Below, in pieces: positions 1 to 64,000 of a stretch of DNA of 64,000 nucleotides. Position 1 is the first letter of the stretch; each line of letters begins with the position of its first letter. Under the pieces are notes generated by a model. It saw nothing but the letters and a program-made list of their open reading frames with translations. It did not search any database and was not told the origin of the DNA. The position numbers and the translations under genes are program-made. The stretch covers positions 48,848-112,847 of the forward strand of contig ONPU01000004.1 in assembly GCA_900319795.1 (NCBI GenBank), read 5' to 3'. Source of the stretch: an uncultured Eubacteriales bacterium (GTDB taxonomy: Bacteria > Bacillota > Clostridia > Lachnospirales > Lachnospiraceae).

Positions 1-91
1 GATGTGCTCCGAGCTTTTCATAGAGATTGTAATGAGTCGCATGTCCGAAATAGTACTGATCCTGTTCTCCGAAGATATATTTATTTTCCAT
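1..91 (-). CDS. glgB: 1,4-alpha-glucan branching enzyme, N-terminal fragment (runs off window)
   Basis: Only the first 30 codons are present. The ATG complement lies at 89-91, 8 bases after an AAGGAG ribosome site, and the reading continues off the left edge. The visible peptide starts MENKYIFGEQDQ and includes FGHATHYNLYEKLGAH. This resembles the start of bacterial GlgB proteins, where a HY-x-LY-x-LGAH segment precedes the carbohydrate-binding module. GlgB makes alpha-1,6 branches in glycogen. A glycogen phosphorylase gene 22 kb away fits a glycogen-using cell. The call rests on a short N-terminus, so it is moderate; a longer read to the left would settle it. Confidence 0.6.
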   Translation of the reverse strand, partial: MENKYIFGEQDQYYFGHATHYNLYEKLGAH

Positions 92-157
92 GAGCCGCAC
101 TCCTTTATGGGATGGTGTAGTTTCTCCTACGGCAGAACTCACCGCACAGTTATAAAT

Positions 158-186
158 ATTATACGGTGAAGAGGCCTGTTTTGCAA
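158..186 (-). promoter_or_regulatory. Sigma-A-type promoter for glgB
   Basis: On the minus strand there is TTGCAA (181-186), a 17-base spacer and a perfect TATAAT (158-163). It lies about 67 bases before the glgB start and just after the terminator of the upstream gene. Confidence 0.6.
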
Positions 187-194
187 GACATGAC

Positions 195-221
195 AAAGGC
201 GCCGGGAAGCCCGGCACCCTT
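195..221 (-). terminator. Hairpin terminator after adenine deaminase gene
   Basis: A GC-rich inverted repeat (GCCGGG, loop AAG, CCCGGC, extended by AAGG/CCTT pairs) lies 10 bases past the stop codon of the leftward adenine deaminase gene. T-rich sequence follows on the minus strand. It separates that gene from glgB. Confidence 0.6.
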
Positions 222-231
222 GTGACTTTTC

Positions 232-1956
232 TCAAAGAAGCTGCCATTTTTTCACGTCGAATATGCCCCGCGGCGTGCAGCGGATTTCCGGGATCACCGG
301 AAGCGCCATAAAGCTTAGGGAAATGAACGGATCCATCGTCTTCGGGATCCCCATCTTGTAGGCTTTGTTCTTCATTTTCTTCAGCTTCTTGCTGACCGTG
401 CTGTAACTTCTGTCGGAAATAAGTCCCATAATCGGAAGCGCCAGCGTATCGAAGACCTCGCCATTTTCCACGATGGTATAACCGCCGCCGGTCCGTTCGA
501 GTTCCCGGACAGCTGTCAGGATATCCCTGTCATTGTCGCCGATCACGATGATGTTGTGGCTGTCGTGGGAGACAGAGGACGCGATGGCCCCTCCCTTTAA
601 GCCGAATCCGGAGATCGCGCCGACGCCGATCTTGCCTGTCGCGTGATGGCGCTCGAAGACCGCGATCTTGTCGATTTCCCCGTTCGGAGCGAAGATGCTT
701 TCCTCGGTTCCATCCTCTCCGGTCACAACTGTCGACGGCAGAACCACGTCCTTCCGCTCCGTCAGGATCTCGTACGGGATCATGCCGATGACCGGAAATG
801 GCTTTCCGTCTGCTTTAATCACGAGCTTCTTCGGATCGATCTCTGCCAGATGCACCGTGTTCATCAGTTCCGGCGGGCAGGGTTTCGGACGGATCTTCAG
901 GCGGTCATTGATCAGCTCTCCGTTGTAGAAGACCATCTGGGCATTGAAGTCCTTGAGCGAATCCCAGACCACGAGATCCGCGTCAAATCCCGGCGCCACC
1001 GCGCCGGTCCGGCGGAGTCCGTAGCAGCGCGCCGCCTGAATGGTCGCCATCTTCACGGCCGCGATCGGGCTGATGCCCATGCTGACCGCCTTCCTCACGT
1101 TGAAGTTGATGTCACCCTCCGCCATGATGTCTTCGATATGTTTGTCGTCCGTGCAGAAGCAGAAGCCTTCCGTATTGTCATTATGCTCCACAATGCCCTT
1201 GACGATCCGCTCGAGATTCCGCGCCGCGCTGCCCTCCCGGATATGGCAGGTCATGCCCATCGACCGCTCTTTCATAACATAATGGTAGCTCGACCCCTCA
1301 TGGTCGGTCGTAATGCCGGCCATCACATAGGCCGCGAGCTGCTCATCCGTAAGGCCCGGTGCGTGTCCGTCCTTGACCTTGCCGTCGAAAAGCTCCAGCT
1401 TCGCGTTCATCTTCGGGTCGCCGTTGATCACCGCGAAGCAGTCCATCACCTCACCGAGGCCCAGGACACGGCGGTTGCCGATATATTTTTCCATCTCTTT
1501 GGCGGTCAGGATCGCGCCGCTGTCGTCGATCTCGGTAGCCGGCACGCAGGAGGCGATCATGAAATACACATGAGCCGGAGAATCCTTCGTCTGGTCCAGC
1601 AGATAGTCAATGCCGACCGTTCCGGCGACATTGGCCGCCTCATGCGGGTCCACGATAAACGTCGTCGTCCCGTGCCTCGCCGCCTGGGAGATCAGGACCT
1701 GCGGATTCACCATCGTCGATTCCAGATGCAGATGCGCGTCAATAAATCCGCTCGTCACATACTGCCCCTTCAGGTCAATCTCCTCAATCCCTTCAAAATC
1801 GCCGATTCCGACGATCATGCCTTTCGTGATCGCGATATTTCCGTCTTCCACACGGTCCGTGAACACATTCACGATCTTCGCGTTCTTCAGCACCAGCTCC
1901 GCCTTATCCAGCTTCTGCGCCGCCCTCGAGCAGGCGATATACTTCTCCAGTTTCAT
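232..1956 (-). CDS. ade: Adenine deaminase
   Basis: 574 residues, the usual length for Ade-type adenine deaminase, an amidohydrolase that converts adenine to hypoxanthine and ammonia for purine salvage in the cytoplasm. Visible metal-site motifs are DAHLHLEST (HxH, about residues 74-82), VDPHEAAN (about 102-109) and FCTDDKHIED with the late Asp. The C-terminal domain carries GFGLKGGAIASSVSHDSHNI, typical of the family. The ATG at 1956 follows GGAGG with a 10-base gap. The gene stands alone, with a terminator after it. No purine riboswitch was recognised in the 270 bases upstream. Confidence 0.93.
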   Translation of the reverse strand: MKLEKYIACSRAAQKLDKAELVLKNAKIVNVFTDRVEDGNIAITKGMIVGIGDFEGIEEIDLKGQYVTSGFIDAHLHLESTMVNPQVLISQAARHGTTTFIVDPHEAANVAGTVGIDYLLDQTKDSPAHVYFMIASCVPATEIDDSGAILTAKEMEKYIGNRRVLGLGEVMDCFAVINGDPKMNAKLELFDGKVKDGHAPGLTDEQLAAYVMAGITTDHEGSSYHYVMKERSMGMTCHIREGSAARNLERIVKGIVEHNDNTEGFCFCTDDKHIEDIMAEGDINFNVRKAVSMGISPIAAVKMATIQAARCYGLRRTGAVAPGFDADLVVWDSLKDFNAQMVFYNGELINDRLKIRPKPCPPELMNTVHLAEIDPKKLVIKADGKPFPVIGMIPYEILTERKDVVLPSTVVTGEDGTEESIFAPNGEIDKIAVFERHHATGKIGVGAISGFGLKGGAIASSVSHDSHNIIVIGDNDRDILTAVRELERTGGGYTIVENGEVFDTLALPIMGLISDRSYSTVSKKLKKMKNKAYKMGIPKTMDPFISLSFMALPVIPEIRCTPRGIFDVKKWQLL

Positions 1957-2012
1957 ATTCTGTTTTCCTCCTTCAGCTCTCGTATCCGTCCCGCCAAAGT
2001 TGTTTGAATATG

Positions 2013-2018
2013 ATTATA
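2013..2018 (-). promoter_or_regulatory. Probable -10 element of the ade promoter
   Basis: A perfect TATAAT on the minus strand, 57 bases before the ade start. Only a weak -35 (TTTCAG, 16-base spacer) is visible, so the promoter is tentative. Confidence 0.35.
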
Positions 2019-2229
2019 GCACGTCCCGAAATGTCTGAAAATAAGGAATGTACCAATGGTGCAGCCCCTTGTAAATGCCGATTTCATATGGTACGATAGT
2101 GCTTCATACCCCGAAATCGCTTTAAAAATTAACAGAATTGCGATATCGAAAGTGGAGCTGAGGACCATTGTATCCCTCGCGTCGCTTAGTCATTGAATTG
2201 CAAACTTCGCATACAAGCAGGACCGAAAT

Positions 2230-3612
2230 ATGAAAACGAATTTACTCGACAGAAAGTTTATCTCCCGCACCCTCACGATCGCCATCCCGATCATGCTGCA
2301 GAACGGCGTCACCAACCTCGTTAACATGCTCGACAACATCATGGTCGGGCGCGTCGGCACGGACGCCATGACCGGCGTCGCGATCATCAACCAGCTGATG
2401 TTCGTGTGGATCCTCTGCATCTTCGGAGGCCTCTCCGGCATCGGCATCTTTACCGCGCAGTATTTCGGAAAGGGCGACAACAAGGGCGTCCGCGACACGT
2501 TCCGCCTGCAGGTGCTCCTCTCGCTGCTCCTCACGGCCGCGGGCTTTATCATTCTGAAAATGTTCCACCCGGCCCTCATCAATCTCTACATGCATGAGGA
2601 CGGCGGCGGCGGAAATATCGCCGCCACTATGGAAAGTGCCGTCTCCTACCTGAACGCCATCTATTTCGGGCTCATCCCGTTTGCCCTGGCGCAGGCCTAT
2701 TCCAATACGATGCGCTCCGTGGGAGAAACCGTGGATCCGATGCGGGCTTCCATCCTCGCGGTCATCGTCAACCTGGTCGGCAACTATGTCCTCATTTACG
2801 GAAAATTCGGTGCCCCGGCCCTCGGCGTGGTCGGCGCGGCAATCGCGACGAACATCTCCCGTTTCGTGGAGCTCGGGTATCTGGTGATCCGTACACATTT
2901 AAATACCAAAAAATATCCGTTCATCGTGGGAGCCTACGCGTCCTTCTCCGTTCCGGGAAGGCTTGTGAAAAACTGCGTCATCAAAGGCACTCCGCTGCTC
3001 ATCAACGAGGCCCTCTGGTCCGCCGGCGAGGCCGTACAGACGCAGATCTTCTCAAGAAGAGGCCTTTCGGTTGTCTCCGCTCTCAACATTTCCATGACGA
3101 TCGGCGAAGTTTTCAACGTCGCCTTCATCGCGATGGGAAGCGCGACGGCCATCATCATCGGGCAGGAGCTCGGCGCTTTCGGACGCACGGATCCGGAGCG
3201 GGTGAAGCGGGACGCCTGGCGCCTGACCTGGTACTCCGTCATTCTCTGCGTCCTGTCGGGGCTCCTGCTCTTCGTGGTCTCCGGCATTTTCCCGATGATC
3301 TACAACACCTCCGGCGACATCCGCGAACTGGCCGCGGGCTTCATCCGCATCAACGCCCTGTTCATGCCGATGTACGCCTTTGAAAATGCGGCCTACTTCA
3401 CGATCCGCTCGGGCGGCAAGACGATCATCACGTTCTTCTTCGACTCCTGCTTCACCTGGCTGGCGTCGATTCCGCTGTCGTACGCGCTCGTGACATTTAC
3501 CGCGATGCCGATCCTCATGCTCCTCGCCTGCGTGAAACTGATCGAGCTTGTAAAATGTGCCATCGGCGCCTTCCTCATGCAGAAGGGCATCTGGATCAAC
3601 GACATCACGTAA
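2230..3612 (+). CDS. MATE family multidrug/sodium antiporter-type exporter
   Basis: 460 residues with about 12 hydrophobic segments arranged as two six-helix halves, as in MATE exporters, which use Na+ or H+ gradients to expel cationic compounds. Family-typical segments are PIMLQNGVTNLVNMLDNIMVGR near the N-terminus (first half: PIMLQNGVTNLVNMLDN) and GTDAMTGVAI. The second half contains NEALWSAGEAVQTQIFSRRG. The start at 2230 has only a weak ribosome site (CAGGA). The gene is divergent from ade with about 270 bases between them. The substrate cannot be read from the sequence. Confidence 0.88.
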   Translation: MKTNLLDRKFISRTLTIAIPIMLQNGVTNLVNMLDNIMVGRVGTDAMTGVAIINQLMFVWILCIFGGLSGIGIFTAQYFGKGDNKGVRDTFRLQVLLSLLLTAAGFIILKMFHPALINLYMHEDGGGGNIAATMESAVSYLNAIYFGLIPFALAQAYSNTMRSVGETVDPMRASILAVIVNLVGNYVLIYGKFGAPALGVVGAAIATNISRFVELGYLVIRTHLNTKKYPFIVGAYASFSVPGRLVKNCVIKGTPLLINEALWSAGEAVQTQIFSRRGLSVVSALNISMTIGEVFNVAFIAMGSATAIIIGQELGAFGRTDPERVKRDAWRLTWYSVILCVLSGLLLFVVSGIFPMIYNTSGDIRELAAGFIRINALFMPMYAFENAAYFTIRSGGKTIITFFFDSCFTWLASIPLSYALVTFTAMPILMLLACVKLIELVKCAIGAFLMQKGIWINDIT

Positions 3613-3689
3613 AATGGCTCACAAGCATCACCACCAGCAAACCTCAAAATAGCAATCTGCCATTTTGAAAAGATTTTTGTAAAATATAC

Positions 3690-3718
3690 TTGACATACTG
3701 CATTTCACGATGTACTAT
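3690..3718 (+). promoter_or_regulatory. Strong sigma-A promoter for the membrane protein/XRE pair
   Basis: Perfect TTGACA (3690-3695), 17-base spacer, TACTAT (3713-3718). It lies 100 bases before the gene at 3820. A short hairpin-forming stretch (GCCCT...AGGGC, about 3784-3799) lies in the leader. Confidence 0.65.
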
Positions 3719-3819
3719 TGTGTCAGATCAAGGGAACAGCGCAGCCCCTTCAATGACACAAAAACATTTATCCAATAAAAAAAGCCCTCATAAAGGGCAT
3801 AAAGGAAAGAAGGTACATC

Positions 3820-4332
3820 ATGAACGCAAAATCAGCAGGAGTCCTCGTCGGAATCGTTATCGGACTTATCGTTTCATTTTTCGCGATCAAATTTTTCAAC
3901 AGAGACGGAAAGATCCGCACCGAATATGATGAAATGCAGGAAATTATCCGCGGCAAGGCCTATCGGATCGCGTTCTTCACCCTGGTGATCGCCCTCGCGA
4001 TTCTCCTCGTCCTCGATATCATGGAGGTCGCGCTTCCGATGACGAACTCCGTCCTCTATTTCGGGCTCATCGTCATCGGCATCGCGGTTCAGGCCGGTTA
4101 CAGCATCCTCAACGGTGCCTACTTCGGACTCAACAACAATAAGGCGAAGTTCTGGGGCGTCATGATCACGGTCACGGTTATCAATCTTCTGGTCTCCATC
4201 ATGGCGATCGTATCCGGCAGAATGGTTGTCGACGGAAAACTTCAGGACCCGTGCATCAATCTGCTGTGCGCCGCTCTCTGCGGAGTCATCGCAATCTTCT
4301 CCGTCATTCCGAAAAAAGCCGACGAAGAATAA
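3820..4332 (+). CDS. Small membrane protein of unknown function, paired with XRE regulator
   Basis: 170 residues with about five hydrophobic helices (residues roughly 5-26, 46-72, 76-98, 108-132, 143-162). A charged loop between the first two contains RTEYDEMQEIIRGKAY. No catalytic motif is seen. The ATG follows AAAGAAGG by 7 bases. The next gene, 19 bases downstream, encodes a tiny XRE regulator. Such membrane protein/small XRE pairs are common in Clostridia, where the regulator probably controls the pair. The function of the membrane protein is unknown. Confidence 0.8.
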   Translation: MNAKSAGVLVGIVIGLIVSFFAIKFFNRDGKIRTEYDEMQEIIRGKAYRIAFFTLVIALAILLVLDIMEVALPMTNSVLYFGLIVIGIAVQAGYSILNGAYFGLNNNKAKFWGVMITVTVINLLVSIMAIVSGRMVVDGKLQDPCINLLCAALCGVIAIFSVIPKKADEE

Positions 4333-4351
4333 GGGAAAGCAGGTAAATGCT

Positions 4352-4549
4352 ATGAAAAATCTGAAATTAAAAGCAGCGCGGGCCGGCCTGGATCTTTCCC
4401 AGGACGACCTCGCGAAAAGAGTCGGCGTCTCACGCCAGACAATCAGTGCCATCGAAAAGGGCGACTACAACCCGACCATCAATCTCTGTATCAAAATCTG
4501 CAAGGAGCTGGGCAAAACCCTCGACGAGCTGTTCTGGCAGGAAGACTGA
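4352..4549 (+). CDS. Small XRE-family transcriptional regulator
   Basis: 65 residues, nearly all of them one helix-turn-helix domain: LSQDDLAKRVGVSRQTISAI followed by EKGDYNPTINLCIKICKELG. The C-terminus TLDELFWQED is typical of the short single-domain YozG-like regulators. I chose the ATG at 4352 over an upstream in-frame start. It directly precedes the domain and follows GGGAAAGCAGG, and the longer form would overlap the preceding gene. It is probably cotranscribed with the membrane protein gene. It may repress its own operon; no operator was identified. Confidence 0.85.
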   Translation: MKNLKLKAARAGLDLSQDDLAKRVGVSRQTISAIEKGDYNPTINLCIKICKELGKTLDELFWQED

Positions 4550-4569
4550 AAGCATCTCACAGCAAGTCT

Positions 4570-5907
4570 TCAAAAAGCGAAACCCGAATCAAATACTCCA
4601 TTATTCTCTGCCGGAGTGCCGAAAAACCGTTCGGCATTCCGGTAACTGACGTCTTTGACCATTTCTCCTAAGGTTTCCTCATCCGCCGGGTAAAGCCCCT
4701 CTTCTACGAGTCTTCCCAGCTTCGCGCACATGATTCTCCGGAAATATTCATGCCGGACAAATGACGTAAAGCTTCTGGAATCCGTCAGCATCCCCACAGA
4801 GGCGGCAAATGCGCCGGTCTCCATCAGTTCATCAATCTGGGCGGTAATCCCGCGAATATGATCGTTCAGCCACCACGCGGCACCGAACTGCACCTTGGGT
4901 GCGAAGCAGCCCGCCATCGTCGAAAGCATTGTATTGTCCGACGGATGGAGGTTATAGAGAATGGTGCGCGGAAGGGAGCCGACATTTTCCAGATCTCCCA
5001 AAAAAGCCGCGATTGCTTTCGGATCCGTCATGGAACCGACGCTGTCTCCTCCGGCATCCGGCCCGAAGAGCTCCATGAGCCTCGGAGAGTTGTTCCGGAT
5101 CGCGCCGAGATGCAGCTGCATCACAATGCCCTGCTTCGCGTACGCGCAGCCGAGAGTCCGCATCAGCCCAGAAAAATCCCGGTCTTCCGAACTGTATGGA
5201 AATACTCCGAAACCGTGGTCCGAGACCAGGCATCCATTTTCCCGGAAATAATCCAGCGAGCGGATCAGTGCTTCCGTGATGTCCTTCGCGTGATATTTCT
5301 CACACAATTCTTTCGCCGCCTGCCCGGACGGATCACTCAGATACCGGTCCGGCCGGAAGGATGGACAGACTTTAAACGGAATCGAAGGATCTTCCGCTAT
5401 TCTTTTATGCCATTTCAGTGAGTCCCCCGGATCATCGGTCGTGCAGAGCACTTTGACGTTCATTTTTTCAAGAAGAGACACCGCGTCAAACCCTTCTCCG
5501 CGCATCATCTCTTCCGTCTGTTCCCATACGGCCCGCGCGTTTTTCGGGCACAGCACTTCGTGAATGCCGAAATATCTCTGAAGCTCAAGGTGCGTCCAGT
5601 GGTAAAGCGGGCTGCCCGCAAGGCGGGGCAGGACCTGAGCCCATTTTTCAAACTTTTCGTACGGTTCGGCTTCTCCCGTGATGTAGAATTCCTCTACGCT
5701 GTTCGCCCTCATCGCGCGCCATTTGTAGTGATCTCCTTCAAGCCAAAGCTCCGCGAGATTGGAAAAGCGGCGGTGCTCCGCGATATCTTTCGGGGAAAGG
5801 TGATTGTGGTAATCAAAAATGGGCATCTGCTCCGCGTAATTGTGATAAAGCGTGCGTGCCGTTTCCGTATCCAGAAGGAACTCGCTGTCCATAAACGTGT
5901 GCGTCAT
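4570..5907 (-). CDS. uxaC: Glucuronate isomerase (uronate isomerase)
   Basis: 445 residues, slightly shorter than the usual 460-470. Uronate isomerase interconverts D-glucuronate and D-fructuronate (also galacturonate/tagaturonate). Family marks are the N-terminal FDYHNHLSPKDIAE (metal-site HxH), LCTTDDPGDSLKWHK, MQLHLGAIRNN, YNLHPSDN, AAWWLNDHIRG and MLTDSRSFTSFVRHEYFRR. It is the last gene of the leftward sugar-acid operon. Its ATG overlaps the stop of the larA-like gene by 4 bases (ATGA), which implies translational coupling, and GGAGAGG precedes it. A beta-glucuronidase gene nearby would supply glucuronate. Confidence 0.95.
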   Translation of the reverse strand: MTHTFMDSEFLLDTETARTLYHNYAEQMPIFDYHNHLSPKDIAEHRRFSNLAELWLEGDHYKWRAMRANSVEEFYITGEAEPYEKFEKWAQVLPRLAGSPLYHWTHLELQRYFGIHEVLCPKNARAVWEQTEEMMRGEGFDAVSLLEKMNVKVLCTTDDPGDSLKWHKRIAEDPSIPFKVCPSFRPDRYLSDPSGQAAKELCEKYHAKDITEALIRSLDYFRENGCLVSDHGFGVFPYSSEDRDFSGLMRTLGCAYAKQGIVMQLHLGAIRNNSPRLMELFGPDAGGDSVGSMTDPKAIAAFLGDLENVGSLPRTILYNLHPSDNTMLSTMAGCFAPKVQFGAAWWLNDHIRGITAQIDELMETGAFAASVGMLTDSRSFTSFVRHEYFRRIMCAKLGRLVEEGLYPADEETLGEMVKDVSYRNAERFFGTPAENNGVFDSGFAF

Positions 5908-7181
5908 TGTTCAAACCTCTCCCTGTCAATCCAAAGTCCCAGAGCGGGATTCGGAATGTAGAAGATTTCCTCGCCGTCCACGGTGTTGTAACCGTAACGG
6001 AGTTTTGAGGGATCATAGCGTTTTACGGTCTCGTCATAAGAGGCGGCCCGGAAGCCGACATGTTCAATTTCTTCAGCCGTAATATTTTTCACAGCATAAG
6101 TAATGTCGAAGCGTCCGTCCGAAGAGCCGTGGATCAGGTGCGCCGCGGCGCCCATATTGGCGCGGAGGTCTTCATTTTCCGCTTTCCGGAACTGTTCCAG
6201 AATCTTCATTCTTCCGCGGTAGCCGTACTTCCGGATCAGCCGGTCGCACTCGCTGTCCTCGCCGAAACGCTCGACGCCGGGTGCCAGAATCACCAGTTCG
6301 CCGCCGTCCGCCATCATCATGCGGGTCCGGTAAATGGCCTTATTGCCGAGCCAGGTGCTCTGAAACTCCGAAGGATCGAGGTAAACCACGCATTTTCGGA
6401 CTCCGTGCTCCACGAAATCGATGTTCTTCTCCTGCGCCGTCTTCACGGCTTCGGTCAGGCATTCCCTGCCCTCTCCGATGAAGAGGCCGTGTGTGCGGAT
6501 CGTCCCGCCGGGCGCCGTCGTTACGGTCAGCACCCACAGAAGCGGCAGGTTTTTTAGAAAATGGTCCGTCCCGTAGTCAAACAGCTTCCGCACCGGCGTG
6601 TGATCCCGCCCCATCATGCGTTCCATGCCGTACACGGCACCGATCATATGGGATTTGTTGATCATCTCGCTTCCGCCCGCGCCGACGAACAGATTTTTCG
6701 CGTGATTGGACATACCAATCACTTCATGGGGCACCACCTGCCCGGGACTGATGATCAGGTCGTATCCGCCTTCCGCGACTCTTCTGTTCAGCTCCACGCT
6801 CACCGCGTCCTTAAAGAGCCCTTCGGTAATCTCCGACACATAGTCCGCCGGCACTTCTCCGAGCGTAATCACATCCCGTCTCCAGTCATGGACAAAAAAG
6901 CGTTCAAACGGAATATCCCCAAACATGCGCTCACACTGTTCCCGCGTCATCGGCGCGTGCGTGCCCAGCGTCGGCATCACATCGACTTCCGCCCCGCGCC
7001 TGGTCAGTTCATGGTAATAGATATTTGTAATAAGCCCCGCATTTGAATGAAATCTCGTAAAGTCCGGCGGAAGAATAAGAGCCTTCCGCACAGACCTCCC
7101 CTCTATGGATTTCAAAAGCGCTCCGCGGATCTCCTCGTCCTTCAGCCCGTTTTCGTCATTTGCCCGGATATACAGTTCCAC
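5904..7181 (-). CDS. LarA-family nickel-dependent racemase/epimerase, possible D-mannonate/D-gluconate 2-epimerase
   Basis: 425 residues, the usual LarA length. It has the N-terminal PPDFTRFHSNAG segment (like the DxTRP motif), LGTHAPMT, ISPGQVVPHEVIGMSNHAKN with a candidate cofactor-bearing Lys, and GAGGSEMINKSHMIG. LarA enzymes use a nickel-pincer nucleotide for hydride transfer at the alpha carbon of 2-hydroxy acids. Lactate is not the obvious substrate here, because both neighbours act on sugar acids. C2 epimerisation of mannonate to gluconate would link the upstream oxidoreductase to 6-phosphogluconate dehydrogenase. The start is GTG at 7181, after GAGGG. The gene lies 31 bases after gnd and overlaps uxaC by 4. 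Family assignment is firm; substrate is inferred. Confidence 0.85.
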   Translation of the reverse strand: MELYIRANDENGLKDEEIRGALLKSIEGRSVRKALILPPDFTRFHSNAGLITNIYYHELTRRGAEVDVMPTLGTHAPMTREQCERMFGDIPFERFFVHDWRRDVITLGEVPADYVSEITEGLFKDAVSVELNRRVAEGGYDLIISPGQVVPHEVIGMSNHAKNLFVGAGGSEMINKSHMIGAVYGMERMMGRDHTPVRKLFDYGTDHFLKNLPLLWVLTVTTAPGGTIRTHGLFIGEGRECLTEAVKTAQEKNIDFVEHGVRKCVVYLDPSEFQSTWLGNKAIYRTRMMMADGGELVILAPGVERFGEDSECDRLIRKYGYRGRMKILEQFRKAENEDLRANMGAAAHLIHGSSDGRFDITYAVKNITAEEIEHVGFRAASYDETVKRYDPSKLRYGYNTVDGEEIFYIPNPALGLWIDRERFEQ

Positions 7182-7212
7182 TTTGCAAATCCCTCTTTTT
7201 TAACGTGAAATG

Positions 7213-8649
7213 TTACGCGTTGTAAACCGTCGACGCGACGTCCCCGCCGTGCCCGGTCCAGTCGGTATGGAAAAACTCGCCGCGCGGCGCGTCCGTCCTC
7301 TCATACATATGTGCCCCGAAATAATCCCTCTGCGCCTGCAGCAGGTTGGCCGGCAGCCGTTCGCTCGTATAGCCGTCGAACCACTGAAGAGCGGAACTCA
7401 TCGCCGGCATCGGGATGCCCGCCTTCACGGCATAGGCGACGACCTCTCTCCACGAAGAAACAAGTGTTTTCATCACATTGCTGAAGTACTCGTCCTTCAG
7501 AAGATTCGTCAATTCCGGATTCTTCTCATAAGCTTCCTTGATTTTTCCAAGAAATGCGCTCCGGATGATGCATCCGCCTCTCCACATGAGCGCAATGCCG
7601 CCGAAATTGAGGTTCCACTCATGGCTTACCGCCGCGCTTCTCATCAGCATATAGCCCTGTGTATAGGAAATGATCTTGCTCGCAAAAAGCGCTTTGCGGA
7701 CCGCTTCGACAAATGCCTCCCTGTCCCCTTCAAACTCCGGAATCTCCCTCGGGAACAGCTCCGCCGCTTCCACGCGCTCGTCTTTTTGCGCCGACAGGCA
7801 TCTTGCCAGAACCGCTTCGGTAATAAGCGTGAGCGGCACTGCTTCATTCAGGGCTTCGATGCCGGTCCATTTGCCGGTGCCTTTCTGGCCGGCGCGGTCG
7901 AGGATCCGATCCACTTCCGCATTTCCCTGTCCGTCACGGTAAGCCAGAATGTCGGCCGTAATCTGAATGAGATAGCTGTCGAGCTCGGTCTCGTTCCATT
8001 TCCTGAAAACGGCGCTCATCTCGTCGTTTGTCATTTTCAGGCCGTCCCGCATCAGCTGGTACGCTTCGCAGATGAGCTGCATGTCGCCGTACTCGATGCC
8101 GTTGTGTACCATTTTCACAAAATGACCCGCTCCGTTCTCCCCTACCCAGTCGCAGCAGGGTTCATCTCCGTTCACTTTCGCGCAAATCGCCTGAAAGATC
8201 GGTTTCACATACGGCCAGGCTTCCGCCGAGCCGCCCGGCATCATGCTCGGCCCGTGGAGCGCGCCCTCTTCGCCGCCGGACACGCCGCATCCGATGAAAC
8301 GGAGCCCTTTGCTCTCCACATAAGCCGTGCGCCGGATCGTGTCCGGATAGTGGCTGTTGCCGCCATCAATGATGATGTCCCCCTCTTCCAGAACGGGAAT
8401 CAGCTGCTCGATCAGGTCGTCGACCGGCTTCCCGGCCCACACCATCAGAAACACTTTCCTCGGCTTCACCAGATTCTCTCTCAGCTCCTCCGGCGTGCGG
8501 CACGGAACGAAGCCTTCCTCCGCCATCTTTTCCACGCGCTCCGCCGACAGGTCATACACTGCTACGGAAAAGCCCTTCGACTGCATATTTTTCGCGAGAT
8601 TGCTCCCCATCACGCCGAGGCCGATCATCGCAATATCCGCTTTACTCAT
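7213..8649 (-). CDS. gnd: 6-phosphogluconate dehydrogenase, decarboxylating
   Basis: 478 residues from the ATG at 8649, matching the family's 465-480. It oxidises and decarboxylates 6-phosphogluconate to ribulose-5-phosphate. Visible motifs are the Rossmann IGLGVMGSNLAKNM (residues 7-20), DGGNSHYPDT, GVSGGEEGALHGPSMMPGG and the catalytic KMVHNGIEYGDMQLICEAY. The C-terminal region contains AQRDYFGAHMYERTD. An in-frame extension to 8739 would run through a palindromic repeat; the ATG at 8649 with GGAGGGAG before it is the better start. The placing inside a glucuronate operon suggests it drains glucuronate-derived gluconate into the pentose phosphate pathway. Confidence 0.95.
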   Translation of the reverse strand: MSKADIAMIGLGVMGSNLAKNMQSKGFSVAVYDLSAERVEKMAEEGFVPCRTPEELRENLVKPRKVFLMVWAGKPVDDLIEQLIPVLEEGDIIIDGGNSHYPDTIRRTAYVESKGLRFIGCGVSGGEEGALHGPSMMPGGSAEAWPYVKPIFQAICAKVNGDEPCCDWVGENGAGHFVKMVHNGIEYGDMQLICEAYQLMRDGLKMTNDEMSAVFRKWNETELDSYLIQITADILAYRDGQGNAEVDRILDRAGQKGTGKWTGIEALNEAVPLTLITEAVLARCLSAQKDERVEAAELFPREIPEFEGDREAFVEAVRKALFASKIISYTQGYMLMRSAAVSHEWNLNFGGIALMWRGGCIIRSAFLGKIKEAYEKNPELTNLLKDEYFSNVMKTLVSSWREVVAYAVKAGIPMPAMSSALQWFDGYTSERLPANLLQAQRDYFGAHMYERTDAPRGEFFHTDWTGHGGDVASTVYNA

Positions 8650-8662
8650 ATCTCCCTCCGAT

Positions 8663-8726
8663 AAGACACCAGGGACAGTCCCTGCTGTCTGGTAAACCAG
8701 ACAGTGGGGACTGTCCCCACTGTCTG
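8663..8726. repeat. GGGGACAGTCCC palindromic repeat, copy 1 (between SDR and gnd genes)
   Basis: An imperfect palindrome of two roughly 30-base arms (AAGACACCAGGGACAGTCCC ... ACTGTCTG) around TAAA. It fills the gap between two genes of the operon, so transcripts would carry a long hairpin just before the gnd ribosome site. Relatives lie at 45711, 58260, 59677, 60855 and 63870. Confidence 0.85.
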
Positions 8727-8735
8727 ATATCGTTT

Positions 8736-9587
8736 TCACACTCCCGAATACGCGTGGAATCCGCCGTCAACCGGAAGCACCACGCCATTGATGAAGCCGG
8801 AGCAGCCCTTGTCGCAAAGGAAGAGCAGGGCGCCCGTCAGTTCCTCCGGTTCGCCGAAGCGTCCCATCGGCGTCGCGGCCAGGATCTTGCCTGTCCTCGC
8901 CGTCGGCGTTCCGTCCGCGTTCCAGAGCAGCTTCGCGTTCTGGGCCGTCGAGAAGAAGCCCGGCGCGATCGCGTTGCAGCGGATCCCGCTCTTCGCGAAA
9001 TGAACCGCCAGCCACTCCGTAAAGTTCGACACACCCGCCTTGGCCGCGCTGTAGGCCGGAATCTTCGTAAGCGGTGTAAATGCGTTCATCGAACTGATAT
9101 TGATAATGACACCGCTCTTCCGCTCCGCCATGTCCTTCGCGAATTCCTGCGTCGGCAGCAGCGTTCCCATGATATTGAGGGAAAATACCTTTGAAAATGC
9201 CTCCTGATCCAGGTCGAAAAAGCTCTTCTTTTCCGGATCCAGAAATGTCTCCGGATTGAAAAATTCATCGTCCGCCGTCGCCATCGGATGATTCCCGCCG
9301 GCTCCGTTGATCAGGATGTCGCACGGCCCGTAAGCCGCGAGCACCGTTTTGTGAGCTTCTTTCACGCTGTCCGCGTCCAATATATCCAGCCCGACACCCA
9401 TCGCTTCCCCGCCGCCGGCTTTGATTTCTTCCGCCAACGCGTCCGCCCTGTCCGCCGCGCGGTCAAGGATGGCCACTTTCGCCCCGCACTCAGCCAACGC
9501 CCTGCAAAATGCCCCGCACAGAACGCCCGCTCCGCCTGTCACAACTGCTGTTTTTCCCTTAAAATCCGGTTTGATCGCTAAATTCAT
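8736..9587 (-). CDS. uxuB: SDR-type D-mannonate oxidoreductase (fructuronate reductase)
   Basis: 283 residues from the ATG at 9587. It is a short-chain dehydrogenase with the cofactor motif TGGAGVLCG (residues about 20-28; the last Gly of the usual TGxxxGxG is Cys here), NGAGGNHP, and the catalytic Ser (NISSMNAF) and YSAAK. The C-terminal INGVVLPVDGGF is present. The NGAGGNHP segment and the length match the SDR-type UxuB of Bacillus, which reduces D-fructuronate to D-mannonate. I preferred this start because GAGGG precedes it and it forms an ATGA overlap with the upstream kinase stop. An earlier in-frame start would lie inside the kinase gene. Confidence 0.85.
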   Translation of the reverse strand: MNLAIKPDFKGKTAVVTGGAGVLCGAFCRALAECGAKVAILDRAADRADALAEEIKAGGGEAMGVGLDILDADSVKEAHKTVLAAYGPCDILINGAGGNHPMATADDEFFNPETFLDPEKKSFFDLDQEAFSKVFSLNIMGTLLPTQEFAKDMAERKSGVIINISSMNAFTPLTKIPAYSAAKAGVSNFTEWLAVHFAKSGIRCNAIAPGFFSTAQNAKLLWNADGTPTARTGKILAATPMGRFGEPEELTGALLFLCDKGCSGFINGVVLPVDGGFHAYSGV

Positions 9588-10657
9588 CGCTGTACCCTCG
9601 CATTCCCCGAATAGACATCCCACACCTGCTTTTCGTCAGCCGGCTCCGCGTAGTCATTGAGCGACGAGGCCGCCAGCACTCCGCTTGCCCAGCCGAAGCC
9701 GAGCCATTTTTCGGGCTCCCAGCCTCTGAAAATGCCGTAAAGAAGGCCTCCGCTGAACCCGTCTCCTCCGCCGATCCTGTCCAGAACCGGGATCGGACGG
9801 GGTTCTTCAACATACCAGTTCCCGTCGGCCATAAGGATCGCGCCCCAGAGGTGCTCGTTGGCGGACACCACCTCGCGAAGCGTCGTGGCGCAGGCTTTCG
9901 CGTTCGGGTAAGCGGCCCGGACCCGGCTGATCATCTCCTTGAAGTTTTCAATCTTTTCGGAAATGTTCCGCCCGCCGGCCTCCGGTCCCTGTATACCGAG
10001 GCAGAGCTGGAAATCCTCTTCGTTGCCGATCAGGATATCCGCCATCGACGCGATTTCCCGAAATGCCTCCCGAAGCTCCTCTTCACGCCCCTTCCAGAAG
10101 GTCGCGCGGTAATTGAGGTCGAAAGATACCAGCGTCCCGTATTTCCTGGCCGCTTTGGCCGCCGCCAGACAGCAGGCTGTCGTCTCCGGGCTCATCGCCG
10201 TGATGAGGCCCGACAAATGCAGGATTCCTACGCCTTCTTCCCCGAAAATTCTCTCGAAATCAAAATCATCTGCCGAAAGCGTTCTCCCCACTTCGCCTGC
10301 CCTGTCATTCCAGACTCTCGGAGCGCGGAGCCCGAAACCGGAATCGGCGATATTGAACTGGTGGCGATAGCCCCACGGACCGCCCTGCGGAACATCCGGT
10401 CCCGTGTAAGCGATGTTGCGGCTCCGAAGCTGTGCCTTCAGAAATGCCGCGACCGGGCTGTCCTTCACGAATTTCGTCATCGCCAGACACTCGTACCCAA
10501 GTGACGAGGTAACATTCAGCACATTTGTCTCAGCGCTGGTTGCCTGCATATAAAACTGATTGCTGTTGTGTACCGCCATCCTGTCCGCGGGCGTAATACG
10601 TACACCCATGCTGGTCACGCAGGCGACGGCGTATTTCGCGTTCTTTCGAATTTCCAT
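9584..10657 (-). CDS. PfkB-family sugar-acid kinase (KDG kinase-like, possibly gluconate kinase)
   Basis: 357 residues. The C-terminal PfkB signature DRIGGGDGFSGGLLYG (about 292-307) carries the catalytic Asp. LVSFDLNYRATFW and the mid-protein ILIGNEEDF are also typical of the KdgK branch. This branch phosphorylates 2-keto-3-deoxygluconate at O6 or O5-type hydroxyls of related acids. In this operon the next enzymes are UxuB, Gnd and a LarA-type epimerase, with no mannonate dehydratase or KDPG aldolase, so D-gluconate is a plausible substrate. It is the first gene of the operon, with AAAGGAG 7 bases before the ATG. Family is sure; substrate is open. Confidence 0.85.
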   Translation of the reverse strand: MEIRKNAKYAVACVTSMGVRITPADRMAVHNSNQFYMQATSAETNVLNVTSSLGYECLAMTKFVKDSPVAAFLKAQLRSRNIAYTGPDVPQGGPWGYRHQFNIADSGFGLRAPRVWNDRAGEVGRTLSADDFDFERIFGEEGVGILHLSGLITAMSPETTACCLAAAKAARKYGTLVSFDLNYRATFWKGREEELREAFREIASMADILIGNEEDFQLCLGIQGPEAGGRNISEKIENFKEMISRVRAAYPNAKACATTLREVVSANEHLWGAILMADGNWYVEEPRPIPVLDRIGGGDGFSGGLLYGIFRGWEPEKWLGFGWASGVLAASSLNDYAEPADEKQVWDVYSGNARVQR

Positions 10658-10686
10658 GTTCTGCTCCTTTCGCTCTCATTGGCCCC

Positions 10687-10692
10687 ATCATA
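10687..10692 (-). promoter_or_regulatory. Probable -10 element for the sugar-acid operon
   Basis: TATGAT on the minus strand, 30 bases before the kinase start, in a 92-base gap. No good -35 is visible at 17 bases (TTCCAT), which would fit activation by the adjacent AraC-family protein. Confidence 0.35.
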
Positions 10693-10749
10693 GCACGGGC
10701 AAATATGCCATGGAATTGTTAAAAATGAAATATTACATTGCAATTCCGC

Positions 10750-11559
10750 TCATCTCTTCTTATCGCTGCTCGGAGCACGTCCGAAATGCTTCTTATATAT
10801 TCTGAAAAATGAAGAATAATCACCAAACCCGCATGCGTAAGCCGCCTCCGAAGCGGAATCGCCCCTTATAATCCGGGCATGGGCGGCGAGCAGCCTCTTT
10901 ATGCTGATATATTTCCAGACAGAGGTACCGCTGGCTTTCCGGAAAATACGGTTCAGCTGGGATATGCTGACTCCGAATTCATGGCTGAGGCTTTCCAGCG
11001 AGATGTCCTCGAAAAGATGCGCGTTGACATAGGCAACCAGCACGGAACCGAGATCCTCTGAACGGTTTGTCGGTCCCTCCTCCCGTTCCCGGATGACGGC
11101 CAGTTCCGTCAGGACCTGCAAAAGTATGGAGAAAATCTGGAAGCGTTCCAGCCCCTTGACGGGCGTAAATTCCCGAAAGGCACTCTGGAGAATCGGGTCC
11201 TCGTCAGTCTTGTACAGGTTTCCGTTTCCAAAAGGGCGGTCGTACAGAGCCCGCATGAGCAGATGGTTCGGGTCGATCCCGTCAAACAGCGTTACGGGAA
11301 AATGAATCGCGATCCGCTCATACGGTTCCTCCCGGGAAATGAAGAGTCTGTGCACCTCCGCCGGGCGCATCACCAGAAGGTCGCCGGGGGTCAAATGGTA
11401 CTCCGTTCCTTCGACCAGAAAGCGCCCTGAGCCTGCTATGAAATAGTACAGTTCCGCTGTCTCGTGGGCGTGGATCGGGAAGTCGTCCGGGTTCGGGTGT
11501 TCGGTCAGCGTGTGGTGGCAGTATACCTCGCCGTCCTGAAACTGATATTTCTGATCCAT
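10750..11559 (-). CDS. AraC-family regulator of the glucuronide genes
   Basis: 269 residues from the ATG at 11559. The N-terminal cupin-type sensor domain has FPIHAHETAELYYFIAGSGR and LTPGDLLVMRPAEVHR. The C-terminal double helix-turn-helix contains SLESLSHEFGVSISQLNRIF and AAYACGFGDYSSFFRIYKKHFG, the AraC signature. The longer in-frame reading adds 55 residues with no start signal and enters the intergenic region; GGAGGAG precedes the chosen ATG. It lies between the leftward catabolic operon and the divergent beta-glucuronidase gene. It probably activates both in response to a uronic acid. Confidence 0.9.
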   Translation of the reverse strand: MDQKYQFQDGEVYCHHTLTEHPNPDDFPIHAHETAELYYFIAGSGRFLVEGTEYHLTPGDLLVMRPAEVHRLFISREEPYERIAIHFPVTLFDGIDPNHLLMRALYDRPFGNGNLYKTDEDPILQSAFREFTPVKGLERFQIFSILLQVLTELAVIREREEGPTNRSEDLGSVLVAYVNAHLFEDISLESLSHEFGVSISQLNRIFRKASGTSVWKYISIKRLLAAHARIIRGDSASEAAYACGFGDYSSFFRIYKKHFGRAPSSDKKR

Positions 11560-11722
11560 GTTCGCTCCTCCATTCTGCATGCGTATAATTACAATATAAC
11601 AGTGTTCTAAGCACAATACCATTGCTAATACGCACATGATATAATAGAGCCAACGGAACGCATTCAAACAGAACTGCGAACAGACCCGCAAACTCACGAA
11701 ACCAACATAAAGGGAGGCCGCC
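11560..11722. promoter_or_regulatory. Divergent araC/uidA promoter region with inverted repeat
   Basis: TATAAT at 11640-11645 faces uidA with a poor -35, suggesting an activated promoter. The araC gene faces TATATT-like sequence on the other strand. An inverted pair, CATGCGTAT (11578-11586) and ATACGCACATG (11628-11638), flanks the AT-rich centre and is a candidate AraC-protein operator. AGGGAGG precedes uidA. Confidence 0.45.
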
Positions 11723-13567
11723 ATGCTCTATCCGATCCTCACATCTTCAAGAACCGTCACCGATCTCTCCGGAATCTGGGATTTCAAAGCAGACCCCGGA
11801 ACCGCATTTTCAGAAAAATGGTACGAAAAGCGCCTGGAATCCCCTCTCAAAATGCCCGTCCCCGCGTCCTACAACGACCTCACGGAAGACATCTATCTGA
11901 GGGACCACTACGGCTATGTGTTCTACCAGCGCAGCTTCTCCGTTCCGGAATTCATCCGCGCGACACAGCGTGTCGTTCTGCGCTGCGATGCCGTCACGCA
12001 CTCCGCGATCGTCTATATCAACGGCCGCGAAGTCTGCCGCCACAAAGGAGGCTTTCTGCCATTTGAAGCGGAAATCAATGAGTATCTGACCGACGGCGAA
12101 AACCTGCTGACCATCGCCGCGGACAACCGGATCGACTATACCACGCTCCCCGTCGGCAATCCCGAGGACTTCTGGGGCAGCCGCGGCTCTTCCCATAAAG
12201 TGCAGCGGAGAACCAATTACCCGAACTTCGACTTCTTCAACTACTGCGGCCTCACCCGGCCGGTCCGGATCATCACCACGCCGAAGAGTTACATCGAAGA
12301 CATCACCCTTGTTCCGGAAGTTCATGAGGAAAATGGCACATCTCACGCCTCTCTGAAATACAGCGTGGATATTCGCCCGGCATCCGGCGAAGAATCCGGC
12401 CTTTCCTGCACTGTCAGCGTATTCGACAGAGACGGCAAATGCGTCGCCACAGCGGAAGGAACAGAAGGCACTCTGGAGATTCAGGATGTCCGCCTCTGGC
12501 AGCCGCTTAACGCCTATCTTTACACGATCCGCGTGAAGTACGGGCAGGATGAATACGACCTGCCTTACGGAATCCGCACGGTGGAAATTAAAGGAACTCA
12601 GTTTCTGATCAACGGCAAGCCATTTTATTTTAAAGGATATGGAAAACACGAGGATACGTTCCCGCACGGAAGAGGCCTCAACCTCCCGATGAACGTCAAG
12701 GATCTGTCCCTGCTCAAATGGCAGGGCGCCAACAGTTTCCGCTGCAGCCACTATCCTTACAGCGAGGAAATGATGCGCCTCGCCGACGAGGAAGGCTTCG
12801 TCGTCATTGACGAGACCACGGCTGTCGGACTCAACCTGTCTTTCGGAGGAGGCGCCAATTTCTCCGGAAAACGCGTCAGCACATTCGAACCCGGCTCCGC
12901 CCTTCAGACCTTTGAACACCATCAGGATGTCATCCGGGATCTCATCAGCCGCGACAAGAACTACGCCTCGGTCGTGATGTGGAATATCGCAAATGAACCG
13001 GACGGTGCCTGCCCGTACGCCTACGACTATTTCAAACCGCTCTTCGACCTGGCAAGGGAACTCGACCCGGAAAAGCGCCCGCTGACGATCGCGAGCGCCC
13101 AGATGGCCGGCGGTCCGGATACGGATGTCTCCGCAAAACTCTCGGACGTCATCTGCCTCAACCGCTATTACGGCTGGTACGAAGGCGGCCCGGATCTCGT
13201 CGAACCGGCGGAATGGTTCGCCGAAGAGCTGAGGGAATGGGAAAAGCTCGGAAAACCGCTGATGATTACCGAATACGGCGCGGATACCGTTGCCGGCATT
13301 CACAACACGGCCCCGGTGATGTTCACGGAAGAATATCAGCTGGAGTACTACAAGGCCAATAACCGTGTGCTGGATCAGTTCTCATTTGTCGTCGGGGAAC
13401 ACGCCTGGAACTTCGCGGACTTCGCGGCCGGCCAGGGCACGTCCCGCGTCAGCGGCAATAAAAAAGGCCTCTTTACAAGAGACCGGATGCCGAAAGTCGC
13501 GGCACACTATTTTAAGGAACGCTGGAACGCGATCCCGGACTTCGGATATAAGGCGGGGAATCAGTAA
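11723..13567 (+). CDS. uidA: Beta-glucuronidase, GH2
   Basis: 614 residues, close to E. coli UidA (603). It has the GH2 sugar-binding, immunoglobulin-like and TIM-barrel domains in order. Catalytic residues are visible: acid/base Glu in WNIANEPDG (about residue 427) and nucleophile Glu in MITEYGADT (about 516). The glucuronide-specific N-x-K motif is present in SGNKKGLFTRDRMPK, so true glucuronidase activity is likely. A roughly 24-residue segment after AVGLNLSFGG matches in length the active-site loop 1 of E. coli-type gut enzymes. No signal peptide is seen, so it acts inside the cell on imported glucuronides. No transporter lies in the window. The 3' end overlaps convergent aroA by 7 bases. 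Confidence 0.95.
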   Translation: MLYPILTSSRTVTDLSGIWDFKADPGTAFSEKWYEKRLESPLKMPVPASYNDLTEDIYLRDHYGYVFYQRSFSVPEFIRATQRVVLRCDAVTHSAIVYINGREVCRHKGGFLPFEAEINEYLTDGENLLTIAADNRIDYTTLPVGNPEDFWGSRGSSHKVQRRTNYPNFDFFNYCGLTRPVRIITTPKSYIEDITLVPEVHEENGTSHASLKYSVDIRPASGEESGLSCTVSVFDRDGKCVATAEGTEGTLEIQDVRLWQPLNAYLYTIRVKYGQDEYDLPYGIRTVEIKGTQFLINGKPFYFKGYGKHEDTFPHGRGLNLPMNVKDLSLLKWQGANSFRCSHYPYSEEMMRLADEEGFVVIDETTAVGLNLSFGGGANFSGKRVSTFEPGSALQTFEHHQDVIRDLISRDKNYASVVMWNIANEPDGACPYAYDYFKPLFDLARELDPEKRPLTIASAQMAGGPDTDVSAKLSDVICLNRYYGWYEGGPDLVEPAEWFAEELREWEKLGKPLMITEYGADTVAGIHNTAPVMFTEEYQLEYYKANNRVLDQFSFVVGEHAWNFADFAAGQGTSRVSGNKKGLFTRDRMPKVAAHYFKERWNAIPDFGYKAGNQ

Positions 13568-14826
13568 TCCTCACACAGGATCTTCCCGCCCAGTTTTTCA
13601 AAATCCTCCCAGAATGCGGGATAGGATTTTGCGACGGCTTCCGCTCCGTCAATTACGACTTGATCTTCACAGGCAATGGACATGACAGCTGCACTCATCG
13701 CGATGCGGTGATCGTTGCAGCTGTTTACGCGTCCGCCGCGAAGCCGCTCTTTTCCGCGGACAATAAGCCCGTCCGCTGTCTCCTCCGCGTCTCCTCCGAG
13801 AGCCCGGATCATATTGACTGTGGAAATGATACGGTCGCTTTCCTTGATACGAAGCCTTTCCGCATGGGTAAATGTCGTACTTCCGGGCACAGCCGCGGCA
13901 AGCACAGACAAAACAGGAACCAGATCCGGAACGTCGCGGGCGTCAATGACGGCATTTCCCGCGGCGATTTTCATTTTCAGTTCCCTGACCGCACGGTCTC
14001 CCTGAATGGACGCCTCGTTGAGACCAGTGCAGACAAGACCTCCCGTTCCGCCGTCGCTCAGCATGCCGGCGATTTCCCAGAAAGCGGCGTTTGACCAGTC
14101 GCCTTCGGTTCTGACAGATCCGGGGGATCTGTATCCTATCCGATTCGGATTCTCCCCGGCATCGGCATCCGCCGCACAAACCGCAAGCACATCCCCCTGC
14201 CACATCGTTTTCAAGCCAAACTGCTCCATCGCGGAAATGGTCATGCGGATATAGCCCTCCGACTCCACATTTCCGTAAAGCCGTATGGAAGCAGGTTCCT
14301 TCAAAAGCGGCAGCGCGAACAGAAGTCCGCTGATGAACTGGGAAGAGACGTCCGCCGCGATGCGGAACTCTCCTCCCTTCAATCTTCCCTCCGTATCAAC
14401 AGACCCATCCTTATTTCGCACCAGACGGCACCCGTGCCGCATGAGCTCCTCCCACAGAGGGGAAAGCGGCCGTTCGCCAAGTCTTCCATGCATGACAATA
14501 TGAGCCCGAAGCCCGAGCGCGCAGACCACCGGAAGCAGAAACCGAAGTGTCGATCCGCTCTCGCCCACATCCATGGAGCATGCGCCCGACAAGTCTCGGA
14601 TTGGGTTTACATAAAAAACACCTCTTTCACGGTCATAGGAAATCTCTGCCCCCATCTGCTTCAGCGATTCCGCCGTGGCCTCAATATCCCGGGACAGTTC
14701 TTCGCACAGAATCTCCGTCAGCCGGTCCGCAAGCGCGGCGCAGATAAGGAGCCGGTGCGCGGCTGATTTGGAAGCGATTGCTTTGACGCGCCCCTTCAGT
14801 TTTGCAGGTGTGATGGTGACTTTCAT
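13561..14826 (-). CDS. aroA: 3-phosphoshikimate 1-carboxyvinyltransferase (EPSP synthase)
   Basis: 421 residues, the usual length. EPSP synthase joins PEP to shikimate-3-phosphate in aromatic amino acid synthesis. Landmarks are ASKSAAHRLLICAAL near the N-terminus (usually xKSxxxR), DVGESGSTLRFLLPV (the PEP-binding GxSGTxxR region), GDWSNAAFW, DVPDLVPVLSVLAA, RLRIKESDRI and CNDHRIAMS. All expected segments are present. The ATG at 14826 follows GGAG by 6 bases. It stands alone on the minus strand, convergent with uidA. No other shikimate gene is nearby. Confidence 0.95.
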   Translation of the reverse strand: MKVTITPAKLKGRVKAIASKSAAHRLLICAALADRLTEILCEELSRDIEATAESLKQMGAEISYDRERGVFYVNPIRDLSGACSMDVGESGSTLRFLLPVVCALGLRAHIVMHGRLGERPLSPLWEELMRHGCRLVRNKDGSVDTEGRLKGGEFRIAADVSSQFISGLLFALPLLKEPASIRLYGNVESEGYIRMTISAMEQFGLKTMWQGDVLAVCAADADAGENPNRIGYRSPGSVRTEGDWSNAAFWEIAGMLSDGGTGGLVCTGLNEASIQGDRAVRELKMKIAAGNAVIDARDVPDLVPVLSVLAAAVPGSTTFTHAERLRIKESDRIISTVNMIRALGGDAEETADGLIVRGKERLRGGRVNSCNDHRIAMSAAVMSIACEDQVVIDGAEAVAKSYPAFWEDFEKLGGKILCEDY

Positions 14827-14921
14827 TTATACTCCGCTATTCTTAATATTCCATACTTTATTGCATTTGATAGATACCGGCACGCTTTTTATGCCGACTA
14901 CCAGAGCATGCATATAGTATT

Positions 14922-15632
14922 TTACAGCTCCAGCAGTTCCGCCGCGCTGTCCACGATCGGATCCGCGCCAAGCTTCTCCAGAAACGCACGGCTGCGGAAT
15001 CCCCAGGACACCGCGATCGCGTCGAGTCCCGCGTTCGCGGCGGTCTCAAGATCGATCTCGGAGTCGCCGATATAGACGGTTTCCTCGGCCGATACGCCGA
15101 GCGCTTTGAGGCAGCGTTCGATCATATCCGGCGCGGGCTTGCGGGCGATTCCCGGCTGCTCGCCGATGGAAAAATCGAACAGGCCTTCAAACTGCTCCTC
15201 AACAAGAGCCTGCACAGCTTTGTCCGGCTTGTTGGAGACGACCGCGGTAAAAATGCCCTGTCCACGCAGAGTCCTGATCGCTTCCGGAATTCCCGGGTAC
15301 GGAGCGGTCTGATCCAGGCAGTGCGCGTCGTAGTACGGGCGGTAGATGGTTTCGATACGGGAGACCTCATTTTGGTCAATGGTTGGGGAAATGGCATCCT
15401 CAGCCGTCCCGACCTGAACCAGCTCCTCCAGCGTGTGTCCCTTTTCATAGGCAAGCGCGCGCGTGATTGCCACAGTCACGCCGCTGCCGAAAAATGCGCC
15501 GGTCGCTTCATTTCCGAAATCCGTGCTGTGCCCTGAGGCTTGCAACGCGTATTTCATGGCAGCGCTGAGGTCATCCAGTGTGTTGAGGACGGTGCCGTCC
15601 ATGTCGAAAAGCCATGCTTTATAATGTTTCAT
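14922..15632 (-). CDS. HAD-superfamily phosphatase (Gph/PGP-like)
   Basis: 236 residues. HAD motif I is FDMDGTVLNTLDDL (nucleophile Asp about residue 9), motif II is in AVVSNKPDKA, and motif IV is YIGDSEIDLETAANAG. The cap helices after motif I resemble phosphoglycolate phosphatase, but HAD substrates cannot be told from sequence. I chose the ATG at 15632, which has AAGGAA 8 bases upstream, over TTG two codons earlier. It lies 13 bases after a small gene of unknown function and probably shares its transcript. Confidence 0.85.
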   Translation of the reverse strand: MKHYKAWLFDMDGTVLNTLDDLSAAMKYALQASGHSTDFGNEATGAFFGSGVTVAITRALAYEKGHTLEELVQVGTAEDAISPTIDQNEVSRIETIYRPYYDAHCLDQTAPYPGIPEAIRTLRGQGIFTAVVSNKPDKAVQALVEEQFEGLFDFSIGEQPGIARKPAPDMIERCLKALGVSAEETVYIGDSEIDLETAANAGLDAIAVSWGFRSRAFLEKLGADPIVDSAAELLEL

Positions 15633-15645
15633 CGTCAAATTCCTT

Positions 15646-15900
15646 TCATTTTACAACCGCGGTGAGGATCTCATACGCGCCGTTTTTCTTCTTTTCTCCG
15701 CTTAAGTATACGCTCGCCCGGCCGTCCTCCAGTCTGTATTCCTCGCGGACGGGTTTTCCGGGTGTGCCCTCGGAAAGCATTTTCCGGAAATCATTCAAAA
15801 TACCGGGCACTACCGTCCCGGCCATCCGGATACCCTCTTCGATCCCGTAGATCTTTGAGAGATCCGCGCACATTTTCAGTTTCACTTCCTGTTCCGTCAT
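15646..15900 (-). CDS. Small conserved-type protein of unknown function
   Basis: 84 residues from the second of two adjacent ATGs; the first, at 15903, lies too close to GGAGG. The protein is charged and soluble, with no helix-turn-helix, Cys motif or membrane segment. The middle has GTVVPGILNDFRKML and the end forms likely beta strands (EYRLEDGRASVYLSG). It is read leftward directly into the HAD phosphatase gene, so a shared operon is likely. I do not recognise the family. Confidence 0.6.
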   Translation of the reverse strand: MTEQEVKLKMCADLSKIYGIEEGIRMAGTVVPGILNDFRKMLSEGTPGKPVREEYRLEDGRASVYLSGEKKKNGAYEILTAVVK

Positions 15901-16000
15901 CATTTCCTCCGCAGATACGCTTCGTCAGGCGGTTTTTACGATCGTGCGATCCATTCTTTCATGCTTCTTCTTTCGTTCATAAAGGTTGAATTACTCCTCT

Positions 16001-16219
16001 TCAATAGATTTTTTCAATGTCTCCGCTGATCCCGTACGTTTCTTTAAACTGTTCGAGTTCCGCGGGAGTCCGGATCAGCATCACTTCCGAAAAATGCCCC
16101 GTCTCCCGGTTCCGGAACCCGGCCACCTGCTCGCCGAAGCAGATGCTGCACTTGATCACCGGCTCTTCCTTTTCATGATCATAGCTCTTGATCTCAGTCT
16201 TTTTCTTTCTTCCGAACAT
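16001..16219 (-). CDS. Small protein of unknown function (CSIC motif)
   Basis: 72 residues from the ATG at 16219, which follows GGAGGTG by 7 bases. A longer in-frame reading overlaps the upstream araC-type gene and lacks a start signal. The N-terminus is basic (MFGRKKKTEIKSYD). Then come KCSICFGEQVAGFRNRETG and a C-terminal segment VMLIRTPAELEQFKETYGI. Similar short proteins seem common in Lachnospiraceae, to my recollection, but no function is known to me. The two cysteines (CSIC) could bind metal. It follows the AraC-family gene by 44 bases. Confidence 0.65.
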   Translation of the reverse strand: MFGRKKKTEIKSYDHEKEEPVIKCSICFGEQVAGFRNRETGHFSEVMLIRTPAELEQFKETYGISGDIEKIY

Positions 16220-16263
16220 CTTCGCACCTCCGTAGGGCATTTCACGACGGTTCCTCACAGCTT

Positions 16264-17070
16264 TTAATCCGCGCCGGTCCATCTTACCGGCGCATCTTCC
16301 GCCTTCTGTTCTCTCCCCGGATGTTCCTCTTTTACTCTATCAATATACGCCTGCGGGCTGATCCCTTCAATCCTCTTAAACAGTCTGCTGAAGTAATAGG
16401 GATCGGAAATCCCGGCCATTTCCCCGATCTCCCGGACCGTATAAAGGCCCGGATACTGCCTGAAGTTCTGCTTCGCGTACTCGATCCTCAGCCGGTTGAG
16501 CCACTTCAGCGGCGTCTCATTTGTCTCCTTCAGAAATACCCGCCTTAAGTATCCCCGGGAAAAGCCCATTTCATCCATCGCTTCCCCGAGCATAAACCCG
16601 GGATCGGACAAATGGTTCATCATCACCGTCTTCAGCTCTCTCACGGCCCGGTTCGACTCCAACTCCTCTTTCGAAAGCGTGACCAGCATCTGATACAACG
16701 TCTGACACAGCGCGTCCTGGAGCTGCCTCTCATTGGGCGGTTTGCGCCTTACGCTCTCCAGAAGCATCCTCAGAAGGTGAAAAACATTTCCATCCTCATC
16801 ATCCTGTAAAATGATGAGTCCCCCGCTCTTCACCGGCACAAAGTCCAGAAGCCCGACGCTAAAATCGCGAATGCCCTCTTCCGAGCGCGAGGAATGCGGC
16901 ACTCCCGGCGGAATACAGAAAATGTCACCCTTACCGCACGCGTAGTCCCTGCCGTCAATCCGTTCGATCCCTGTACCCTCCACAATAAGGAGGAGTTCCC
17001 AGGACGGATGGGTATGCTCCCTGAACGCGTGAAATGCTTTTTCCGATAAGTTGATATAGTCCGCTTTCAT
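16264..17070 (-). CDS. AraC-family regulator, divergent from the C-glycoside genes
   Basis: 268 residues from the ATG at 17070, with AGGTG upstream; a GTG three codons earlier is possible. The N-terminal cupin sensor contains HTHPSWELLLIVEGTGIERI and GDIFCIPPGVPHSS. The C-terminal AraC domain contains FSRGYLRRVFLKETNETPLK and REIGEMAGISDPYYFSRLFK. It is transcribed away from the putative C-glycoside deglycosidase pair and is the obvious candidate to control it in response to a glycoside or aglycone. Confidence 0.88.
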   Translation of the reverse strand: MKADYINLSEKAFHAFREHTHPSWELLLIVEGTGIERIDGRDYACGKGDIFCIPPGVPHSSRSEEGIRDFSVGLLDFVPVKSGGLIILQDDEDGNVFHLLRMLLESVRRKPPNERQLQDALCQTLYQMLVTLSKEELESNRAVRELKTVMMNHLSDPGFMLGEAMDEMGFSRGYLRRVFLKETNETPLKWLNRLRIEYAKQNFRQYPGLYTVREIGEMAGISDPYYFSRLFKRIEGISPQAYIDRVKEEHPGREQKAEDAPVRWTGAD

Positions 17071-17111
17071 TTCCGGCACCTGCTTTTTCGATCACTGCGT
17101 CTTTCCTAACT

Positions 17112-17190
17112 ATAATAAAAAAAGAGGTGCGTTTTGTCCATCATGAGATCTGCTTCGGGCATTTTGAAAGCTCATTTTCCGCATTATAAT
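17112..17190. promoter_or_regulatory. Divergent promoters between araC-type gene and deglycosidase pair
   Basis: Minus strand: TGGACA (17135-17140), 17-base spacer, TATTAT (17112-17117) for the regulator. Plus strand: TATAAT (17185-17190) for the downstream pair, with only a weak -35 (TTTTGA at 17 bases), consistent with activation by the regulator. Confidence 0.5.
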
Positions 17191-17285
17191 TTCAGATAGA
17201 AAGCAACACATGAACAGTACCTTATTTACAAAAAGGCAGTTTGAACCTGACATCATCAAAAGAAGAAACGGAGGATCTGCACAAC

Positions 17286-18191
17286 ATGAGCGCAAAAAAA
17301 GGACATCCGAAGAGAGGTATTTCGGTATACAGCTACCACAATCTTCTGGGCCGGACCATGACTTTGGAAGACTGCTTCGAGGAAATGTACGATACAGGCG
17401 CGACCTGCTTCGAACTTCTGACCAGCTACATTGACAATTATCCGAATCCGTCGCCGGCATGGGTCGACAAATACTGGAGACTCTGCGAAAAATACAATCT
17501 GGAACCGGCCGAACTCGGCCACTGGGCAGAAAACCACCTTCGCCGCGGCCCGGGCATGAGCGATGAAGAGGTCGTGGAGGAACTGAAACAGGATTTCCGC
17601 CTCGCGAACCTTCTCGGCTTCAAGGCCCTCCGCACAAAGATCACCTGCACGAACGATCTGTGCGACCCGGAACCCGGCTGGCAGAACTATATCGAAAAAG
17701 CCCTGCCCTACGCGGAGAAATATGACGTCGTCATGCAGAACGAAGTCCACCTTCCGACCACGCTCCATACGCCGCATATCCGCGACGAATATCTGGACTT
17801 CATCCATCGGACCGGCACGTCTCATTTCGGATTCAACATCGACTTTGGAACCTTCCAGTATCGTCCTTCAAAGGGTCTGGAATTCATGGGGCTGACATTT
17901 GAAGATATCACAAAGCCGGAAGAGATCGTGGACTTCCTGCCTTACAGCAAGGCCTGCCATACGAAGTTCACCTACATGAACGAAAATTTCGACGAAGAGA
18001 CGATCCCCTACAAAGAAGTCATCAAACTCATGGTCGACAACGGCTGGGACGGCTGGCTCCTGTCCGAATACGAAGGCGGACTCCGCTTCCACGCCGAAGA
18101 GAGCGCCGAGGACTTCGCGGCTGCGATTGACGGAATCCCGGATCAGGTGAGAAGACACCAGATCATGATGAGCAACCTGCTTGGCTATTGA
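17286..18191 (+). CDS. Xylose isomerase-like TIM-barrel protein, putative C-glycoside deglycosidase alpha subunit
   Basis: 301 residues from the ATG at 17286 (GGAGG 11 bases before). It belongs to the sugar phosphate isomerase/epimerase fold. Four likely metal ligands appear in the expected order: Glu in MQNEVHLPT, Asp in NIDFGTFQ, His in CHTKFTYM and Glu in LSEYEGG. Known C-glycoside deglycosidases (DgpB-DgpC, CarB-CarC, DfgA-DfgB) pair such a Mn-binding barrel with a small beta-rich subunit. The next gene, 25 bases away, fits that partner well. The enzyme breaks the C-C bond between a 3-oxo sugar and an aromatic aglycone. The oxidoreductase that makes the 3-oxo form is not in the window. 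If the pairing is wrong, it is a plain TIM-barrel isomerase. Confidence 0.7.
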   Translation: MSAKKGHPKRGISVYSYHNLLGRTMTLEDCFEEMYDTGATCFELLTSYIDNYPNPSPAWVDKYWRLCEKYNLEPAELGHWAENHLRRGPGMSDEEVVEELKQDFRLANLLGFKALRTKITCTNDLCDPEPGWQNYIEKALPYAEKYDVVMQNEVHLPTTLHTPHIRDEYLDFIHRTGTSHFGFNIDFGTFQYRPSKGLEFMGLTFEDITKPEEIVDFLPYSKACHTKFTYMNENFDEETIPYKEVIKLMVDNGWDGWLLSEYEGGLRFHAEESAEDFAAAIDGIPDQVRRHQIMMSNLLGY

Positions 18192-18216
18192 TCGGAAAGA
18201 TTGAAAGGAGGACAAC

Positions 18217-18654
18217 ATGGTAGAATATCAGTCCATTCAGCAGAGAGGATTTCACAATACATACGATTCCGAAGGCCGTATCACAGGCTTCGAATTCAAA
18301 TTCGTCCCGAAGTACTATAAAGGCCTCTGGTTCACACAGTGCCGCTTCGGAAATGTCAAAGTCGACGGCGAAGAATTCGACCGCGACACGCTCGTCTACG
18401 AATACGACGGCCTCGAATATTCGAGAGAAGAGCTCTTCAGCCTCGAAAAATACTGGCAGTTCCGCTCCCCGCTGATCGTGAAGATCAAAAAGGAAGGCGG
18501 CCTTACAAAAGGCTATCACGACGTATTCATGGACTTCGGCTGGGTTCTCAACTACAACGGCGCCCTCGAAGCCGAACCCGACGGAAGCGGCCTCGGCAAC
18601 ATGGCCCACATGTTCGGCACCGCCAACCAGCGCAGGATGCTGCTCTGCCGCTGA
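18217..18654 (+). CDS. Putative C-glycoside deglycosidase beta subunit (DUF6379-like)
   Basis: 145 residues, GGAGG 9 bases before the ATG. From memory, beta subunits of C-glycoside deglycosidases share a pattern of xxYYRG, a VKVDGE segment, a central G-x-x-Y, W-x-F, and GGLxxGxHxV. Here the same order is seen: KYYKGLWFT, VKVDGEEFDRD, YDGLEYSREEL, YWQFRSPLIVKI, GGLTKGYHDVFMDFGW. The C-terminus has extra NMAHMFGTANQRRM. It is probably cotranscribed with the barrel subunit. The match is by pattern recall, not alignment. Confidence 0.68.
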   Translation: MVEYQSIQQRGFHNTYDSEGRITGFEFKFVPKYYKGLWFTQCRFGNVKVDGEEFDRDTLVYEYDGLEYSREELFSLEKYWQFRSPLIVKIKKEGGLTKGYHDVFMDFGWVLNYNGALEAEPDGSGLGNMAHMFGTANQRRMLLCR

Positions 18655-18697
18655 TTAGAGGATCAACAGTGCTAAGAATTATGTTTTATGTAATGCC

Positions 18698-18921
18698 CCG
18701 CCGCCCTTGACAGAACCCGGAAGAGATGCCCGACATCACTATGCCGACGGTGACAGACTCAGGAACAGTATTCGCTCCGCAGGGTCACCGTCGGAACTTC
18801 AGATTGTGTCATCTCTTCCGGAACCCGTCAAGGGTAAACCGCAAGCGGCGGCTTATTTTTTCGCCTCCGGTTCCGCCTCGGAACAGTATAGAACCCCCAG
18901 TGCGCCAATTAACGATTTTTT
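18698..18921 (+). repeat. Left terminal inverted repeat (224 bp) with nested palindrome
   Basis: It matches the reverse complement of 21105-21328 with about ten differences. Inside it, 18704-18728 pairs with 18810-18834 (CCCTTGAC...AGAGATG against CATCTCT...GTCAAGGG), and within that 18743-18754 pairs with 18784-18794 (CCGACGGTGAC / GTCACCGTCGG). The arm could form a large cruciform or RNA hairpin. Confidence 0.85.
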
Positions 18922-19550
18922 CCGAACTGAAGGCCTCATAGAGAGATTGGCTCGGAGTTCTCAACGAAATTTCCCCGAACTGAAGGACTCATAGGCAGAT
19001 TGCTTCGGAGCTTTCATCGAAATTTCTCCGAACTGAAGGACTTATAGAGAAGTTACTTCGGAGCTTTCAGCGAAATTTCTCCGAACTGAAGGACTCATAG
19101 GCAGATTGCTTCGGAGCTTTCAGCGAAATTTCTCCGAACTGAAGGACTTATAGAGAAGTTGCTTCGGAGCTTTCAATGAAATTTCCCCGAACTGAAGGCC
19201 TCATAGAGAGATTGGTTCGGAGCTTTCAGCGAATTTTCCCCGAACTGAAGGACTCATAGGCAGATTGCTTCGGAGCTTTCAGCGAAATTTCTCCGAACTG
19301 AAGGAGTCATAGGCAGATTGCTTCGGAGCTTTCAACGAAATTTCTCCGAACTGGTGGCCTCATAGAGAGATTAGCTCGGAGTTCTCAACGAAATTTCCCC
19401 GAACTGGTGGCCTCATAGAGAGATTGGCTCGGAGTTCTCAACGAAATTTCCCCGAACTGAAAGGCTCATAGAGAGATTGGCTCGGAGTTCTCAACGAAAT
19501 TTCCCCGAACTGAAAGACTCATAGAGAGATTGGTTCGGGGCTTTCAACAC
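18922..19550 (+). repeat. Left array: 12 tandem 53-bp units
   Basis: Units begin with CCGAACTG at 18922, 18975, 19028, 19081, 19134, 19187, 19240, 19293, 19346, 19399, 19452 and 19505, an exact 53-base period. Each unit reads CCGAACTG, a variable 20-25 base part around CTCATAGAGAGATTG, TCGGAG, then TCAACGAAATTT. CCGAA and TTCGG can pair within or between units. The last unit decays after 19545. Confidence 0.92.
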
Positions 19551-19629
19551 TATTGAGTAAATATTGGGACAAAAGGTCTTTCATATTACTTCAGTTCCTG
19601 ATATGATAATTTTAATCCATATGAGTATT

Positions 19630-19657
19630 TGCCTGCAGCACGCAAGTGTTGTAGGCA
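19630..19657 (+). promoter_or_regulatory. Stem-loop in the leader of the element's gene
   Basis: TGCCTGCAGCAC, loop GCAA, GTGTTGTAGGCA: a 12-bp stem (with two G-U pairs as RNA) closed by a GNRA tetraloop, 66 bases before the nuclease start. TATGAT-like sequence lies just upstream (about 19602). It may be an RNA regulatory element or part of a small RNA; no T-run follows directly. Confidence 0.45.
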
Positions 19658-19723
19658 TTTCGCATTTTATGGGGTGCTTTAAAATTGACTATTTTTATAG
19701 CTGCTTTTTGGGGGAATAATGAA

Positions 19724-20521
19724 ATGTTGAGAGAACAATTATTGACAGAGATAAAAAAGATCAATTCGATGCTTTCAAAAATCAAAAAAGATCTTGAGCA
19801 AATCCAGGATTTGGAAGGGACTCTTTGGATTGACAGCAGTCATGGAACACCAGAGTATTATCTTCATAAAGAAGAATATAAACCAAGTAAAAAGAGAAGG
19901 TATATTTCAAAAAAGAACATCGATTTTGTTCAAAAATTGGCGCAGAAGAACTATTTAGACAATGCAGTCAGTGTTCTGGAAGAACAGTACCGGTTACTCA
20001 AGGATTTTTATGGCCGTTATGACGAAAATGCTCTTCTCAACATGACTGCCAATCTCCTTCCGGAGAGAAAGAAATTAATTGATCCTCTTGTTTTGCCAGA
20101 TGAAGAGTATGTGGATATGTGGGTCGGTATACCTTATGAAGGGAAGCCTTTTGAGGAAGGCCTTTCGATGATCCTTACAAACCGAGGAGAACGTGTTCGT
20201 TCAAAGTCCGAAAAGATCATTGCAGATAAGCTGCTGAATGAAGATATTCCCTATCGGTATGAGTGTCCGATCAGGTTGGGGCATACAATTCTTTATCCGG
20301 ATTTTACGGCGCTTAATAAACGTACTCGTAAAGAGTTTTATCTGGAGCACTTGGGCATGATGGATGACCCGAATTATTGTAATGAAACGATATCCAGAAT
20401 TGAACTATATGAAAAGCATGGATTATTTCCGGGCGAGAGCCTTCTGCTAACTTTTGAAACAAAGAATAGGCCATTGGATTCCAGGGTATTGGATATAATT
20501 GTCAGAAAATATCTATTGTAA
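19724..20521 (+). CDS. PD-(D/E)XK-like nuclease, cargo of the repeat element
   Basis: 265 residues from the ATG at 19724, after GGGGG; an in-frame TTG 13 codons earlier is less likely. Residues 1-40 form a coiled-coil-like helix (EIKKINSMLSKIKKDLEQI). The C-terminal half has a nuclease-like order: Glu163 in RSKSEKIIADKLL, Asp193 in ILYPDFTAL, and Glu208 in FYLEHLG, followed by ISRIELYEKHG. The usual Lys of ExK is His here (EH). Function is unrecognised beyond this fold guess. The gene is much more AT-rich than its neighbours, a sign of transfer, and is enclosed by the inverted 53-bp arrays. It may cut repeat DNA or drive mobility. Confidence 0.7.
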   Translation: MLREQLLTEIKKINSMLSKIKKDLEQIQDLEGTLWIDSSHGTPEYYLHKEEYKPSKKRRYISKKNIDFVQKLAQKNYLDNAVSVLEEQYRLLKDFYGRYDENALLNMTANLLPERKKLIDPLVLPDEEYVDMWVGIPYEGKPFEEGLSMILTNRGERVRSKSEKIIADKLLNEDIPYRYECPIRLGHTILYPDFTALNKRTRKEFYLEHLGMMDDPNYCNETISRIELYEKHGLFPGESLLLTFETKNRPLDSRVLDIIVRKYLL

Positions 20522-20532
20522 GGAAAGTAAAC

Positions 20533-21104
20533 TCGAGAGTCCGAAGCAATCTGTCTATGAAGACTTCAGTTCGGGGAAATTTCGTTGAGAACTCCGAAGC
20601 AATCTGTCTATGAGGTCTTCAGTTCGGATGAATTTCGTTAAAAGATCCGAAGCATCTTCTCTATGAGGCCACCAGTTCGGGGAAATTTCGTTGAAAGCTC
20701 CGAAGCAATCTGTCTATGAGACCACCAGTTCGGAGAAATTTCGTTGAAAGCTCCGAACCTGTCTCTCTATGTGGCCTTCAGTTCGGGGATATTTCGTTGA
20801 AAGCTCCGAAGCAAGTTGTCTATGAGGCCACCAGTTCGGGGAAATTTCGTTGAAAGCTCCGAGCCAATCTCTCTATGAGGCCACTAGTTCGGGGAAATTT
20901 CGTTGAGAACTCCGAGCCAATCTCTCTATGAGGCCACCAGTTCGGGGAAATTTCGTTGAAAGCTCCGAACCTATCTCTCTATGAGGCCACCAGTTCGGAT
21001 GAATTTCGTTAAAAGCTCCGAAGCAACTTCTCTATGAGGCCACCAATTCGGGGAAATTTCGTTGAAAGCTCCGAACCTATCTCTCTATGGAGCCTTCAGT
21101 TCGG
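20533..21104 (-). repeat. Right array: 11 tandem 53-bp units in inverse orientation
   Basis: The conserved CAGTTCGG (reverse complement of CCGAACTG; two units have one change) starts at 20567, 20620, 20673, 20726, 20779, 20832, 20885, 20938, 20991, 21044 and 21097, again exactly 53 apart. The unit nearest the gene is truncated. Units are interchangeable with the left array when reversed. Confidence 0.92.
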
Positions 21105-21328
21105 AAAAAATCGTTAATTGGTGCACTGGGGTTTTCTGTACTGTTCCGAGGTGGAACCGGAGGCAAAAAGTAAGCCGCCGCTTGCGGTTTACCCTTGACG
21201 GGTTCCGGAAGAGATGACAAAATCTGAAGTTCCGACGGTGACCCTGCGGAGCGAATACTGTTCCTGAGTCTGTCACCGTCGGCATATGCGTGTCGGGCAT
21301 CTCTTCCGGGTTCTGTCAAGGGCGGCGG
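21105..21328 (-). repeat. Right terminal inverted repeat (224 bp)
   Basis: The mirror copy of 18698-18921, of equal length. Two compensating single-base indels and a few substitutions distinguish the two. It carries the same nested palindromes. The outer end GGCGGCGG stops at 21328, where similarity with the left flank ends. Confidence 0.85.
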
Positions 21329-21396
21329 ATCCTAAGTTAAGCAACAATTCATAAATCATTTTTATCCATGGTGTGACGCGGCCTTTATCTATTATG

Positions 21397-21433
21397 AAAA
21401 ACACCGGAAGTGGTCACTCACTTCCGGTGTTTT
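21397..21433 (-). terminator. Rho-independent terminator after pth
   Basis: A perfect 15-bp stem (21398-21412 with 21419-21433; core ACACCGGAAGTG) with a 6-base loop, followed by T residues on the minus strand. It begins 10 bases past the pth stop. Confidence 0.85.
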
Positions 21434-21442
21434 ATCATTCCT

Positions 21443-22015
21443 TCATCCGTTATAGCGGTTCATTGCCGTGTCGACGTCGTCCGTCACACACATCACCGCG
21501 GCCTTCGCCGCGCGGTCCAGAGCGTCGTCAATCAGCTTCCGGTCCTCCGCGGACGGCCTCGAAAGCACCCAGTCCGCCATATCCCATTCCGGGGGCTTCT
21601 GCCCCACTCCGACACGGATCCGGACGAACTCGTCCGTGCCCGTGCAGCGGATGATATGATCCAGACCCTTCTGGCCTCCCGAGCTGCCGCTCTTCCGGAT
21701 CCGGACTTTTCCGGGCGGAAGCGCCGCGTCGTCGCTGATCACGATCAGCTGCGTCTTCGGGTCCAGCTTGTAAAAATGCAGTGCTTCCTGAACCGCGGTC
21801 CCGCTCAGGTTCATATACGTCAGCGGCTTCATAATGAGAATTTTCTTCCCTTCCGCCGAAAAGGAACCCACCATGGCGTGGAATTTCACGCCGCTCTGCG
21901 GCACACGGTACTCGTCGATAATCCGGTCGACCGCGTCGAAACCCATGTTATGCCGGGTCCCGCTGTATTTGTCGCCGGGATTGCCGAGGCCTGTGATGAT
22001 ATACAAAGAGTCCAA
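21443..22015 (-). CDS. pth: Peptidyl-tRNA hydrolase
   Basis: 190 residues, the normal size. Pth frees stalled tRNAs from peptidyl-tRNA. Conserved segments are ITGLGNPGDKYSGTRHNMGF with Asn11 and catalytic His22, LIMKPLTYMNLSG, DDAALPPGKVRIRKSGSSGG and HNG-type loop region GGQKGLDHII. It is the last gene of a leftward group with glgP and ileS (gaps of 13 and 11 bases) and ends at a strong terminator. Confidence 0.95.
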   Translation of the reverse strand: MDSLYIITGLGNPGDKYSGTRHNMGFDAVDRIIDEYRVPQSGVKFHAMVGSFSAEGKKILIMKPLTYMNLSGTAVQEALHFYKLDPKTQLIVISDDAALPPGKVRIRKSGSSGGQKGLDHIIRCTGTDEFVRIRVGVGQKPPEWDMADWVLSRPSAEDRKLIDDALDRAAKAAVMCVTDDVDTAMNRYNG

Positions 22016-22028
22016 AATCTGCCCCTTT

Positions 22029-24527
22029 TTACTTTACAACTTTGTCCAGATGCCAGATGTCGCGTACATACTCCTCGATCGTACGGTCCGAAGAGAACTT
22101 TCCGGACGAGAAGGTGTTCATCATCGCCATCTTTGCCCATCTTGTGCGGTCGCGGTACGCTTCCTCCACTCTGCGCTGAGCTTCCGCGTATGCTCTGAAG
22201 TCCGCGAGTATGAAGTATCTGTCCATCGGGCCGTACTTCGTAGTCAGAAGCGAATCGTAGATCGGGCGGAACATCTCAGTATCCGGATCGAAGGTTCCGT
22301 TCACGAGCTGTACCATGACCTGACGGATTTCCGCGTCTGTATTGAAAATGTAGTGCGGATCATATCCGCCGTTGTGCTCATAGTGAATGACGTCATCCGA
22401 GCTAAGGCCGAAGATAAATGCGTTCTCCTCGCCGACCTCTCCTACGATCTCGACGTTCGCGCCGTCCATCGTTCCGAGTGTCGGAGCGCCGTTCAGCATG
22501 AACTTCATGTTGCCCGTGCCGCTGGCTTCCTTGGAAGCGGTGGAAATCTGTTCGGACACATCCGCTGCCGCGAAGATGATCTCGCCGTTCGAAACCTTGT
22601 AGTCTTCGATGAAGACCACCTTCAGTCTGCCCTGAAGATCCGGATCGTTGTTGACCGAATCGGCGACCGAGTTGATCAGCTTGATAATATTTTTCGCCAC
22701 ATGATAGCCCGCGGAAGCCTTCGCGCCGAAGATAAATGTTCTCGGATAGAAATCCATTCCCGGATTCTCTTTCAGGCGGTTTCTCAGATACATGACGTGC
22801 ATGATATTGAGCAGCTGTCTCTTGTACTCGTGGAGACGCTTGACCTGAACGTCGAAAATGGAGTTCGGATCCACGTCCACGCCATTGTGCTCCTTAATAT
22901 AAGCAGCCAGTCTCAGCTTGTTCTTGTACTTGATGTTCATGAACTCGTGCTGAGCCTTCGGATCATCCAGATAGAGCTTCATCTTTTCGAGCTCTTTCAG
23001 ATTCGTTATCCAGCCATCGCCGATCTTGTCCGTGATCCAGTCAGCCAGAAGCGGATTGCCGTGAAGCAGGAATCTTCTCTGGGTAATGCCGTTGGTCTTG
23101 TTGTTGAACTTCTCCGGCATCATTTCGTAGAAGTCCTTCAGCACGTCCTTCTTCAGGATCTCGGTATGCAGCGCCGCGACGCCGTTGACCGAATGGCTGC
23201 CGACGATAGCCAGATAAGCCATGCGGACCTGGCCTTCATAGATAACAGCCATATTCGCGATCTTGCTGTGGTCGCCCGGATAACGGGTCTGGATCTCCTC
23301 CAGGAAGCGGCGGTTGATCTCTTCCGTGATCTGGTAAATGCGCGGCAGGAGGCGACTGAACAGGTCGATCGGCCATTTTTCAAGCGCTTCCGCCATGATG
23401 GTGTGGTTCGTATAAGCGCAGGTCTGCGTTGTCAGTTCCCATGCCTTGTCCCAGCCGTAGCCATACTCGTCCATGAGAAGTCTCATCAGTTCCGGAATCG
23501 CGACCGTCGGATGGGTGTCGTTCAGCTGGAACGCGACCTTCTCCGGCAGATTGTCCAGAGTGCCGTACATCTTCATATGCTTGACAAGCGCTTCCTGCAC
23601 AGAGGCGGAGATGAAGAAATACTGCTGCTTCAGACGCAGCTCTTTACCCGCCACATGGTTGTCGTTCGGATACAGCACTTCGGTGATCGTACGGGCAAGA
23701 TTGTCCTGCTCGACGGCCTTGTCGTATTCGCCCTTGTCGAAGGAGGACAGCTCGAAGTCATTGATCGCCTCGGCGTCCCAGATTCTCAGAGCGTTGACGA
23801 TGCCGTTCTTATATCCGACAACCGGAATATCATAAGGAACGGCACGGACAGAGCTGTAGTTCTCATAGATAAAGCGGTTCTCGCCGGTCTCCGGATTGTA
23901 CTCGATTCTCGTATTGCCGCCGAAACGGACTTCCTTGGAATGTTCCGGTCTTTTCAGCTCGAACGGATAGTGATTCTTCAGCCAGTTGTCCGGCATTTCC
24001 TTCTGGAAGCCGTTCTCAATTGACTGACGGAACATGCCGTAGTGATAGCGGATGCCGCATCCGTAGGCGTGATAGCCCAGAGATGCCAGGGAATCCAGGA
24101 AGCAGGCCGCGAGACGTCCGAGGCCGCCGTTTCCCAGAGCCGGATCCGGCTCTTCGTCCTCGATATCGGTCAGATCGTAGCCGATCTCCTTCAGAGCGTC
24201 ACGGATCCAGTCATAATAGCTGAGGTTGATCATGTTGTTGCCCATAAGGCGTCCGATCAGGAATTCCATGGACAGATAGTACACGATCTTGTTCTTCTGC
24301 TCCTGATGCTGGCGGAAGCTGCCCATCCACTGTTCGATGATCTTATCTTCCAGAGCCGCGCCGACTGCCTGGAACACTTCCTGCTTCGTAGCATTTTCCA
24401 GATCCTTGCGGTAGAGTCTCTTCATGTAGCCGCGTACATCCTGGAAGAACTTCTCTTTATCAAATGATACCTGATTTTTCTGATTCTTTTTTACCACGGT
24501 CCCCTTGGTTTTCGTATCCTTAGCCAT
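22029..24527 (-). CDS. glgP: Glycogen/starch phosphorylase
   Basis: 832 residues from the ATG at 24527; an in-frame extension to 24587 overlaps ileS and lacks a start signal. It splits alpha-1,4-glucan with phosphate to glucose-1-phosphate. The PLP-binding region EASGTGNMKFMLNGAPTLG is present. Other marks are YLSMEFLIGRLMGNNMINL, DPALGNGGLGRLAACFLDS and QLNDTHPTVAIPELMRLL. The N-terminal 30 residues are Lys-rich. AAGGGGG precedes the start. The unusual neighbours (ileS, pth) suggest simple read-through rather than shared function. Confidence 0.96.
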   Translation of the reverse strand: MAKDTKTKGTVVKKNQKNQVSFDKEKFFQDVRGYMKRLYRKDLENATKQEVFQAVGAALEDKIIEQWMGSFRQHQEQKNKIVYYLSMEFLIGRLMGNNMINLSYYDWIRDALKEIGYDLTDIEDEEPDPALGNGGLGRLAACFLDSLASLGYHAYGCGIRYHYGMFRQSIENGFQKEMPDNWLKNHYPFELKRPEHSKEVRFGGNTRIEYNPETGENRFIYENYSSVRAVPYDIPVVGYKNGIVNALRIWDAEAINDFELSSFDKGEYDKAVEQDNLARTITEVLYPNDNHVAGKELRLKQQYFFISASVQEALVKHMKMYGTLDNLPEKVAFQLNDTHPTVAIPELMRLLMDEYGYGWDKAWELTTQTCAYTNHTIMAEALEKWPIDLFSRLLPRIYQITEEINRRFLEEIQTRYPGDHSKIANMAVIYEGQVRMAYLAIVGSHSVNGVAALHTEILKKDVLKDFYEMMPEKFNNKTNGITQRRFLLHGNPLLADWITDKIGDGWITNLKELEKMKLYLDDPKAQHEFMNIKYKNKLRLAAYIKEHNGVDVDPNSIFDVQVKRLHEYKRQLLNIMHVMYLRNRLKENPGMDFYPRTFIFGAKASAGYHVAKNIIKLINSVADSVNNDPDLQGRLKVVFIEDYKVSNGEIIFAAADVSEQISTASKEASGTGNMKFMLNGAPTLGTMDGANVEIVGEVGEENAFIFGLSSDDVIHYEHNGGYDPHYIFNTDAEIRQVMVQLVNGTFDPDTEMFRPIYDSLLTTKYGPMDRYFILADFRAYAEAQRRVEEAYRDRTRWAKMAMMNTFSSGKFSSDRTIEEYVRDIWHLDKVVK

Positions 24528-24538
24528 TCCTGACCCCC

Positions 24539-27500
24539 TTACACTTTCTCTACACCCAGTGTGACTTCTTCGCCGTTGATCTTCCATACTTTGGAAAATG
24601 CCGCATCATTTTCAGTATCAATCGCGTCCGCAAGCACATCGCGGCAAATGCTTTTCCCGTTGCGTTCCGCGATCTCACGGAGTTTTTCATTGTTCTTAAG
24701 CGACACGCGGATCCGGTCCATGACCTCGAAACCGGCTTCTTTACGCATCGTCTGGATCTTGCTGACCAGCTCACGCACAAAGCCTTCTTCGAGAAGTTCC
24801 GGGCTTAAGTTCTTGTCGAGAACGACCGTGACTTTTCCGTCTGACTGAGCGGTATAGCCTTCGACCTGCTTGGCCTCGATGAGGAGGTCGTCCTTCGTCA
24901 GATCGACATTTCCGTTCGGCGTTTCAACCGTATAGACGCCGTTTGCCTTCAGCTCAGCCACAATCGTGTCTCCGTCAGCCTTGGCCAAAGCTGCGCGGAC
25001 CGGGCCGATCTTGTCGCCGCCGTGGTTGGCGCGGATCGCGTTGAAGTTCGGTTTGACGATATTGCCGGAGTAGGCGCTTACGTCGTCTCTCATTTCCAGA
25101 GATTTGACGTTCAGTTCGTCGAGAATGATCTCCCTGTAGAATTCCGGAATCTCATACGGCGCGTTGACGAACATCGTGCCGATCGGCTGGCGGTTCTTGA
25201 TGCCGCTTTCGTTTCTCGCGGCACGGCCGAGCACGACGATCTGAAGCACGTGGTCCATATGCTCCTCGAGTTCCTTATCGATCAGAGATTCATTTGCCAC
25301 CGGATAATCCGTAAGGTGGATCGACTCCGGAGCCGACGGATCAATCGAACGCACAAGATTCTGGTAGATCTCTTCCGTCATGAACGGAATGATCGGCGCC
25401 GCAAGCTGGCACACTGTCGTAAGGCAGGTGTAGAGCGTCATATAGGCGTTGATCTTATCCTGTTCCATGCCATGGGCCCAGAAACGGCTGCGGCAGCGAC
25501 GGACATACCAGTTGCTCAGGTCATCCACAAATGCCTGCAGTGCCTTGCCCGCCTCAGTTACATGATAGGAGGCGAACTGGCCGTCGACTTCGCGGATCGT
25601 CGAATTCAGCTTGCTGAGGATCCAGCGGTCCATGACCGAAAGCGAATCTTTGTCCAGCTTGTATTTTGTCGCGTCGAAGTCGTCAATATTGGCATAGAGC
25701 ACATAGAATGCATATGTATTCCAAAGAGTTCCGAGGAACTTTCTCTGGCCTTCCATAACCGCTTTGCCATAGAAACGGCTCGGCAGCCACGGAGCCGAAT
25801 TGACCGTGAAATACCAGCGGATCGCGTCCGCGCCGTATGTCGCGAGCGCCTCCATCGGATTGACCGCGTTGCCTTTGGACTTGCTCATCTTCTGGCCGTT
25901 TTCGTCCTGGACGAGGCCCAAGATGATGCAGTTCTTGAAGCAGGGCTCATTGAAGAGCAGCGTCGAGATCGCGTGCAGCGAATAGAACCACCCGCGCGTC
26001 TGGTCAACCGCTTCGGAAATGAAGCTCGCCGGGAAATTCTTCTCGAAAAGCTCCTTATTTTCAAATGGATAATGATACTGCGCAAACGGCATGGAGCCGC
26101 TGTCGAACCAGCAGTCAATGACTTCCGGAACACGGCGCATCGTTTTTCCGCAGTGCGGGCAGGTGATCGTCACCTGATCCACATACGGCTTGTGAAGTTC
26201 GATCTCCTCCGGGCAGTTGTCGCCCTTTTCGCGGAGTTCCGCCTTGGATCCGATCGACATTTTCTCACCGCAGCCTTCACAGACCCAGATATTGAGCGGG
26301 GTGCCCCAGTAGCGGTTTCTGGAAAGCGCCCAGTCCTGGACATTTTCCAGCCAGTCGCCGAAGCGGCCCTTGCCGATGGATTCCGGAATCCAGTTGATCT
26401 TCGCGTTGTTGCGCACAAGGTCATCCCTGACGGCGGTCATCTTGATAAACCAGGATTCACGCGCGTAATAGAGAAGCGGCGTGCTGCAGCGCCAGCAGTA
26501 CGGATAGTCATGCTCGAATTTCGGCGCGGAGAAAAGAAGACCTCTCGCGTCGAGTTCCTTGATGACCTCGGGATCCGCGCTAACCGCGCCTTCGGCGATT
26601 TCCTTCTCCGACGGCTTTGCCCTCATTCCGGCAAATGGCGTCTCTTCCGTCATCTCGCCCTTCTCATTGACAAATTTCACGAGCGGGATGTTGTATTTTT
26701 TTCCGATCCGGGAGTCGTCTTCACCGAATGCCGGAGCGATATGAACAATTCCGGTACCGTCCGTCATTGTGACGTAGTCGTCGCAGGTGACGAAGAACGC
26801 GTGTCCGTGAAGCTGTTCGACTCTGTCGCCGGCGCATTTGTAAAGCGGTTCGTACTCGGCGTACTCGAGCTCATTTCCGGAAAAACGCTCCAGAATTTCG
26901 GCTTCCTCACCGAGGACATTTTCCACAAGCGCCGCGGCCATAATATAGGTATAGCCGTCCGCGCGTACCTTTACGTACTCGTCTTCCGGGTTGACGCAAA
27001 GCGCCACGTTGGAAGCCAGCGTCCAGGGAGTCGTCGTCCACGCGAGGAAGTAGATCTCTTCGTCCGCGCCCGGAATCGGCAGACTTACTTTGGTTTCGGG
27101 ATTATATCTTGTATTCTTCGCGCGGAAGCGGACAACCGCCGAGCGCTCCTTCACGGTCTTGTAGCCCTGCGCTACTTCGTGAGAGGAAAGCGGCGTTCCG
27201 CAGCGCGGACAGTAAGGCACGACCTTGTAGCCTTCATAGAGCAGGTCCTTGTTGAAGATCTGCTGCAGTGCCCACCATTCGGATTCGATGAAATCATCAT
27301 GATAAGTGACATAGGGATCATCCATATCCGCCCAAAACCCGACGACATCGGAGAACTCTCTCCACATGCCCTCATACTTCCATACGGATTCCTTGCACTT
27401 GTTGATAAACGGCTCGACCCCGTATGCTTCGATCTGTTCTTTTCCGTCAAGACCCAGAAGCTTCTCCACTTCGATCTCGACAGGAAGACCGTGTGTATCC

Positions 27501-27754
27501 CAGCCGGCCTTTCTCGGAACCTGTTCCCCCTTCATCGCATGATACCGGGGAATGGTATCCTTGATCACACGCGTCAGCACATGACCGATATGCGGCTTGC
27601 CGTTCGCAGTCGGCGGTCCGTCATAGAACATATAAGTCGGTCCGCCCTCTCGTTTCGCGATACTCTTCCGGAAGATGTCATTCTCTTTCCAGAACCGGAC
27701 CGTCTCTTTCTCGCGGTCCACAAAATTCATGTCTGTGTCTACTTTTTTGTACAT
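24539..27754 (-). CDS. ileS: Isoleucyl-tRNA synthetase, long (type 2-like) form
   Basis: 1071 residues. It has the HIGH motif in GKPHIGHVLTR (about 52-62), the editing domain with TWTLASNVALCVNPEDEY, zinc-type pairs in CEGCGEKM and CPHCGKTM, and the KMSKS loop in GQKMSKSKGNAVNP. The length exceeds the roughly 930 residues of the common bacterial enzyme and fits the eukaryote-like IleRS2 class, some of which resist mupirocin. The ATG at 27754 follows GGGGG by 5 bases. No T-box leader was found upstream, although Firmicute ileS genes often have one. Confidence 0.95.
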   Translation of the reverse strand: MYKKVDTDMNFVDREKETVRFWKENDIFRKSIAKREGGPTYMFYDGPPTANGKPHIGHVLTRVIKDTIPRYHAMKGEQVPRKAGWDTHGLPVEIEVEKLLGLDGKEQIEAYGVEPFINKCKESVWKYEGMWREFSDVVGFWADMDDPYVTYHDDFIESEWWALQQIFNKDLLYEGYKVVPYCPRCGTPLSSHEVAQGYKTVKERSAVVRFRAKNTRYNPETKVSLPIPGADEEIYFLAWTTTPWTLASNVALCVNPEDEYVKVRADGYTYIMAAALVENVLGEEAEILERFSGNELEYAEYEPLYKCAGDRVEQLHGHAFFVTCDDYVTMTDGTGIVHIAPAFGEDDSRIGKKYNIPLVKFVNEKGEMTEETPFAGMRAKPSEKEIAEGAVSADPEVIKELDARGLLFSAPKFEHDYPYCWRCSTPLLYYARESWFIKMTAVRDDLVRNNAKINWIPESIGKGRFGDWLENVQDWALSRNRYWGTPLNIWVCEGCGEKMSIGSKAELREKGDNCPEEIELHKPYVDQVTITCPHCGKTMRRVPEVIDCWFDSGSMPFAQYHYPFENKELFEKNFPASFISEAVDQTRGWFYSLHAISTLLFNEPCFKNCIILGLVQDENGQKMSKSKGNAVNPMEALATYGADAIRWYFTVNSAPWLPSRFYGKAVMEGQRKFLGTLWNTYAFYVLYANIDDFDATKYKLDKDSLSVMDRWILSKLNSTIREVDGQFASYHVTEAGKALQAFVDDLSNWYVRRCRSRFWAHGMEQDKINAYMTLYTCLTTVCQLAAPIIPFMTEEIYQNLVRSIDPSAPESIHLTDYPVANESLIDKELEEHMDHVLQIVVLGRAARNESGIKNRQPIGTMFVNAPYEIPEFYREIILDELNVKSLEMRDDVSAYSGNIVKPNFNAIRANHGGDKIGPVRAALAKADGDTIVAELKANGVYTVETPNGNVDLTKDDLLIEAKQVEGYTAQSDGKVTVVLDKNLSPELLEEGFVRELVSKIQTMRKEAGFEVMDRIRVSLKNNEKLREIAERNGKSICRDVLADAIDTENDAAFSKVWKINGEEVTLGVEKV

Positions 27755-27917
27755 ATTGCCCCCAGTGTTCTCGTTGCCAGGTGTGCAGCTTGATTTCGCG
27801 CCCCCTTGTTTTCATCCGGACGCGCGATATTTCATTTTAGCCAAAATCCGCTGCAGGTGTCAAGTTTACGCGCCTTCTCCAACCTTCTGTTAAGCAATTT
27901 AAGGAAATATGCACCAA

Positions 27918-27982
27918 TGCACCACCGGGGTCAGGCACCTTTGGTGCAAACTGCACCACAGGGGCCTGGCACCTGTGGTGCA
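27918..27982. repeat. Double TGCACCA/TGGTGCA palindrome
   Basis: Two adjacent 31-bp inverted repeats (27918-27948 and 27952-27982). Each has TGCACCA at the left end, TGGTGCA at the right end, and a GGGGxCxGGCACC core. This is a second REP-like family, distinct from the GGGGACAGTCCC one but alike in design. Confidence 0.75.
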
Positions 27983-27996
27983 GTGCCGGCGAAAAA

Positions 27997-28032
27997 AAAG
28001 ACAAGGACGGCATTTTATGCGTCCTTGTCTTT
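27997..28032 (-). terminator. Terminator after the cell-wall hydrolase gene
   Basis: A 13-bp stem AAAGACAAGGACG / CGTCCTTGTCTTT with a 10-base loop, followed on the minus strand by a run of T. It lies 24 bases past the stop codon. Confidence 0.85.
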
Positions 28033-28056
28033 GTGATTTACTCAGGTTCGTATGGT

Positions 28057-31000
28057 TTACGAATTGTAATAGTAGTTAATGCCGATCTGTTTGCTCGGGC
28101 CCTCCGCCGGCTTCGTCTCACTTAAGGAGTCGCAGTCGGTGTTGCGGATTCCATTGTTCAGGCAGTCATCGCAGGCACGGATAACGAAATCAGGCACATT
28201 GCCCTTCAGGCGGTTTCTGTAGTGGCCGCTCGGGTCGACGTCGGATGAATAACGGTACTGGCTTTCCGCTGTCAGCTGTGAAAGTGCCGTCGTTCCGAAT
28301 CCGCCGTAGTTCTTGTCCGCGCGGTTCATGGCTGTACTGATGACCGCCAGAGCTCCGTCATAGCTTGTGTCGTCCTCTTCCGCGACGATCGCGTAAATCA
28401 GCTGCTTCTGCTCCATCGTATAGTAAGTGGAGTCTGCTGTGTCGGCAACCTCGCCGTCCGGGACCTCTTCTCCGATGTCCTCGCCTTCGCTGACTTCGTA
28501 GCCGATCTCGCCTTCCTCTACTTCATAGCCGATTTCGCCTTCTTCCGCTTCGACGACTTCACTTCCGTCTTCCGGCTCTTCTGCCGGTTCCGCTTCGGAA
28601 TCGTCTTTGACTTCTTCAGCAGGTTCCTCTTCGACTGCCACTTCCGTTCCGACTTCGACTTCTTCCACTACTTCCGGTTCGTAGTATTCCGCAGCAGGAA
28701 CATCCTCAGCCGGAATGCCGGTCTTTACGGAATCTTCATCCGCTTCTGCTTCTTCGGCTACTTCGACTGCTCCGTCCTCAACTGCCTCGCTGTCGGCCGT
28801 TTCCTCTTCAGCATCCTTGCTCTCAGATGCCTCAGCCTCCGGAACTTCCTCAGCAGCATCGCTGCCGGCCGGCTCTTCGGCTGCTTCCGCTTCCGAAGAA
28901 GCCTCTGCCTCACCTTCAGCCGCCTGCTCAGCGGAGTCTTCTCCCTCAGCCGGCTCACCTTCCGGAACCGTGTCATCGACTGGCACTTCGCCATCCGGAA
29001 TCATACCGTCCTCAGGCACTTCGCCGTCCGGAATCTCAGCATCCGGGACTTCTGCATCCGGAACCTCGGCATCCGGAACTTCCGCATCAGGAACTTCACC
29101 CTCCGGAACTTCTCCGTCAACCGGTTCTGTATTGTTTTCAGGTACCACAGCCTCTGTATCAGCCGGTACCGGATTCTCTGTGTTGGTTTCGGCGTTTTCA
29201 GCCGCGGCGTCTTTCGCGTCTTCCGCCTTCTTCTCTTCCTCGTCTTCGGTCTGTTCGTCGAAGCGGGTCAGATTGTATTTGTCGATCAGGTTCTTGATAT
29301 TGGACTGATAAGCCGGATCCGACGCATAGCCTTTCAGGCCGATGCCGATGACCTTGTCCACATCGTTCTCGCCCGCGAGCTGCGGGTTGAGGCTGATCTT
29401 AAATGCGGCATAGTCCTCCATGCAGTCTTCTACGCAGTCATAGAGACGCATGGATTCAAATCCGTACTCAATGCCTCCGTTGCGATACTGCGGAACCATA
29501 CGCGTGGCGGATCTTCCGTTCCACGGACTCGTCCACTGGGAATTGTTCAGCTCGGCGTTCATGCCGAGAACGTTATTGTCGGAAGCAAGGATACCTGCGC
29601 CGTTGCCCGGGAAGGACAGCCATCCGGTTTCGTTGATCGCCTGCGCGATAATGACCGAACGGGCAAATCCGTAAGATTCGTATTCTCTTTCGGAAGCCGC
29701 GGCGAGAGCGTTAATAATCTGCTCCTGCGCGTCCGCGTCGCCCTGGAATGCCTTCAGGCCGACTGCCTGCAGATCCGCTGCCTGCAGAGAAGTCGAGCTT
29801 GCTTCCACGCCTTCCATATCTTCAAGTTCGCTGAGATCGACGCCGGCGCTTTCCGCGATCGTGCGGTCATCGGCGATATAACGGCAGGCCCAGCAGACCT
29901 TGCTGTAGTCGACGTCATAGATCACGCAGCCCGTAGTGGAGGAGCTTTCATTGATGACCTTGCCGTCTCCGATATACATCATAACGTGGTAGACGACACC
30001 GTTTCTCGCGTAGAACAGAAGGTCGCCCGGAAGCGCTTCCTGCGCCGGAATCTTCACGCCGACTTCGGCCTGCTCATAGGAGCAGCGCGGAAGGGAGATT
30101 CCGAACTGGGCATAAACCTGCTGTGTAAAACCGGAACAGTCAGCGCCCGTAGACAGGGAGTCGCCGCCCCATACATAGGGAAGGCCGAGGAACTGCTCCG
30201 CGAAATCGAGCATCGCCTGGCGGTCCGCATTGGCGCTGCCAAGCTGATTCACGATCGAATTCACTTCTTTGGTTGTATTCAGAGTGTGGCGGAATGCCGT
30301 ATTTTCAAGAGGATCCACCTCCTGATCGGCAGTGACGAGATTTTCCTCGCCGATCTCTTCCGCGCGCGCCTCAGCCGGCTCGCCGATATCCAGGATGTCA
30401 CGGAATACAAATCCGCGGACCTCGCCGGACTCTACGAAGATCCAGTCTTTTCCGTCGTCTTCAAGCACGTAGCAGACGCCGTCTTTATCCAGTTTACCGA
30501 CAATCCTGTCGTCCAGGGAGCCGCCTTCGCGGATATTGATCGTCACGCCCGTACGCGGCATCGCGTAGACTTTACCGACCTGTTTGAAACCGATATTAAG
30601 CGCAAGTCTCTTCTGCGCTTCCGTTATAAAATAGGAACCGGTGTAATAATCTCTGTTGGAAAATGCGTACCCGTAGCTTCTCGCCACAATACCGGCCGCC
30701 TCTTCTTCCGCTTCCTTACGCGCTCTCGCTTCCATGGCATTGGCAGCCTGGATTCTCTTGGCGTCCTCGGCGGAATTGACGATCACGTTCGACGATTTGG
30801 AGGAACTGCTCGCGCTGACCAGCGACTGGCCGATTCCGGAATCCTCTTCTTCGTCCATGGAAGCAATTCCTTCCTTCGCTTCTACGGCCGAATAGTCCAG
30901 ATCGTCCGCTTCTTCCGTCTCTTCGGGAGTTTCTGTCGGAGCAGCGTTTTCTCCGGACCCCGTTTCGGGCAAACTCGGAGTGCCCGGGTCTGTTGTTGCA

Positions 31001-31530
31001 CCCGTGGCGCTTTCGGAACTTCCCTCTGAAGTTCCGCCCTGAGACTCACTTCCTGAACCGGAAGCCTCGCCTGATGAAGATGCTCCCTGGCTTTCATCTC
31101 CGGAAGACTCCGATCCCGAAGACTCAGATCCTGAGGATTCCGATCCCGAAGACTCCGAACCCGAAGATTCCGAGCCTGAAGATTCCGACCCCGAAGACTC
31201 AGATCCTGAAGATCCCTGTTCCGAACCCGAAGATTCCGATCCCGAAGCCCCCTGCTCCGATCCGGAAGACTCAGATCCCGAAGATCCCTGTTCCGAACCC
31301 GAAGATTCCGATCCCGAAGCCCCCTGCTCCGATCCGGAAGACTCAGATCCTGAGGATCCCTGTTCCGAGCCGCCTTCCTCAGCACCCGCAGCTGCTTTGG
31401 ACGCCCCTTCGATAGAATCTGTCTCGGCAGCAAAAACCGGCAGCGCACTCCCGGCCACGGATGTTGTAGTCATCCCGCCGATCAGAATGCCCGCCAGCAA
31501 TTTGTTCACGATTTGATTCCTTTTTTTCAC
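28057..31530 (-). CDS. Secreted multidomain peptidoglycan hydrolase (SH3, NlpC/P60, glucosaminidase, SleB-like)
   Basis: 1157 residues from GTG at 31530, which follows AAGGAAG by 9 bases. The longer reading begins with TTG without a ribosome site. A signal peptide (basic start, LLAGILIGGMTTTSVAGSA, cut near VFAAE) leads to a Ser/Gly/Glu repeat (about 47-163, GSESSGSEQG units). An SH3b domain (about 323-380, VTINIREGGSLDDRIVGKL) follows. Next is NlpC/P60 (about 437-553) with Cys in GADCSGFTQQVY and His in YHVMMYIGDG. A glucosaminidase-like domain (about 610-753, AQAINETGWLS) comes after that. A long acidic stretch with PDAEV repeats leads to a C-terminal cell-wall hydrolase domain (about 1037-1150, IYAIVAEEDDTSYDGALAV). 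It probably cuts both glycan and peptide parts of the wall. Confidence 0.88.
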   Translation of the reverse strand: MKKRNQIVNKLLAGILIGGMTTTSVAGSALPVFAAETDSIEGASKAAAGAEEGGSEQGSSGSESSGSEQGASGSESSGSEQGSSGSESSGSEQGASGSESSGSEQGSSGSESSGSESSGSESSGSESSGSESSGSESSGSESSGDESQGASSSGEASGSGSESQGGTSEGSSESATGATTDPGTPSLPETGSGENAAPTETPEETEEADDLDYSAVEAKEGIASMDEEEDSGIGQSLVSASSSSKSSNVIVNSAEDAKRIQAANAMEARARKEAEEEAAGIVARSYGYAFSNRDYYTGSYFITEAQKRLALNIGFKQVGKVYAMPRTGVTINIREGGSLDDRIVGKLDKDGVCYVLEDDGKDWIFVESGEVRGFVFRDILDIGEPAEARAEEIGEENLVTADQEVDPLENTAFRHTLNTTKEVNSIVNQLGSANADRQAMLDFAEQFLGLPYVWGGDSLSTGADCSGFTQQVYAQFGISLPRCSYEQAEVGVKIPAQEALPGDLLFYARNGVVYHVMMYIGDGKVINESSSTTGCVIYDVDYSKVCWACRYIADDRTIAESAGVDLSELEDMEGVEASSTSLQAADLQAVGLKAFQGDADAQEQIINALAAASEREYESYGFARSVIIAQAINETGWLSFPGNGAGILASDNNVLGMNAELNNSQWTSPWNGRSATRMVPQYRNGGIEYGFESMRLYDCVEDCMEDYAAFKISLNPQLAGENDVDKVIGIGLKGYASDPAYQSNIKNLIDKYNLTRFDEQTEDEEEKKAEDAKDAAAENAETNTENPVPADTEAVVPENNTEPVDGEVPEGEVPDAEVPDAEVPDAEVPDAEIPDGEVPEDGMIPDGEVPVDDTVPEGEPAEGEDSAEQAAEGEAEASSEAEAAEEPAGSDAAEEVPEAEASESKDAEEETADSEAVEDGAVEVAEEAEADEDSVKTGIPAEDVPAAEYYEPEVVEEVEVGTEVAVEEEPAEEVKDDSEAEPAEEPEDGSEVVEAEEGEIGYEVEEGEIGYEVSEGEDIGEEVPDGEVADTADSTYYTMEQKQLIYAIVAEEDDTSYDGALAVISTAMNRADKNYGGFGTTALSQLTAESQYRYSSDVDPSGHYRNRLKGNVPDFVIRACDDCLNNGIRNTDCDSLSETKPAEGPSKQIGINYYYNS

Positions 31531-31692
31531 CTTCTTACACTTCCTTCCCCTGGAAAAGCGTTCGTCTATAACCCCCTGACGAAAGCTTCTGATCTCAGAA
31601 ATCAAATATACAAGCTATCGCCCCTTCTCCCCTGAGAGAGCCGGCCACAGCTTGTTTCATATTTATTAAGAAATCTTTACAGACTCTTTTGT

Positions 31693-31722
31693 AGTATAGC
31701 ACCAGAAAAGTCTTCATGTAAA
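31693..31722 (-). promoter_or_regulatory. Promoter of the cell-wall hydrolase gene
   Basis: Minus strand TTTACA (31717-31722), 18-base spacer, TATACT (31693-31698), giving a leader of about 150 bases. The rest of the 322-base gap up to 31852 shows nothing else. Confidence 0.6.
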
Positions 31723-31852
31723 GTTATATCACAAGTGTTTTCAAAAATGTATGAAACTTTTTATCATTTTCCATACATTTCGTCCACTTTTCATCCACGG
31801 GATAACCACCACGCACGCAGGCCGCATCCACTGCGCATCGTTTCAGGGCATT

Positions 31853-32800
31853 TCAGGACCTTTTCGCCCTCCGTTTGACCCTCAGGGCCGCCGCGCGCAT
31901 TTTCAGTTTCTCAAGATCCTCCTCGCTGATCTGCTTCGTCGTGCGAATCGCGTAATAGCGCCCGTCATGCGTCTCGCGGACCCGCACCTTGCTTTTGATA
32001 TAGCCATGCTCCGGACAGATCCCGCACCCGATACGATTCCGGCCGCCGCCGTCCGAGAAATACCGAAGGGCCCGCTTCGTCTTCCTGCCGCACTCCGTGC
32101 AGTAGATCGCGTTGACCGTACGGTCCTCCATCACAGCTTCTTTCGTGCCGAAAGACTTGGAAATGAACTTGTGATACCCCGGATAGACCAGATAGACCTC
32201 CTCTTTCCGCGTACGCGGAACCGAGAAACAGTCGATGGAGAAATCCGTGCGGATCGTTTCGTCCGGTATTTTGCGGAAGAGTTCCGCGGTATAGGCCGCG
32301 TCGTCTTTCGCCGTGTGAAATGCCATGTCCTCCGGAAGTCCCGCCATTTCCACGGCCGTCTTCAGCGAGCGTCTTATTTTCCTTGTTTCAAATGTAATCG
32401 CGAACAGCTTCTGCACGTCGCAGTAAATCACCGGTCCCTTAAGAAGCTCTTCCATTCCGTAGAAAAGCAGGTTCCGCTGAAGTTCCGTAAGATCGAGCGT
32501 GCCCCAGGTGCAGAAGACGGCTTCTTCACCGCACCATTTGAAAAATGATTCGGCCGCCTCCGGGAACGGAATGCCGTCCCGCAGTTCCTCCTCGCGGATC
32601 CCGATGACTTTTTTCGTCTGATAATGCAGTTTCTTATATACATAGGGACGGATCAGCGCGTCGAAACTGTCAATCGGCTCCTTCTGCTCATTCAGCTTCA
32701 CGGCGCCGATCTCCACGATCTCAAAAGGAAGGCGCGGGTTCTCCCACTCCTTCCCGTAAGGGCACTGATTCCATTCAAGATCAAAAACAATGTATGCCAT
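31853..32800 (-). CDS. DEDDh-type 3'-5' exonuclease
   Basis: 315 residues from the ATG at 32800. The exonuclease domain starts at once: YIVFDLEWNQ gives the Asp-x-Glu pair (residues 7 and 9), and FHTAKDDAAYTAELFRKIP supplies the His and later Asp residues. This resembles the KapD/ERI-1-like group acting on RNA or DNA 3' ends. The C-terminal part has a possible zinc pair (YCTECGRKTKRA) and CGICPEHG, and ends in a basic tail. The start lies 10 bases after the trkH stop, with a weak ribosome site, so translation may depend on trkH. The target is unknown. Confidence 0.82.
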   Translation of the reverse strand: MAYIVFDLEWNQCPYGKEWENPRLPFEIVEIGAVKLNEQKEPIDSFDALIRPYVYKKLHYQTKKVIGIREEELRDGIPFPEAAESFFKWCGEEAVFCTWGTLDLTELQRNLLFYGMEELLKGPVIYCDVQKLFAITFETRKIRRSLKTAVEMAGLPEDMAFHTAKDDAAYTAELFRKIPDETIRTDFSIDCFSVPRTRKEEVYLVYPGYHKFISKSFGTKEAVMEDRTVNAIYCTECGRKTKRALRYFSDGGGRNRIGCGICPEHGYIKSKVRVRETHDGRYYAIRTTKQISEEDLEKLKMRAAALRVKRRAKRS

Positions 32801-32810
32801 AAATGAATGA

Positions 32811-34283
32811 TTATCCGCGACGGTACGTAGCCGGTACAAAGAGAGCCAGAATCGGCAGAATCTCCAGACGTCCGGCCAGCATGTCGACCGACATTATAAT
32901 CTTTGAAAAATTACTGTAAGCTCCGTAGTTCTGTGTCGCTCCGACCGCGTCAAAGCCGGGGCCGATATTATTGAACGTCGCCATGATGGCGGAGAAGTTC
33001 GTCGTCAGCGAGAAATTCGCTCTGTCAGCCGAAACAAGCAGGAAGCTCACCACTACGATGAGGACATACGCTGCCAGATAGCTGTTGACGTTGGCCAGCG
33101 TCTGCTCCGGCACGCGGGAACCGCTCATGCGGATGATCCGGACCTCGTTCGGATGGAAGGTCTGATGCAGGTTTCTCTGAACGCTCTTAAAAAGAAGCAG
33201 CACACGTGAAACCTTGATTCCGCCGCCGGTCGATCCGGCACTGGCACCGACGAACATGAGGCACAAAAGGATGGCTTTCGACAGACTCGGCCACAGGTCG
33301 AAGTCCACGGTCGAATAACCGGTCGTCGTCACGATCGAAGCCACCTGGAACGCGGCATGGTGAATCGATCCGGCGAGATTTTCGGTATCGATGGTCCGGC
33401 CAAGTACATTGACGGTAATCGCCACAATTGCCAGCAGTACAATTCCGAGGTACAGTCTCAGTTCTTCGTCGCCGAAGACATTTTTCAGCTGCTTCATAAG
33501 CAGGTAATAGTACATCGAAAAATTCACGCCGAAGAGCAGCATGAAGATGGTGGTAATCGTCTGCGCCGCGCCCGTATAGGTGGCACACCCCGAATTGAGA
33601 ACCGCGAATCCGCCGGTTCCCGCCGTTCCGAACGCGATGCAGAAAGCGTCGAATACGGGCATTCTCCCGATGACAATCAGGAGAAGAATGTCCAGTACGG
33701 TGAGCGCGCAGTACATTTTATAGAGGATAATAGCCGTGCTGCGCATTTTCGGAACCATCTTGCTGACGGAAGGTCCCGGCGACTCCGCCCTCAGGATATG
33801 GAGCATATAGCCGTCATTTTTCCCGTTTGTCGGAATGACCGCGAGGAAGAATACGAGCACGCCCATGCCTCCTACCCAGTGGCTGAAGCTGCGCCAGTAG
33901 AGGAGTCCGTGACCCAGCATTTCCACATCGGAGAGAACGGACGCCCCGGTGGTCGTAAAGCCGGATACGATTTCAAAAAACGCGTCAATATAGTTCGGCA
34001 TTCTGCCGGAAACCGTGAAGGGAATCGCGCCCACCAGCGACAGCACGATCCAGGCGAACCCGGTACACACAAGGCCTTCCCTGGCATAAAAACGCCGCTG
34101 CGCATGGCGTGTGAAAAATGCCATCAGTCCCGCCGCGATCAGCCCCGCCGCGATGGCGGCAACAAATCCCCTTATGGCAGGACCGTCGGATTCACCGAGA
34201 GCGATCAGCAGCGCCGGAAGCATGAAAGCCGCCTCTATTAAGAGGATCCAGGCCTGAATCCTCACCATGATTTTATAGTTCAC
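32811..34283 (-). CDS. trkH: Trk/Ktr potassium uptake system membrane subunit
   Basis: 490 residues, many membrane helices, with the four pore-loop repeats typical of TrkH/KtrB: FTTTGASVLSD, FGTAGTGGFAV, TTGYSTVDFDLWPS and FNNIGPGFDAVG. Each holds the selectivity-filter Gly. VGGMGVLVFFLAVIP is also characteristic. It imports K+ under control of the TrkA subunit encoded 25 bases upstream. The gene ends directly before the exonuclease gene. Confidence 0.94.
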   Translation of the reverse strand: MNYKIMVRIQAWILLIEAAFMLPALLIALGESDGPAIRGFVAAIAAGLIAAGLMAFFTRHAQRRFYAREGLVCTGFAWIVLSLVGAIPFTVSGRMPNYIDAFFEIVSGFTTTGASVLSDVEMLGHGLLYWRSFSHWVGGMGVLVFFLAVIPTNGKNDGYMLHILRAESPGPSVSKMVPKMRSTAIILYKMYCALTVLDILLLIVIGRMPVFDAFCIAFGTAGTGGFAVLNSGCATYTGAAQTITTIFMLLFGVNFSMYYYLLMKQLKNVFGDEELRLYLGIVLLAIVAITVNVLGRTIDTENLAGSIHHAAFQVASIVTTTGYSTVDFDLWPSLSKAILLCLMFVGASAGSTGGGIKVSRVLLLFKSVQRNLHQTFHPNEVRIIRMSGSRVPEQTLANVNSYLAAYVLIVVVSFLLVSADRANFSLTTNFSAIMATFNNIGPGFDAVGATQNYGAYSNFSKIIMSVDMLAGRLEILPILALFVPATYRRG

Positions 34284-34308
34284 AACTGCTCCTTTTTCTT
34301 AAAGCTCG

Positions 34309-35667
34309 TCAGGCAAAGATGTCATTCAGGTTAAGTATGACGTTGTCCGCCGGCGAGACCAGTACAACCTTGTCTCCCGCTTCGATGGTGGTGTCACCAT
34401 TTGGCAGAATATGTTCCCTGCCGCGTGCGATTGAAGCAATAAGAATATTTTTCTTCAGGGAAATGTCACGCAAAGGCCTTCCCAGGTTCTTCGTCCCGGC
34501 TTCCGCTACAAATTCGACGGCCTCTACCTGTCCGTCAGCGATCTTGTGTACGGATCTGGCCGCGCCGACCTGGTTGTCCATCGCGCGGACATAGGTCACG
34601 ATCGAATTGGCGCAGAGGTCCTTCGGACTCACCATGGAGCCCACGGCAAGCTTGTCCAGAAGTTCCGGATTCTCACCGCGCCCGAGTTTCGTAATCACCT
34701 TCGGGACACCAAGCGTCCCGGCGTACAGCGACAGGATGACGTTCAGTTCGTCGAGTCCGGTCATCGTGATAAACGCGTCCGCCTCCGAGACGTGCTCCTG
34801 TTCCAGAACTTCCTTTTTCGAAACGTCCCCGTGTACAATCGTCGCTCCGGGAATGATCTCGGCAATATGGTCACAGCGTTTCTCATCGATCTCGATGATC
34901 TTGACGTGGATGCCTTCACGGATCAGCGAAGTCGCCAGATAATAGGCGCAGCGCCCGCCGCCCGCCACGACGACATTGCGGATGCGCGTCGTCTGGATTC
35001 CGATATTTTTCAGCAGCGCGGAAAGCGTACTTCCGGAAGCCGTAACGAAAATCCTGTCCCCCGCTCTCAGTATAAAATCACCGGCGGGAATAATCGGTTT
35101 TCCTTCGCGGACAACCGCTGCCACCAGGATCTTGCAGTGCGTCACCTCCGAAAGATCCATCAGTTTCTGATCCTTCAGAATGCTGTTGTCATCGACACGG
35201 AGTTCGACGATCTCGACGATCCCGTTCGCGAATGTATCCCGCATGAGGAATCCCGGATAGCGAAGAAGGCGCACTATTTCCTGCGCGGCCGAGCGTTCGG
35301 GATTGATCACCATGGAAAGCGCGAACATTTTCCGCATCTCAAAAACCGAATCGACATAGGCCGGCGTCCGGATACGGGCAATGGTATGAATCTTCGGATT
35401 CATGCCGTGAGCTGTCATGCAGCACAGAAGGTTCAGTTCATCCGCGCCTGTCGCCGTAATAAGCAGATCGGCGTCCATCACTCCGGCGCTGCGAAGAATG
35501 GCCATCGAAGCGCAGTTTCCGGTCACCGACATCACGTCATAGCGCTGGATCGTAGACTCCAATGCCTCCGGCCTTGTATCAATCAGAGTCAGGTCATGGC
35601 CTTCCGCCGACAGCTGCTTCGTCAGCAGATTTCCGACCTTGCCGTCTCCCGCGATAATAATCTTCAT
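34309..35667 (-). CDS. trkA: Trk potassium uptake regulatory subunit
   Basis: 452 residues from the ATG at 35667, with GGGAGAG 9 bases before it. Two halves repeat an RCK Rossmann domain (MKIIIAGDGKVGNLLTKQL at residue 1 and NVVVAGGGRCAYYLATSL near 226) and a TrkA-C domain. NAD(H) or ATP binding gates the channel formed by TrkH. It is the first gene of trkA-trkH-exonuclease, read leftward. An upstream TATAGT lies about 55 bases away; the -35 is weak. Confidence 0.94.
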   Translation of the reverse strand: MKIIIAGDGKVGNLLTKQLSAEGHDLTLIDTRPEALESTIQRYDVMSVTGNCASMAILRSAGVMDADLLITATGADELNLLCCMTAHGMNPKIHTIARIRTPAYVDSVFEMRKMFALSMVINPERSAAQEIVRLLRYPGFLMRDTFANGIVEIVELRVDDNSILKDQKLMDLSEVTHCKILVAAVVREGKPIIPAGDFILRAGDRIFVTASGSTLSALLKNIGIQTTRIRNVVVAGGGRCAYYLATSLIREGIHVKIIEIDEKRCDHIAEIIPGATIVHGDVSKKEVLEQEHVSEADAFITMTGLDELNVILSLYAGTLGVPKVITKLGRGENPELLDKLAVGSMVSPKDLCANSIVTYVRAMDNQVGAARSVHKIADGQVEAVEFVAEAGTKNLGRPLRDISLKKNILIASIARGREHILPNGDTTIEAGDKVVLVSPADNVILNLNDIFA

Positions 35668-35824
35668 GAAAATACTCTCCCAAGTCAAAATTCAGTTCCG
35701 CACTATACTATATCACGAAACACGGGTCAGTGCGTAACGATTTCATTTCGGGCATATAAAACCGTCCGTTTTTCATTGAAAAAAGCGCATTTTAAAGGAC
35801 TTTTCGCCAGTTTTCAAGAACCCC

Positions 35825-35853
35825 TTGAAGCCCCTTAGCCGAAGTGTTATGAT
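35825..35853 (+). promoter_or_regulatory. Promoter of the pilus operon
   Basis: TTGAAG (35825-35830), 17-base spacer, TATGAT (35848-35853), about 108 bases before the first pilus gene. An inverted repeat TTCAAG-5-CTTGAA (about 35813-35829) overlaps the -35 and may be an operator. The rest of the 293-base gap, 35668-35960, shows only the trkA leader. Confidence 0.55.
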
Positions 35854-35960
35854 GCCCGCACATGACGTCGATGCGGACATTCGCTCCGCGAAAAGGGACC
35901 GTATTCCGTACGGTCCGGAATTCCATTTTACTGATTTTGAATATGAAAAGGAGGCTCATT

Positions 35961-36743
35961 TTGTATCCATCCGGAAAATATGATCCGACCATGCCGGCTT
36001 TCGCCGTCTGTATGGCCGTGTTCCTCTTTTTGCTTCTGCCCTCAGCCGAACTCCATGCCGGCACCAGAGCTGTCGTGAAATCCTCCTCCGGGGAGGATTT
36101 CAGCGACGTGTTCGACGAAGAACGCCGCGGCACCGTCACGCTCCGCTATCTGGATTCCGAGGGCCGGCCGGCGGCCGGAGCCTCCTTCCTCTTTTTCCGT
36201 GTCGCGCTTTTTGACAAAGAGGCAAAGGACGGGCGTCTTACGGATTCCTATTCTTCCCTTCTGAAACGGAAGAACGGGTCCGTCGTGCCCGTTACGCCCT
36301 CTTCAAAAGCGGCCGATCTCTTGCCCTACGTGCGGAAAGGGAAAAAAATGATCCGCGCAGTAAGCGGAAAAAACGGGAAGCTGACTTTGAAAAATGTCCC
36401 TTTGGGCGTCTGGCTGGTCTCAGAGGAAACCGCTGCCGACGGCTTCGTGCGCTCAGAGCCGTTTCTCTTCACGCTTCCTGCGGCTGATTCTTTGCCGGAC
36501 GGGACCGGCAAAGCTGCCGGTAAAACCATAACCGGCTGGAACTATCACCTCACTCTCGAACCGAAGGCGATCCGGGGAAAGACCACCCCGACACCGACTC
36601 CGAAACCGCAGAACCACCCTTCTGTTCCGTCGAAAAGCACTGTTCCCGTAAAGACCGGGGACCGGAACAGGGCCGAATTCTTTGCCGCAATGATGCTGTT
36701 CGCCTTCGTCCTCAGTATGCAGCTTTTAAGACGCAGGCCGTAA
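35961..36743 (+). CDS. Small sortase-anchored Cna_B-type surface protein (minor pilin or pilus anchor)
   Basis: 260 residues from TTG at 35961, which sits 6 bases after GGAGG. An upstream in-frame ATG places the ribosome site inside the coding region. A signal peptide (FAVCMAVFLFLLLPSAELHAG) is followed by one SpaA/Cna_B-like domain. It starts at TVTLRYLDSEGRPAAGASFLFFRV and has the E-box LGVWLVSEETAADGF. A Pro/Thr linker (TPTPTPKPQ) leads to VPVKTGD, a hydrophobic helix and RRRP, a sortase signal resembling LPxTG. As first gene of the pilus operon it is probably the wall anchor or a minor subunit. Confidence 0.75.
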   Translation: MYPSGKYDPTMPAFAVCMAVFLFLLLPSAELHAGTRAVVKSSSGEDFSDVFDEERRGTVTLRYLDSEGRPAAGASFLFFRVALFDKEAKDGRLTDSYSSLLKRKNGSVVPVTPSSKAADLLPYVRKGKKMIRAVSGKNGKLTLKNVPLGVWLVSEETAADGFVRSEPFLFTLPAADSLPDGTGKAAGKTITGWNYHLTLEPKAIRGKTTPTPTPKPQNHPSVPSKSTVPVKTGDRNRAEFFAAMMLFAFVLSMQLLRRRP

Positions 36744-36782
36744 CTATATCCGTACATTTGTCACAGCCAGAAAGGAGACTTC

Positions 36783-38915
36783 ATGACATACAGACAGTTC
36801 ACCCATTTCAACAGCCGTATGAAAGACATCATTTCACGGGCACTTATCCTGATCATTACTACATTCCTTATTATGCCTCCGCTTGGAGCTGCGGCGGCCC
36901 CTCAGACAACCGAATCCGTGATTGACACCTCAAAGACCGGCTCCATCACGATCCACAAGCTGATCAGCAACGACGGCTATGCCTCTTACGCGGACGGCAT
37001 CGGACACGACATTTCAGGGGACCGGGTCAAGGCGTCCGGCGATGGGATGGCGCCGCTCGACAAAGTCATTTTCAGCTATAAAAAAGTGGCGGATCTCATC
37101 GATGTCGCGGGAGACGAGAAGGTCGGTCTTTATTTTCAAAATGTAGACCCTGCTTTTCAAAATGCCGTCCTCGGCTACAACTGGTCCGACGAGCGGAACC
37201 GGACCGTGATCGAAGGCGAGACCTATTATACGACGGAGCAGATGGAAGCGGCCCTGGCCGCGGGGAACAACCATCCCGGAAATGGCACCTCCCAGACGGG
37301 CACAACAGCCCTGACCTCATACCTTGCGTCGTCCGGAACCCAGATGCCCGCATGCGACCCGGACGGCATCACTTCCGTATCTTCTCTTCCTCTGGGACTC
37401 TACCTGGTCGGCGAAACGGACATCAGTGCCCATGACGGGAGAGCGGACAAAGCCGTTACATTTACGGACGACGTGACGGGGCAGACCAAAAGCTACGCCG
37501 CGGGAGACTATTACCTCGAGGACCCGAACCCGGAAGCGCCGGTAGTGGATTCTCCGGCGCCGCCGTATTTCATTGTGCTGCCGACAACCAACATCACTGC
37601 CGTAAACGGGCACGAACCGGGTTCTGTCTGGATCTACGACGTCGATTCCTGGCCGAAGGACCAGACGCTGTCCATTACGAAAAAGATCGTCGATCCCGAT
37701 GAAATCTCGCCCGGTGTCCTGCGCGACTATGAAGATTATCAGATCGGGGACAACATCTCGCAGGTCATCTATGCCGATGCGCCGGCACTGACCCCGGACC
37801 TGAATGTCCCTGCCGCGGATGCGGACGGCAACGCTTCGGAAAAGCATCTGATCGATGCCAAAACGCACGAGTGCTATATCATTTCCGACCAGATGACCAA
37901 GGGCCTGAGCTTCGACCGCGTCACAAGGGTCGCTCTCGGGCCGAAGGTCAAAGATCCGAAGTCGGCGGACGTGTTCGCGGGATTCCGGGATCTTGCCGAA
38001 GGGACGGATTACAAAATCACGGAGACCGTCCACGGCACAAAAGCTCCCGTAAGCGGGCCGGGCGGCTCCACCAGCTTCGCGGTGGAACTTCTTCCGGCAG
38101 GCCTTCGGAAGCTTGACGGCATCACCGAGCTTTCCGAGGTGGCGGTTTTCTTCGACGCGACTTTGAACAAAGACGCGAAGATCGGTCCGGCCACGGAAAG
38201 TGAAAAAGGGGATCCGCTGTTCCTCAATGAGAACCATCCCACCCTCACCTGGCGTAATTCCGGCAGCCTCGAAAGAAAGGTCGGAGGCAACCACGTCTAT
38301 GATTTCACCTACGCGCTGGATCTGACCAAACGCGGGCTCACGAAGGGCAATTATGAGACGGTGGCTTTTACGGTCATCCGCCATGACACCAGAGACGATC
38401 ATACCGAACACGACACGGACGTCCGTTTCGTCCGCGAATCGGCCGGCGTCTATCACATCTACGACGAGCACCACAAAGATCCGGAAAATGATTCCTCCAA
38501 AATCGACCTCAGAACAGGCACCCCCTTTGAGGCCTCAAAAGTCATCCACCCCGACGCAAATGGCAAACTGCTCATCAAAGGCATGGATTCCAACCGCTAC
38601 ACCTTCCGTGAAATCGCTACGGAGAAGGGAAAGGAGCTTCTGAAGTCCACATTCGACGTCATTTTTACGGCGGAAGACCCGAACCGGAACGGTCAGCTGA
38701 AGGCGGCCGAGGCCGAAGTGAAGGACCTGAACGGCAAGGATACAACGGCACTTCGCCATGAAAATGGCACCGCCTATCTCATCGTCAACAATATGAAAAC
38801 CGTCACGCTCCGCACCGGCGGCAAAGGAAGAACAGGGATTTACGCAGCAGGAGCCGTACTGCTTCTTCTGATCTTCCTCACCAGACGCTTCAGGCCACGC
38901 CTTGCGCGTAAATAG
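36783..38915 (+). CDS. Major pilin (SpaA-type pilus shaft protein)
   Basis: 710 residues with a signal peptide (LILIITTFLIMPPLGAAAA). The pilin motif appears as WIYDVDSWPKDQ, whose Lys292 would link to the next subunit, compared with the usual W-YDV-VYPK. E-box-type segments are LPLGLYLVGETD (Glu211) and SNRYTFREIATEKG. A D2-type isopeptide fimbrial domain lies between. The C-terminus is TVTLRTGGKGR, a hydrophobic helix and RRFRPRLARK. The sorting motif is TLRTGG rather than LPxTG; the giant adhesin downstream ends in the closely similar TLYTGG. AAAGGAG precedes the ATG. The sortase gene follows with an overlap. Confidence 0.85.
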   Translation: MTYRQFTHFNSRMKDIISRALILIITTFLIMPPLGAAAAPQTTESVIDTSKTGSITIHKLISNDGYASYADGIGHDISGDRVKASGDGMAPLDKVIFSYKKVADLIDVAGDEKVGLYFQNVDPAFQNAVLGYNWSDERNRTVIEGETYYTTEQMEAALAAGNNHPGNGTSQTGTTALTSYLASSGTQMPACDPDGITSVSSLPLGLYLVGETDISAHDGRADKAVTFTDDVTGQTKSYAAGDYYLEDPNPEAPVVDSPAPPYFIVLPTTNITAVNGHEPGSVWIYDVDSWPKDQTLSITKKIVDPDEISPGVLRDYEDYQIGDNISQVIYADAPALTPDLNVPAADADGNASEKHLIDAKTHECYIISDQMTKGLSFDRVTRVALGPKVKDPKSADVFAGFRDLAEGTDYKITETVHGTKAPVSGPGGSTSFAVELLPAGLRKLDGITELSEVAVFFDATLNKDAKIGPATESEKGDPLFLNENHPTLTWRNSGSLERKVGGNHVYDFTYALDLTKRGLTKGNYETVAFTVIRHDTRDDHTEHDTDVRFVRESAGVYHIYDEHHKDPENDSSKIDLRTGTPFEASKVIHPDANGKLLIKGMDSNRYTFREIATEKGKELLKSTFDVIFTAEDPNRNGQLKAAEAEVKDLNGKDTTALRHENGTAYLIVNNMKTVTLRTGGKGRTGIYAAGAVLLLLIFLTRRFRPRLARK

Positions 38916-39756
38916 ACGGGTGCGCGAGGGGCTCTGGCTCTGCGGTCTCGTCCTTGCTGCCGTGATCCTGCTTCTGCCTTCCTTTCTGGATGAACTGAGC
39001 GCGCTCTGCCAGGCGGATCTGATCGGACGTTATGAATCGGAGCTCGACGCCCGGAGCCGGAATACGCTGGCAAAGGAACGGGAAAAGGCTGTGCAGTATA
39101 ACGCAAAGATTCGGGAGTCTCAGAAAGCGCACGCTTTTTCCTATTCCGGAGACAGCGCCTATGATTCCGATTATCTCCGTCTGCTCGGCGGCTCCGGAGG
39201 CATCATGGGGTATCTCGAGATCCCCTCCGTCAATCTCTATATGCCGGTCTATCACGGCACTTCCGCCGATGTTCTGAAACAGGCCGCCGGTCATCTGTAC
39301 GGCACTTCTCTCCCGGTCGGCGGCCCCGGCACCCACGCGGTCATCGCGGCACACAGCGGTCTTCAAAACGCGGAGCTCTTCACGGACCTCACCGACATTC
39401 GGAAAGACGACCTTTTCTATATGCATGTCCTGGGGGAAATGCATGCATATCGAGTGACCGAAATCAACATCGTCTACCCGTCCGAAGAAGACGCTTACCT
39501 GCAGGTCGAAGACGGCAGTGACCTGATCACTCTGTACACCTGCACACCGGCCGGCATCAACGACCACCGTCTGCTGGTCCGGGGCAGTCGTACAGAAGAT
39601 CCGCCTTTGGAGCTGTCCGGCAAAACAGGGGAACGGACAGCCCTGAGGAGGCGGAAAACAATACTATTGCTCATCCTCATCGCAGCGGTACCGCTGCTGC
39701 TTTTCACTATCGGCTTCCGCCGCATAAAACACGGCAGAGAAACCGTCCGCTACTGA
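38902..39756 (+). CDS. Class C (pilus-assembling) sortase
   Basis: 284 residues if it starts at TTG 38902, overlapping the pilin gene by 14 bases; GTG at 38920 is an alternative. An N-terminal helix and a second membrane helix at the C-terminus (ILLLILIAAVPLLLFTIGF) are typical of class C. Catalytic residues are His in VIAAHSGLQ, Cys in ITLYTCTPAGIND and Arg in HRLLVRG. These enzymes join pilin subunits through Lys-Thr isopeptide bonds. It should recognise the TLxTGG signals of its two neighbours. Confidence 0.9.
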   Translation: MRVNRRVREGLWLCGLVLAAVILLLPSFLDELSALCQADLIGRYESELDARSRNTLAKEREKAVQYNAKIRESQKAHAFSYSGDSAYDSDYLRLLGGSGGIMGYLEIPSVNLYMPVYHGTSADVLKQAAGHLYGTSLPVGGPGTHAVIAAHSGLQNAELFTDLTDIRKDDLFYMHVLGEMHAYRVTEINIVYPSEEDAYLQVEDGSDLITLYTCTPAGINDHRLLVRGSRTEDPPLELSGKTGERTALRRRKTILLLILIAAVPLLLFTIGFRRIKHGRETVRY

Positions 39757-39785
39757 CAAACCCGACTTGATTTAAGGAGATATTC

Positions 39786-42700
39786 ATGCGCCCGACTATT
39801 CGCAAAATGCTTTCTTTCATTCTCATCATGATCCTCGGCTTAAGCAGCGCTTCGGCATCCATTCCCGCCGAAGAGTATTCCGCTGAAAGTCCGGTTCCGG
39901 AATATTCTGAGGATCATTCTGAAGGAGGTTCTGAGGATTACTCTGGGGAGCCTTCGTCTGAGGAATTTTCATCTGAGGAACCATCGGCTGATAATCCTTC
40001 GCCGACTCCATCGGAGGAAGGATCTGCGCCCGAAGATGTTCCTGATGAGGCTGCCGGAGATGGCGAAATTGACCTGATCCTGCCGGAGATTCTGGATGCC
40101 CCGGCGGATGAATCTTCTCCCGTCATCTCTGAGGCTCCTGGCCAGGATTCCTCTCCCGTCGACTCCTCAGGTTCGGATCAGGCTTCCGAAAGCGCCGATC
40201 CGGAGTCGGAAAGCAGCGAAAATCCGGACGAGACGGACGTCGTTGTATTACAGGATCCGTCCGCAACTCCTTCCGGGGAAGAGACACTCAGCGAAGAAGA
40301 ATTTTTCGCCAAGGCGGAAGCCGAAGCCGGTCCGATCTTCGCCCGCTATCAGCCGGAGGGGCTGACCTTCGTCGCCGAGCCTTCCGTAGAAGTATCCGAG
40401 GAGGAGTATCTCAATATCTATGAGGAGCTGCTTGCCTTAGAAGAGGAAGCGGAGGAAGAAGATCTCGACGCAGAGGGCGAAGAGTTCGACGTGGAGAATG
40501 AGATTTTCGATGTACAGGAAGAAACCATGCTTCCGAAAACCGGCACCATCAACAAAGTAACCAAATCCGGTTACACCGCTGTCGCCTATTACGGCGACGA
40601 ATGGTGCACGCACGCCTACCTCCTGAAAGACAAAGACGGTTCCCACACCGGAATCTGTCTCATGCCGTCCAACAGTGCTCCCGTGGACGGGACTTACAGC
40701 GGGGCGGCGGTTGCCATTTCCAAAGATAAGAAGTTCGTGAAGGCTCTGTACTACGGGTACGGCGGCAAAGTAAAGCCTGCGAAAGCTGATCTCGTGACGA
40801 CCCACATGGCCGCGGCCAAGCTGTTCGGTTCGTCTTCCTGGGACTATCGTGCCTCCGAAGATGAAGTGAAGGCCGCCAACTCCTATATCAAAAAGCTTTC
40901 CTCTTTGCCGGATCCTCCGACAGGGACTTATGCCGTCATCATCCATACCGGCACCGGCTACCAGTATCTGGCCTATGTCAAGGCGCCCGGAAAAGGGTAC
41001 GCGCTGATCACAAAGAACTATCTGCATCCGAAAATGGCTCAGCCCGAAGGCCACTACAACCGGAAGGCCAAATTCGAGATTTACAATTCCTCAGGCAAGA
41101 AAGTCGCGTCCGTTACGACGAACGCTTCTTCGGGCAACGCCAAAAAAGTGAAGCTGGCGCCGGGCACTTACACGGTGAAAGAAGTGTCTGCCGCCAAAGG
41201 TACCAAGCGAAATACGGAAACACAAACCGTGAAAGTGAAGTCCGGCGAAACAGCTTCCGTCAATTTTGAAAATGACGAATTTGACCACGGCCGCGTCACC
41301 ATCGTCAAAAAGCTGGCTAAAGTCTACGGTGTCTCTTTGAAGGGCGCCGTTTACCGGATCGACACCTGGTCCGAAGCCTCAAAGAGCTGGAAATCCGCCG
41401 GCGTCCCGGACCTGACCGAAAGCAAAAAGACCTCCGAAGAACTCTTTGAGACCGCGGACAATCTGGGCCGTTTCCGTGTCGTGGAGACCACTGCGCCGAA
41501 TGGCTATGAAGCTGCCTGGTCAAAGGAATTCAACGTCACCGACAACAGTCTGAACAAGTCCTCCGGTTATACGTTCACATACCGCGATTCCTCAAAGACC
41601 TGCGAAGCGGAGTTTACGGCTTATGATCCGCCGCTGCCCTATCTTCTCTGCGTGCAGAAAACCTCTGCATCCAATAAAGAGCTTTCTCTTCCCGGAACGG
41701 AGCTCACGGTATTTCAGTATTCCCGGAAACAAGGGGATTATGTCCGCTGCGGTGTTATGAACTGGGTTGCCGGCAAAAAGCTCTATACTTTCCAGGTTCA
41801 TGTAACGGACGACAACGGCGGACTGTTCCGCATCACCGAGACCCGGCCGCCAGAGGGCTATCAGGGCGGATGGAGCAAGGATCTTACAATCACTGCTTCC
41901 TCACCGCACAGTTTCGAATCGAAACCCGTCGTCGCGGTCAACGAAATTCATTTTCCCTATGCCGCGATCAAATTGAGTAAGAAAGACGCTCTGAGCGGGC
42001 AGGCCATTCGCGGGGAAGGCATTTTCCGCGTCTATGAGTGGAACCGCGCGAAAAAAGCGTACGAGATGGGCAAGCCTCTGACCACGCTCATTTTCAAAGA
42101 CGGAATCTATCAGACGAAAGAGACCGTGCAAAATGGCGTCAAAACCACGCCTCTGAAAGTGCGCATTTTTGAAAATGCACCGGCCGAAGAACGCTCCGGC
42201 AGCTACATCTGGAATGAGGGCCGCTTTCTCGTCCGTGAGGAGCTGGCCCCCGCCGGTTACGTCAATGAGGGCTGGCAGAAGGAGTTTACATTTTCCAACA
42301 CGAACGATTCCGTGCCGGAAGAACAGACGGAAACCGTCACCAATACACCGAATTCCCTGACAATCCGGAAGACGGGCGTGAAGGAAGAGGACGTGCTTGA
42401 CGCGGTATTTGCCTTCACTTACAGCGGCCCGTCGGGGCAGGCTGTCGTCACGCTTTTCGACGACGCGAAGCGGACAGCATCTTTGGGAAATAAAGAGACT
42501 TCTCTTTCCACCGAAAACGGAATCCTGAAACTGAGCGCGCTTCCCGAAGGCCGCTACACCTTCCGGGAGGTCTCTGTCAGCGCGCCGGGATATAAAACAA
42601 AAGCGGATCAATACTCCTTTACCGTAAGCCGCGATAGCCGGATCACTTTTGAACAGACTTCAGGCCTCTTCTTTCTGTCTGAAGAAAATAACGGGACGAA

Positions 42701-45700
42701 TCCGGAAGTCCGGGTGCCGAACTATCCTTATGTAAACCTGCACATCACAAAACTCCTGACGGATGCCGCGGTTGAAAAAGGACTGAACGGCTTTCCGGCG
42801 GGAACCACATTTGCGGTCTGCGAGTGGGACCGCAGCATGAATGACTATATCACTGCCCGCCCGGCGATCACGATCGGCTGGAACGGCGAAGAATTTGTCG
42901 ACACCGCGACGGGAAATGTCGCGGAACTCCTCCACACGGAGGAAAATGAAGGGCGCTACCGGGTCGTGGAAAAAACCTCCACCCCCGGATATATAAGGGA
43001 CCGTACTCCCCGGGATGTCACGGTTCCGGCAAAGTGCACGGAAGAGGCGGATCTCGTCCTTGAGTTCGTGAATAAACCGAACCATCTTATCATCCGGAAG
43101 ACTGATGTCTCCGGCATGCCGCTGCCTGGCTCTCAATTCAGCCTCGCCCACAGACCGGACGGAGTCCCTCACTATACGGCGGTCAGCGGGGAAGCTTCCT
43201 ACCATTCGTCCGCCTCTTCCGAAGCTCTGCCCATTCGCGAAAGCCCTGCCGGGGACGGCCTGATCGAGATCGAAGGACTGATTCCCGGAGAATGGGAATT
43301 TACAGAAACCGCGGCTCCGGAAGGCTTTACGGCGGACATGGAACCGATCCGGTTTACGGTGCGTGAAGACGGTCTTATTACGGACGAGGAAGGCCATTTT
43401 ACGGACAACGCCGAATTTAACGTGGAAAATGCGAAGACACCTTACATCCGAATTCGCAAAACCGATGCGGAGACCGGGGACACGAGGGAGTATTTTTCCG
43501 GATTTCCGGAAGGAACCGTCTTCGGGATCTATGAATATGACCGCTCGAAAGGCGGTTATAAAAGCAGCCCTTATGTGACCGCGCAGTATATGCCGAATTC
43601 GGATATTGCAGAGCTGCCGAAGACAGGGCCGTTCTGTCCTGCTTCTGCCCGCCTGCCGAAGACCGCCACCTACTATCTGACAATCAAGTACTACGCCGGA
43701 ACCTGGTCGACCAGTTCCAAGGGCAGTCCCGCGAAGACCATCAAATACGCCTTCGGCTCCACCGACAAAGACATTGCCGACACCGGTCTTATCAATCCGT
43801 CCAACAGTGAGCTTGGCATCAGTTCCCCTGCTCATACGGGCTACCATTTTCTGAAGGGTCACTGGAGAATCGGAAGTCCGAGCGCATCCAAGACCATCAA
43901 CGCGGCTACGACCTTTTCAACCATCAACAAACTGGCCGCCGCGCTCGGAATTACCAACTATAAGAAAAATCAGACCGTCAATCTGTATTCGTACTACAAT
44001 CCGAACTATTACAAGATTGCATTTTCGCCAAATGGCGGCAGTGGTACCATGTCGACCATCTCCACTACATACGACACGGCGGTCACGCTGACGGCAAATG
44101 CATTTACCAGAACCGGATACACCTTCACCGGCTGGAATACCGCTGCCAACGGCAAAGGCACCGCTTATGCGAACCGAGCCTCCGTGAAGAACCTCTCAAC
44201 AGGCGGTACAACCTCGGACTCGGCGACAACGGTGACACTTTACGCCCAGTGGAAAGCCAACCCGACGCCGACTCCGACCGCCAAACCGACGACTACTCCC
44301 ACGGTCAAACCGACAGTCACTCCGACACCGAAGCCGACCGTGACGCCGACTCCGACCACGCCTCCCACGCCGACGCCGGAGCCGGAATACACCCTGACGC
44401 TTCATACGGGCGACCACTGGCGGGGCGGCGGGGAGCTTACAATCAGCGGAACAGACGGAGGCACGGACTTCTCTTCCACCCTTCCGGTAAGCGGCGGGAC
44501 GGCCTCCTGCACTTTTACGACTCGCCAGGAGTTCTCGCTTCCGCATCTGGAATCGGCGGACGGCTGGATGTTCCTCGGATGGCGTGATATCCGAAGCGGG
44601 ACGCGGCAGATCCGGCGATCCGTCTTCCACGAGTCCGGAGACATGGAACTCACGGCCTGCTACATGGAGAGTGGAGCATTTGTCGATCCGAAGACCGGTC
44701 TTCTCCCGCTTCTTCGCGAAACTTCCGACAACGAGGGCCGTTTCATAATTCGCGAGCTCTCCGTCACACCGGGCTATATCCGGGACCGGAGCGAGCTGGA
44801 ATTCACCACAGCAGAAGGTTCCGAGGACGGCCGCGTCCGCCTCGTGGAAAATGAACTCCGCGCCGACTTCGAAAATATCCCGAACCGCTTTACCATCCGA
44901 AAAATTGACCAGAAGACCGGTGACGAGATCGACGGCATTTCCTTCAAAGTCTGGAAGGAAGGCGAAGAGTCAAAATCAGCATTTTACAAGGGCAGCCCGA
45001 TTGTGCTCATGCGCCTGGCTCCCGGGGTGTGGCATTTTCAGGAAGACGCGGACTCTGCCGCGGCCTTGGGATATTTTGCGGATCCATCCATCTATAACAT
45101 TTTTGTGGACGAAGACGGCCACGTCGCCGGAAACGGCGAAATCACGGTTCCCAACAGCAAGACAGACAATATTTACCGTATTTTCAAACGCAACCAGAAC
45201 GGAGGACCGCTGCCCGGGGTCAGCTTTGACCTGACCGCCCCTTCAGATGCGCGATTTTCCGCAAACGGCGAGGTCTGTGAGGGATCTGCTTCCTATACCC
45301 TCTTTACTGACGAGAACGGGATAATCACTCTTGCGGACCTCACTGAAGGAAAATGGAGCTTCCGGGAAAGCGACGTCCAGCCTAATTACGCACCGGGGAC
45401 TCTTTTCAGGAGCGGAACCAGCGAGGGAAGTTTCACCGTAGGTGCTGACGGCAGCATCAGCGGCGGAACATCTTCTTCCGTCATCATCAATACAAGCAAA
45501 AGCCTTCTGATCCGAAAGGTCTCCGCTGGCAATCCTGCTGTTCCGCTTGCAGGCGCGCGCTTCCACATCTTCTGCAATTCAGATCAAACGGAAGGCTCGG
45601 ATCCTTACGACGAAACCCTGACAAGCGACTCCGACGGACTGATCCGCATCGACATGCCCGCCGCCGGCTTCTGGACCATCGAAGAAATCGAGGCCCCGGA

Positions 45701-48700
45701 CGGATACAGCAAGACAGTGGGGACAGTCCCTACTGTCTTGCATGTCGAAATCACCGAAGACGGAACCCTGATACCGGATGAGGATTCTCTCCGCGTCCCG
45801 GGAGTTACTTTCGAAAGTGGCGGCAATGATCAGCCGTATACCATCACCATCAAAAATGATCCCCTCCCGGTCCGTCTGACAAAAAGGACCACTGACGGAG
45901 GCGTCCTCGAAGGAATCTCCTTCCGGATCCGCGGAACCGGATCCTCAGCTTTCGATCAGACTCTGACAACCGGCAGTGACGGTTCCCTGACGATCGAAGG
46001 ACTGCTGCCCGGCACCTATACCTATGAAGAGCTTAGCACGGCACCCGGTTATGTCCTCGACCGCAGGACCCGGCGTTTTACAATCGGCGGAAGTGAGACC
46101 GAGACGTCCCTCTTCGCCTACAACAGCCCGAACAAACTGCGCATTTTAAAGATTGACGCGGACAGCGGGAAACCGCTCGCAGGGGCAAAATTCAGTGTGA
46201 GGCGTACAGGGGCGGACGAGCAGAGCGCAGGCACGTCCTACATCAGTGACCAAAACGGTCTGATAGAACTCCTGAAACTGTCGGCAGGCACCTACACCAT
46301 TAAAGAAGAAGCCGCACCTGAGGGCTATCTGATTTCAGAGGAAGAGTGGCATTTTTCTGTCGATGAGGACGGCAGGATGCACTCCGACGACGAAAATGCC
46401 GAACTCTTCACGGAAGACAGCGACCTCACTGCCGAGAGCGGTCTTCAATTCACAGTCAAAAACAAGAAGCCCGAGGAGACTCCTCCGCCGCCTCCGGAAG
46501 AGAAGAAAACTCCTCCGTCGGTCCGGATCCATAAGGTCGACGCAGCCGGCAATCCACTGAAGAGCGTCCTCTTTGAATACAAAAAAGACGAAGAAAATTG
46601 GAAAGCAATGGAGGAGACCGACGAAGACGGCCTCACGCTTATGAAAGACCTGGCGGCAGGTTCTTATCAGATCCGCGAGGCGGAATGTCCGGACGACATG
46701 ATGCCTGATCTCAATGCGGAAGGTGAGCTGAATATATGGTCCTTCACCGTCGATGAGGATCTGAAACTGCATCCGGAGGGGGCGCTTCACGACCACTCAG
46801 CCTTGCCCGATTCAGATAGCGAAGCCGCGGCCTCCGAAATCGCCATCAAATCATCCGGCTGGTACGGCATGGAAGACCTGTATATCGTCAATTATCCGCT
46901 GCCTCAGTACCTCCGCATCGTCCTGAAAAAGGAAGATGAAAAAGGAGAACTGATCCGTGACGCCGCATTTGAAGTACAGGAATGGTCAAAGGAGGAAGCC
47001 CAATACAAAACCGATGAGGAACACACAATGGAACTGGTTTACAGTTCCGAAGAAGGCTCGCCTTATTTTGAACGCTACTACACGGAAGCTCCGCTGCAGA
47101 TCACCGCTGACAATCTGGGCCGTTTCCGGATTGTAGAGACAGCCGCTCCCGAAGGCTATGCAGCCGACTGGACAAAAGAAGTCCGCGCGGACTGGACGGA
47201 ACGGGATGAAAATGGACAGCTGATCTCCCAGCATCTGATCAGCCTGACCGCCACCAACGAACCAAATGAAATCCGCATCCGCAAAACCGACGAAAATGGC
47301 CTGCCTCTAAGCGATGCCCTCTTCCGCCTCTCGAAAATCACCGAGGAAGAGGCCGCGGCCGCACTTTCCGGAACGAATCTGGAAGACCTGTCCGGAGATC
47401 CTCCCGAAAAAACATGGGAGGAGAAAAGCGGGGATGACGGAGTGGCTCATTTTACAAAGCTTGAACAAGGAACATACAGCCTGAGAGAGATCTCGGCCCC
47501 AGCGGGCTACCGGATCGACAATATGGTCCGCTATCTGTCCGTCGGAAGGGACGGTAAAATCCGGCTTCTCGGGAGCGTCCGCTATAGAGGCGGCGATCCT
47601 GAAATCATCGGGAAAGTGGGAAATAATACTTCCGGGAAATCCGATGGTGTAAGACTACTGGACCTGCAGATCGTGAACAGAAAGAACAGGCTCCGCATTT
47701 TGAAGGCTGACGGCCGTAACCGTACGGCACTTGCCGGCGCACGGTTCCGTATTACTTCTGCCAACGACGGGAGCACATTTGCCGAAACAACGACAAATGC
47801 GGAAGGTCTGGCGGTATTCGAGAGCATTCCGGACGGTGTCTGGTATCTGACAGAGACCGCTCCGCCTCCCGGCCATAATCCATGCTCTGTACAGAGGCTG
47901 TTCCATGTAGACGGCGGAGGCATTCACATTCAATTTTCGGATCCGCCGGAAGTGGACCTCCTCTGGACCATCTGGAACGGGGAACTGCCGAAGATCAAAA
48001 TCCGGCTCGAGAAACGCGACGCCGACGATGAATCCATGCTCCTTCCGGGAGCTGTATTCGGAATCTGGCCGCTGGATCCCACAATTGAGAACTTCCACGA
48101 CTTTTCGGAAGAGCCGCTTGTGACCATGACTTCTCAAAATGGCATCTACACGGCCGATCTGACCGGAACGCAGGTGGATCAGGGCATTTTCCTGGTGAAG
48201 GAAATCAAAGCACCGGACGGGTATACGGGGCATTTTGCGGAGCAGATCAACGGATATGAGAAGAGTGAATGGGAGTTCAGCCTTGAAAATGGCAACCCCG
48301 CTCTCAACACCAGCGGAAATCTGCTGGAGATCCTGAAAGTCGACGCGAACGATCCGGAGAAATATCTGAACGGAGCAGTATTTACTCTGCGCAACAAAGA
48401 AACCGGGGAATCCGTGTCCTACACGAGCGGGCGGGGCGGACAGCCTGAAGGGCGTGTCATTTTCAAAAATCTCGCAGCGGGATCCTATGAACTGGAAGAG
48501 ACCTCGGCTCCGTTCGGCTATGTCCGTGACACCGAAACTTACTCCGTGATTGTGGACGAGAACGGGCTGATCAATCTGAAGGAGCGCTGTACGTTTACCA
48601 TTTCCAATGAACATTTCTTCCGCATGACCCTGTATACCGGCGGTCCGGGAAGGCTGCTGATCTATCTTGGAGGGATGTTCCTCCTGGCAGTCCTCATGCT

Positions 48701-48734
48701 GATCGGGATTGTGTGGAAAAGGAGACTTGATTAG
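39786..48734 (+). CDS. Giant sortase-anchored adhesin: thioester domain plus about 19 Cna_B-type domains
   Basis: 2982 residues, probably the pilus tip. A signal peptide precedes a Ser/Glu/Pro-rich stretch (about 25-250). A likely thioester domain follows, with Cys291 in TGICLMPSN and Gln393 in GYQYLAYV, which could form an internal Cys-Gln thioester that bonds covalently to a host surface. After it I count 19 E-box segments of Cna_B/SpaA type (for example TYTIKEEAAPEGY, RFRIVETAAPEGY, SYELEETSAPFGY). Domain 8 is split by a 358-residue insert (43593-44666) holding an InlB-like repeat and a Thr-Pro linker. The C-terminus is TLYTGGPGR, a helix and KRRLD. A palindromic repeat lies in frame at 45711. 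Confidence 0.88.
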   Translation: MRPTIRKMLSFILIMILGLSSASASIPAEEYSAESPVPEYSEDHSEGGSEDYSGEPSSEEFSSEEPSADNPSPTPSEEGSAPEDVPDEAAGDGEIDLILPEILDAPADESSPVISEAPGQDSSPVDSSGSDQASESADPESESSENPDETDVVVLQDPSATPSGEETLSEEEFFAKAEAEAGPIFARYQPEGLTFVAEPSVEVSEEEYLNIYEELLALEEEAEEEDLDAEGEEFDVENEIFDVQEETMLPKTGTINKVTKSGYTAVAYYGDEWCTHAYLLKDKDGSHTGICLMPSNSAPVDGTYSGAAVAISKDKKFVKALYYGYGGKVKPAKADLVTTHMAAAKLFGSSSWDYRASEDEVKAANSYIKKLSSLPDPPTGTYAVIIHTGTGYQYLAYVKAPGKGYALITKNYLHPKMAQPEGHYNRKAKFEIYNSSGKKVASVTTNASSGNAKKVKLAPGTYTVKEVSAAKGTKRNTETQTVKVKSGETASVNFENDEFDHGRVTIVKKLAKVYGVSLKGAVYRIDTWSEASKSWKSAGVPDLTESKKTSEELFETADNLGRFRVVETTAPNGYEAAWSKEFNVTDNSLNKSSGYTFTYRDSSKTCEAEFTAYDPPLPYLLCVQKTSASNKELSLPGTELTVFQYSRKQGDYVRCGVMNWVAGKKLYTFQVHVTDDNGGLFRITETRPPEGYQGGWSKDLTITASSPHSFESKPVVAVNEIHFPYAAIKLSKKDALSGQAIRGEGIFRVYEWNRAKKAYEMGKPLTTLIFKDGIYQTKETVQNGVKTTPLKVRIFENAPAEERSGSYIWNEGRFLVREELAPAGYVNEGWQKEFTFSNTNDSVPEEQTETVTNTPNSLTIRKTGVKEEDVLDAVFAFTYSGPSGQAVVTLFDDAKRTASLGNKETSLSTENGILKLSALPEGRYTFREVSVSAPGYKTKADQYSFTVSRDSRITFEQTSGLFFLSEENNGTNPEVRVPNYPYVNLHITKLLTDAAVEKGLNGFPAGTTFAVCEWDRSMNDYITARPAITIGWNGEEFVDTATGNVAELLHTEENEGRYRVVEKTSTPGYIRDRTPRDVTVPAKCTEEADLVLEFVNKPNHLIIRKTDVSGMPLPGSQFSLAHRPDGVPHYTAVSGEASYHSSASSEALPIRESPAGDGLIEIEGLIPGEWEFTETAAPEGFTADMEPIRFTVREDGLITDEEGHFTDNAEFNVENAKTPYIRIRKTDAETGDTREYFSGFPEGTVFGIYEYDRSKGGYKSSPYVTAQYMPNSDIAELPKTGPFCPASARLPKTATYYLTIKYYAGTWSTSSKGSPAKTIKYAFGSTDKDIADTGLINPSNSELGISSPAHTGYHFLKGHWRIGSPSASKTINAATTFSTINKLAAALGITNYKKNQTVNLYSYYNPNYYKIAFSPNGGSGTMSTISTTYDTAVTLTANAFTRTGYTFTGWNTAANGKGTAYANRASVKNLSTGGTTSDSATTVTLYAQWKANPTPTPTAKPTTTPTVKPTVTPTPKPTVTPTPTTPPTPTPEPEYTLTLHTGDHWRGGGELTISGTDGGTDFSSTLPVSGGTASCTFTTRQEFSLPHLESADGWMFLGWRDIRSGTRQIRRSVFHESGDMELTACYMESGAFVDPKTGLLPLLRETSDNEGRFIIRELSVTPGYIRDRSELEFTTAEGSEDGRVRLVENELRADFENIPNRFTIRKIDQKTGDEIDGISFKVWKEGEESKSAFYKGSPIVLMRLAPGVWHFQEDADSAAALGYFADPSIYNIFVDEDGHVAGNGEITVPNSKTDNIYRIFKRNQNGGPLPGVSFDLTAPSDARFSANGEVCEGSASYTLFTDENGIITLADLTEGKWSFRESDVQPNYAPGTLFRSGTSEGSFTVGADGSISGGTSSSVIINTSKSLLIRKVSAGNPAVPLAGARFHIFCNSDQTEGSDPYDETLTSDSDGLIRIDMPAAGFWTIEEIEAPDGYSKTVGTVPTVLHVEITEDGTLIPDEDSLRVPGVTFESGGNDQPYTITIKNDPLPVRLTKRTTDGGVLEGISFRIRGTGSSAFDQTLTTGSDGSLTIEGLLPGTYTYEELSTAPGYVLDRRTRRFTIGGSETETSLFAYNSPNKLRILKIDADSGKPLAGAKFSVRRTGADEQSAGTSYISDQNGLIELLKLSAGTYTIKEEAAPEGYLISEEEWHFSVDEDGRMHSDDENAELFTEDSDLTAESGLQFTVKNKKPEETPPPPPEEKKTPPSVRIHKVDAAGNPLKSVLFEYKKDEENWKAMEETDEDGLTLMKDLAAGSYQIREAECPDDMMPDLNAEGELNIWSFTVDEDLKLHPEGALHDHSALPDSDSEAAASEIAIKSSGWYGMEDLYIVNYPLPQYLRIVLKKEDEKGELIRDAAFEVQEWSKEEAQYKTDEEHTMELVYSSEEGSPYFERYYTEAPLQITADNLGRFRIVETAAPEGYAADWTKEVRADWTERDENGQLISQHLISLTATNEPNEIRIRKTDENGLPLSDALFRLSKITEEEAAAALSGTNLEDLSGDPPEKTWEEKSGDDGVAHFTKLEQGTYSLREISAPAGYRIDNMVRYLSVGRDGKIRLLGSVRYRGGDPEIIGKVGNNTSGKSDGVRLLDLQIVNRKNRLRILKADGRNRTALAGARFRITSANDGSTFAETTTNAEGLAVFESIPDGVWYLTETAPPPGHNPCSVQRLFHVDGGGIHIQFSDPPEVDLLWTIWNGELPKIKIRLEKRDADDESMLLPGAVFGIWPLDPTIENFHDFSEEPLVTMTSQNGIYTADLTGTQVDQGIFLVKEIKAPDGYTGHFAEQINGYEKSEWEFSLENGNPALNTSGNLLEILKVDANDPEKYLNGAVFTLRNKETGESVSYTSGRGGQPEGRVIFKNLAAGSYELEETSAPFGYVRDTETYSVIVDENGLINLKERCTFTISNEHFFRMTLYTGGPGRLLIYLGGMFLLAVLMLIGIVWKRRLD
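43593..44666 (+). repeat. In-frame inserted module in the adhesin (InlB-type repeat plus PT linker)
   Basis: The upstream half of a Cna_B domain ends ...VTAQYM and the lower half resumes after ...LTACYM with ESGAFVDPKTG. Comparison with the preceding domain (WDRSMNDYITARPAITIGW ... GRYRVVEKTSTPGYIRDR) shows a domain split in two. The insert holds ELPKTGPF and LPKTATYY, an InlB/Listeria-Bacteroides repeat (AFSPNGGSGTM ... YTFTGWNTAANGKG ... LYAQW) and TPTPT-rich linker. Confidence 0.65.
45711..45739. repeat. GGGGACAGTCCC palindrome, half-length copy inside the adhesin gene
   Basis: AAGACAGTGGGGACAGTCCC followed by TACTGTCTT: one arm-pair of the repeat family, read in frame as KTVGTVPTVL within the adhesin. 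The other copies are 50-64 bp. Confidence 0.85.
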
Positions 48735-48738
48735 AGCA

Positions 48739-49485
48739 ATGAAAAAGAATGAAATACATTTTTGGGGCAGGCTGATCCTGCTGACTATCATCGCATCCAT
48801 CAGCTGTTTTGCGGGGATTGCGTTCGTGCCTTACTCGTTGATGCGGATGCCGGAGGGGGGCGCTGCATCTACGGGCGAGGTGTCTGCGCGGGTGCCAAAG
48901 GTGCACTTCGATTCTGTGTCTCTTTCACCTGCGCGAATGCCGGAGGCACACTTCGCTTCCGTTCCTTCAAGCTGCAGCGGCACACCGATCGGTGCCGGCA
49001 GTGCCTCCGCAATCCTGAGGGTTCTGCAGCCATCGATTAAAGTATCGCTCTGCCCAACGGATGTTTACGAAGATCCGGCGCAAACTCAAAAAGTTGTGGA
49101 TCTGGAGGATACTGCGGCCATTTTTCAGCTTTTTGGCGGAGACGGTTCGATCGATATTATTGCGGATCATGAGGGGCAGGCATTTGCGAAGCTTTCCGAA
49201 GCAAAGCCCGGAGCAGTTGCGGAAATATTGAACTCTTCTGCCCTGCCGGAGTTCAATCCGGGACGCATTTCAGGGCAGGGCAGGCTAAAGAACATACATG
49301 AATTTGCGGCAAAAGAATACTGCTGTACCTATTGCTGCGAAGGTGTCAACAGCGGGAAAACCATTTTTCTTGATGATGGGACGGATATTGTCACACTGCC
49401 GGCGAGGACGCTTGTTCTCTATACTTGCCATGGGGATTGGAAGCATGTGACGGTGACGGTGTGGAGGGAGGCGGATGGATTATGA
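48739..49485 (+). CDS. Divergent sortase-like membrane protein of the pilus locus
   Basis: 248 residues from the ATG at 48739, 4 bases after the adhesin stop. One N-terminal membrane helix (LILLTIIASISCFAGIAFV) is followed by a variable Ser/Pro region. A C-terminal sortase-like domain has His144 in DIIADHEGQAFAKLSE and Cys230 in LVLYTCHGDWKHVTVTVW. The Cys context (LYTC) equals that of the upstream class C sortase. The Arg expected about nine residues after the Cys is not there; the nearest is Arg243. A Cys-rich patch (EYCCTYCC) is also odd. It may be a housekeeping or anchoring transpeptidase, or a degenerate accessory protein. Confidence 0.55.
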   Translation: MKKNEIHFWGRLILLTIIASISCFAGIAFVPYSLMRMPEGGAASTGEVSARVPKVHFDSVSLSPARMPEAHFASVPSSCSGTPIGAGSASAILRVLQPSIKVSLCPTDVYEDPAQTQKVVDLEDTAAIFQLFGGDGSIDIIADHEGQAFAKLSEAKPGAVAEILNSSALPEFNPGRISGQGRLKNIHEFAAKEYCCTYCCEGVNSGKTIFLDDGTDIVTLPARTLVLYTCHGDWKHVTVTVWREADGL

Positions 49486-49509
49486 ATGAGCCATTAGCTG
49501 AATTGCAAC

Positions 49510-49551
49510 TTGACATCGCTTCCGAAATGTATATACAATATGTATATACGT
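49510..49551 (+). promoter_or_regulatory. vapBC promoter and operator
   Basis: TTGACA (49510-49515), 18-base spacer and TACAAT (49534-49539). The -10 is embedded in two copies of TGTATATAC (49529 and 49541), a likely operator for VapB/VapBC autorepression. Confidence 0.6.
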
Positions 49552-49568
49552 CCCAAGGAGGTAATGCC

Positions 49569-49805
49569 ATGTTAAAAGCAAAAGTCTTTCAAAGCGGGAA
49601 CAGCCAGGCAATCCGTATTCCGAAAGAATTACAGACATCAGAAAAAGAGTTCATTATTCGAAAGATCGGTAACTGCTACTTTCTGATTCCGGTCGACGAT
49701 CCGTGGGCTTTACTTCGCCAGTGCATCGGACAGGTCGAGGAGGATATCGATTTTGACCGAAATCAACCCTTATTGAATGAGTTGAATAAAAGAGAGGAAC
49801 TGTAA
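49569..49805 (+). CDS. vapB: VapB-type antitoxin (AbrB/SpoVT fold)
   Basis: 78 residues from the ATG at 49569, with AAGGAGG 8 bases before it; longer readings run into the upstream gene. The N-terminus AKVFQSGNSQAIRIPKEL is the swapped-hairpin DNA-binding domain of VapB antitoxins. The C-terminal tail (DDPWALLRQCIGQVEED) would cover the toxin active site. Its stop overlaps the toxin start by one base (TAATG), as in coupled toxin-antitoxin pairs. It should repress its own promoter. Confidence 0.88.
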   Translation: MLKAKVFQSGNSQAIRIPKELQTSEKEFIIRKIGNCYFLIPVDDPWALLRQCIGQVEEDIDFDRNQPLLNELNKREEL

Positions 49806-50203
49806 TGTATCTGCTTGATACCAATATCTGTATATACGCAATCAAAGGCTGTTACCCTCAAGTGAATGAAAAACTTCTGTCAATCTCACCGGATCAAATT
49901 CTGGTTTCATCAATTACCTTAGGGGAATTGGAATATGGAGCAGCAAAAAGTCATTGGGGAAATCGGACCAGACTCATTATGAACGGTTTTCTGTCGAACT
50001 TCGAGATTCTTCCATTCACGGCAAATGATGCTGCCCTCTTCGGTCAAATCCGTGCTGAGCTCGAATCCTCAGGCTCCCCCATTGGCGCCCTTGATGCAAT
50101 GATCGGAGCACAGGGAGTTGCAAATAATCTTACAGTTATCACCCACAATACAAAAGAATTCTCGCGCATACCCGGCATTCAACTTGAAGACTGGGTGAGC
50201 TGA
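49805..50203 (+). CDS. vapC: VapC-type PIN-domain toxin ribonuclease
   Basis: 132 residues, standard VapC size. PIN acidic residues are Asp5 in YLLDTNICIY, Glu in SITLGELEYGAAKS, Asp in IGALDAMIGAQ, and the last motif VITHNTKEFSRIPGI, which has Asn. VapC enzymes cut tRNA or rRNA when the antitoxin is lost. It is directly coupled to vapB and followed by a GC-rich hairpin. It shows no truncation. Confidence 0.92.
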   Translation: MYLLDTNICIYAIKGCYPQVNEKLLSISPDQILVSSITLGELEYGAAKSHWGNRTRLIMNGFLSNFEILPFTANDAALFGQIRAELESSGSPIGALDAMIGAQGVANNLTVITHNTKEFSRIPGIQLEDWVS

Positions 50204-50223
50204 TCTTCTTTTTCATGAAAGAA

Positions 50224-50247
50224 CCCCCGGGCTCGAAAGCCCGGGGG
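50224..50247. terminator. Bidirectional hairpin between vapC and the giant surface protein gene
   Basis: A perfect 10-bp stem CCCCCGGGCT / AGCCCGGGGG with loop CGAA. It lies between two convergent genes, 21 and 27 bases from their stops. No long T-run is present. Confidence 0.65.
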
Positions 50248-50273
50248 ATTCTCAATCATTCATTTACGCCGCA

Positions 50274-53200
50274 TTAACTTCTGCGTTTCTTTTCTTCGAA
50301 GAAGAGGTACAGAGCCGCTGCGATAGCTGCCGCGCAGCCTGCGATCGGAAGCGCCGCATTTGTCGGATCCGCCGTCTTGGCGCCTTTCGACTTCTTGACC
50401 GTAGTCTTCTGCGTTGTCTTCTTGGTTGTAGTCTTGCTCTTCTTTTTCTTCTTCTGTTTTTCTTTCTTGTTGTCCTCTTCGCTCTGATCTTCGTCTTCGT
50501 CCGGAGTCGTATTGCCTTTGTTCTTGTCACTGTCGTAGTAGTTCTCTCCAGCTTCCGTGAAGAGGTCGACCATCGTGATATCCTGGACAAGCTCGCCATT
50601 TACATAGATCTGAGCATCCTCGTCCACTACGAACGTAATGTCCTCAGCCGGCAGGAAATATTCCACATTCGGAACTTCCACTTCATGCAGCACATATGTG
50701 CCTGCGCCAAGTCCTGGTACCTGATGTGCGCCATCGGTAGTGGTCCATTCGTCGACGACGTTGCCGTTGGCGTCTGTCACTTGGAGGACTGCGCCCGGAA
50801 GAACCGCGCCGGTCGGCATTTTCTTCGTGACATTGACTTCCGTCTCGAACTTGTTCGTGAAGTTGAGGCCTTCAAAGTTGTTATTTTCATCAACAACCTT
50901 CAGCGTTCCGTCTCCATTGTCGGAAATGGTCGCCTTCACCGTATAAACCGTATCGTCCTTCTTCTTGACGCCTTCCATCGTGTACGCGGATTCCGTGACG
51001 GTGTAAGTATAGGTCTTGCTCGTCTCACCTTCCGGAAGATCCTTCAGGTCATCCAGGTCGAATCCAATCTCACCGAAGCTGAACGGCGCGGACTTGCCGG
51101 ATGTCGGCTCAATCGTCACTTCCGTGGTTTCCGGAAGCGGAGTCGCGTCATTTTCGCCTTCCAGCTTGATCGTGATCTTGTCGCCTGCCTTGAAGTCTCT
51201 GCCTTCGACGGTCTTGGCTCCGGAGAACTTGACGGAACCGGAAGCATTGTACTCGTTCGTGATCTTCTCGACCGGGAACAGATCGCTGTCCGCCGCCGCG
51301 ACGATTTCGCCCTTGCCATTGTCTTCAGCCTTGATCGTGACGGTATGCTCGGTCTCGTCATATGTGACGCCGCCAAGTGTTCCCTTGGTTTCCCTCACGA
51401 TGTAGACATATTCACCGGCTTTGGTAAATGTCATCTCGCCGAATCCCTTAGTCTGGTCCGCATCGGCCTTCGTAATGGTGATCGTGTCATTTGCCGGCAT
51501 CGGTGTGCCTTCGTCCGCACTGATGGTAAATGTGAACTCATCATTGTCGAGCCATGCGCGGCCGTTGAGGATCTTCTGGACTTTGACTTCGGCCTTGCCG
51601 GAGGCGGAGTAGACATTTTCAAACTCAGCTGTCTGGACGAGATAGCTGCCTTCTTCCGCTACCAGGTTACCCTTGCCATCGTCCTTCACCGTGATGCTGA
51701 TGGTCTTGTCGGTTGAATCGTACGCGATTCCGTCGATCGTTTCGCCCTTATGAGTCTCTTTGACTGTCCACTGATAGGTGCCGATCTCTGTCAGAGTGAC
51801 CTTGCCGAAGCTTTCCGTATAGCCTGTAGAATCCTTATCAACTGTTACTTTGTTGTTCGTAAATGCCGGAGCACTGCCAACCGGTGTAATCGTGAATTCG
51901 AAGCTGTCGTCCGTCGTCCATTCACGTCCTGTAAATGTCTTCTTGACCTTCACTTCGGCTTCGCCGGACTTGCTGTAGTTGTTGGTAAATGCTGCGGTCT
52001 GGACCAGGGCACTGTCTTCTTCCGCTACCAGTTCTCCCTTGCCGTTATCTTTTACCTTGATGGTGACAGTCTTGTCGGTGGAATCGTACGCGATTCCGTC
52101 GATCGTTTCACCCTTATGGGTTTCAGTGACGGTCCACTGATAGGTGCCGGCTTCGGTGAATGTTACCTTACCGAAGGTCTTCGTGTGGCCTTCATCCTTG
52201 TTTGTAATTGTCACCTTGTCCGTTGTAAACGCCGGAGCTTTTCCAACCGGTGTGATTGTGAATTCGAAGCTGTCATCCGCTGCCCAGTTGCGGCCGATCA
52301 GGTTCTTAAGGACCTTCACTTCACCTTCGCCGGACTTGCTGTAAGTGTTCGTAAATGCTGCTGTCTGGACCAGGGCGCTGTTCTCTGCTGGCACCAGATG
52401 GCCTTCGCCGTCATCCTCGACCGTAATCGTCACGGTCTTGTCGGCAGAGTCATATGCCACGCCGTCGATCGTTTCGCCCTTATGGGTCTCGCTGACGGTC
52501 CACTGATAGGTGCCGGCTTTTGTGAAGGTTACTTCGCCGAAGCTCTTCGTGTAGTCTGCATCCGTGCTTGTAATCGTCAACGTGTTCGGAGTGAATGCCG
52601 GAGCTTCTCCAATCGGTGTGATGGTGAATTCGAAGCTGTCGGTTGTTGTCCAGTCGCGGCCCTCCAGGGTCTTTTTGACTTTGACTTCGCCTGTGCCGGA
52701 GGTCTTGTACTCGTTGGTGAAGTTCACTGCGTTGATCGCTGCAGGACTGTCTTCGTCCGCTGTTGCTTCCAGTGTTCCGTCACCCTTATCCGCGACTGTG
52801 ACCTTCACCGTCTGCGTTGCCGTCGTATTCGTGACGCCCGACTTGGTATCCGCGTCTTCCGATACCACATAGGTATGTTTGCCTACATCATCAAGTGAAT
52901 AGGTAATCGCGCCGAATGTAATATTACCGTCTGCATCTGATGCGCCGGTCGCTACAGTTGTTTCGCCTTCCTTTACCGTAAACTTGAATCCCGAAAGATC
53001 CATGCTCGCCGGCTTGTTTGTGATGGTCTTCTTGCCGGAAAGGGTGAGGCTGCCGGAGGCAGAGTACGTATTCTCGAAGTTCACCGCATCAATCGCTGCC
53101 GGGCTGTCATTGTCTGCTGTCGCCACAAGTGTTCCGTCGCCCTGGTCCGCGACCGTCACCTTCACTGTCTGCGTTGTGGTTGTGTTCGTAACACCCGGTT

Positions 53201-56200
53201 TGCTGTCACTGTCTTCCGATACCACATAGGTATGTTTACCAGCTTTGCTCAGATCCGCGTACACGATATCCGTGAATGTGATCTTGCCGTCTGCGGCCGA
53301 TGTTCCCGTCGCTACGACCGTATCGCCTTCCTTCACCGTGAACTTGAATCCTGAAAGATCCATGCTCGCCGGCTTGTTGGTGATCGTCTTGCTGCCGCTC
53401 AGTGTAAGCTTGCCCTTTGCATCATAATCATTCTCGAATTCCGGAGTCGTGAACGTATCTTTCCCATTGTATTTAACGCTCAGTGTTCCATTTCCTTCAT
53501 CCTTGACCGTCAGGACGACCTCTTCAACGTGAGGATCATATGTCACACCGTCTACAGTATAATTGTTCTCTGCCGTAGCACCATCCGGCAGTACTTCCTT
53601 GATCTTATATGTAAAATCTTTTGTCTTTCCGGCGCCGCCAATATCAGAGAGCTGAATTGTAAACTTCGGGAATTCAGCCGTCTCTCCCTGTTTCACGGGA
53701 TCACTGACCACGATCGGCTCTGTGCTGTCGCCGTCATACAACGCAAACGTGAATTCTTTGTCTCCTAATGTTGTACTTTCCTTTTTCTTTGCGCTAAGCT
53801 GAGCTTCGCCTTCTGCCGTATAGTTGTTACTGAAGACCGGGGTCGTGAACTCATTCTTGCCGTCATACGTCACTTTAAGTGTTCCGTCACCATTATCAGC
53901 AACAACCACTTCTACCTTCTTCTCTGATGTATCATAAGTGACGCCGTCTTTTTCCGGTCTGCCGTTCTTCATCTTAGCGTCTTCGGGGACTACTTCTTTA
54001 ATATAATACGTATATGTTCCCGTCTGGTCTTTCTCGCTGTTTTTCACATATGAGATATCAGCAAAGGCGGCCGTCTCATTCTGTTTTACCGGATCACTGG
54101 TTTGAAGAACAGTTTTGCTGGCATCTAAAAGCTCGAACTGGAACGTTCTGTCTCCAAGGTTCGAATTCGCGGCCTTCTTTGCTTTCAGAACAGCTTTTCC
54201 ATCTGCTTCGTACGTATTTGTAAATACAGGAGTTTCAAACGAATCCTCGCCATTGTATTTCACAACCAGATTATGGTGCTCATCCAGGCTGACCGACACT
54301 TCTACAGGCACTTCCGTCGGATCATAATGGACGCCATCCACGGTGTAATTATTCGCTGCTGTCGCTTCTGCCGGAACTTGTTCTTTAATAATGAATTTGA
54401 AGGTCGATCCCGCATCATACTGTGTAAATGAATAGGGATTAAATGTAGCCGTCTGCCCCTGTTTCACTGTTTCCGTATCATAGAGGGTTAATTCCTCAGC
54501 TCCGCCTGACACGTAACTGGCAGCATAAAGTTCAAATGTGAAATCCCTGTCTCCCAAAGCAGAGTTTCCGGCCTTTTTCGCGCTGAAAATGGCGTTTCCG
54601 TCTGCCGTAATAGTATTCTTGAACTCCACCGTCTGGATCAGGCTGCTGGAAGGAGACGCTACAAGATGACCCTTTCCGTCATCAACTACCTGGATCGAAA
54701 TAGGTTTTTCTTCCGCATCATAGATAATGCTGCCCTGATCCGAGGGAATATCTTCGGTCACTACAAAAGTATATGTCCCCGGCTCTGTAAATCTTATTTC
54801 ACCAAATGACTTTGTATAATCCGGCCCGTCCGCGCTTGTAATCTCCACTTCGCTTTGATCAGCCGGCCAGGGTTCTTTGCCCGTCGACCGGATTCTGAAA
54901 GTAAATTTATCGTCTGAAGTCCAATCTCCTCCTTCAAGAGTTTTCTTAACCTTTACCTCTGCTGTCCCGCTTCTGGAATAAACATTAGTAAATTCCGCTG
55001 TCTGTACCAGCTGGCTGCTTGGATCCGCAATCAGGTTTCCGGTTTTTTCACCATTTACCTCTTCCTCTATTACCTTGATCGTGATGGTCTTATCCTGAGG
55101 ATCATAAGCGACGCCATCAATGGTTTCGCCTTTATGTTCCTCAGTCACCGTCCATGTATATGTTCCCGGCTGCGAGAAGGTGACTTTGCCGAAAGAAGCA
55201 GTATGATCGGGCGTTCCGCTTCTGATTGTAACTGTATTCGGCGTAAATCCCGGCGCATCTCCATTGGGAGTAATTGTGAAAGTAAATTCGTCATCTCCCG
55301 TCCATGTACCGCGACCCGTCAAATTCTTCCGAACTTTGATTTCTCCGTCTGTCGTGGAGTTCTTCACCTTCGTAGTTACGACACGGCTCTTACTGATGAT
55401 CGTTTTCTTATGGATCTCCTGACCGGATTCTCTACGGTCCACCACATTCGCGATAACCTCTCCACCGAAGACGCCGTTGCCCTGTTTTACAGTTGCTGCC
55501 GGAGCAAGAATCGTTCCGCCTGTATCTGCTGTATTTTTTACAATTCCTGTATAAGCTTCAAAGGTATCTCCATTTTTCTGAACGAAGTTGAAAATGACAT
55601 GCGAATTAAGTTTGTCATAACCACCATTCGATGCCAGACCATATCCGTCAATATAGAGATGGTTTACTTCGTACTGCGTAAGCCCTGTGCAGTCAATATT
55701 TATAACCAGATACTGGTCATCATCATAATCTTCGGGATTCGAACTTAAGAGACCTTTCAGCCAGAGTCCCTGTCCGTCACCGGATGTAATATTAAAGCCC
55801 GCTGCCTGCAAATCCTGAACAAGATTGCCTGTTGTGGAATCGAGGTTGATAATATTTACCTTTCCTTTATTATCAGGCGCGACGCCGGAAACCGGTCCGT
55901 TCTTCTCATTTGCAAGATTAGCCGATAAAGTCTTCAGAGAATCCAGTCTGCTCGCGATGCCCGATGTAAGGCCCGGCTGGGAAGCAATATAATCCGATAC
56001 TTTATTGCTGCCGCTGGCGACGTTAACATTGAGGGTACGGCCGTCCTTGAAAATGATCGTCAGTTTGCCGTCCTTGAAATAGGATCTTTCCACGTCGACC
56101 GTATCCGGATCGAAATACGTCATCATACCAAACTGCCCGAAATACGAACCTACAGTATCAATTCCTGACTTGGTCAGAATCGTTCCGATCAGGTTATTGA

Positions 56201-58016
56201 TTCCTGTTGTAGAAATCTGATTCAGGCTGTTTGCATCTGATTCACTGTCCGTGCTGCTGTAAGATACTTTGTAGTCATAGTCACCCTGTTTCAGTGTGCC
56301 GCCATTTTCAATAATATTGCCATTTGCATCTAATTCATAAAGGAACAAAGGACCGCTTTGAAGTGCATCTTCAATGGCCTCTGCGCTTCCGCTGATAAAA
56401 TGCGTATTAGAATCCAGCAGATTCACGCGCTTATTAGCAGCAACCTCAAATTCTGCGATAGTCTCATTATTAGCACCATTCTTCTTTACTAAACGGAATT
56501 TGAATACCGCGCTCGGGTCTCCTCCGCTAAGTTCTTTGGCAACCCATAATTCCTTAAGTCCCGCACCCTTGATGAATCTGGTATCCTGGTTCAGGTTGCC
56601 GTTGCTGCCAGCCGTCTCATAAACTCCCGCAGCAATATTCCCCTCCAGATGCTCATTGCTGTACAGGTGATTTGTATAAATGCTGTACTCCAATGCGGAA
56701 CCTATCTGCGATGCAATATCATCTATCTTTTCGTAGTTCTTATTTCCTGTTCCGTCATTATTCCATGTGTGCTGCTGATTGCTGATATCGGTCGTTGTAT
56801 TTCCCTGATCATCAACCTTGAAATAATAGATCGAAAAGCTTTCCGTCGTAAATGTAACCCGGTCCGTGCTTCCGCTCAGCGACACGCTTGCTGCCATCTC
56901 TTCTTCGCCGCCGTCAGTTACGTGCACAACAGTAACATCCTGTGCGCTTTCCGCGCCAAGGTCATCAGAGAGCTGATTTTCATGGAATCTGAAAGTGACG
57001 GTAACGGAACCGTTCTCCGGCTCGAACTCGGACCAGCCGGTAATGTTCCCATTCTCGTCTTTTTGAGGAGCATCAAAATGAATATCGTAGTAAAGCGTAT
57101 CTTCAGTCTCGCCAATCTTGTTGACGATGAAGTGTGCTTCGTCAGGAACGGCGTCTGCTCTTTCAAGAGTGGCCGTAACGGAAACCGCACCGTCGCCACC
57201 GGTGTAGATTCTCTTGGTGGGAACCGGGGTCGGAGTCGGTGTAGGTGTTTCAGTCGGGGTCGGTGTTACCTTCGGAGTTTCTGTCGGGGCTGCAGTCGGG
57301 GTTTCGGTCGGCTCAGCCGTGACATTTTCATCTGTAATACCTTCCGTATTTTCTTCTGTAGTGGCTTCTGCATTCTCACTCGAAGCAGCTTCTTCTGATT
57401 CCGGAGCCGGAGTCTCGGTGATCACAGCTTCCTCCTGGCCCTCATTACCAGAGGATTCTTCGCTGGAGATTGCTTCCGAAGAACTGGTTTCTGAAGAACC
57501 GCCCTCAGCGGGCGCTTCCGTCACAGTTGCTTCTGAAGACGCAGCTTCTTCCGCGGCTTTTGCGGCCTCTTCTGCTGCTTTGGCTTCTTCAGCTGCCTTG
57601 GCCTCCTCTGCTTTTTTGGCCTCTTCAGCCTTCTTGGCCTCTTCGGCTTTCTTGGCTTCTTCAGCCTTCTTGGCCTCTTCGGCTTTCTTGGCTTCTTCAG
57701 CCTTTTTAGCTTCTTCAGCTTTCTTAGCCTCTTCGGCCTTTTTGGCTTCTTCGGCCTTCTTAGCCTCTTCAGCTTTCTTAGCCTCTTCAGCCTTTCTGGC
57801 TTCTTCGGCTTTCTTGGCTTCTTCGGCCTTCTTGGCTTCTTCAGCTTTCTTGGCTTCTTCGGCTTCCTTCGCAGCAACATCTTCAGAAGATTCTGCCTGT
57901 GCTGCGGTCGCAGAAGCTGCGCCGATCTCCTCTGCGGCGAATACAGAGGCATTTGAGGTCAGTACCATCGTTGCTGTTAGCAGGATTGCAAGTAACCGTT
58001 TCATTTTCCGTTTCAT
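50274..58016 (-). CDS. Giant surface protein: choice-of-anchor A-like domain, about 12 FctA-type pilin domains, C-terminal Cna_B domain
   Basis: 2580 residues from the ATG at 58016 (GGAGGGG upstream). After a signal peptide (LLAILLTATMVLTSNASVFA) comes an alpha-helical KKAEEA repeat (about 47-165), then Ser/Glu- and Thr-Pro-rich parts. A region of about 408-875 resembles choice-of-anchor A domains (TNHLYSNEHLEGNIAAG near its start, GGTILAPAATVKQGNGVFGG near its end). Then follow about 12 Spy0128/FctA-like domains (about 885-2388). These carry strand pairs such as DSFEFTITPVG, GTYQWTVTETHKGETIDG and DKTVTI. A Cna_B domain (PGAVLQVTDANG ... TYVLHEVEV) and a Lys/Thr-rich wall-spanning part come last. 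The end is AKTADPTNAALPIAG, a helix and EEKKRRS, a degenerate sortase signal. It is probably a long fibrous adhesin. Confidence 0.85.
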   Translation of the reverse strand: MKRKMKRLLAILLTATMVLTSNASVFAAEEIGAASATAAQAESSEDVAAKEAEEAKKAEEAKKAEEAKKAEEARKAEEAKKAEEAKKAEEAKKAEEAKKAEEAKKAEEAKKAEEAKKAEEAKKAEEAKKAEEAKKAEEAKAAEEAKAAEEAAKAAEEAASSEATVTEAPAEGGSSETSSSEAISSEESSGNEGQEEAVITETPAPESEEAASSENAEATTEENTEGITDENVTAEPTETPTAAPTETPKVTPTPTETPTPTPTPVPTKRIYTGGDGAVSVTATLERADAVPDEAHFIVNKIGETEDTLYYDIHFDAPQKDENGNITGWSEFEPENGSVTVTFRFHENQLSDDLGAESAQDVTVVHVTDGGEEEMAASVSLSGSTDRVTFTTESFSIYYFKVDDQGNTTTDISNQQHTWNNDGTGNKNYEKIDDIASQIGSALEYSIYTNHLYSNEHLEGNIAAGVYETAGSNGNLNQDTRFIKGAGLKELWVAKELSGGDPSAVFKFRLVKKNGANNETIAEFEVAANKRVNLLDSNTHFISGSAEAIEDALQSGPLFLYELDANGNIIENGGTLKQGDYDYKVSYSSTDSESDANSLNQISTTGINNLIGTILTKSGIDTVGSYFGQFGMMTYFDPDTVDVERSYFKDGKLTIIFKDGRTLNVNVASGSNKVSDYIASQPGLTSGIASRLDSLKTLSANLANEKNGPVSGVAPDNKGKVNIINLDSTTGNLVQDLQAAGFNITSGDGQGLWLKGLLSSNPEDYDDDQYLVINIDCTGLTQYEVNHLYIDGYGLASNGGYDKLNSHVIFNFVQKNGDTFEAYTGIVKNTADTGGTILAPAATVKQGNGVFGGEVIANVVDRRESGQEIHKKTIISKSRVVTTKVKNSTTDGEIKVRKNLTGRGTWTGDDEFTFTITPNGDAPGFTPNTVTIRSGTPDHTASFGKVTFSQPGTYTWTVTEEHKGETIDGVAYDPQDKTITIKVIEEEVNGEKTGNLIADPSSQLVQTAEFTNVYSRSGTAEVKVKKTLEGGDWTSDDKFTFRIRSTGKEPWPADQSEVEITSADGPDYTKSFGEIRFTEPGTYTFVVTEDIPSDQGSIIYDAEEKPISIQVVDDGKGHLVASPSSSLIQTVEFKNTITADGNAIFSAKKAGNSALGDRDFTFELYAASYVSGGAEELTLYDTETVKQGQTATFNPYSFTQYDAGSTFKFIIKEQVPAEATAANNYTVDGVHYDPTEVPVEVSVSLDEHHNLVVKYNGEDSFETPVFTNTYEADGKAVLKAKKAANSNLGDRTFQFELLDASKTVLQTSDPVKQNETAAFADISYVKNSEKDQTGTYTYYIKEVVPEDAKMKNGRPEKDGVTYDTSEKKVEVVVADNGDGTLKVTYDGKNEFTTPVFSNNYTAEGEAQLSAKKKESTTLGDKEFTFALYDGDSTEPIVVSDPVKQGETAEFPKFTIQLSDIGGAGKTKDFTYKIKEVLPDGATAENNYTVDGVTYDPHVEEVVLTVKDEGNGTLSVKYNGKDTFTTPEFENDYDAKGKLTLSGSKTITNKPASMDLSGFKFTVKEGDTVVATGTSAADGKITFTDIVYADLSKAGKHTYVVSEDSDSKPGVTNTTTTQTVKVTVADQGDGTLVATADNDSPAAIDAVNFENTYSASGSLTLSGKKTITNKPASMDLSGFKFTVKEGETTVATGASDADGNITFGAITYSLDDVGKHTYVVSEDADTKSGVTNTTATQTVKVTVADKGDGTLEATADEDSPAAINAVNFTNEYKTSGTGEVKVKKTLEGRDWTTTDSFEFTITPIGEAPAFTPNTLTITSTDADYTKSFGEVTFTKAGTYQWTVSETHKGETIDGVAYDSADKTVTITVEDDGEGHLVPAENSALVQTAAFTNTYSKSGEGEVKVLKNLIGRNWAADDSFEFTITPVGKAPAFTTDKVTITNKDEGHTKTFGKVTFTEAGTYQWTVTETHKGETIDGIAYDSTDKTVTIKVKDNGKGELVAEEDSALVQTAAFTNNYSKSGEAEVKVKKTFTGREWTTDDSFEFTITPVGSAPAFTNNKVTVDKDSTGYTESFGKVTLTEIGTYQWTVKETHKGETIDGIAYDSTDKTISITVKDDGKGNLVAEEGSYLVQTAEFENVYSASGKAEVKVQKILNGRAWLDNDEFTFTISADEGTPMPANDTITITKADADQTKGFGEMTFTKAGEYVYIVRETKGTLGGVTYDETEHTVTIKAEDNGKGEIVAAADSDLFPVEKITNEYNASGSVKFSGAKTVEGRDFKAGDKITIKLEGENDATPLPETTEVTIEPTSGKSAPFSFGEIGFDLDDLKDLPEGETSKTYTYTVTESAYTMEGVKKKDDTVYTVKATISDNGDGTLKVVDENNNFEGLNFTNKFETEVNVTKKMPTGAVLPGAVLQVTDANGNVVDEWTTTDGAHQVPGLGAGTYVLHEVEVPNVEYFLPAEDITFVVDEDAQIYVNGELVQDITMVDLFTEAGENYYDSDKNKGNTTPDEDEDQSEEDNKKEKQKKKKKSKTTTKKTTQKTTVKKSKGAKTADPTNAALPIAGCAAAIAAALYLFFEEKKRRS
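57550..57875 (-). repeat. Tandem repeat coding for KKAEEA units
   Basis: About 20 near-identical 15-base units encode (K/R)KAEEA and then (K/A)AAEEA. The DNA alternates GCC/GCT and CTTC/TTTC third positions. The encoded part is a single charged helix. Copy number is likely to vary. Confidence 0.85.
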
Positions 58017-58259
58017 AGGATCCCCTCCGGTCTTTTTAACTGTGCTAAGCTTGCCACTATGAGACACATTCTATTACCAAAACGGAACAGTGTGTCTATT
58101 TCTTATACTTTTCTCTGTGTAAATATTACCATCGAAATCGTTTTCCAAACAGTCAGATTTAGCGTTTTTCATAAAAACGGCGATTTCAACAGTTTGCCGC
58201 GGTTCTTTTTGTCACTAATTCACAGTGGGTTCCTTTTTTGCGACTTCTGTGTGACTTTT

Positions 58260-58319
58260 AAGACAGTGGGGACAGTCCCTGGTGTCTTATAAGACACCAG
58301 GGACTGTCCCCACTGTCTT
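58260..58319. repeat. GGGGACAGTCCC palindrome, perfect 60-bp copy
   Basis: Two 30-base arms (AAGACAGTGGGGACAGTCCC, TGGTGTCTTA and their exact complement). The stop codon of the XRE gene at 58287-58289 lies at its centre. Confidence 0.92.
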
Positions 58320-58967
58320 ATCCGGAAGGTACTCCATCAAATCCTCCGGTGAGCAGTGCAAGACAGACGTGAGGGACAGAATTGTCTCCAGCTGAGCTTT
58401 GTTGATGTTCTTGCGGCGTTGCTCATAGTTTTGGATCATTCTAACTGAACAGCCGCTGGCAGCAGCCAATTCATTTTGGCTCATCTGCAGGCGGTCCCGA
58501 TACATTTTCAGACGTGTGACCCGGGATCTTTTTACTATTAGCTCATCTGCATGATCTGCAAATTGAAGAGGATCCATTTCGTGGAAGGGATGGTACATTT
58601 TCAAAATCTCATCCGGCTTGAGATTCTCATGAATCCTCTCAAATGTCAGTCCTGAATACCATTGATAAAATGCCAGAATCCACCCGGTCCAATATTCCGG
58701 GCTCTTTTCCAGATGAAAGACCGGATCCGGATGCGTCATCCCATTCCCCGTGAGTCTCAGAACCTCAAATGCCAGCTCAATACCGGACATCCCGCTTAAG
58801 TAACGGAAATCACCGTGACCGAACATGCGCGCAATGCCGGACTGAAGGAACAGTTCGTGAAATTCATTTATCTGCATACTGCAGTTCTCAGTGCCATAGC
58901 GGAACATGGTTGCCAGATTTTCCTGTGCACAGCCGAGGTAAATTTCATTGTAAGCGCGGGTCGCCAT
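58287..58967 (-). CDS. XRE-family regulator, likely antitoxin partner of the ADP-ribosyltransferase-like gene
   Basis: 226 residues, ATG at 58967 with GGAGG 9 bases before it. The N-terminal 130 residues are an unrecognised helical domain (LATMFRYGTENCSMQINEF, PEYWTGWILAFYQWYSGLTF). The C-terminal XRE domain is LQMSQNELAAASGCSVRMIQ followed by NYEQRRKNINKAQLETILSL. The last residues, KTVGTVPGVL, are encoded by half of a palindromic repeat, whose TAA ends the gene; the original end was probably replaced. It overlaps the upstream DUF3990-like gene by 23 bases, so the two are coupled. Confidence 0.8.
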   Translation of the reverse strand: MATRAYNEIYLGCAQENLATMFRYGTENCSMQINEFHELFLQSGIARMFGHGDFRYLSGMSGIELAFEVLRLTGNGMTHPDPVFHLEKSPEYWTGWILAFYQWYSGLTFERIHENLKPDEILKMYHPFHEMDPLQFADHADELIVKRSRVTRLKMYRDRLQMSQNELAAASGCSVRMIQNYEQRRKNINKAQLETILSLTSVLHCSPEDLMEYLPDKTVGTVPGVL

Positions 58968-59619
58968 CTTTGATTTCCTCCCTCAGAATTGTTGTGACAT
59001 AAATGTCTTCTCTTCTGAAATGCATTCGATCGGAATTCAGATAAGCAGACCGGGCCTTCAGGTCCCGAAGCATTTTCTTGTCGAGCCAATTGCTGCGCAA
59101 TGCTCTGACTGCATTTACAAATCGAATCTGCTCGAAAGCTCTTCTGCTTTTCAGAACCAGCTGCATGCCCATTTCCCCAAGATCCATTGCATATGACAAT
59201 TGTTCATAGGAAATGCTGCCATTTAGAAAATCCTTTGCGAAAGTAAAATAACTGTCATCGGCACGGTACCCGTAAATCAGATCATATTTTTCGGTATCGA
59301 CAGTGAAATTCCGTTTCAAATACCCGGCAGCCTCCTGTGCTAAAGGGGAGTCGTAATTGAATACCCTGTTCTGAAGCAAAACGGTAAGCCAGGTGAGTAT
59401 CGTATAGTCCCGATTCAGGTACAGTGTCTTGAGGCCGGTCATATCCAGTTCGTATTGGTTGGCATATCCGTCATGATCTTCTCCGACTGCCCATTCTGAG
59501 GCCATGTTCGCGCTCTCTGTACAATAGAATCCATGACCGTAGTCGTTATATGCTTTTCCGCCGCCATACTGAGGAACGCTAATTATATGATCGGATCCAT
59601 GGTATATGGTTTTAGTCAT
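58945..59619 (-). CDS. DUF3990-like ADP-ribosyltransferase-fold protein, putative toxin
   Basis: 224 residues. The start IYHGSDHIISVPQYGGGKAY and YGHGFYCTESANMASEWAVG match the pattern of DUF3990 proteins, relatives of ADP-ribosyltransferases (His of YHGS, Tyr of GFYCT). Further on YGYRADDSYFTFAKDFL and MGMQLVLKSRRAFEQIRF fit the rest of the family, with Gln in the position of the usual catalytic Glu. GGAGG lies 9 bases before the ATG. The downstream overlapping XRE gene suggests a toxin-antitoxin pair. The target is unknown. The family call is by pattern recall. Confidence 0.72.
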   Translation of the reverse strand: MTKTIYHGSDHIISVPQYGGGKAYNDYGHGFYCTESANMASEWAVGEDHDGYANQYELDMTGLKTLYLNRDYTILTWLTVLLQNRVFNYDSPLAQEAAGYLKRNFTVDTEKYDLIYGYRADDSYFTFAKDFLNGSISYEQLSYAMDLGEMGMQLVLKSRRAFEQIRFVNAVRALRSNWLDKKMLRDLKARSAYLNSDRMHFRREDIYVTTILREEIKDGDPRLQ

Positions 59620-59676
59620 GGTATATTTTCCTCCCTGATTGTATTATACATCTGTGGGTGTATAGATGCAAGCAAT

Positions 59677-59736
59677 AAGACAGTGGGGACAGTCCCTGGT
59701 GTCTGGCCAGACACCAGGGACTGTCCCCACTGTCTT
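59677..59736. repeat. GGGGACAGTCCC palindrome, perfect 60-bp copy with CCAGACACC inner end
   Basis: Arms AAGACAGTGGGGACAGTCCC plus TGGTGTCTGG and the exact complement. It lies between the DUF3990-like gene start and the Rpn-like remnant. Confidence 0.92.
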
Positions 59737-59871
59737 ATCCTAGAATTTTTCACAACCAAAACAGACATATCCCAAGGACTTTTATCGCTTTCCAAAGGAC
59801 TTCCCTTTCCTCCCTTGACAATTTCAAAAAATCAATCCAAAGTGAAGGTACATACCCCCTTACAGGAATGG

Positions 59872-60288
59872 ATGGCTCTCTTATGCTGTGATGAGCCTGA
59901 AATCATATGTGATCTCATCAGCAAGCGCCCTGATTTTGCAGAGATTTACCAGGAATTATACAATTCTTTAATTAATACGGAGGAAGTCATGAGCTGGTTT
60001 TCGGATGAACTAAAAATCATGGATCAAAACACCGTAATGACGATGATCGAAGAATCTGAAAAGGAAATTGCGGAATTGCAGCAACAGATTGCGGCGAACA
60101 AGCAGCAGCTGCAGGAAAGCGAGCAGCAGCTCCGCGAAAACGAGCAGCAGCTCCGCGAAAACGAGCAGCAGCTCCGCGAAAACGAGCAGCAGCTCCGCGA
60201 AAACGAGCAGCAGCTCTCCGAAAAAGATGCGCGAATCAAAGAACTCGAAGCGCAGCTCGCCGCATTAGAAAAGGAGCATGAAATATGA
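59872..60288 (+). pseudogene. C-terminal remnant of an Rpn/PD-(D/E)XK transposase-like protein
   Basis: The 138-codon frame resembles only the tail of Rpn-type proteins: LQEWMALL, then RPDFAEIYQELYNSL, DQNTVMTMIEESEKEIAELQ and a coiled coil. The N-terminal nuclease domain is missing; the frame upstream runs into a palindrome at 59677-59736, so truncation there is likely. The coiled coil contains five 21-base repeats. Its stop overlaps the flavin reductase start (ATGA), so it may still be translated from 59872. It could also be a short functional coiled-coil protein. Confidence 0.55.
60121..60225 (+). repeat. 21-bp tandem repeat (heptad ENEQQLR)
   Basis: Four perfect copies of a 21-base unit beginning GAGCAGCAGCTCCGCGAAAA (60121, 60142, 60163, 60184) and one diverged copy at 60205. 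Each adds one coiled-coil heptad, EQQLREN. Confidence 0.92.
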
Positions 60289-60845
60289 AACAAACCTGGA
60301 GACCCGGAAACATGCTCTACCCGCTTCCGGCCGTACTTGTAACTACACGTGGTAAAGACAAAAAAGACAATGTCCTGACGATCGCCTGGGCCGGTACTGT
60401 CAATTCCGATCCGGCGATGGTTTCCATTTCCGTTAGGAAATCGCGCTACAGTTATACCGCACTCATGGAGACCGGTGTATTTGTGATTAATCTGACCACT
60501 GAGGGATTGGCGCACGCCACGGACTTTTGCGGAGTGAAATCCGGGAAGGATTTGGACAAGTTTGAGGCGGAGCATTTAAAAAAAGAAGAGGCGGTCGAAA
60601 TCGACTGCCCCATGCTGGCGGATTCGCCTGTCAATATTGAATGCCGTGTGACCGAAACGAAGGATCTCGGTTCCCATACCATGTTTCTGGCGGAGGTGCT
60701 CTCCGTTCACGCTGATGAGCGCTACATGGATAAAAAAGGACGGTTTGATCTGAGCCTGGCGAAGCCGATTGTCTATTCGCACGGCGACTATATGACTCTA
60801 GGGAAAAAGCTCGGCAGTTTCGGTTGGACGGTTAAAAAACGGTAA
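60285..60845 (+). CDS. Flavin reductase family protein (FMN-binding split barrel)
   Basis: 186 residues. The fold is shown by LYPLPAVLVTTRG, NVLTIAWAGTVNSDPAMVSI, SVRKSRYSYTALMETG and FVINL, which form the FMN site of this family, then FCGVKSGKDLDKFE. These proteins reduce or bind FMN; some act as NAD(P)H:flavin oxidoreductases. Length is normal. GGAG lies 10 bases before the ATG, which overlaps the stop of the Rpn-like remnant. No partner oxygenase is nearby, as expected in an anaerobe. The electron acceptor is unknown. Confidence 0.88.
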   Translation: MKQTWRPGNMLYPLPAVLVTTRGKDKKDNVLTIAWAGTVNSDPAMVSISVRKSRYSYTALMETGVFVINLTTEGLAHATDFCGVKSGKDLDKFEAEHLKKEEAVEIDCPMLADSPVNIECRVTETKDLGSHTMFLAEVLSVHADERYMDKKGRFDLSLAKPIVYSHGDYMTLGKKLGSFGWTVKKR

Positions 60846-60854
60846 ATGCCAGAT

Positions 60855-60914
60855 AAGACAGTGGGGACTGTCCCCAGTGTCTTATAAGACAGCAGGGACT
60901 GTCCCCACTGTCTT
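60855..60914. repeat. GGGGACAGTCCC palindrome, 60-bp copy after the flavin reductase gene
   Basis: The arms have a few mismatches (AAGACAGTGGGGACTGTCCC on the left, CAGCAGGGACTGTCC on the right). It begins 9 bases past the stop codon and ends 23 bases before the next start, where it could stop transcription in either direction. Confidence 0.9.
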
Positions 60915-60937
60915 ACATCACTCAAAGGAGGCCTGCT

Positions 60938-63871
60938 ATGCAAACAGTAAGAAGGATTGACACCAAGTGGATGATCAAAGTTTTATGCGCGTTGGTTCTG
61001 GGCATTATGCTCGCCGCGGTTCCGGTATTTGCCGACGACTATACGGTTCTTGTACCGGGGACGTTAGGCCAGACGGACGCCCGGGAAATGCTCGCCATGA
61101 TCAATGATTTCCGGACCGGCAGCGATGCATGGTACTGGAACAGTACGAATTCGTCAAAAGTACAGGTCACAAATCTGAAAGAACTGACCTACGACTACAA
61201 TCTGGAGAAGATCGCCATGTTAAGGGCGGCTGAAACTGCTCTCTCCTTCTCACATACACGCCCGAACGGAGGTTCCTGTTTCAGTGCGATTTATAACGGG
61301 ACCCAATCATGGGGCGAAAATATTGCCGCCGGAAGTTCTACCGCAAGTGCCACATTTGTCCAGTGGCGGGAAGATAACGATAACTATTCCGGCCAGGGGC
61401 ATCGTCGGAATATGCTGAGCTCATCATTTACCGCCATTGGAATCGCCCATGTCAAAGTCGCCGGCATCCATTACTGGGTACAGGAATTTGGCTATTCCAA
61501 TTCCGGCGCCGCCGCGGAAGATCCGCTCGATAAATCGGTTGCCTTTACCGTGGATATCAACTCCAACAGCATTCAGTCCGTCGTATTTCAGCCGTCGGAC
61601 GGGACCGAATCCATGGAAGTGGAAGTCCTGGACGAATACGCCCTCCCGGAAATGACCGCCGGCGTTCTCCTCGACGACGCATGGCCGTACCGGGCAAAAG
61701 CGACAGTCTACGCGCCGAACTGGGAGTCTGACGACCCGAATATCGCCGAAATATCCGCCGACGGCAAGAAGCTGATCGCGCGGAAGGTCGGCACCACCTC
61801 CGTGACGGCGACGTATCTGAACAAGACATTTACCCTGCCAGTCATCATCACCCCCATCGACATTGCTTCCGACACCCCGACCGCGGAGGACCGCGTCTAC
61901 ACGGGCGCGCCGCAGGAGCCGGCCGTCACACTGAAGCACGGCACCACGACCCTGATCAAAGGAACCGATTACGATGTGGAATACGTCGGTGCCCACACCG
62001 ACGCTGCAGAAGTACAGATCCGCGTCACCGGCAAGGGCAACTACAAAGGCACCGCTGTCGGCAGCTTCCGGATTAAGCCGGCGAGCCTCGCTACCGCTGC
62101 ATTTTCCACGATTGATGCCGTGACTTACAACGGGCAGGCGCATACGCCCGCATTTTCCGTCACATGGAACGACATGACTTTGTCGAATACGGACGATTTC
62201 ACAACAGAATTTGCCCAAAATACCGACGCCGGCACCGCCACGGTAACCATCACCGGCAAGGGCAATTTTGAAAATGAAACCTCCACAACCTTCGTAATCA
62301 ACCCACTCTCCATTGAGGAAAATGATTTCTCCCTCACCATCACCGACCCCACCTACACGGGCGACGCGCTGCAACCGGAAATGGTATTTTCCAACAGCTT
62401 CGCCACCCTCAAAATGGACCAGGACTTCACCGCAGAGTTCACAAGCAACATCAACGCCGGCGAGAACACTGCCGAAGCCACTCTGACCGGCAAGGGGAAC
62501 TACTGCGGGACAAGGACGGAACATTTCTCGATCCTTCCGAGAAATCTTCAGGATGAAGAGGTTCTGCTGAGCGTGGATGGAGAATACATTTTCAACGGAG
62601 AACCGCACGTGCCGGGCGAGGATCAGATCGCGCTCAGCTACAGGAACCGCGCGCTCGTTCAGGGAACGGATTACGACATTTCTGACATCACGAACAATGT
62701 GAATGCCGGCGACGCGGTGATCACACTCCAGGGCAAAGGCAATTATACGGGCACTGCGGAGAAGACATTTGCGATTCTGCCGAAGGATATCACAGAACTG
62801 GCTGAGATCGGGGCGATCGAGGACGTCATTTTCAATGGAAATGAGCAGACGCCGGCCGCCACAGTTCTGCTGAACGGCACGGAAATGACGGCCGACGAGG
62901 TTGCCATTTCCTATAATAATAACGTCAACGCAGGCACCGCTGCCGTTCGCGCGGAAGGCAAAGGGAATTACACCGGTTCCGTGGAGACCACTTTTGCAAT
63001 TCTTCCGGCCGAACTCACTTCGGAAAATGCCACCGCCTCTCCGCTCCCGGACCAGACCGCCACAGGCAAGCCGATCGAGCTCCGTCCGACCGTCAAATGG
63101 AACGGCATGACCCTGACCGAAAACACCGACTACACTCTCGACTTCGCCAACAACACGGCTCCGGGCACCGCGACCGTGAAAATCACAGGTACCGGAAACT
63201 TTACGGGCGGATTTGAGACGACATTTGTGATCAAGGAAAATAAGACAGGCAAAGGCGGCCCGGCAGGCGAAGGCGCATCGGAGAGCGTAGCGACGGCTGC
63301 CATCACGAGTGCGAATTCGGACGAGGGCCCGGCCGGGACGAAGTTCTCGCTCCTCCAGGCGCAGCAGAAGAAGGTGACGAAGAACAGCATCACGATTAAA
63401 TGGAAGAAAATCAGCGGCGCGACCTACAAAGTCTTCGGAAATGCCTGCGGCAAAAAGAACCACTACGTCCTCCTCGGCGAGACAAAAGCCGCTTCCTACA
63501 AGCACAAGGGCTTGAAGAAGGGCACATATTACAAATATCTGGTCGTCGCCGTGAAGAACGGCAAGGTGGTCTCCGCATCGAAGACTCTGCACATCGCTAC
63601 TTCCGGCAAGAAGGTCGGCAACAACACAAAGGTCACGATCAGCAAGAAAACCCTGAAGCTGAAGAAAGGCAAGTCCAAAAAGCTCACTGCAAAGGCCAAG
63701 AAAGGCAAGCTCAAGGTCAAAAATCACCGTAAGCTCGCCTGGGAATCTTCAGACCCGACGGTCGTCTCCGTCAAAAAAGGAAAAGTCAATGCCCTGAAGA
63801 AGGGCAGCGCCACCATCTATGTATACGCACAGAACGGCAAATACGCCAAGTGTAAGGTGACGGTAAAATAA
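60938..63871 (+). CDS. Secreted CAP-domain protein with Ig-like and MBG-type repeats
   Basis: 977 residues, AAAGGAGG 7 bases before the ATG. The signal peptide is VLCALVLGIMLAAVPVFA. A CAP/SCP domain (about 45-190) shows LSFSHTRPNGGSCFSA, SWGENIAAGS and GQGHRRNMLSSSFTAIGIAH, with the conserved His and Glu residues. A Big_2-like domain (about 205-300) follows. Next come about six MBG-type repeats (about 310-760), each ending like GKGNYTGTAEKTFAI. A fibronectin-like part (about 795-890) precedes a Lys-rich Big_2 end. No sortase signal is present. The basic tail may bind the cell wall electrostatically. The role of CAP proteins in bacteria is unclear. Confidence 0.87.
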   Translation: MQTVRRIDTKWMIKVLCALVLGIMLAAVPVFADDYTVLVPGTLGQTDAREMLAMINDFRTGSDAWYWNSTNSSKVQVTNLKELTYDYNLEKIAMLRAAETALSFSHTRPNGGSCFSAIYNGTQSWGENIAAGSSTASATFVQWREDNDNYSGQGHRRNMLSSSFTAIGIAHVKVAGIHYWVQEFGYSNSGAAAEDPLDKSVAFTVDINSNSIQSVVFQPSDGTESMEVEVLDEYALPEMTAGVLLDDAWPYRAKATVYAPNWESDDPNIAEISADGKKLIARKVGTTSVTATYLNKTFTLPVIITPIDIASDTPTAEDRVYTGAPQEPAVTLKHGTTTLIKGTDYDVEYVGAHTDAAEVQIRVTGKGNYKGTAVGSFRIKPASLATAAFSTIDAVTYNGQAHTPAFSVTWNDMTLSNTDDFTTEFAQNTDAGTATVTITGKGNFENETSTTFVINPLSIEENDFSLTITDPTYTGDALQPEMVFSNSFATLKMDQDFTAEFTSNINAGENTAEATLTGKGNYCGTRTEHFSILPRNLQDEEVLLSVDGEYIFNGEPHVPGEDQIALSYRNRALVQGTDYDISDITNNVNAGDAVITLQGKGNYTGTAEKTFAILPKDITELAEIGAIEDVIFNGNEQTPAATVLLNGTEMTADEVAISYNNNVNAGTAAVRAEGKGNYTGSVETTFAILPAELTSENATASPLPDQTATGKPIELRPTVKWNGMTLTENTDYTLDFANNTAPGTATVKITGTGNFTGGFETTFVIKENKTGKGGPAGEGASESVATAAITSANSDEGPAGTKFSLLQAQQKKVTKNSITIKWKKISGATYKVFGNACGKKNHYVLLGETKAASYKHKGLKKGTYYKYLVVAVKNGKVVSASKTLHIATSGKKVGNNTKVTISKKTLKLKKGKSKKLTAKAKKGKLKVKNHRKLAWESSDPTVVSVKKGKVNALKKGSATIYVYAQNGKYAKCKVTVK

Positions 63872-63920
63872 GACAGTAGGGACAGTCCCCGGTGTCTGGC
63901 CAGACACCGGGGACTGTCCC
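63870..63920. repeat. GGGGACAGTCCC palindrome, copy overlapping the CAP gene stop codon
   Basis: AAGACAGTAGGGACAGTCCC plus CGGTGTCTGG and its complement, ending at GGGACTGTCCC, so the right arm is about 9 bases shorter. It begins inside the TAA stop (63869-63871). The remaining bases to 64000 hold no recognised feature. Confidence 0.88.
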
Positions 63921-64000
63921 TTCCTATCATGTCAAGCCCTAAATCCATGTTTTATACGGGTTTGACAAACTCCTATACCTCTTAAAACAGAGCCAGATGG

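Follow-up and report, generated by a model that had tools for sequence, protein, structure and literature searches.

Many gut bacteria carry a nuclease-like gene beside its own tandem array, with matching arrays lying between other genes. The unit sequences differ from locus to locus, the periods fall on whole helical turns, and the combination looks like an enzyme–repeat partnership of an undescribed kind. The reading we prefer, at a probability of roughly 60%, is of a widespread two-part system that would join a sequence-specific PD-(D/E)XK-type nuclease to its own dyads, arranged as a helically phased array, as a duplex-DNA counterpart of the REPtrons. Its support lies at the level of sequence: gene–array association, whole-turn periods, dyads, conservation of dyad arms, covariation of arms with protein, paralogue-specific arms and arrays in trans. 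In the open-licence literature, to which our search was limited, no description of such a system was found; nor did any named element of this design turn up there, in agreement with the initial annotation.

The window, the whole stretch of 64,000 nucleotides that was analysed, contains the element set out in Table 1. Tandem-repeat analysis gave 11.8 copies of a 53-bp period (88% match) for the left array and 10.7 copies of the same period (84% match) for the right; the two are 83% complementary across 595 nt, and score 425 and 332, where 20 shuffles of each reached at most 11. The initial annotation had described 12 and 11 exact units in opposite orientation, and the counts, orientation and exact period hold, but the unit sequence is not exact. 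Similarly, its inverted pair of terminal repeats is present, but measures 219 bp rather than 224 bp. The left array contains 12 dyads and the right array 10 by strict pattern, plus an eleventh, read from the sequence, with an altered arm base. The central gene is AT-rich, as annotated (GC 0.381 compared with 0.532 for the window), and has an alternative, longer reading from a TTG start at 19685. Also as annotated, inspection by eye of the ORFs listed within the element revealed no gene for a transposase, integrase, RT or Cas protein. The locus neighbours pth, a gene matched in 38 of 42 genomes.

Table 1. Parts of the element in the window, with positions counted from the first nucleotide of the window.
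Feature	Position	Strand	Remarks
Left terminal inverted repeat, 219 nt	18698..18916	+	Contains an imperfect palindrome of ~131 bp
Upstream array, 12 units of 53 bp	18922..19548	+	Dyad CCGAAC-N24-TCGG in each unit
Array-to-start-codon spacer, 175 bp	19549..19723	+	Predicted promoter and leader of the nuclease gene
Nuclease-like gene, 265 aa	19724..20521	+	Helical N-terminal part; C-terminal PD-(D/E)XK-type domain
Downstream array, 11 units of 53 bp, inverted	20540..21104	-	Half-sites as in the upstream array
Right terminal inverted repeat, 219 nt	21110..21328	-	95% identical to the left copy; contains an imperfect palindrome of ~131 bp

Association was counted as a tandem array within 1 kb upstream of the gene, among 164 distinct homologous loci with enough flank. 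Such an array accompanied 130 of them and was absent at this threshold from 34; homologues regularly free of arrays, which the initial annotation had named as evidence against its proposal, are thus not what was found. Upstream periods were 51–55 bp (79 loci), 62–64 bp (23), 70–75 bp (16) and 82–85 bp (3), with none at 56–61, 65–69 or 76–81 bp; periods off whole turns in this set were 26–41 bp (5 loci) and 70–71 bp (4 loci). With kinship among loci ignored, phase concentration at 10.5 bp was R = 0.824 for the 130 upstream arrays and R = 0.673 (p ~9e-11) for the 51 arrays outside 50–56 bp. Control stretches 2–3 kb away contained a tandem repeat in 11 of 182 cases, with periods of 25–48 bp and one of 111 bp, none of them in the whole-turn classes. 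On a FastTree tree of 123 nucleases, the turn class changed at least 24 times. In a class-wide set, some of whose loci repeat earlier ones, the array was missing from 11 of 28 loci with enough flank, 7 of the 11 being more distant homologues (L156 on), and periods of 29, 61 and 65 bp fell off whole turns.

Downstream arrays were present in just 36 of 168 loci, with weaker phasing (R = 0.355, n = 36), and mirror symmetry is not supported as the essence of the design. Upstream and downstream flanks were alike in 14 of 94 loci (8 direct only, 4 inverted only, 2 both). The check proposed in the initial annotation, for inverted arrays of 50–60 bp flanking homologues, bears out the regularity of arrays, but most are upstream only, several whole-turn periods occur, and flank likeness is more often direct. 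Neither the existence of whole-turn periods other than 53 bp nor the occurrence of arrays in trans is visible from the window alone.

The initial annotation had regarded the whole element as one unit. Nuclease and arrays do belong together, but the mirror plan and the terminal repeats are local, and the general thing is the nuclease plus its array. Rather than part of the design, the terminal repeats belong to a family of their own, with matches in 3 of 61 genomes (one of them the window's) and, one 22-nt match apart, none at 24 other nuclease loci in the genus. In the window's genome they form two inverted pairs, each around an array, and one of these arrays is nuclease-free; multiple copies with inverted termini are a feature of MITEs. 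It is possible, if doubtful, that the terminal repeats derive from a MITE or IS and wrap array and nuclease by coincidence, an arrangement compatible with the preferred reading, which needs no wrapper. The nuclease-free array inside the same repeats favours this, as does recurrence of their outer palindrome, seven times in genome G316 and once in G332, where an ORF with integrase-core (rve) domains lies 13 nt from the end of the match. Against it, the repeats lie near or around arrays in G316 and at both places in the window's genome, so that chance is not an obvious explanation.

Conservation in 85 arrays of at least three units was 0.929 in the dyad arms, compared with 0.842 in the loop and 0.846 in the linker. 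With rising protein identity, arm similarity between loci increased from 4.29 through 4.45, 4.66, 5.68 and 6.70 to 8.50 of 9, while a loop/linker control stayed at 5.08–5.47 up to 75% identity; the top bin comprises only 10 pairs, and there the control also climbs, to 7.60. Below 55% identity the control, which is inflated by A-rich sequence, exceeds the arms in similarity, and only its flat trend was therefore used. A dyad was detected against shuffles (p ≤ 0.05) in only 55 of 123 unit consensuses. Paralogues within one genome had an arm likeness of 4.86 (21 pairs, all those with arrays among the paralogue loci fetched), no higher in effect than the 4.74 of random pairs, which disfavours one shared host DNA-binding protein; a single pair, L023/L080, reached 7 of 9. 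That the nuclease acts on the repeats, as the initial annotation suggested, still reads best: covariation of arms with protein and the differing arms of paralogues point to an action that is probably sequence-specific. A CRISPR array was rejected, as there are no unique spacers between identical repeats; loops and linkers recur between units.

Arrays are also found away from the nuclease gene. Three nuclease-free arrays lie between genes in the window's genome, and in G316 such arrays lie near the palindromes, with a unit 74–77% identical to that of its nuclease's array. The same or similar half-sites are found in the nuclease-free arrays of the window's genome, of G316 and of 4 of 13 genomes with one nuclease type. 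Over these 13 genomes we counted 112 exact TACGGTY-N20-26-RACCGTA dyads, gene-side ones included, with at least one in 12 genomes and none in G741; the reversed pattern occurred twice in the same genomes, and TACGGTY dyads twice over 7 genomes that lack this nuclease type. Solo sites were shown in 4 of the 13; among the dyads listed, 3 genomes had gene-side ones only and G741 had none, and in the others either the array lay at a contig end or the dyads listed are a lower bound. At the solo sites fetched from the four genomes, 14 of 15 were clear of ORFs of at least 90 aa, and dyad-to-dyad steps were 52 or 53 bp in 19 of 21. Because the search demanded exact arms, arm conservation at these sites is not independent evidence. 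The pattern TCCGNAN{20,28}TNCGGA gave 206 hits per strand in the window's genome compared with 11 reversed, counts that we judged uninformative since its core letters seem common in that genome.

The window's protein contains the residues S160-K161-x-E163, D193-F194 and E208-H209-x-G211, and the active-site-type residues of the PD-(D/E)XK-type motif were invariant in 70 of 70 homologues. Its structure model had a pLDDT of 96.3 and gave weak fold matches. Residues 139–262 match positions 1090–1217 of the PDC-S68 model of PADLOC (E 6.4e-25), a likeness to defence candidates; PDC-S68, however, is a long protein with a 1221-position model, whereas the protein here has 265 aa and a different N-terminal part. 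A first scan of genome contigs with the window's protein gave no match. Cargo of plasmids was considered and rejected (8 records, all matching via residues 136–264; 6 annotated as AAA ATPase, one as RecD-like and one unannotated), as was cargo of phages, for which three phage records matched.

Under the preferred two-part reading, a nuclease dimer would bind one dyad on duplex DNA, with one half-site for each subunit, and units repeated every 5, 6, 7 or 8 helical turns would bring successive dimers onto one face and permit cooperative assembly. Gene-side binding would hold the enzyme down and probably repress the nuclease gene. The enzyme may also recognise solo dyads and arrays of like half-sites between genes elsewhere; occasional cutting at these trans sites, followed by repair from another array, could then make units expand, homogenise and spread. 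We infer from the sequences that the nuclease itself would be the binder of the dyads, that binding would be cooperative and that it would repress; cutting as the motor of unit spread is conjecture. Free cutting of its own sites would destroy the locus, so any cutting must be rare or conditional. We give about even odds to a broader statement, that these loci constitute an undescribed class of genome-resident system in Clostridia: a nuclease family lacking a Pfam model, with private dyad codes in whole-turn arrays beside the gene and dispersed, assembling cooperatively on one face and propagating or policing the arrays as a duplex-DNA REPtron counterpart.

A selfish element of the homing or transposition type, in which the nuclease cuts a target, the array–nuclease block is copied in at repair and the terminal repeats mark a mobile copy, seems somewhat unlikely. 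The GC of the gene is below that of flanks 1–3 kb away in 106 of 113 loci, genomes have up to 7 matches, and the two pairs of terminal repeats surround arrays, all in keeping with mobility; so are an unannotated 4.2-kb phage record that aligns with 88% of the protein (31% identity, E 3e-28) and, among viral folds, a best match to a phage protein that bears the name homing endonuclease (E 2.6e-4, but TM 0.31). Insertion by homing destroys the site, yet many cognate-type sites are intact beside the nuclease gene. Several close orthologues, moreover, have one or both flanks in common, inspection by eye showed no target-site duplication around either terminal-repeat pair of the window's genome, the matches of the other two phage records are confined to the C-terminal half of the protein, and no relatives were found in viral contigs by the patterns used. 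It is unlikely, too, that the array is a multi-site operator through which a repressor-like nuclease controls its own gene, the nuclease-free arrays being relics, without function in trans, of copies since lost. In favour of it, arrays end a median of 110 bp ahead of the start codon (≤40 bp in 23 of 130), and second arrays downstream of L187 and L189 look by eye as though the upstream array had been copied together with leader and tail. Solo arrays, however, keep their 52–53 bp spacing despite changed loops and linkers; tblastn with five nucleases detected no nuclease remnant at any solo site but one of the 15, which gave a 32-residue match (E 0.003); and 10–15 sites are more than an operator needs.

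Type III toxin–antitoxin modules have a repeat array upstream of a nuclease gene, an RNA antitoxin and a ToxN fold. The loci described here share that layout, with a tandem array directly upstream, and repeat RNAs transcribed from the array might keep the nuclease in check. We consider this highly improbable: periods are whole-turn across unrelated sequences, phasing is at the level of DNA, the fold is another one, arrays lie far from any nuclease gene, and there was no Rfam match at the gathering score. Nor was there a compensatory excess in the arms, where double Watson–Crick changes numbered 2 compared with 3.3 by shuffling (39 arrays); pairing-breaking double changes exceeded shuffles (13 compared with 5.0), which counts against the two-part reading.

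Several known systems come close to these loci. In the sections consulted of PMC8266576 and PMC3116915, the REPtron enzyme TnpA-REP (RAYT) is of the HuH/Y1 transposase type, its gene adjoins cognate palindromic REP/BIME/REPIN repeats, and these have inverted arms, occur also in tandem, are dispersed mainly in intergenic DNA, follow a GTAG-type tetranucleotide and co-evolve with the enzyme. Going by those sections, the nuclease loci are alike in having cognate palindromic repeats beside the gene, with inverted arms and in tandem, in the intergenic dispersal of repeats, and in apparent co-evolution. They differ in an enzyme of PD-(D/E)XK type, with no HuH or transposase family in the Pfam matches of 58 family members, and in ~53–85 bp units with whole-turn periods, where the evidence points to duplex DNA. 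They also differ from REPtrons, as the same sections portray them, in having at most 26 exact dyads per genome rather than hundreds or thousands, and in that several paralogues with different half-sites may share one genome. According to part of a review (PMC3943268), the EDxHD homing endonuclease I-Bth0305I forms a dimer on its target, which spans nearly 60 bp. That length is close to the 53-bp unit, and E163, D193 and E208-H209 are present by comparison with the EDxHD motif, a restriction-type active site, although fold matches are weak; unlike such enzymes, 12 and 11 cognate-type dyads stand intact beside the gene, if the dyad is the target, and sites here are tandem, phased and dispersed, features that this part of the review does not mention. 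The BrickBuilt MITE of Porphyromonas gingivalis is, in the abstract of PMC4596501, an intergenic element bounded by inverted repeats, in which a leader and a tail enclose a tandem array. A nuclease-free element (G000:C12:28572-29446) resembles it; BrickBuilt differs from the nuclease–array loci in its 23-bp unit and lack of a nuclease, and phasing is not mentioned in that abstract.

If the two-part reading is true, a family of nucleases in more than 100 of the genomes searched has a DNA-recognition code that is legible from genome sequence, since copies of each enzyme's site stand beside its gene; together they would make up a natural collection of proteins matched with their target sites. It would be unusual for one-face DNA binding to be recorded in genome sequence alone, as it would be in the whole-turn periods, and the system would be a second, unrelated answer to the origin of dispersed palindromic repeats in bacteria.

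The layout that the initial annotation had described at window positions 18698-21328 proved real, with terminal inverted repeats, 12- and 11-unit arrays in opposite orientation and a gene at the centre (see table). The terminal repeats were present, although not as the equal 224-bp copies claimed, and the '53-bp repeat' was exact in period but not in sequence, with units 84-88% alike. The central gene is AT-rich as stated (GC 0.381 versus 0.532 for the window), and its protein has a single match in its own incomplete genome (2.0 Mb, 82% complete, 23 contigs).

Features of the element and of related or neighbouring repeats (C10 and C12 are contigs of the window's genome, G000; L-numbers are fetched loci)
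Feature	Location	Size	Remarks
Terminal repeats	both ends of window 18698-21328	219 bp each	95% identical; inverted to each other
Left array	within window 18698-21328	12 units, 53-bp period	inverted relative to right array
Right array	within window 18698-21328	11 units, 53-bp period	inverted relative to left array
Nuclease-like gene	between the arrays, within window 18698-21328	265 aa	
Nuclease-free array	C12:46722-47091	6.7 copies	related to window's; without terminal repeats
Nuclease-free array	C10:29435-29725	5.3 copies	related to window's; without terminal repeats
Nuclease-free array	C12:28786-29252	8.8 copies	inside window-type terminal repeats
Further inverted repeat, AACAGACATAAATGTCTGTTCAGACTG	L051 (G000:C12), ~6490-6540 and ~7488-7545		by eye
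Other palindromic repeats	window 27918-27982, 58251-58321, 60853-60915; also L343, L361, L362, L053	31-34 bp	cores such as GGGACAGTCCCC or GGGGTCTGGCACC

No Pfam family fitted the window's protein, which gave at most weak matches under the cut-offs, and none matched more than one of 58 homologues. Some homologues had weak resolvase or endonuclease matches in PHROGs. The window's protein matched the PADLOC PDC-S68 model via the model's C-terminal end (E 6.4e-25). The residues invariant in 70 aligned homologues (S160, K161, E163, D193, F194, E208, H209, G211, Y218 and E245) are laid out like a PD-(D/E)XK-type active site that includes a histidine, as in Vsr-like enzymes. An AlphaFold2 model of the protein was confident (mean pLDDT 96.3, pTM 0.80). 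Foldseek searches with it gave zero PDB matches at E ≤ 1e-3 and four in a viral library, headed at E 2.6e-4 by a protein of a Bacillus phage that bears the name homing endonuclease; its TM of 0.31 and rmsd of 22.7 point to no more than local resemblance. When PDB sequences were searched with a profile, no hit was convincing, the best having E 0.084 with an R2 retrotransposon protein.

At family level, 98 of 299 genomes contained a match, with as many as 7 per genome in that survey; the figures were 19 of 42 for the genus (several weak, in long frames) and, at E ≤ 1e-15, 35 of 391 for the class. Named relatives, from the best 80 of 367 stretches encoding one, include Roseburia, Blautia, Mediterraneibacter, Eisenbergiella, Anaerostipes and Butyrivibrio. 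These 80, together with 30 loci from the family survey, 40 more hand-picked from its list and 24 in-genus loci, made up 174 examined loci (169 distinct). A tandem array lay ≤ 1 kb upstream in 130 of the 164 loci with ≥ 150 bp of upstream sequence and downstream in 36 of 168, versus 11 of 182 stretches 2-3 kb off; the check proposed in the initial annotation, whether homologues are flanked by inverted arrays, came out in favour of the arrays, but mostly not of their inversion. The class-wide set, which repeats some loci from earlier sets, had an upstream array in 17 of 28. The homologues at loci such as L009, L011, L025, L027 and L028 lie no more than a few hundred bases from a contig end; perhaps arrays break assemblies, so that array counts may be too low.

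Upstream periods were 51-55 bp (79 arrays), 62-64 (23), 70-75 (16), 82-85 (3), 106-126 (4) and 26-41 (5), with none of the 130 at 56-61, 65-69 or 76-81 bp. Phase concentration at 10.5 bp reached R = 0.824 over the full set of 130; the 51 arrays with periods outside 50-56 bp, taken by themselves, gave R = 0.673 (p ~9e-11, a value that ignores relatedness). Four loci with 70-71 bp periods fit whole turns poorly, downstream arrays were phased less (R = 0.355), and the class-wide set also holds periods of 29, 61 and 65 bp. Separate 34-40 bp tandem repeats outside the whole-turn classes lie downstream of the gene in L008, L010, L080 and L092. Unit sequences of distant loci appear unrelated, and a FastTree tree of 123 nucleases requires at least 24 changes of turn class; units therefore change in sequence but keep to whole-turn spacing.

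Units tend to contain a dyad, that is, inverted arms separated by a loop, with a linker between dyads. Arms in unit consensuses matched at a mean of 7.55 of 9 positions versus 6.30 in shuffles, with a dyad at p ≤ 0.05 in 55 of 123. Across 85 arrays of ≥ 3 units, conservation was 0.929 in arms, 0.842 in loops and 0.846 in linkers; arms exceeded loops in 72 arrays, and linkers likewise in 72. Arm similarity rose over six bins of nuclease identity (4.29, 4.45, 4.66, 5.68, 6.70 and 8.50 of 9; 367, 678, 212, 167, 47 and 10 pairs), while a loop/linker control stayed flat at 5.08-5.47 through the lower bins and reached 7.60 in the top one; below 55% identity the control exceeds arm similarity, probably because loops and linkers are A-rich. 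Mediterraneibacter and Blautia relatives have TACGGTT..AACCGTA in common, with changed linkers.

What reads the dyads can be weighed from these data. Arms of same-genome paralogues were no closer than those of random pairs (4.86, 21 pairs, versus 4.74), so a single shared host factor is not expected as the reader and is disfavoured. Recognition of RNA or of a single-strand hairpin is likewise disfavoured, since arm changes are uncompensated: double Watson-Crick changes numbered 2 versus 3.3 expected, and pairing-breaking double changes 13 versus 5.0. Whole-turn spacing despite sequence turnover is also not something that RNA would need. The nuclease is the linked candidate, and the best-supported reading of the sequences is a REPtron-like pair (a REPtron being a TnpA-REP gene plus REP repeats) whose PD-(D/E)XK-type enzyme would read duplex dyads.

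The initial interpretation is partly supported: the nuclease-array pairing stands, whereas mirror symmetry does not hold as the defining core. Like upstream and downstream flanks occurred in 14 of 94 loci (direct only in 8, inverted only in 4, both in 2), and the terminal repeats were absent from 24 other in-genus nuclease loci save one 22-nt match; by this comparison the mirrored layout is a local addition. The window's genome has two inverted pairs of terminal repeats. Among 61 genomes, their outer palindrome had seven matches in G316 and a single one in G332, the latter ending 13 nt away from an ORF that encodes integrase-core domains. The mirrored layout may amount to a wrapper resembling a MITE, comparable to BrickBuilt (PMC4596501). 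By eye, the AACAGACATAAATGTCTGTTCAGACTG repeat forms a third mirror layer around the nuclease-free element with window-type terminal repeats.

Arrays also occur away from the nuclease gene. The C12:28786-29252 unit is only partially similar to the window's by eye, and scanning 505,941 bases of the window's genome with TRF (392,940 freshly sampled) brought up no additional dyad array of 53-bp period. G316 has 64-bp arrays about 100-200 bp away from three of its palindrome sites, and their unit is 74-77% identical to that of the array beside the G316 nuclease. Exact TACGGTY-N20-26-RACCGTA occurred 112 times in 13 genomes with that nuclease type (0-26 each, gene-side included), versus 2 for the reversed pattern in the same genomes and 2 TACGGTY dyads in 7 genomes without the type. 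Among the matches listed, solo sites were present in 4 of the 13 (G740, G742, G747 and G754); listed dyads of G746, G750 and G752 were all gene-side, G741 had zero and G748 an array at a contig end, the assignment leaving out G743, G744, G745 and G749. Fifteen solo sites were fetched from the four genomes, five being single dyads; 14 were free of ORFs ≥ 90 aa, and 14 showed no nuclease remnant. Dyad-to-dyad steps were 52 or 53 bp in 19 of 21 cases (otherwise 106 and 164), and neighbouring genes were convergent at 5 sites, co-directional at 7 (one judged from an ORF overlapping the dyad) and divergent at 1, with 2 not assignable. Because the search demanded exact arms, independent evidence comes from how the dyads are spaced, how their counts compare with the controls and where they lie, between genes. 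The 31-34 bp palindromic repeats, recurrent in the window's genome, seem to be a REP-type family of their own.

According to a review (PMC3943268), the EDxHD homing endonuclease I-Bth0305I dimerises on a target that spans nearly 60 bp, so one nuclease dimer per 53-bp unit would be plausible by likeness, kinship to EDxHD enzymes being putative. Cutting by the enzyme, and array spread through cutting, would be conjectural steps. Downstream of the gene, L187 and L189 carry a second copy of the array, with leader and tail by eye, which fits an array copied as a unit; in L187, ~319-520 bases past the nuclease stop and before the second array, there may by eye be a broken N-terminal piece of another gene. 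Several close orthologues have one flank in common and the other different, a pattern that fits rearrangement at the locus no less well than it fits free transposition. In Mediterraneibacter catenae (L197), upstream DNA common to this nuclease and its relatives extends for only ~170 bp, and the end of another contig region of that genome holds a leader and array that match, as would be seen after a rearrangement with its breakpoint within the array.

In the passages of PMC8266576 that concern them, TnpA-REP genes are mostly single-copy and adjoin REPs, which are dispersed, often tandem and co-evolved with the enzyme. The present enzyme, in contrast, is unrelated to TnpA-REP, and the array geometry appears to be that of cooperative binding. 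We rate the system new in kind, since neither its enzyme family nor its array geometry is assignable to a nameable known kind, with a logic closest to REPtrons; a stricter classing could make it a variant of the REPtron idea.
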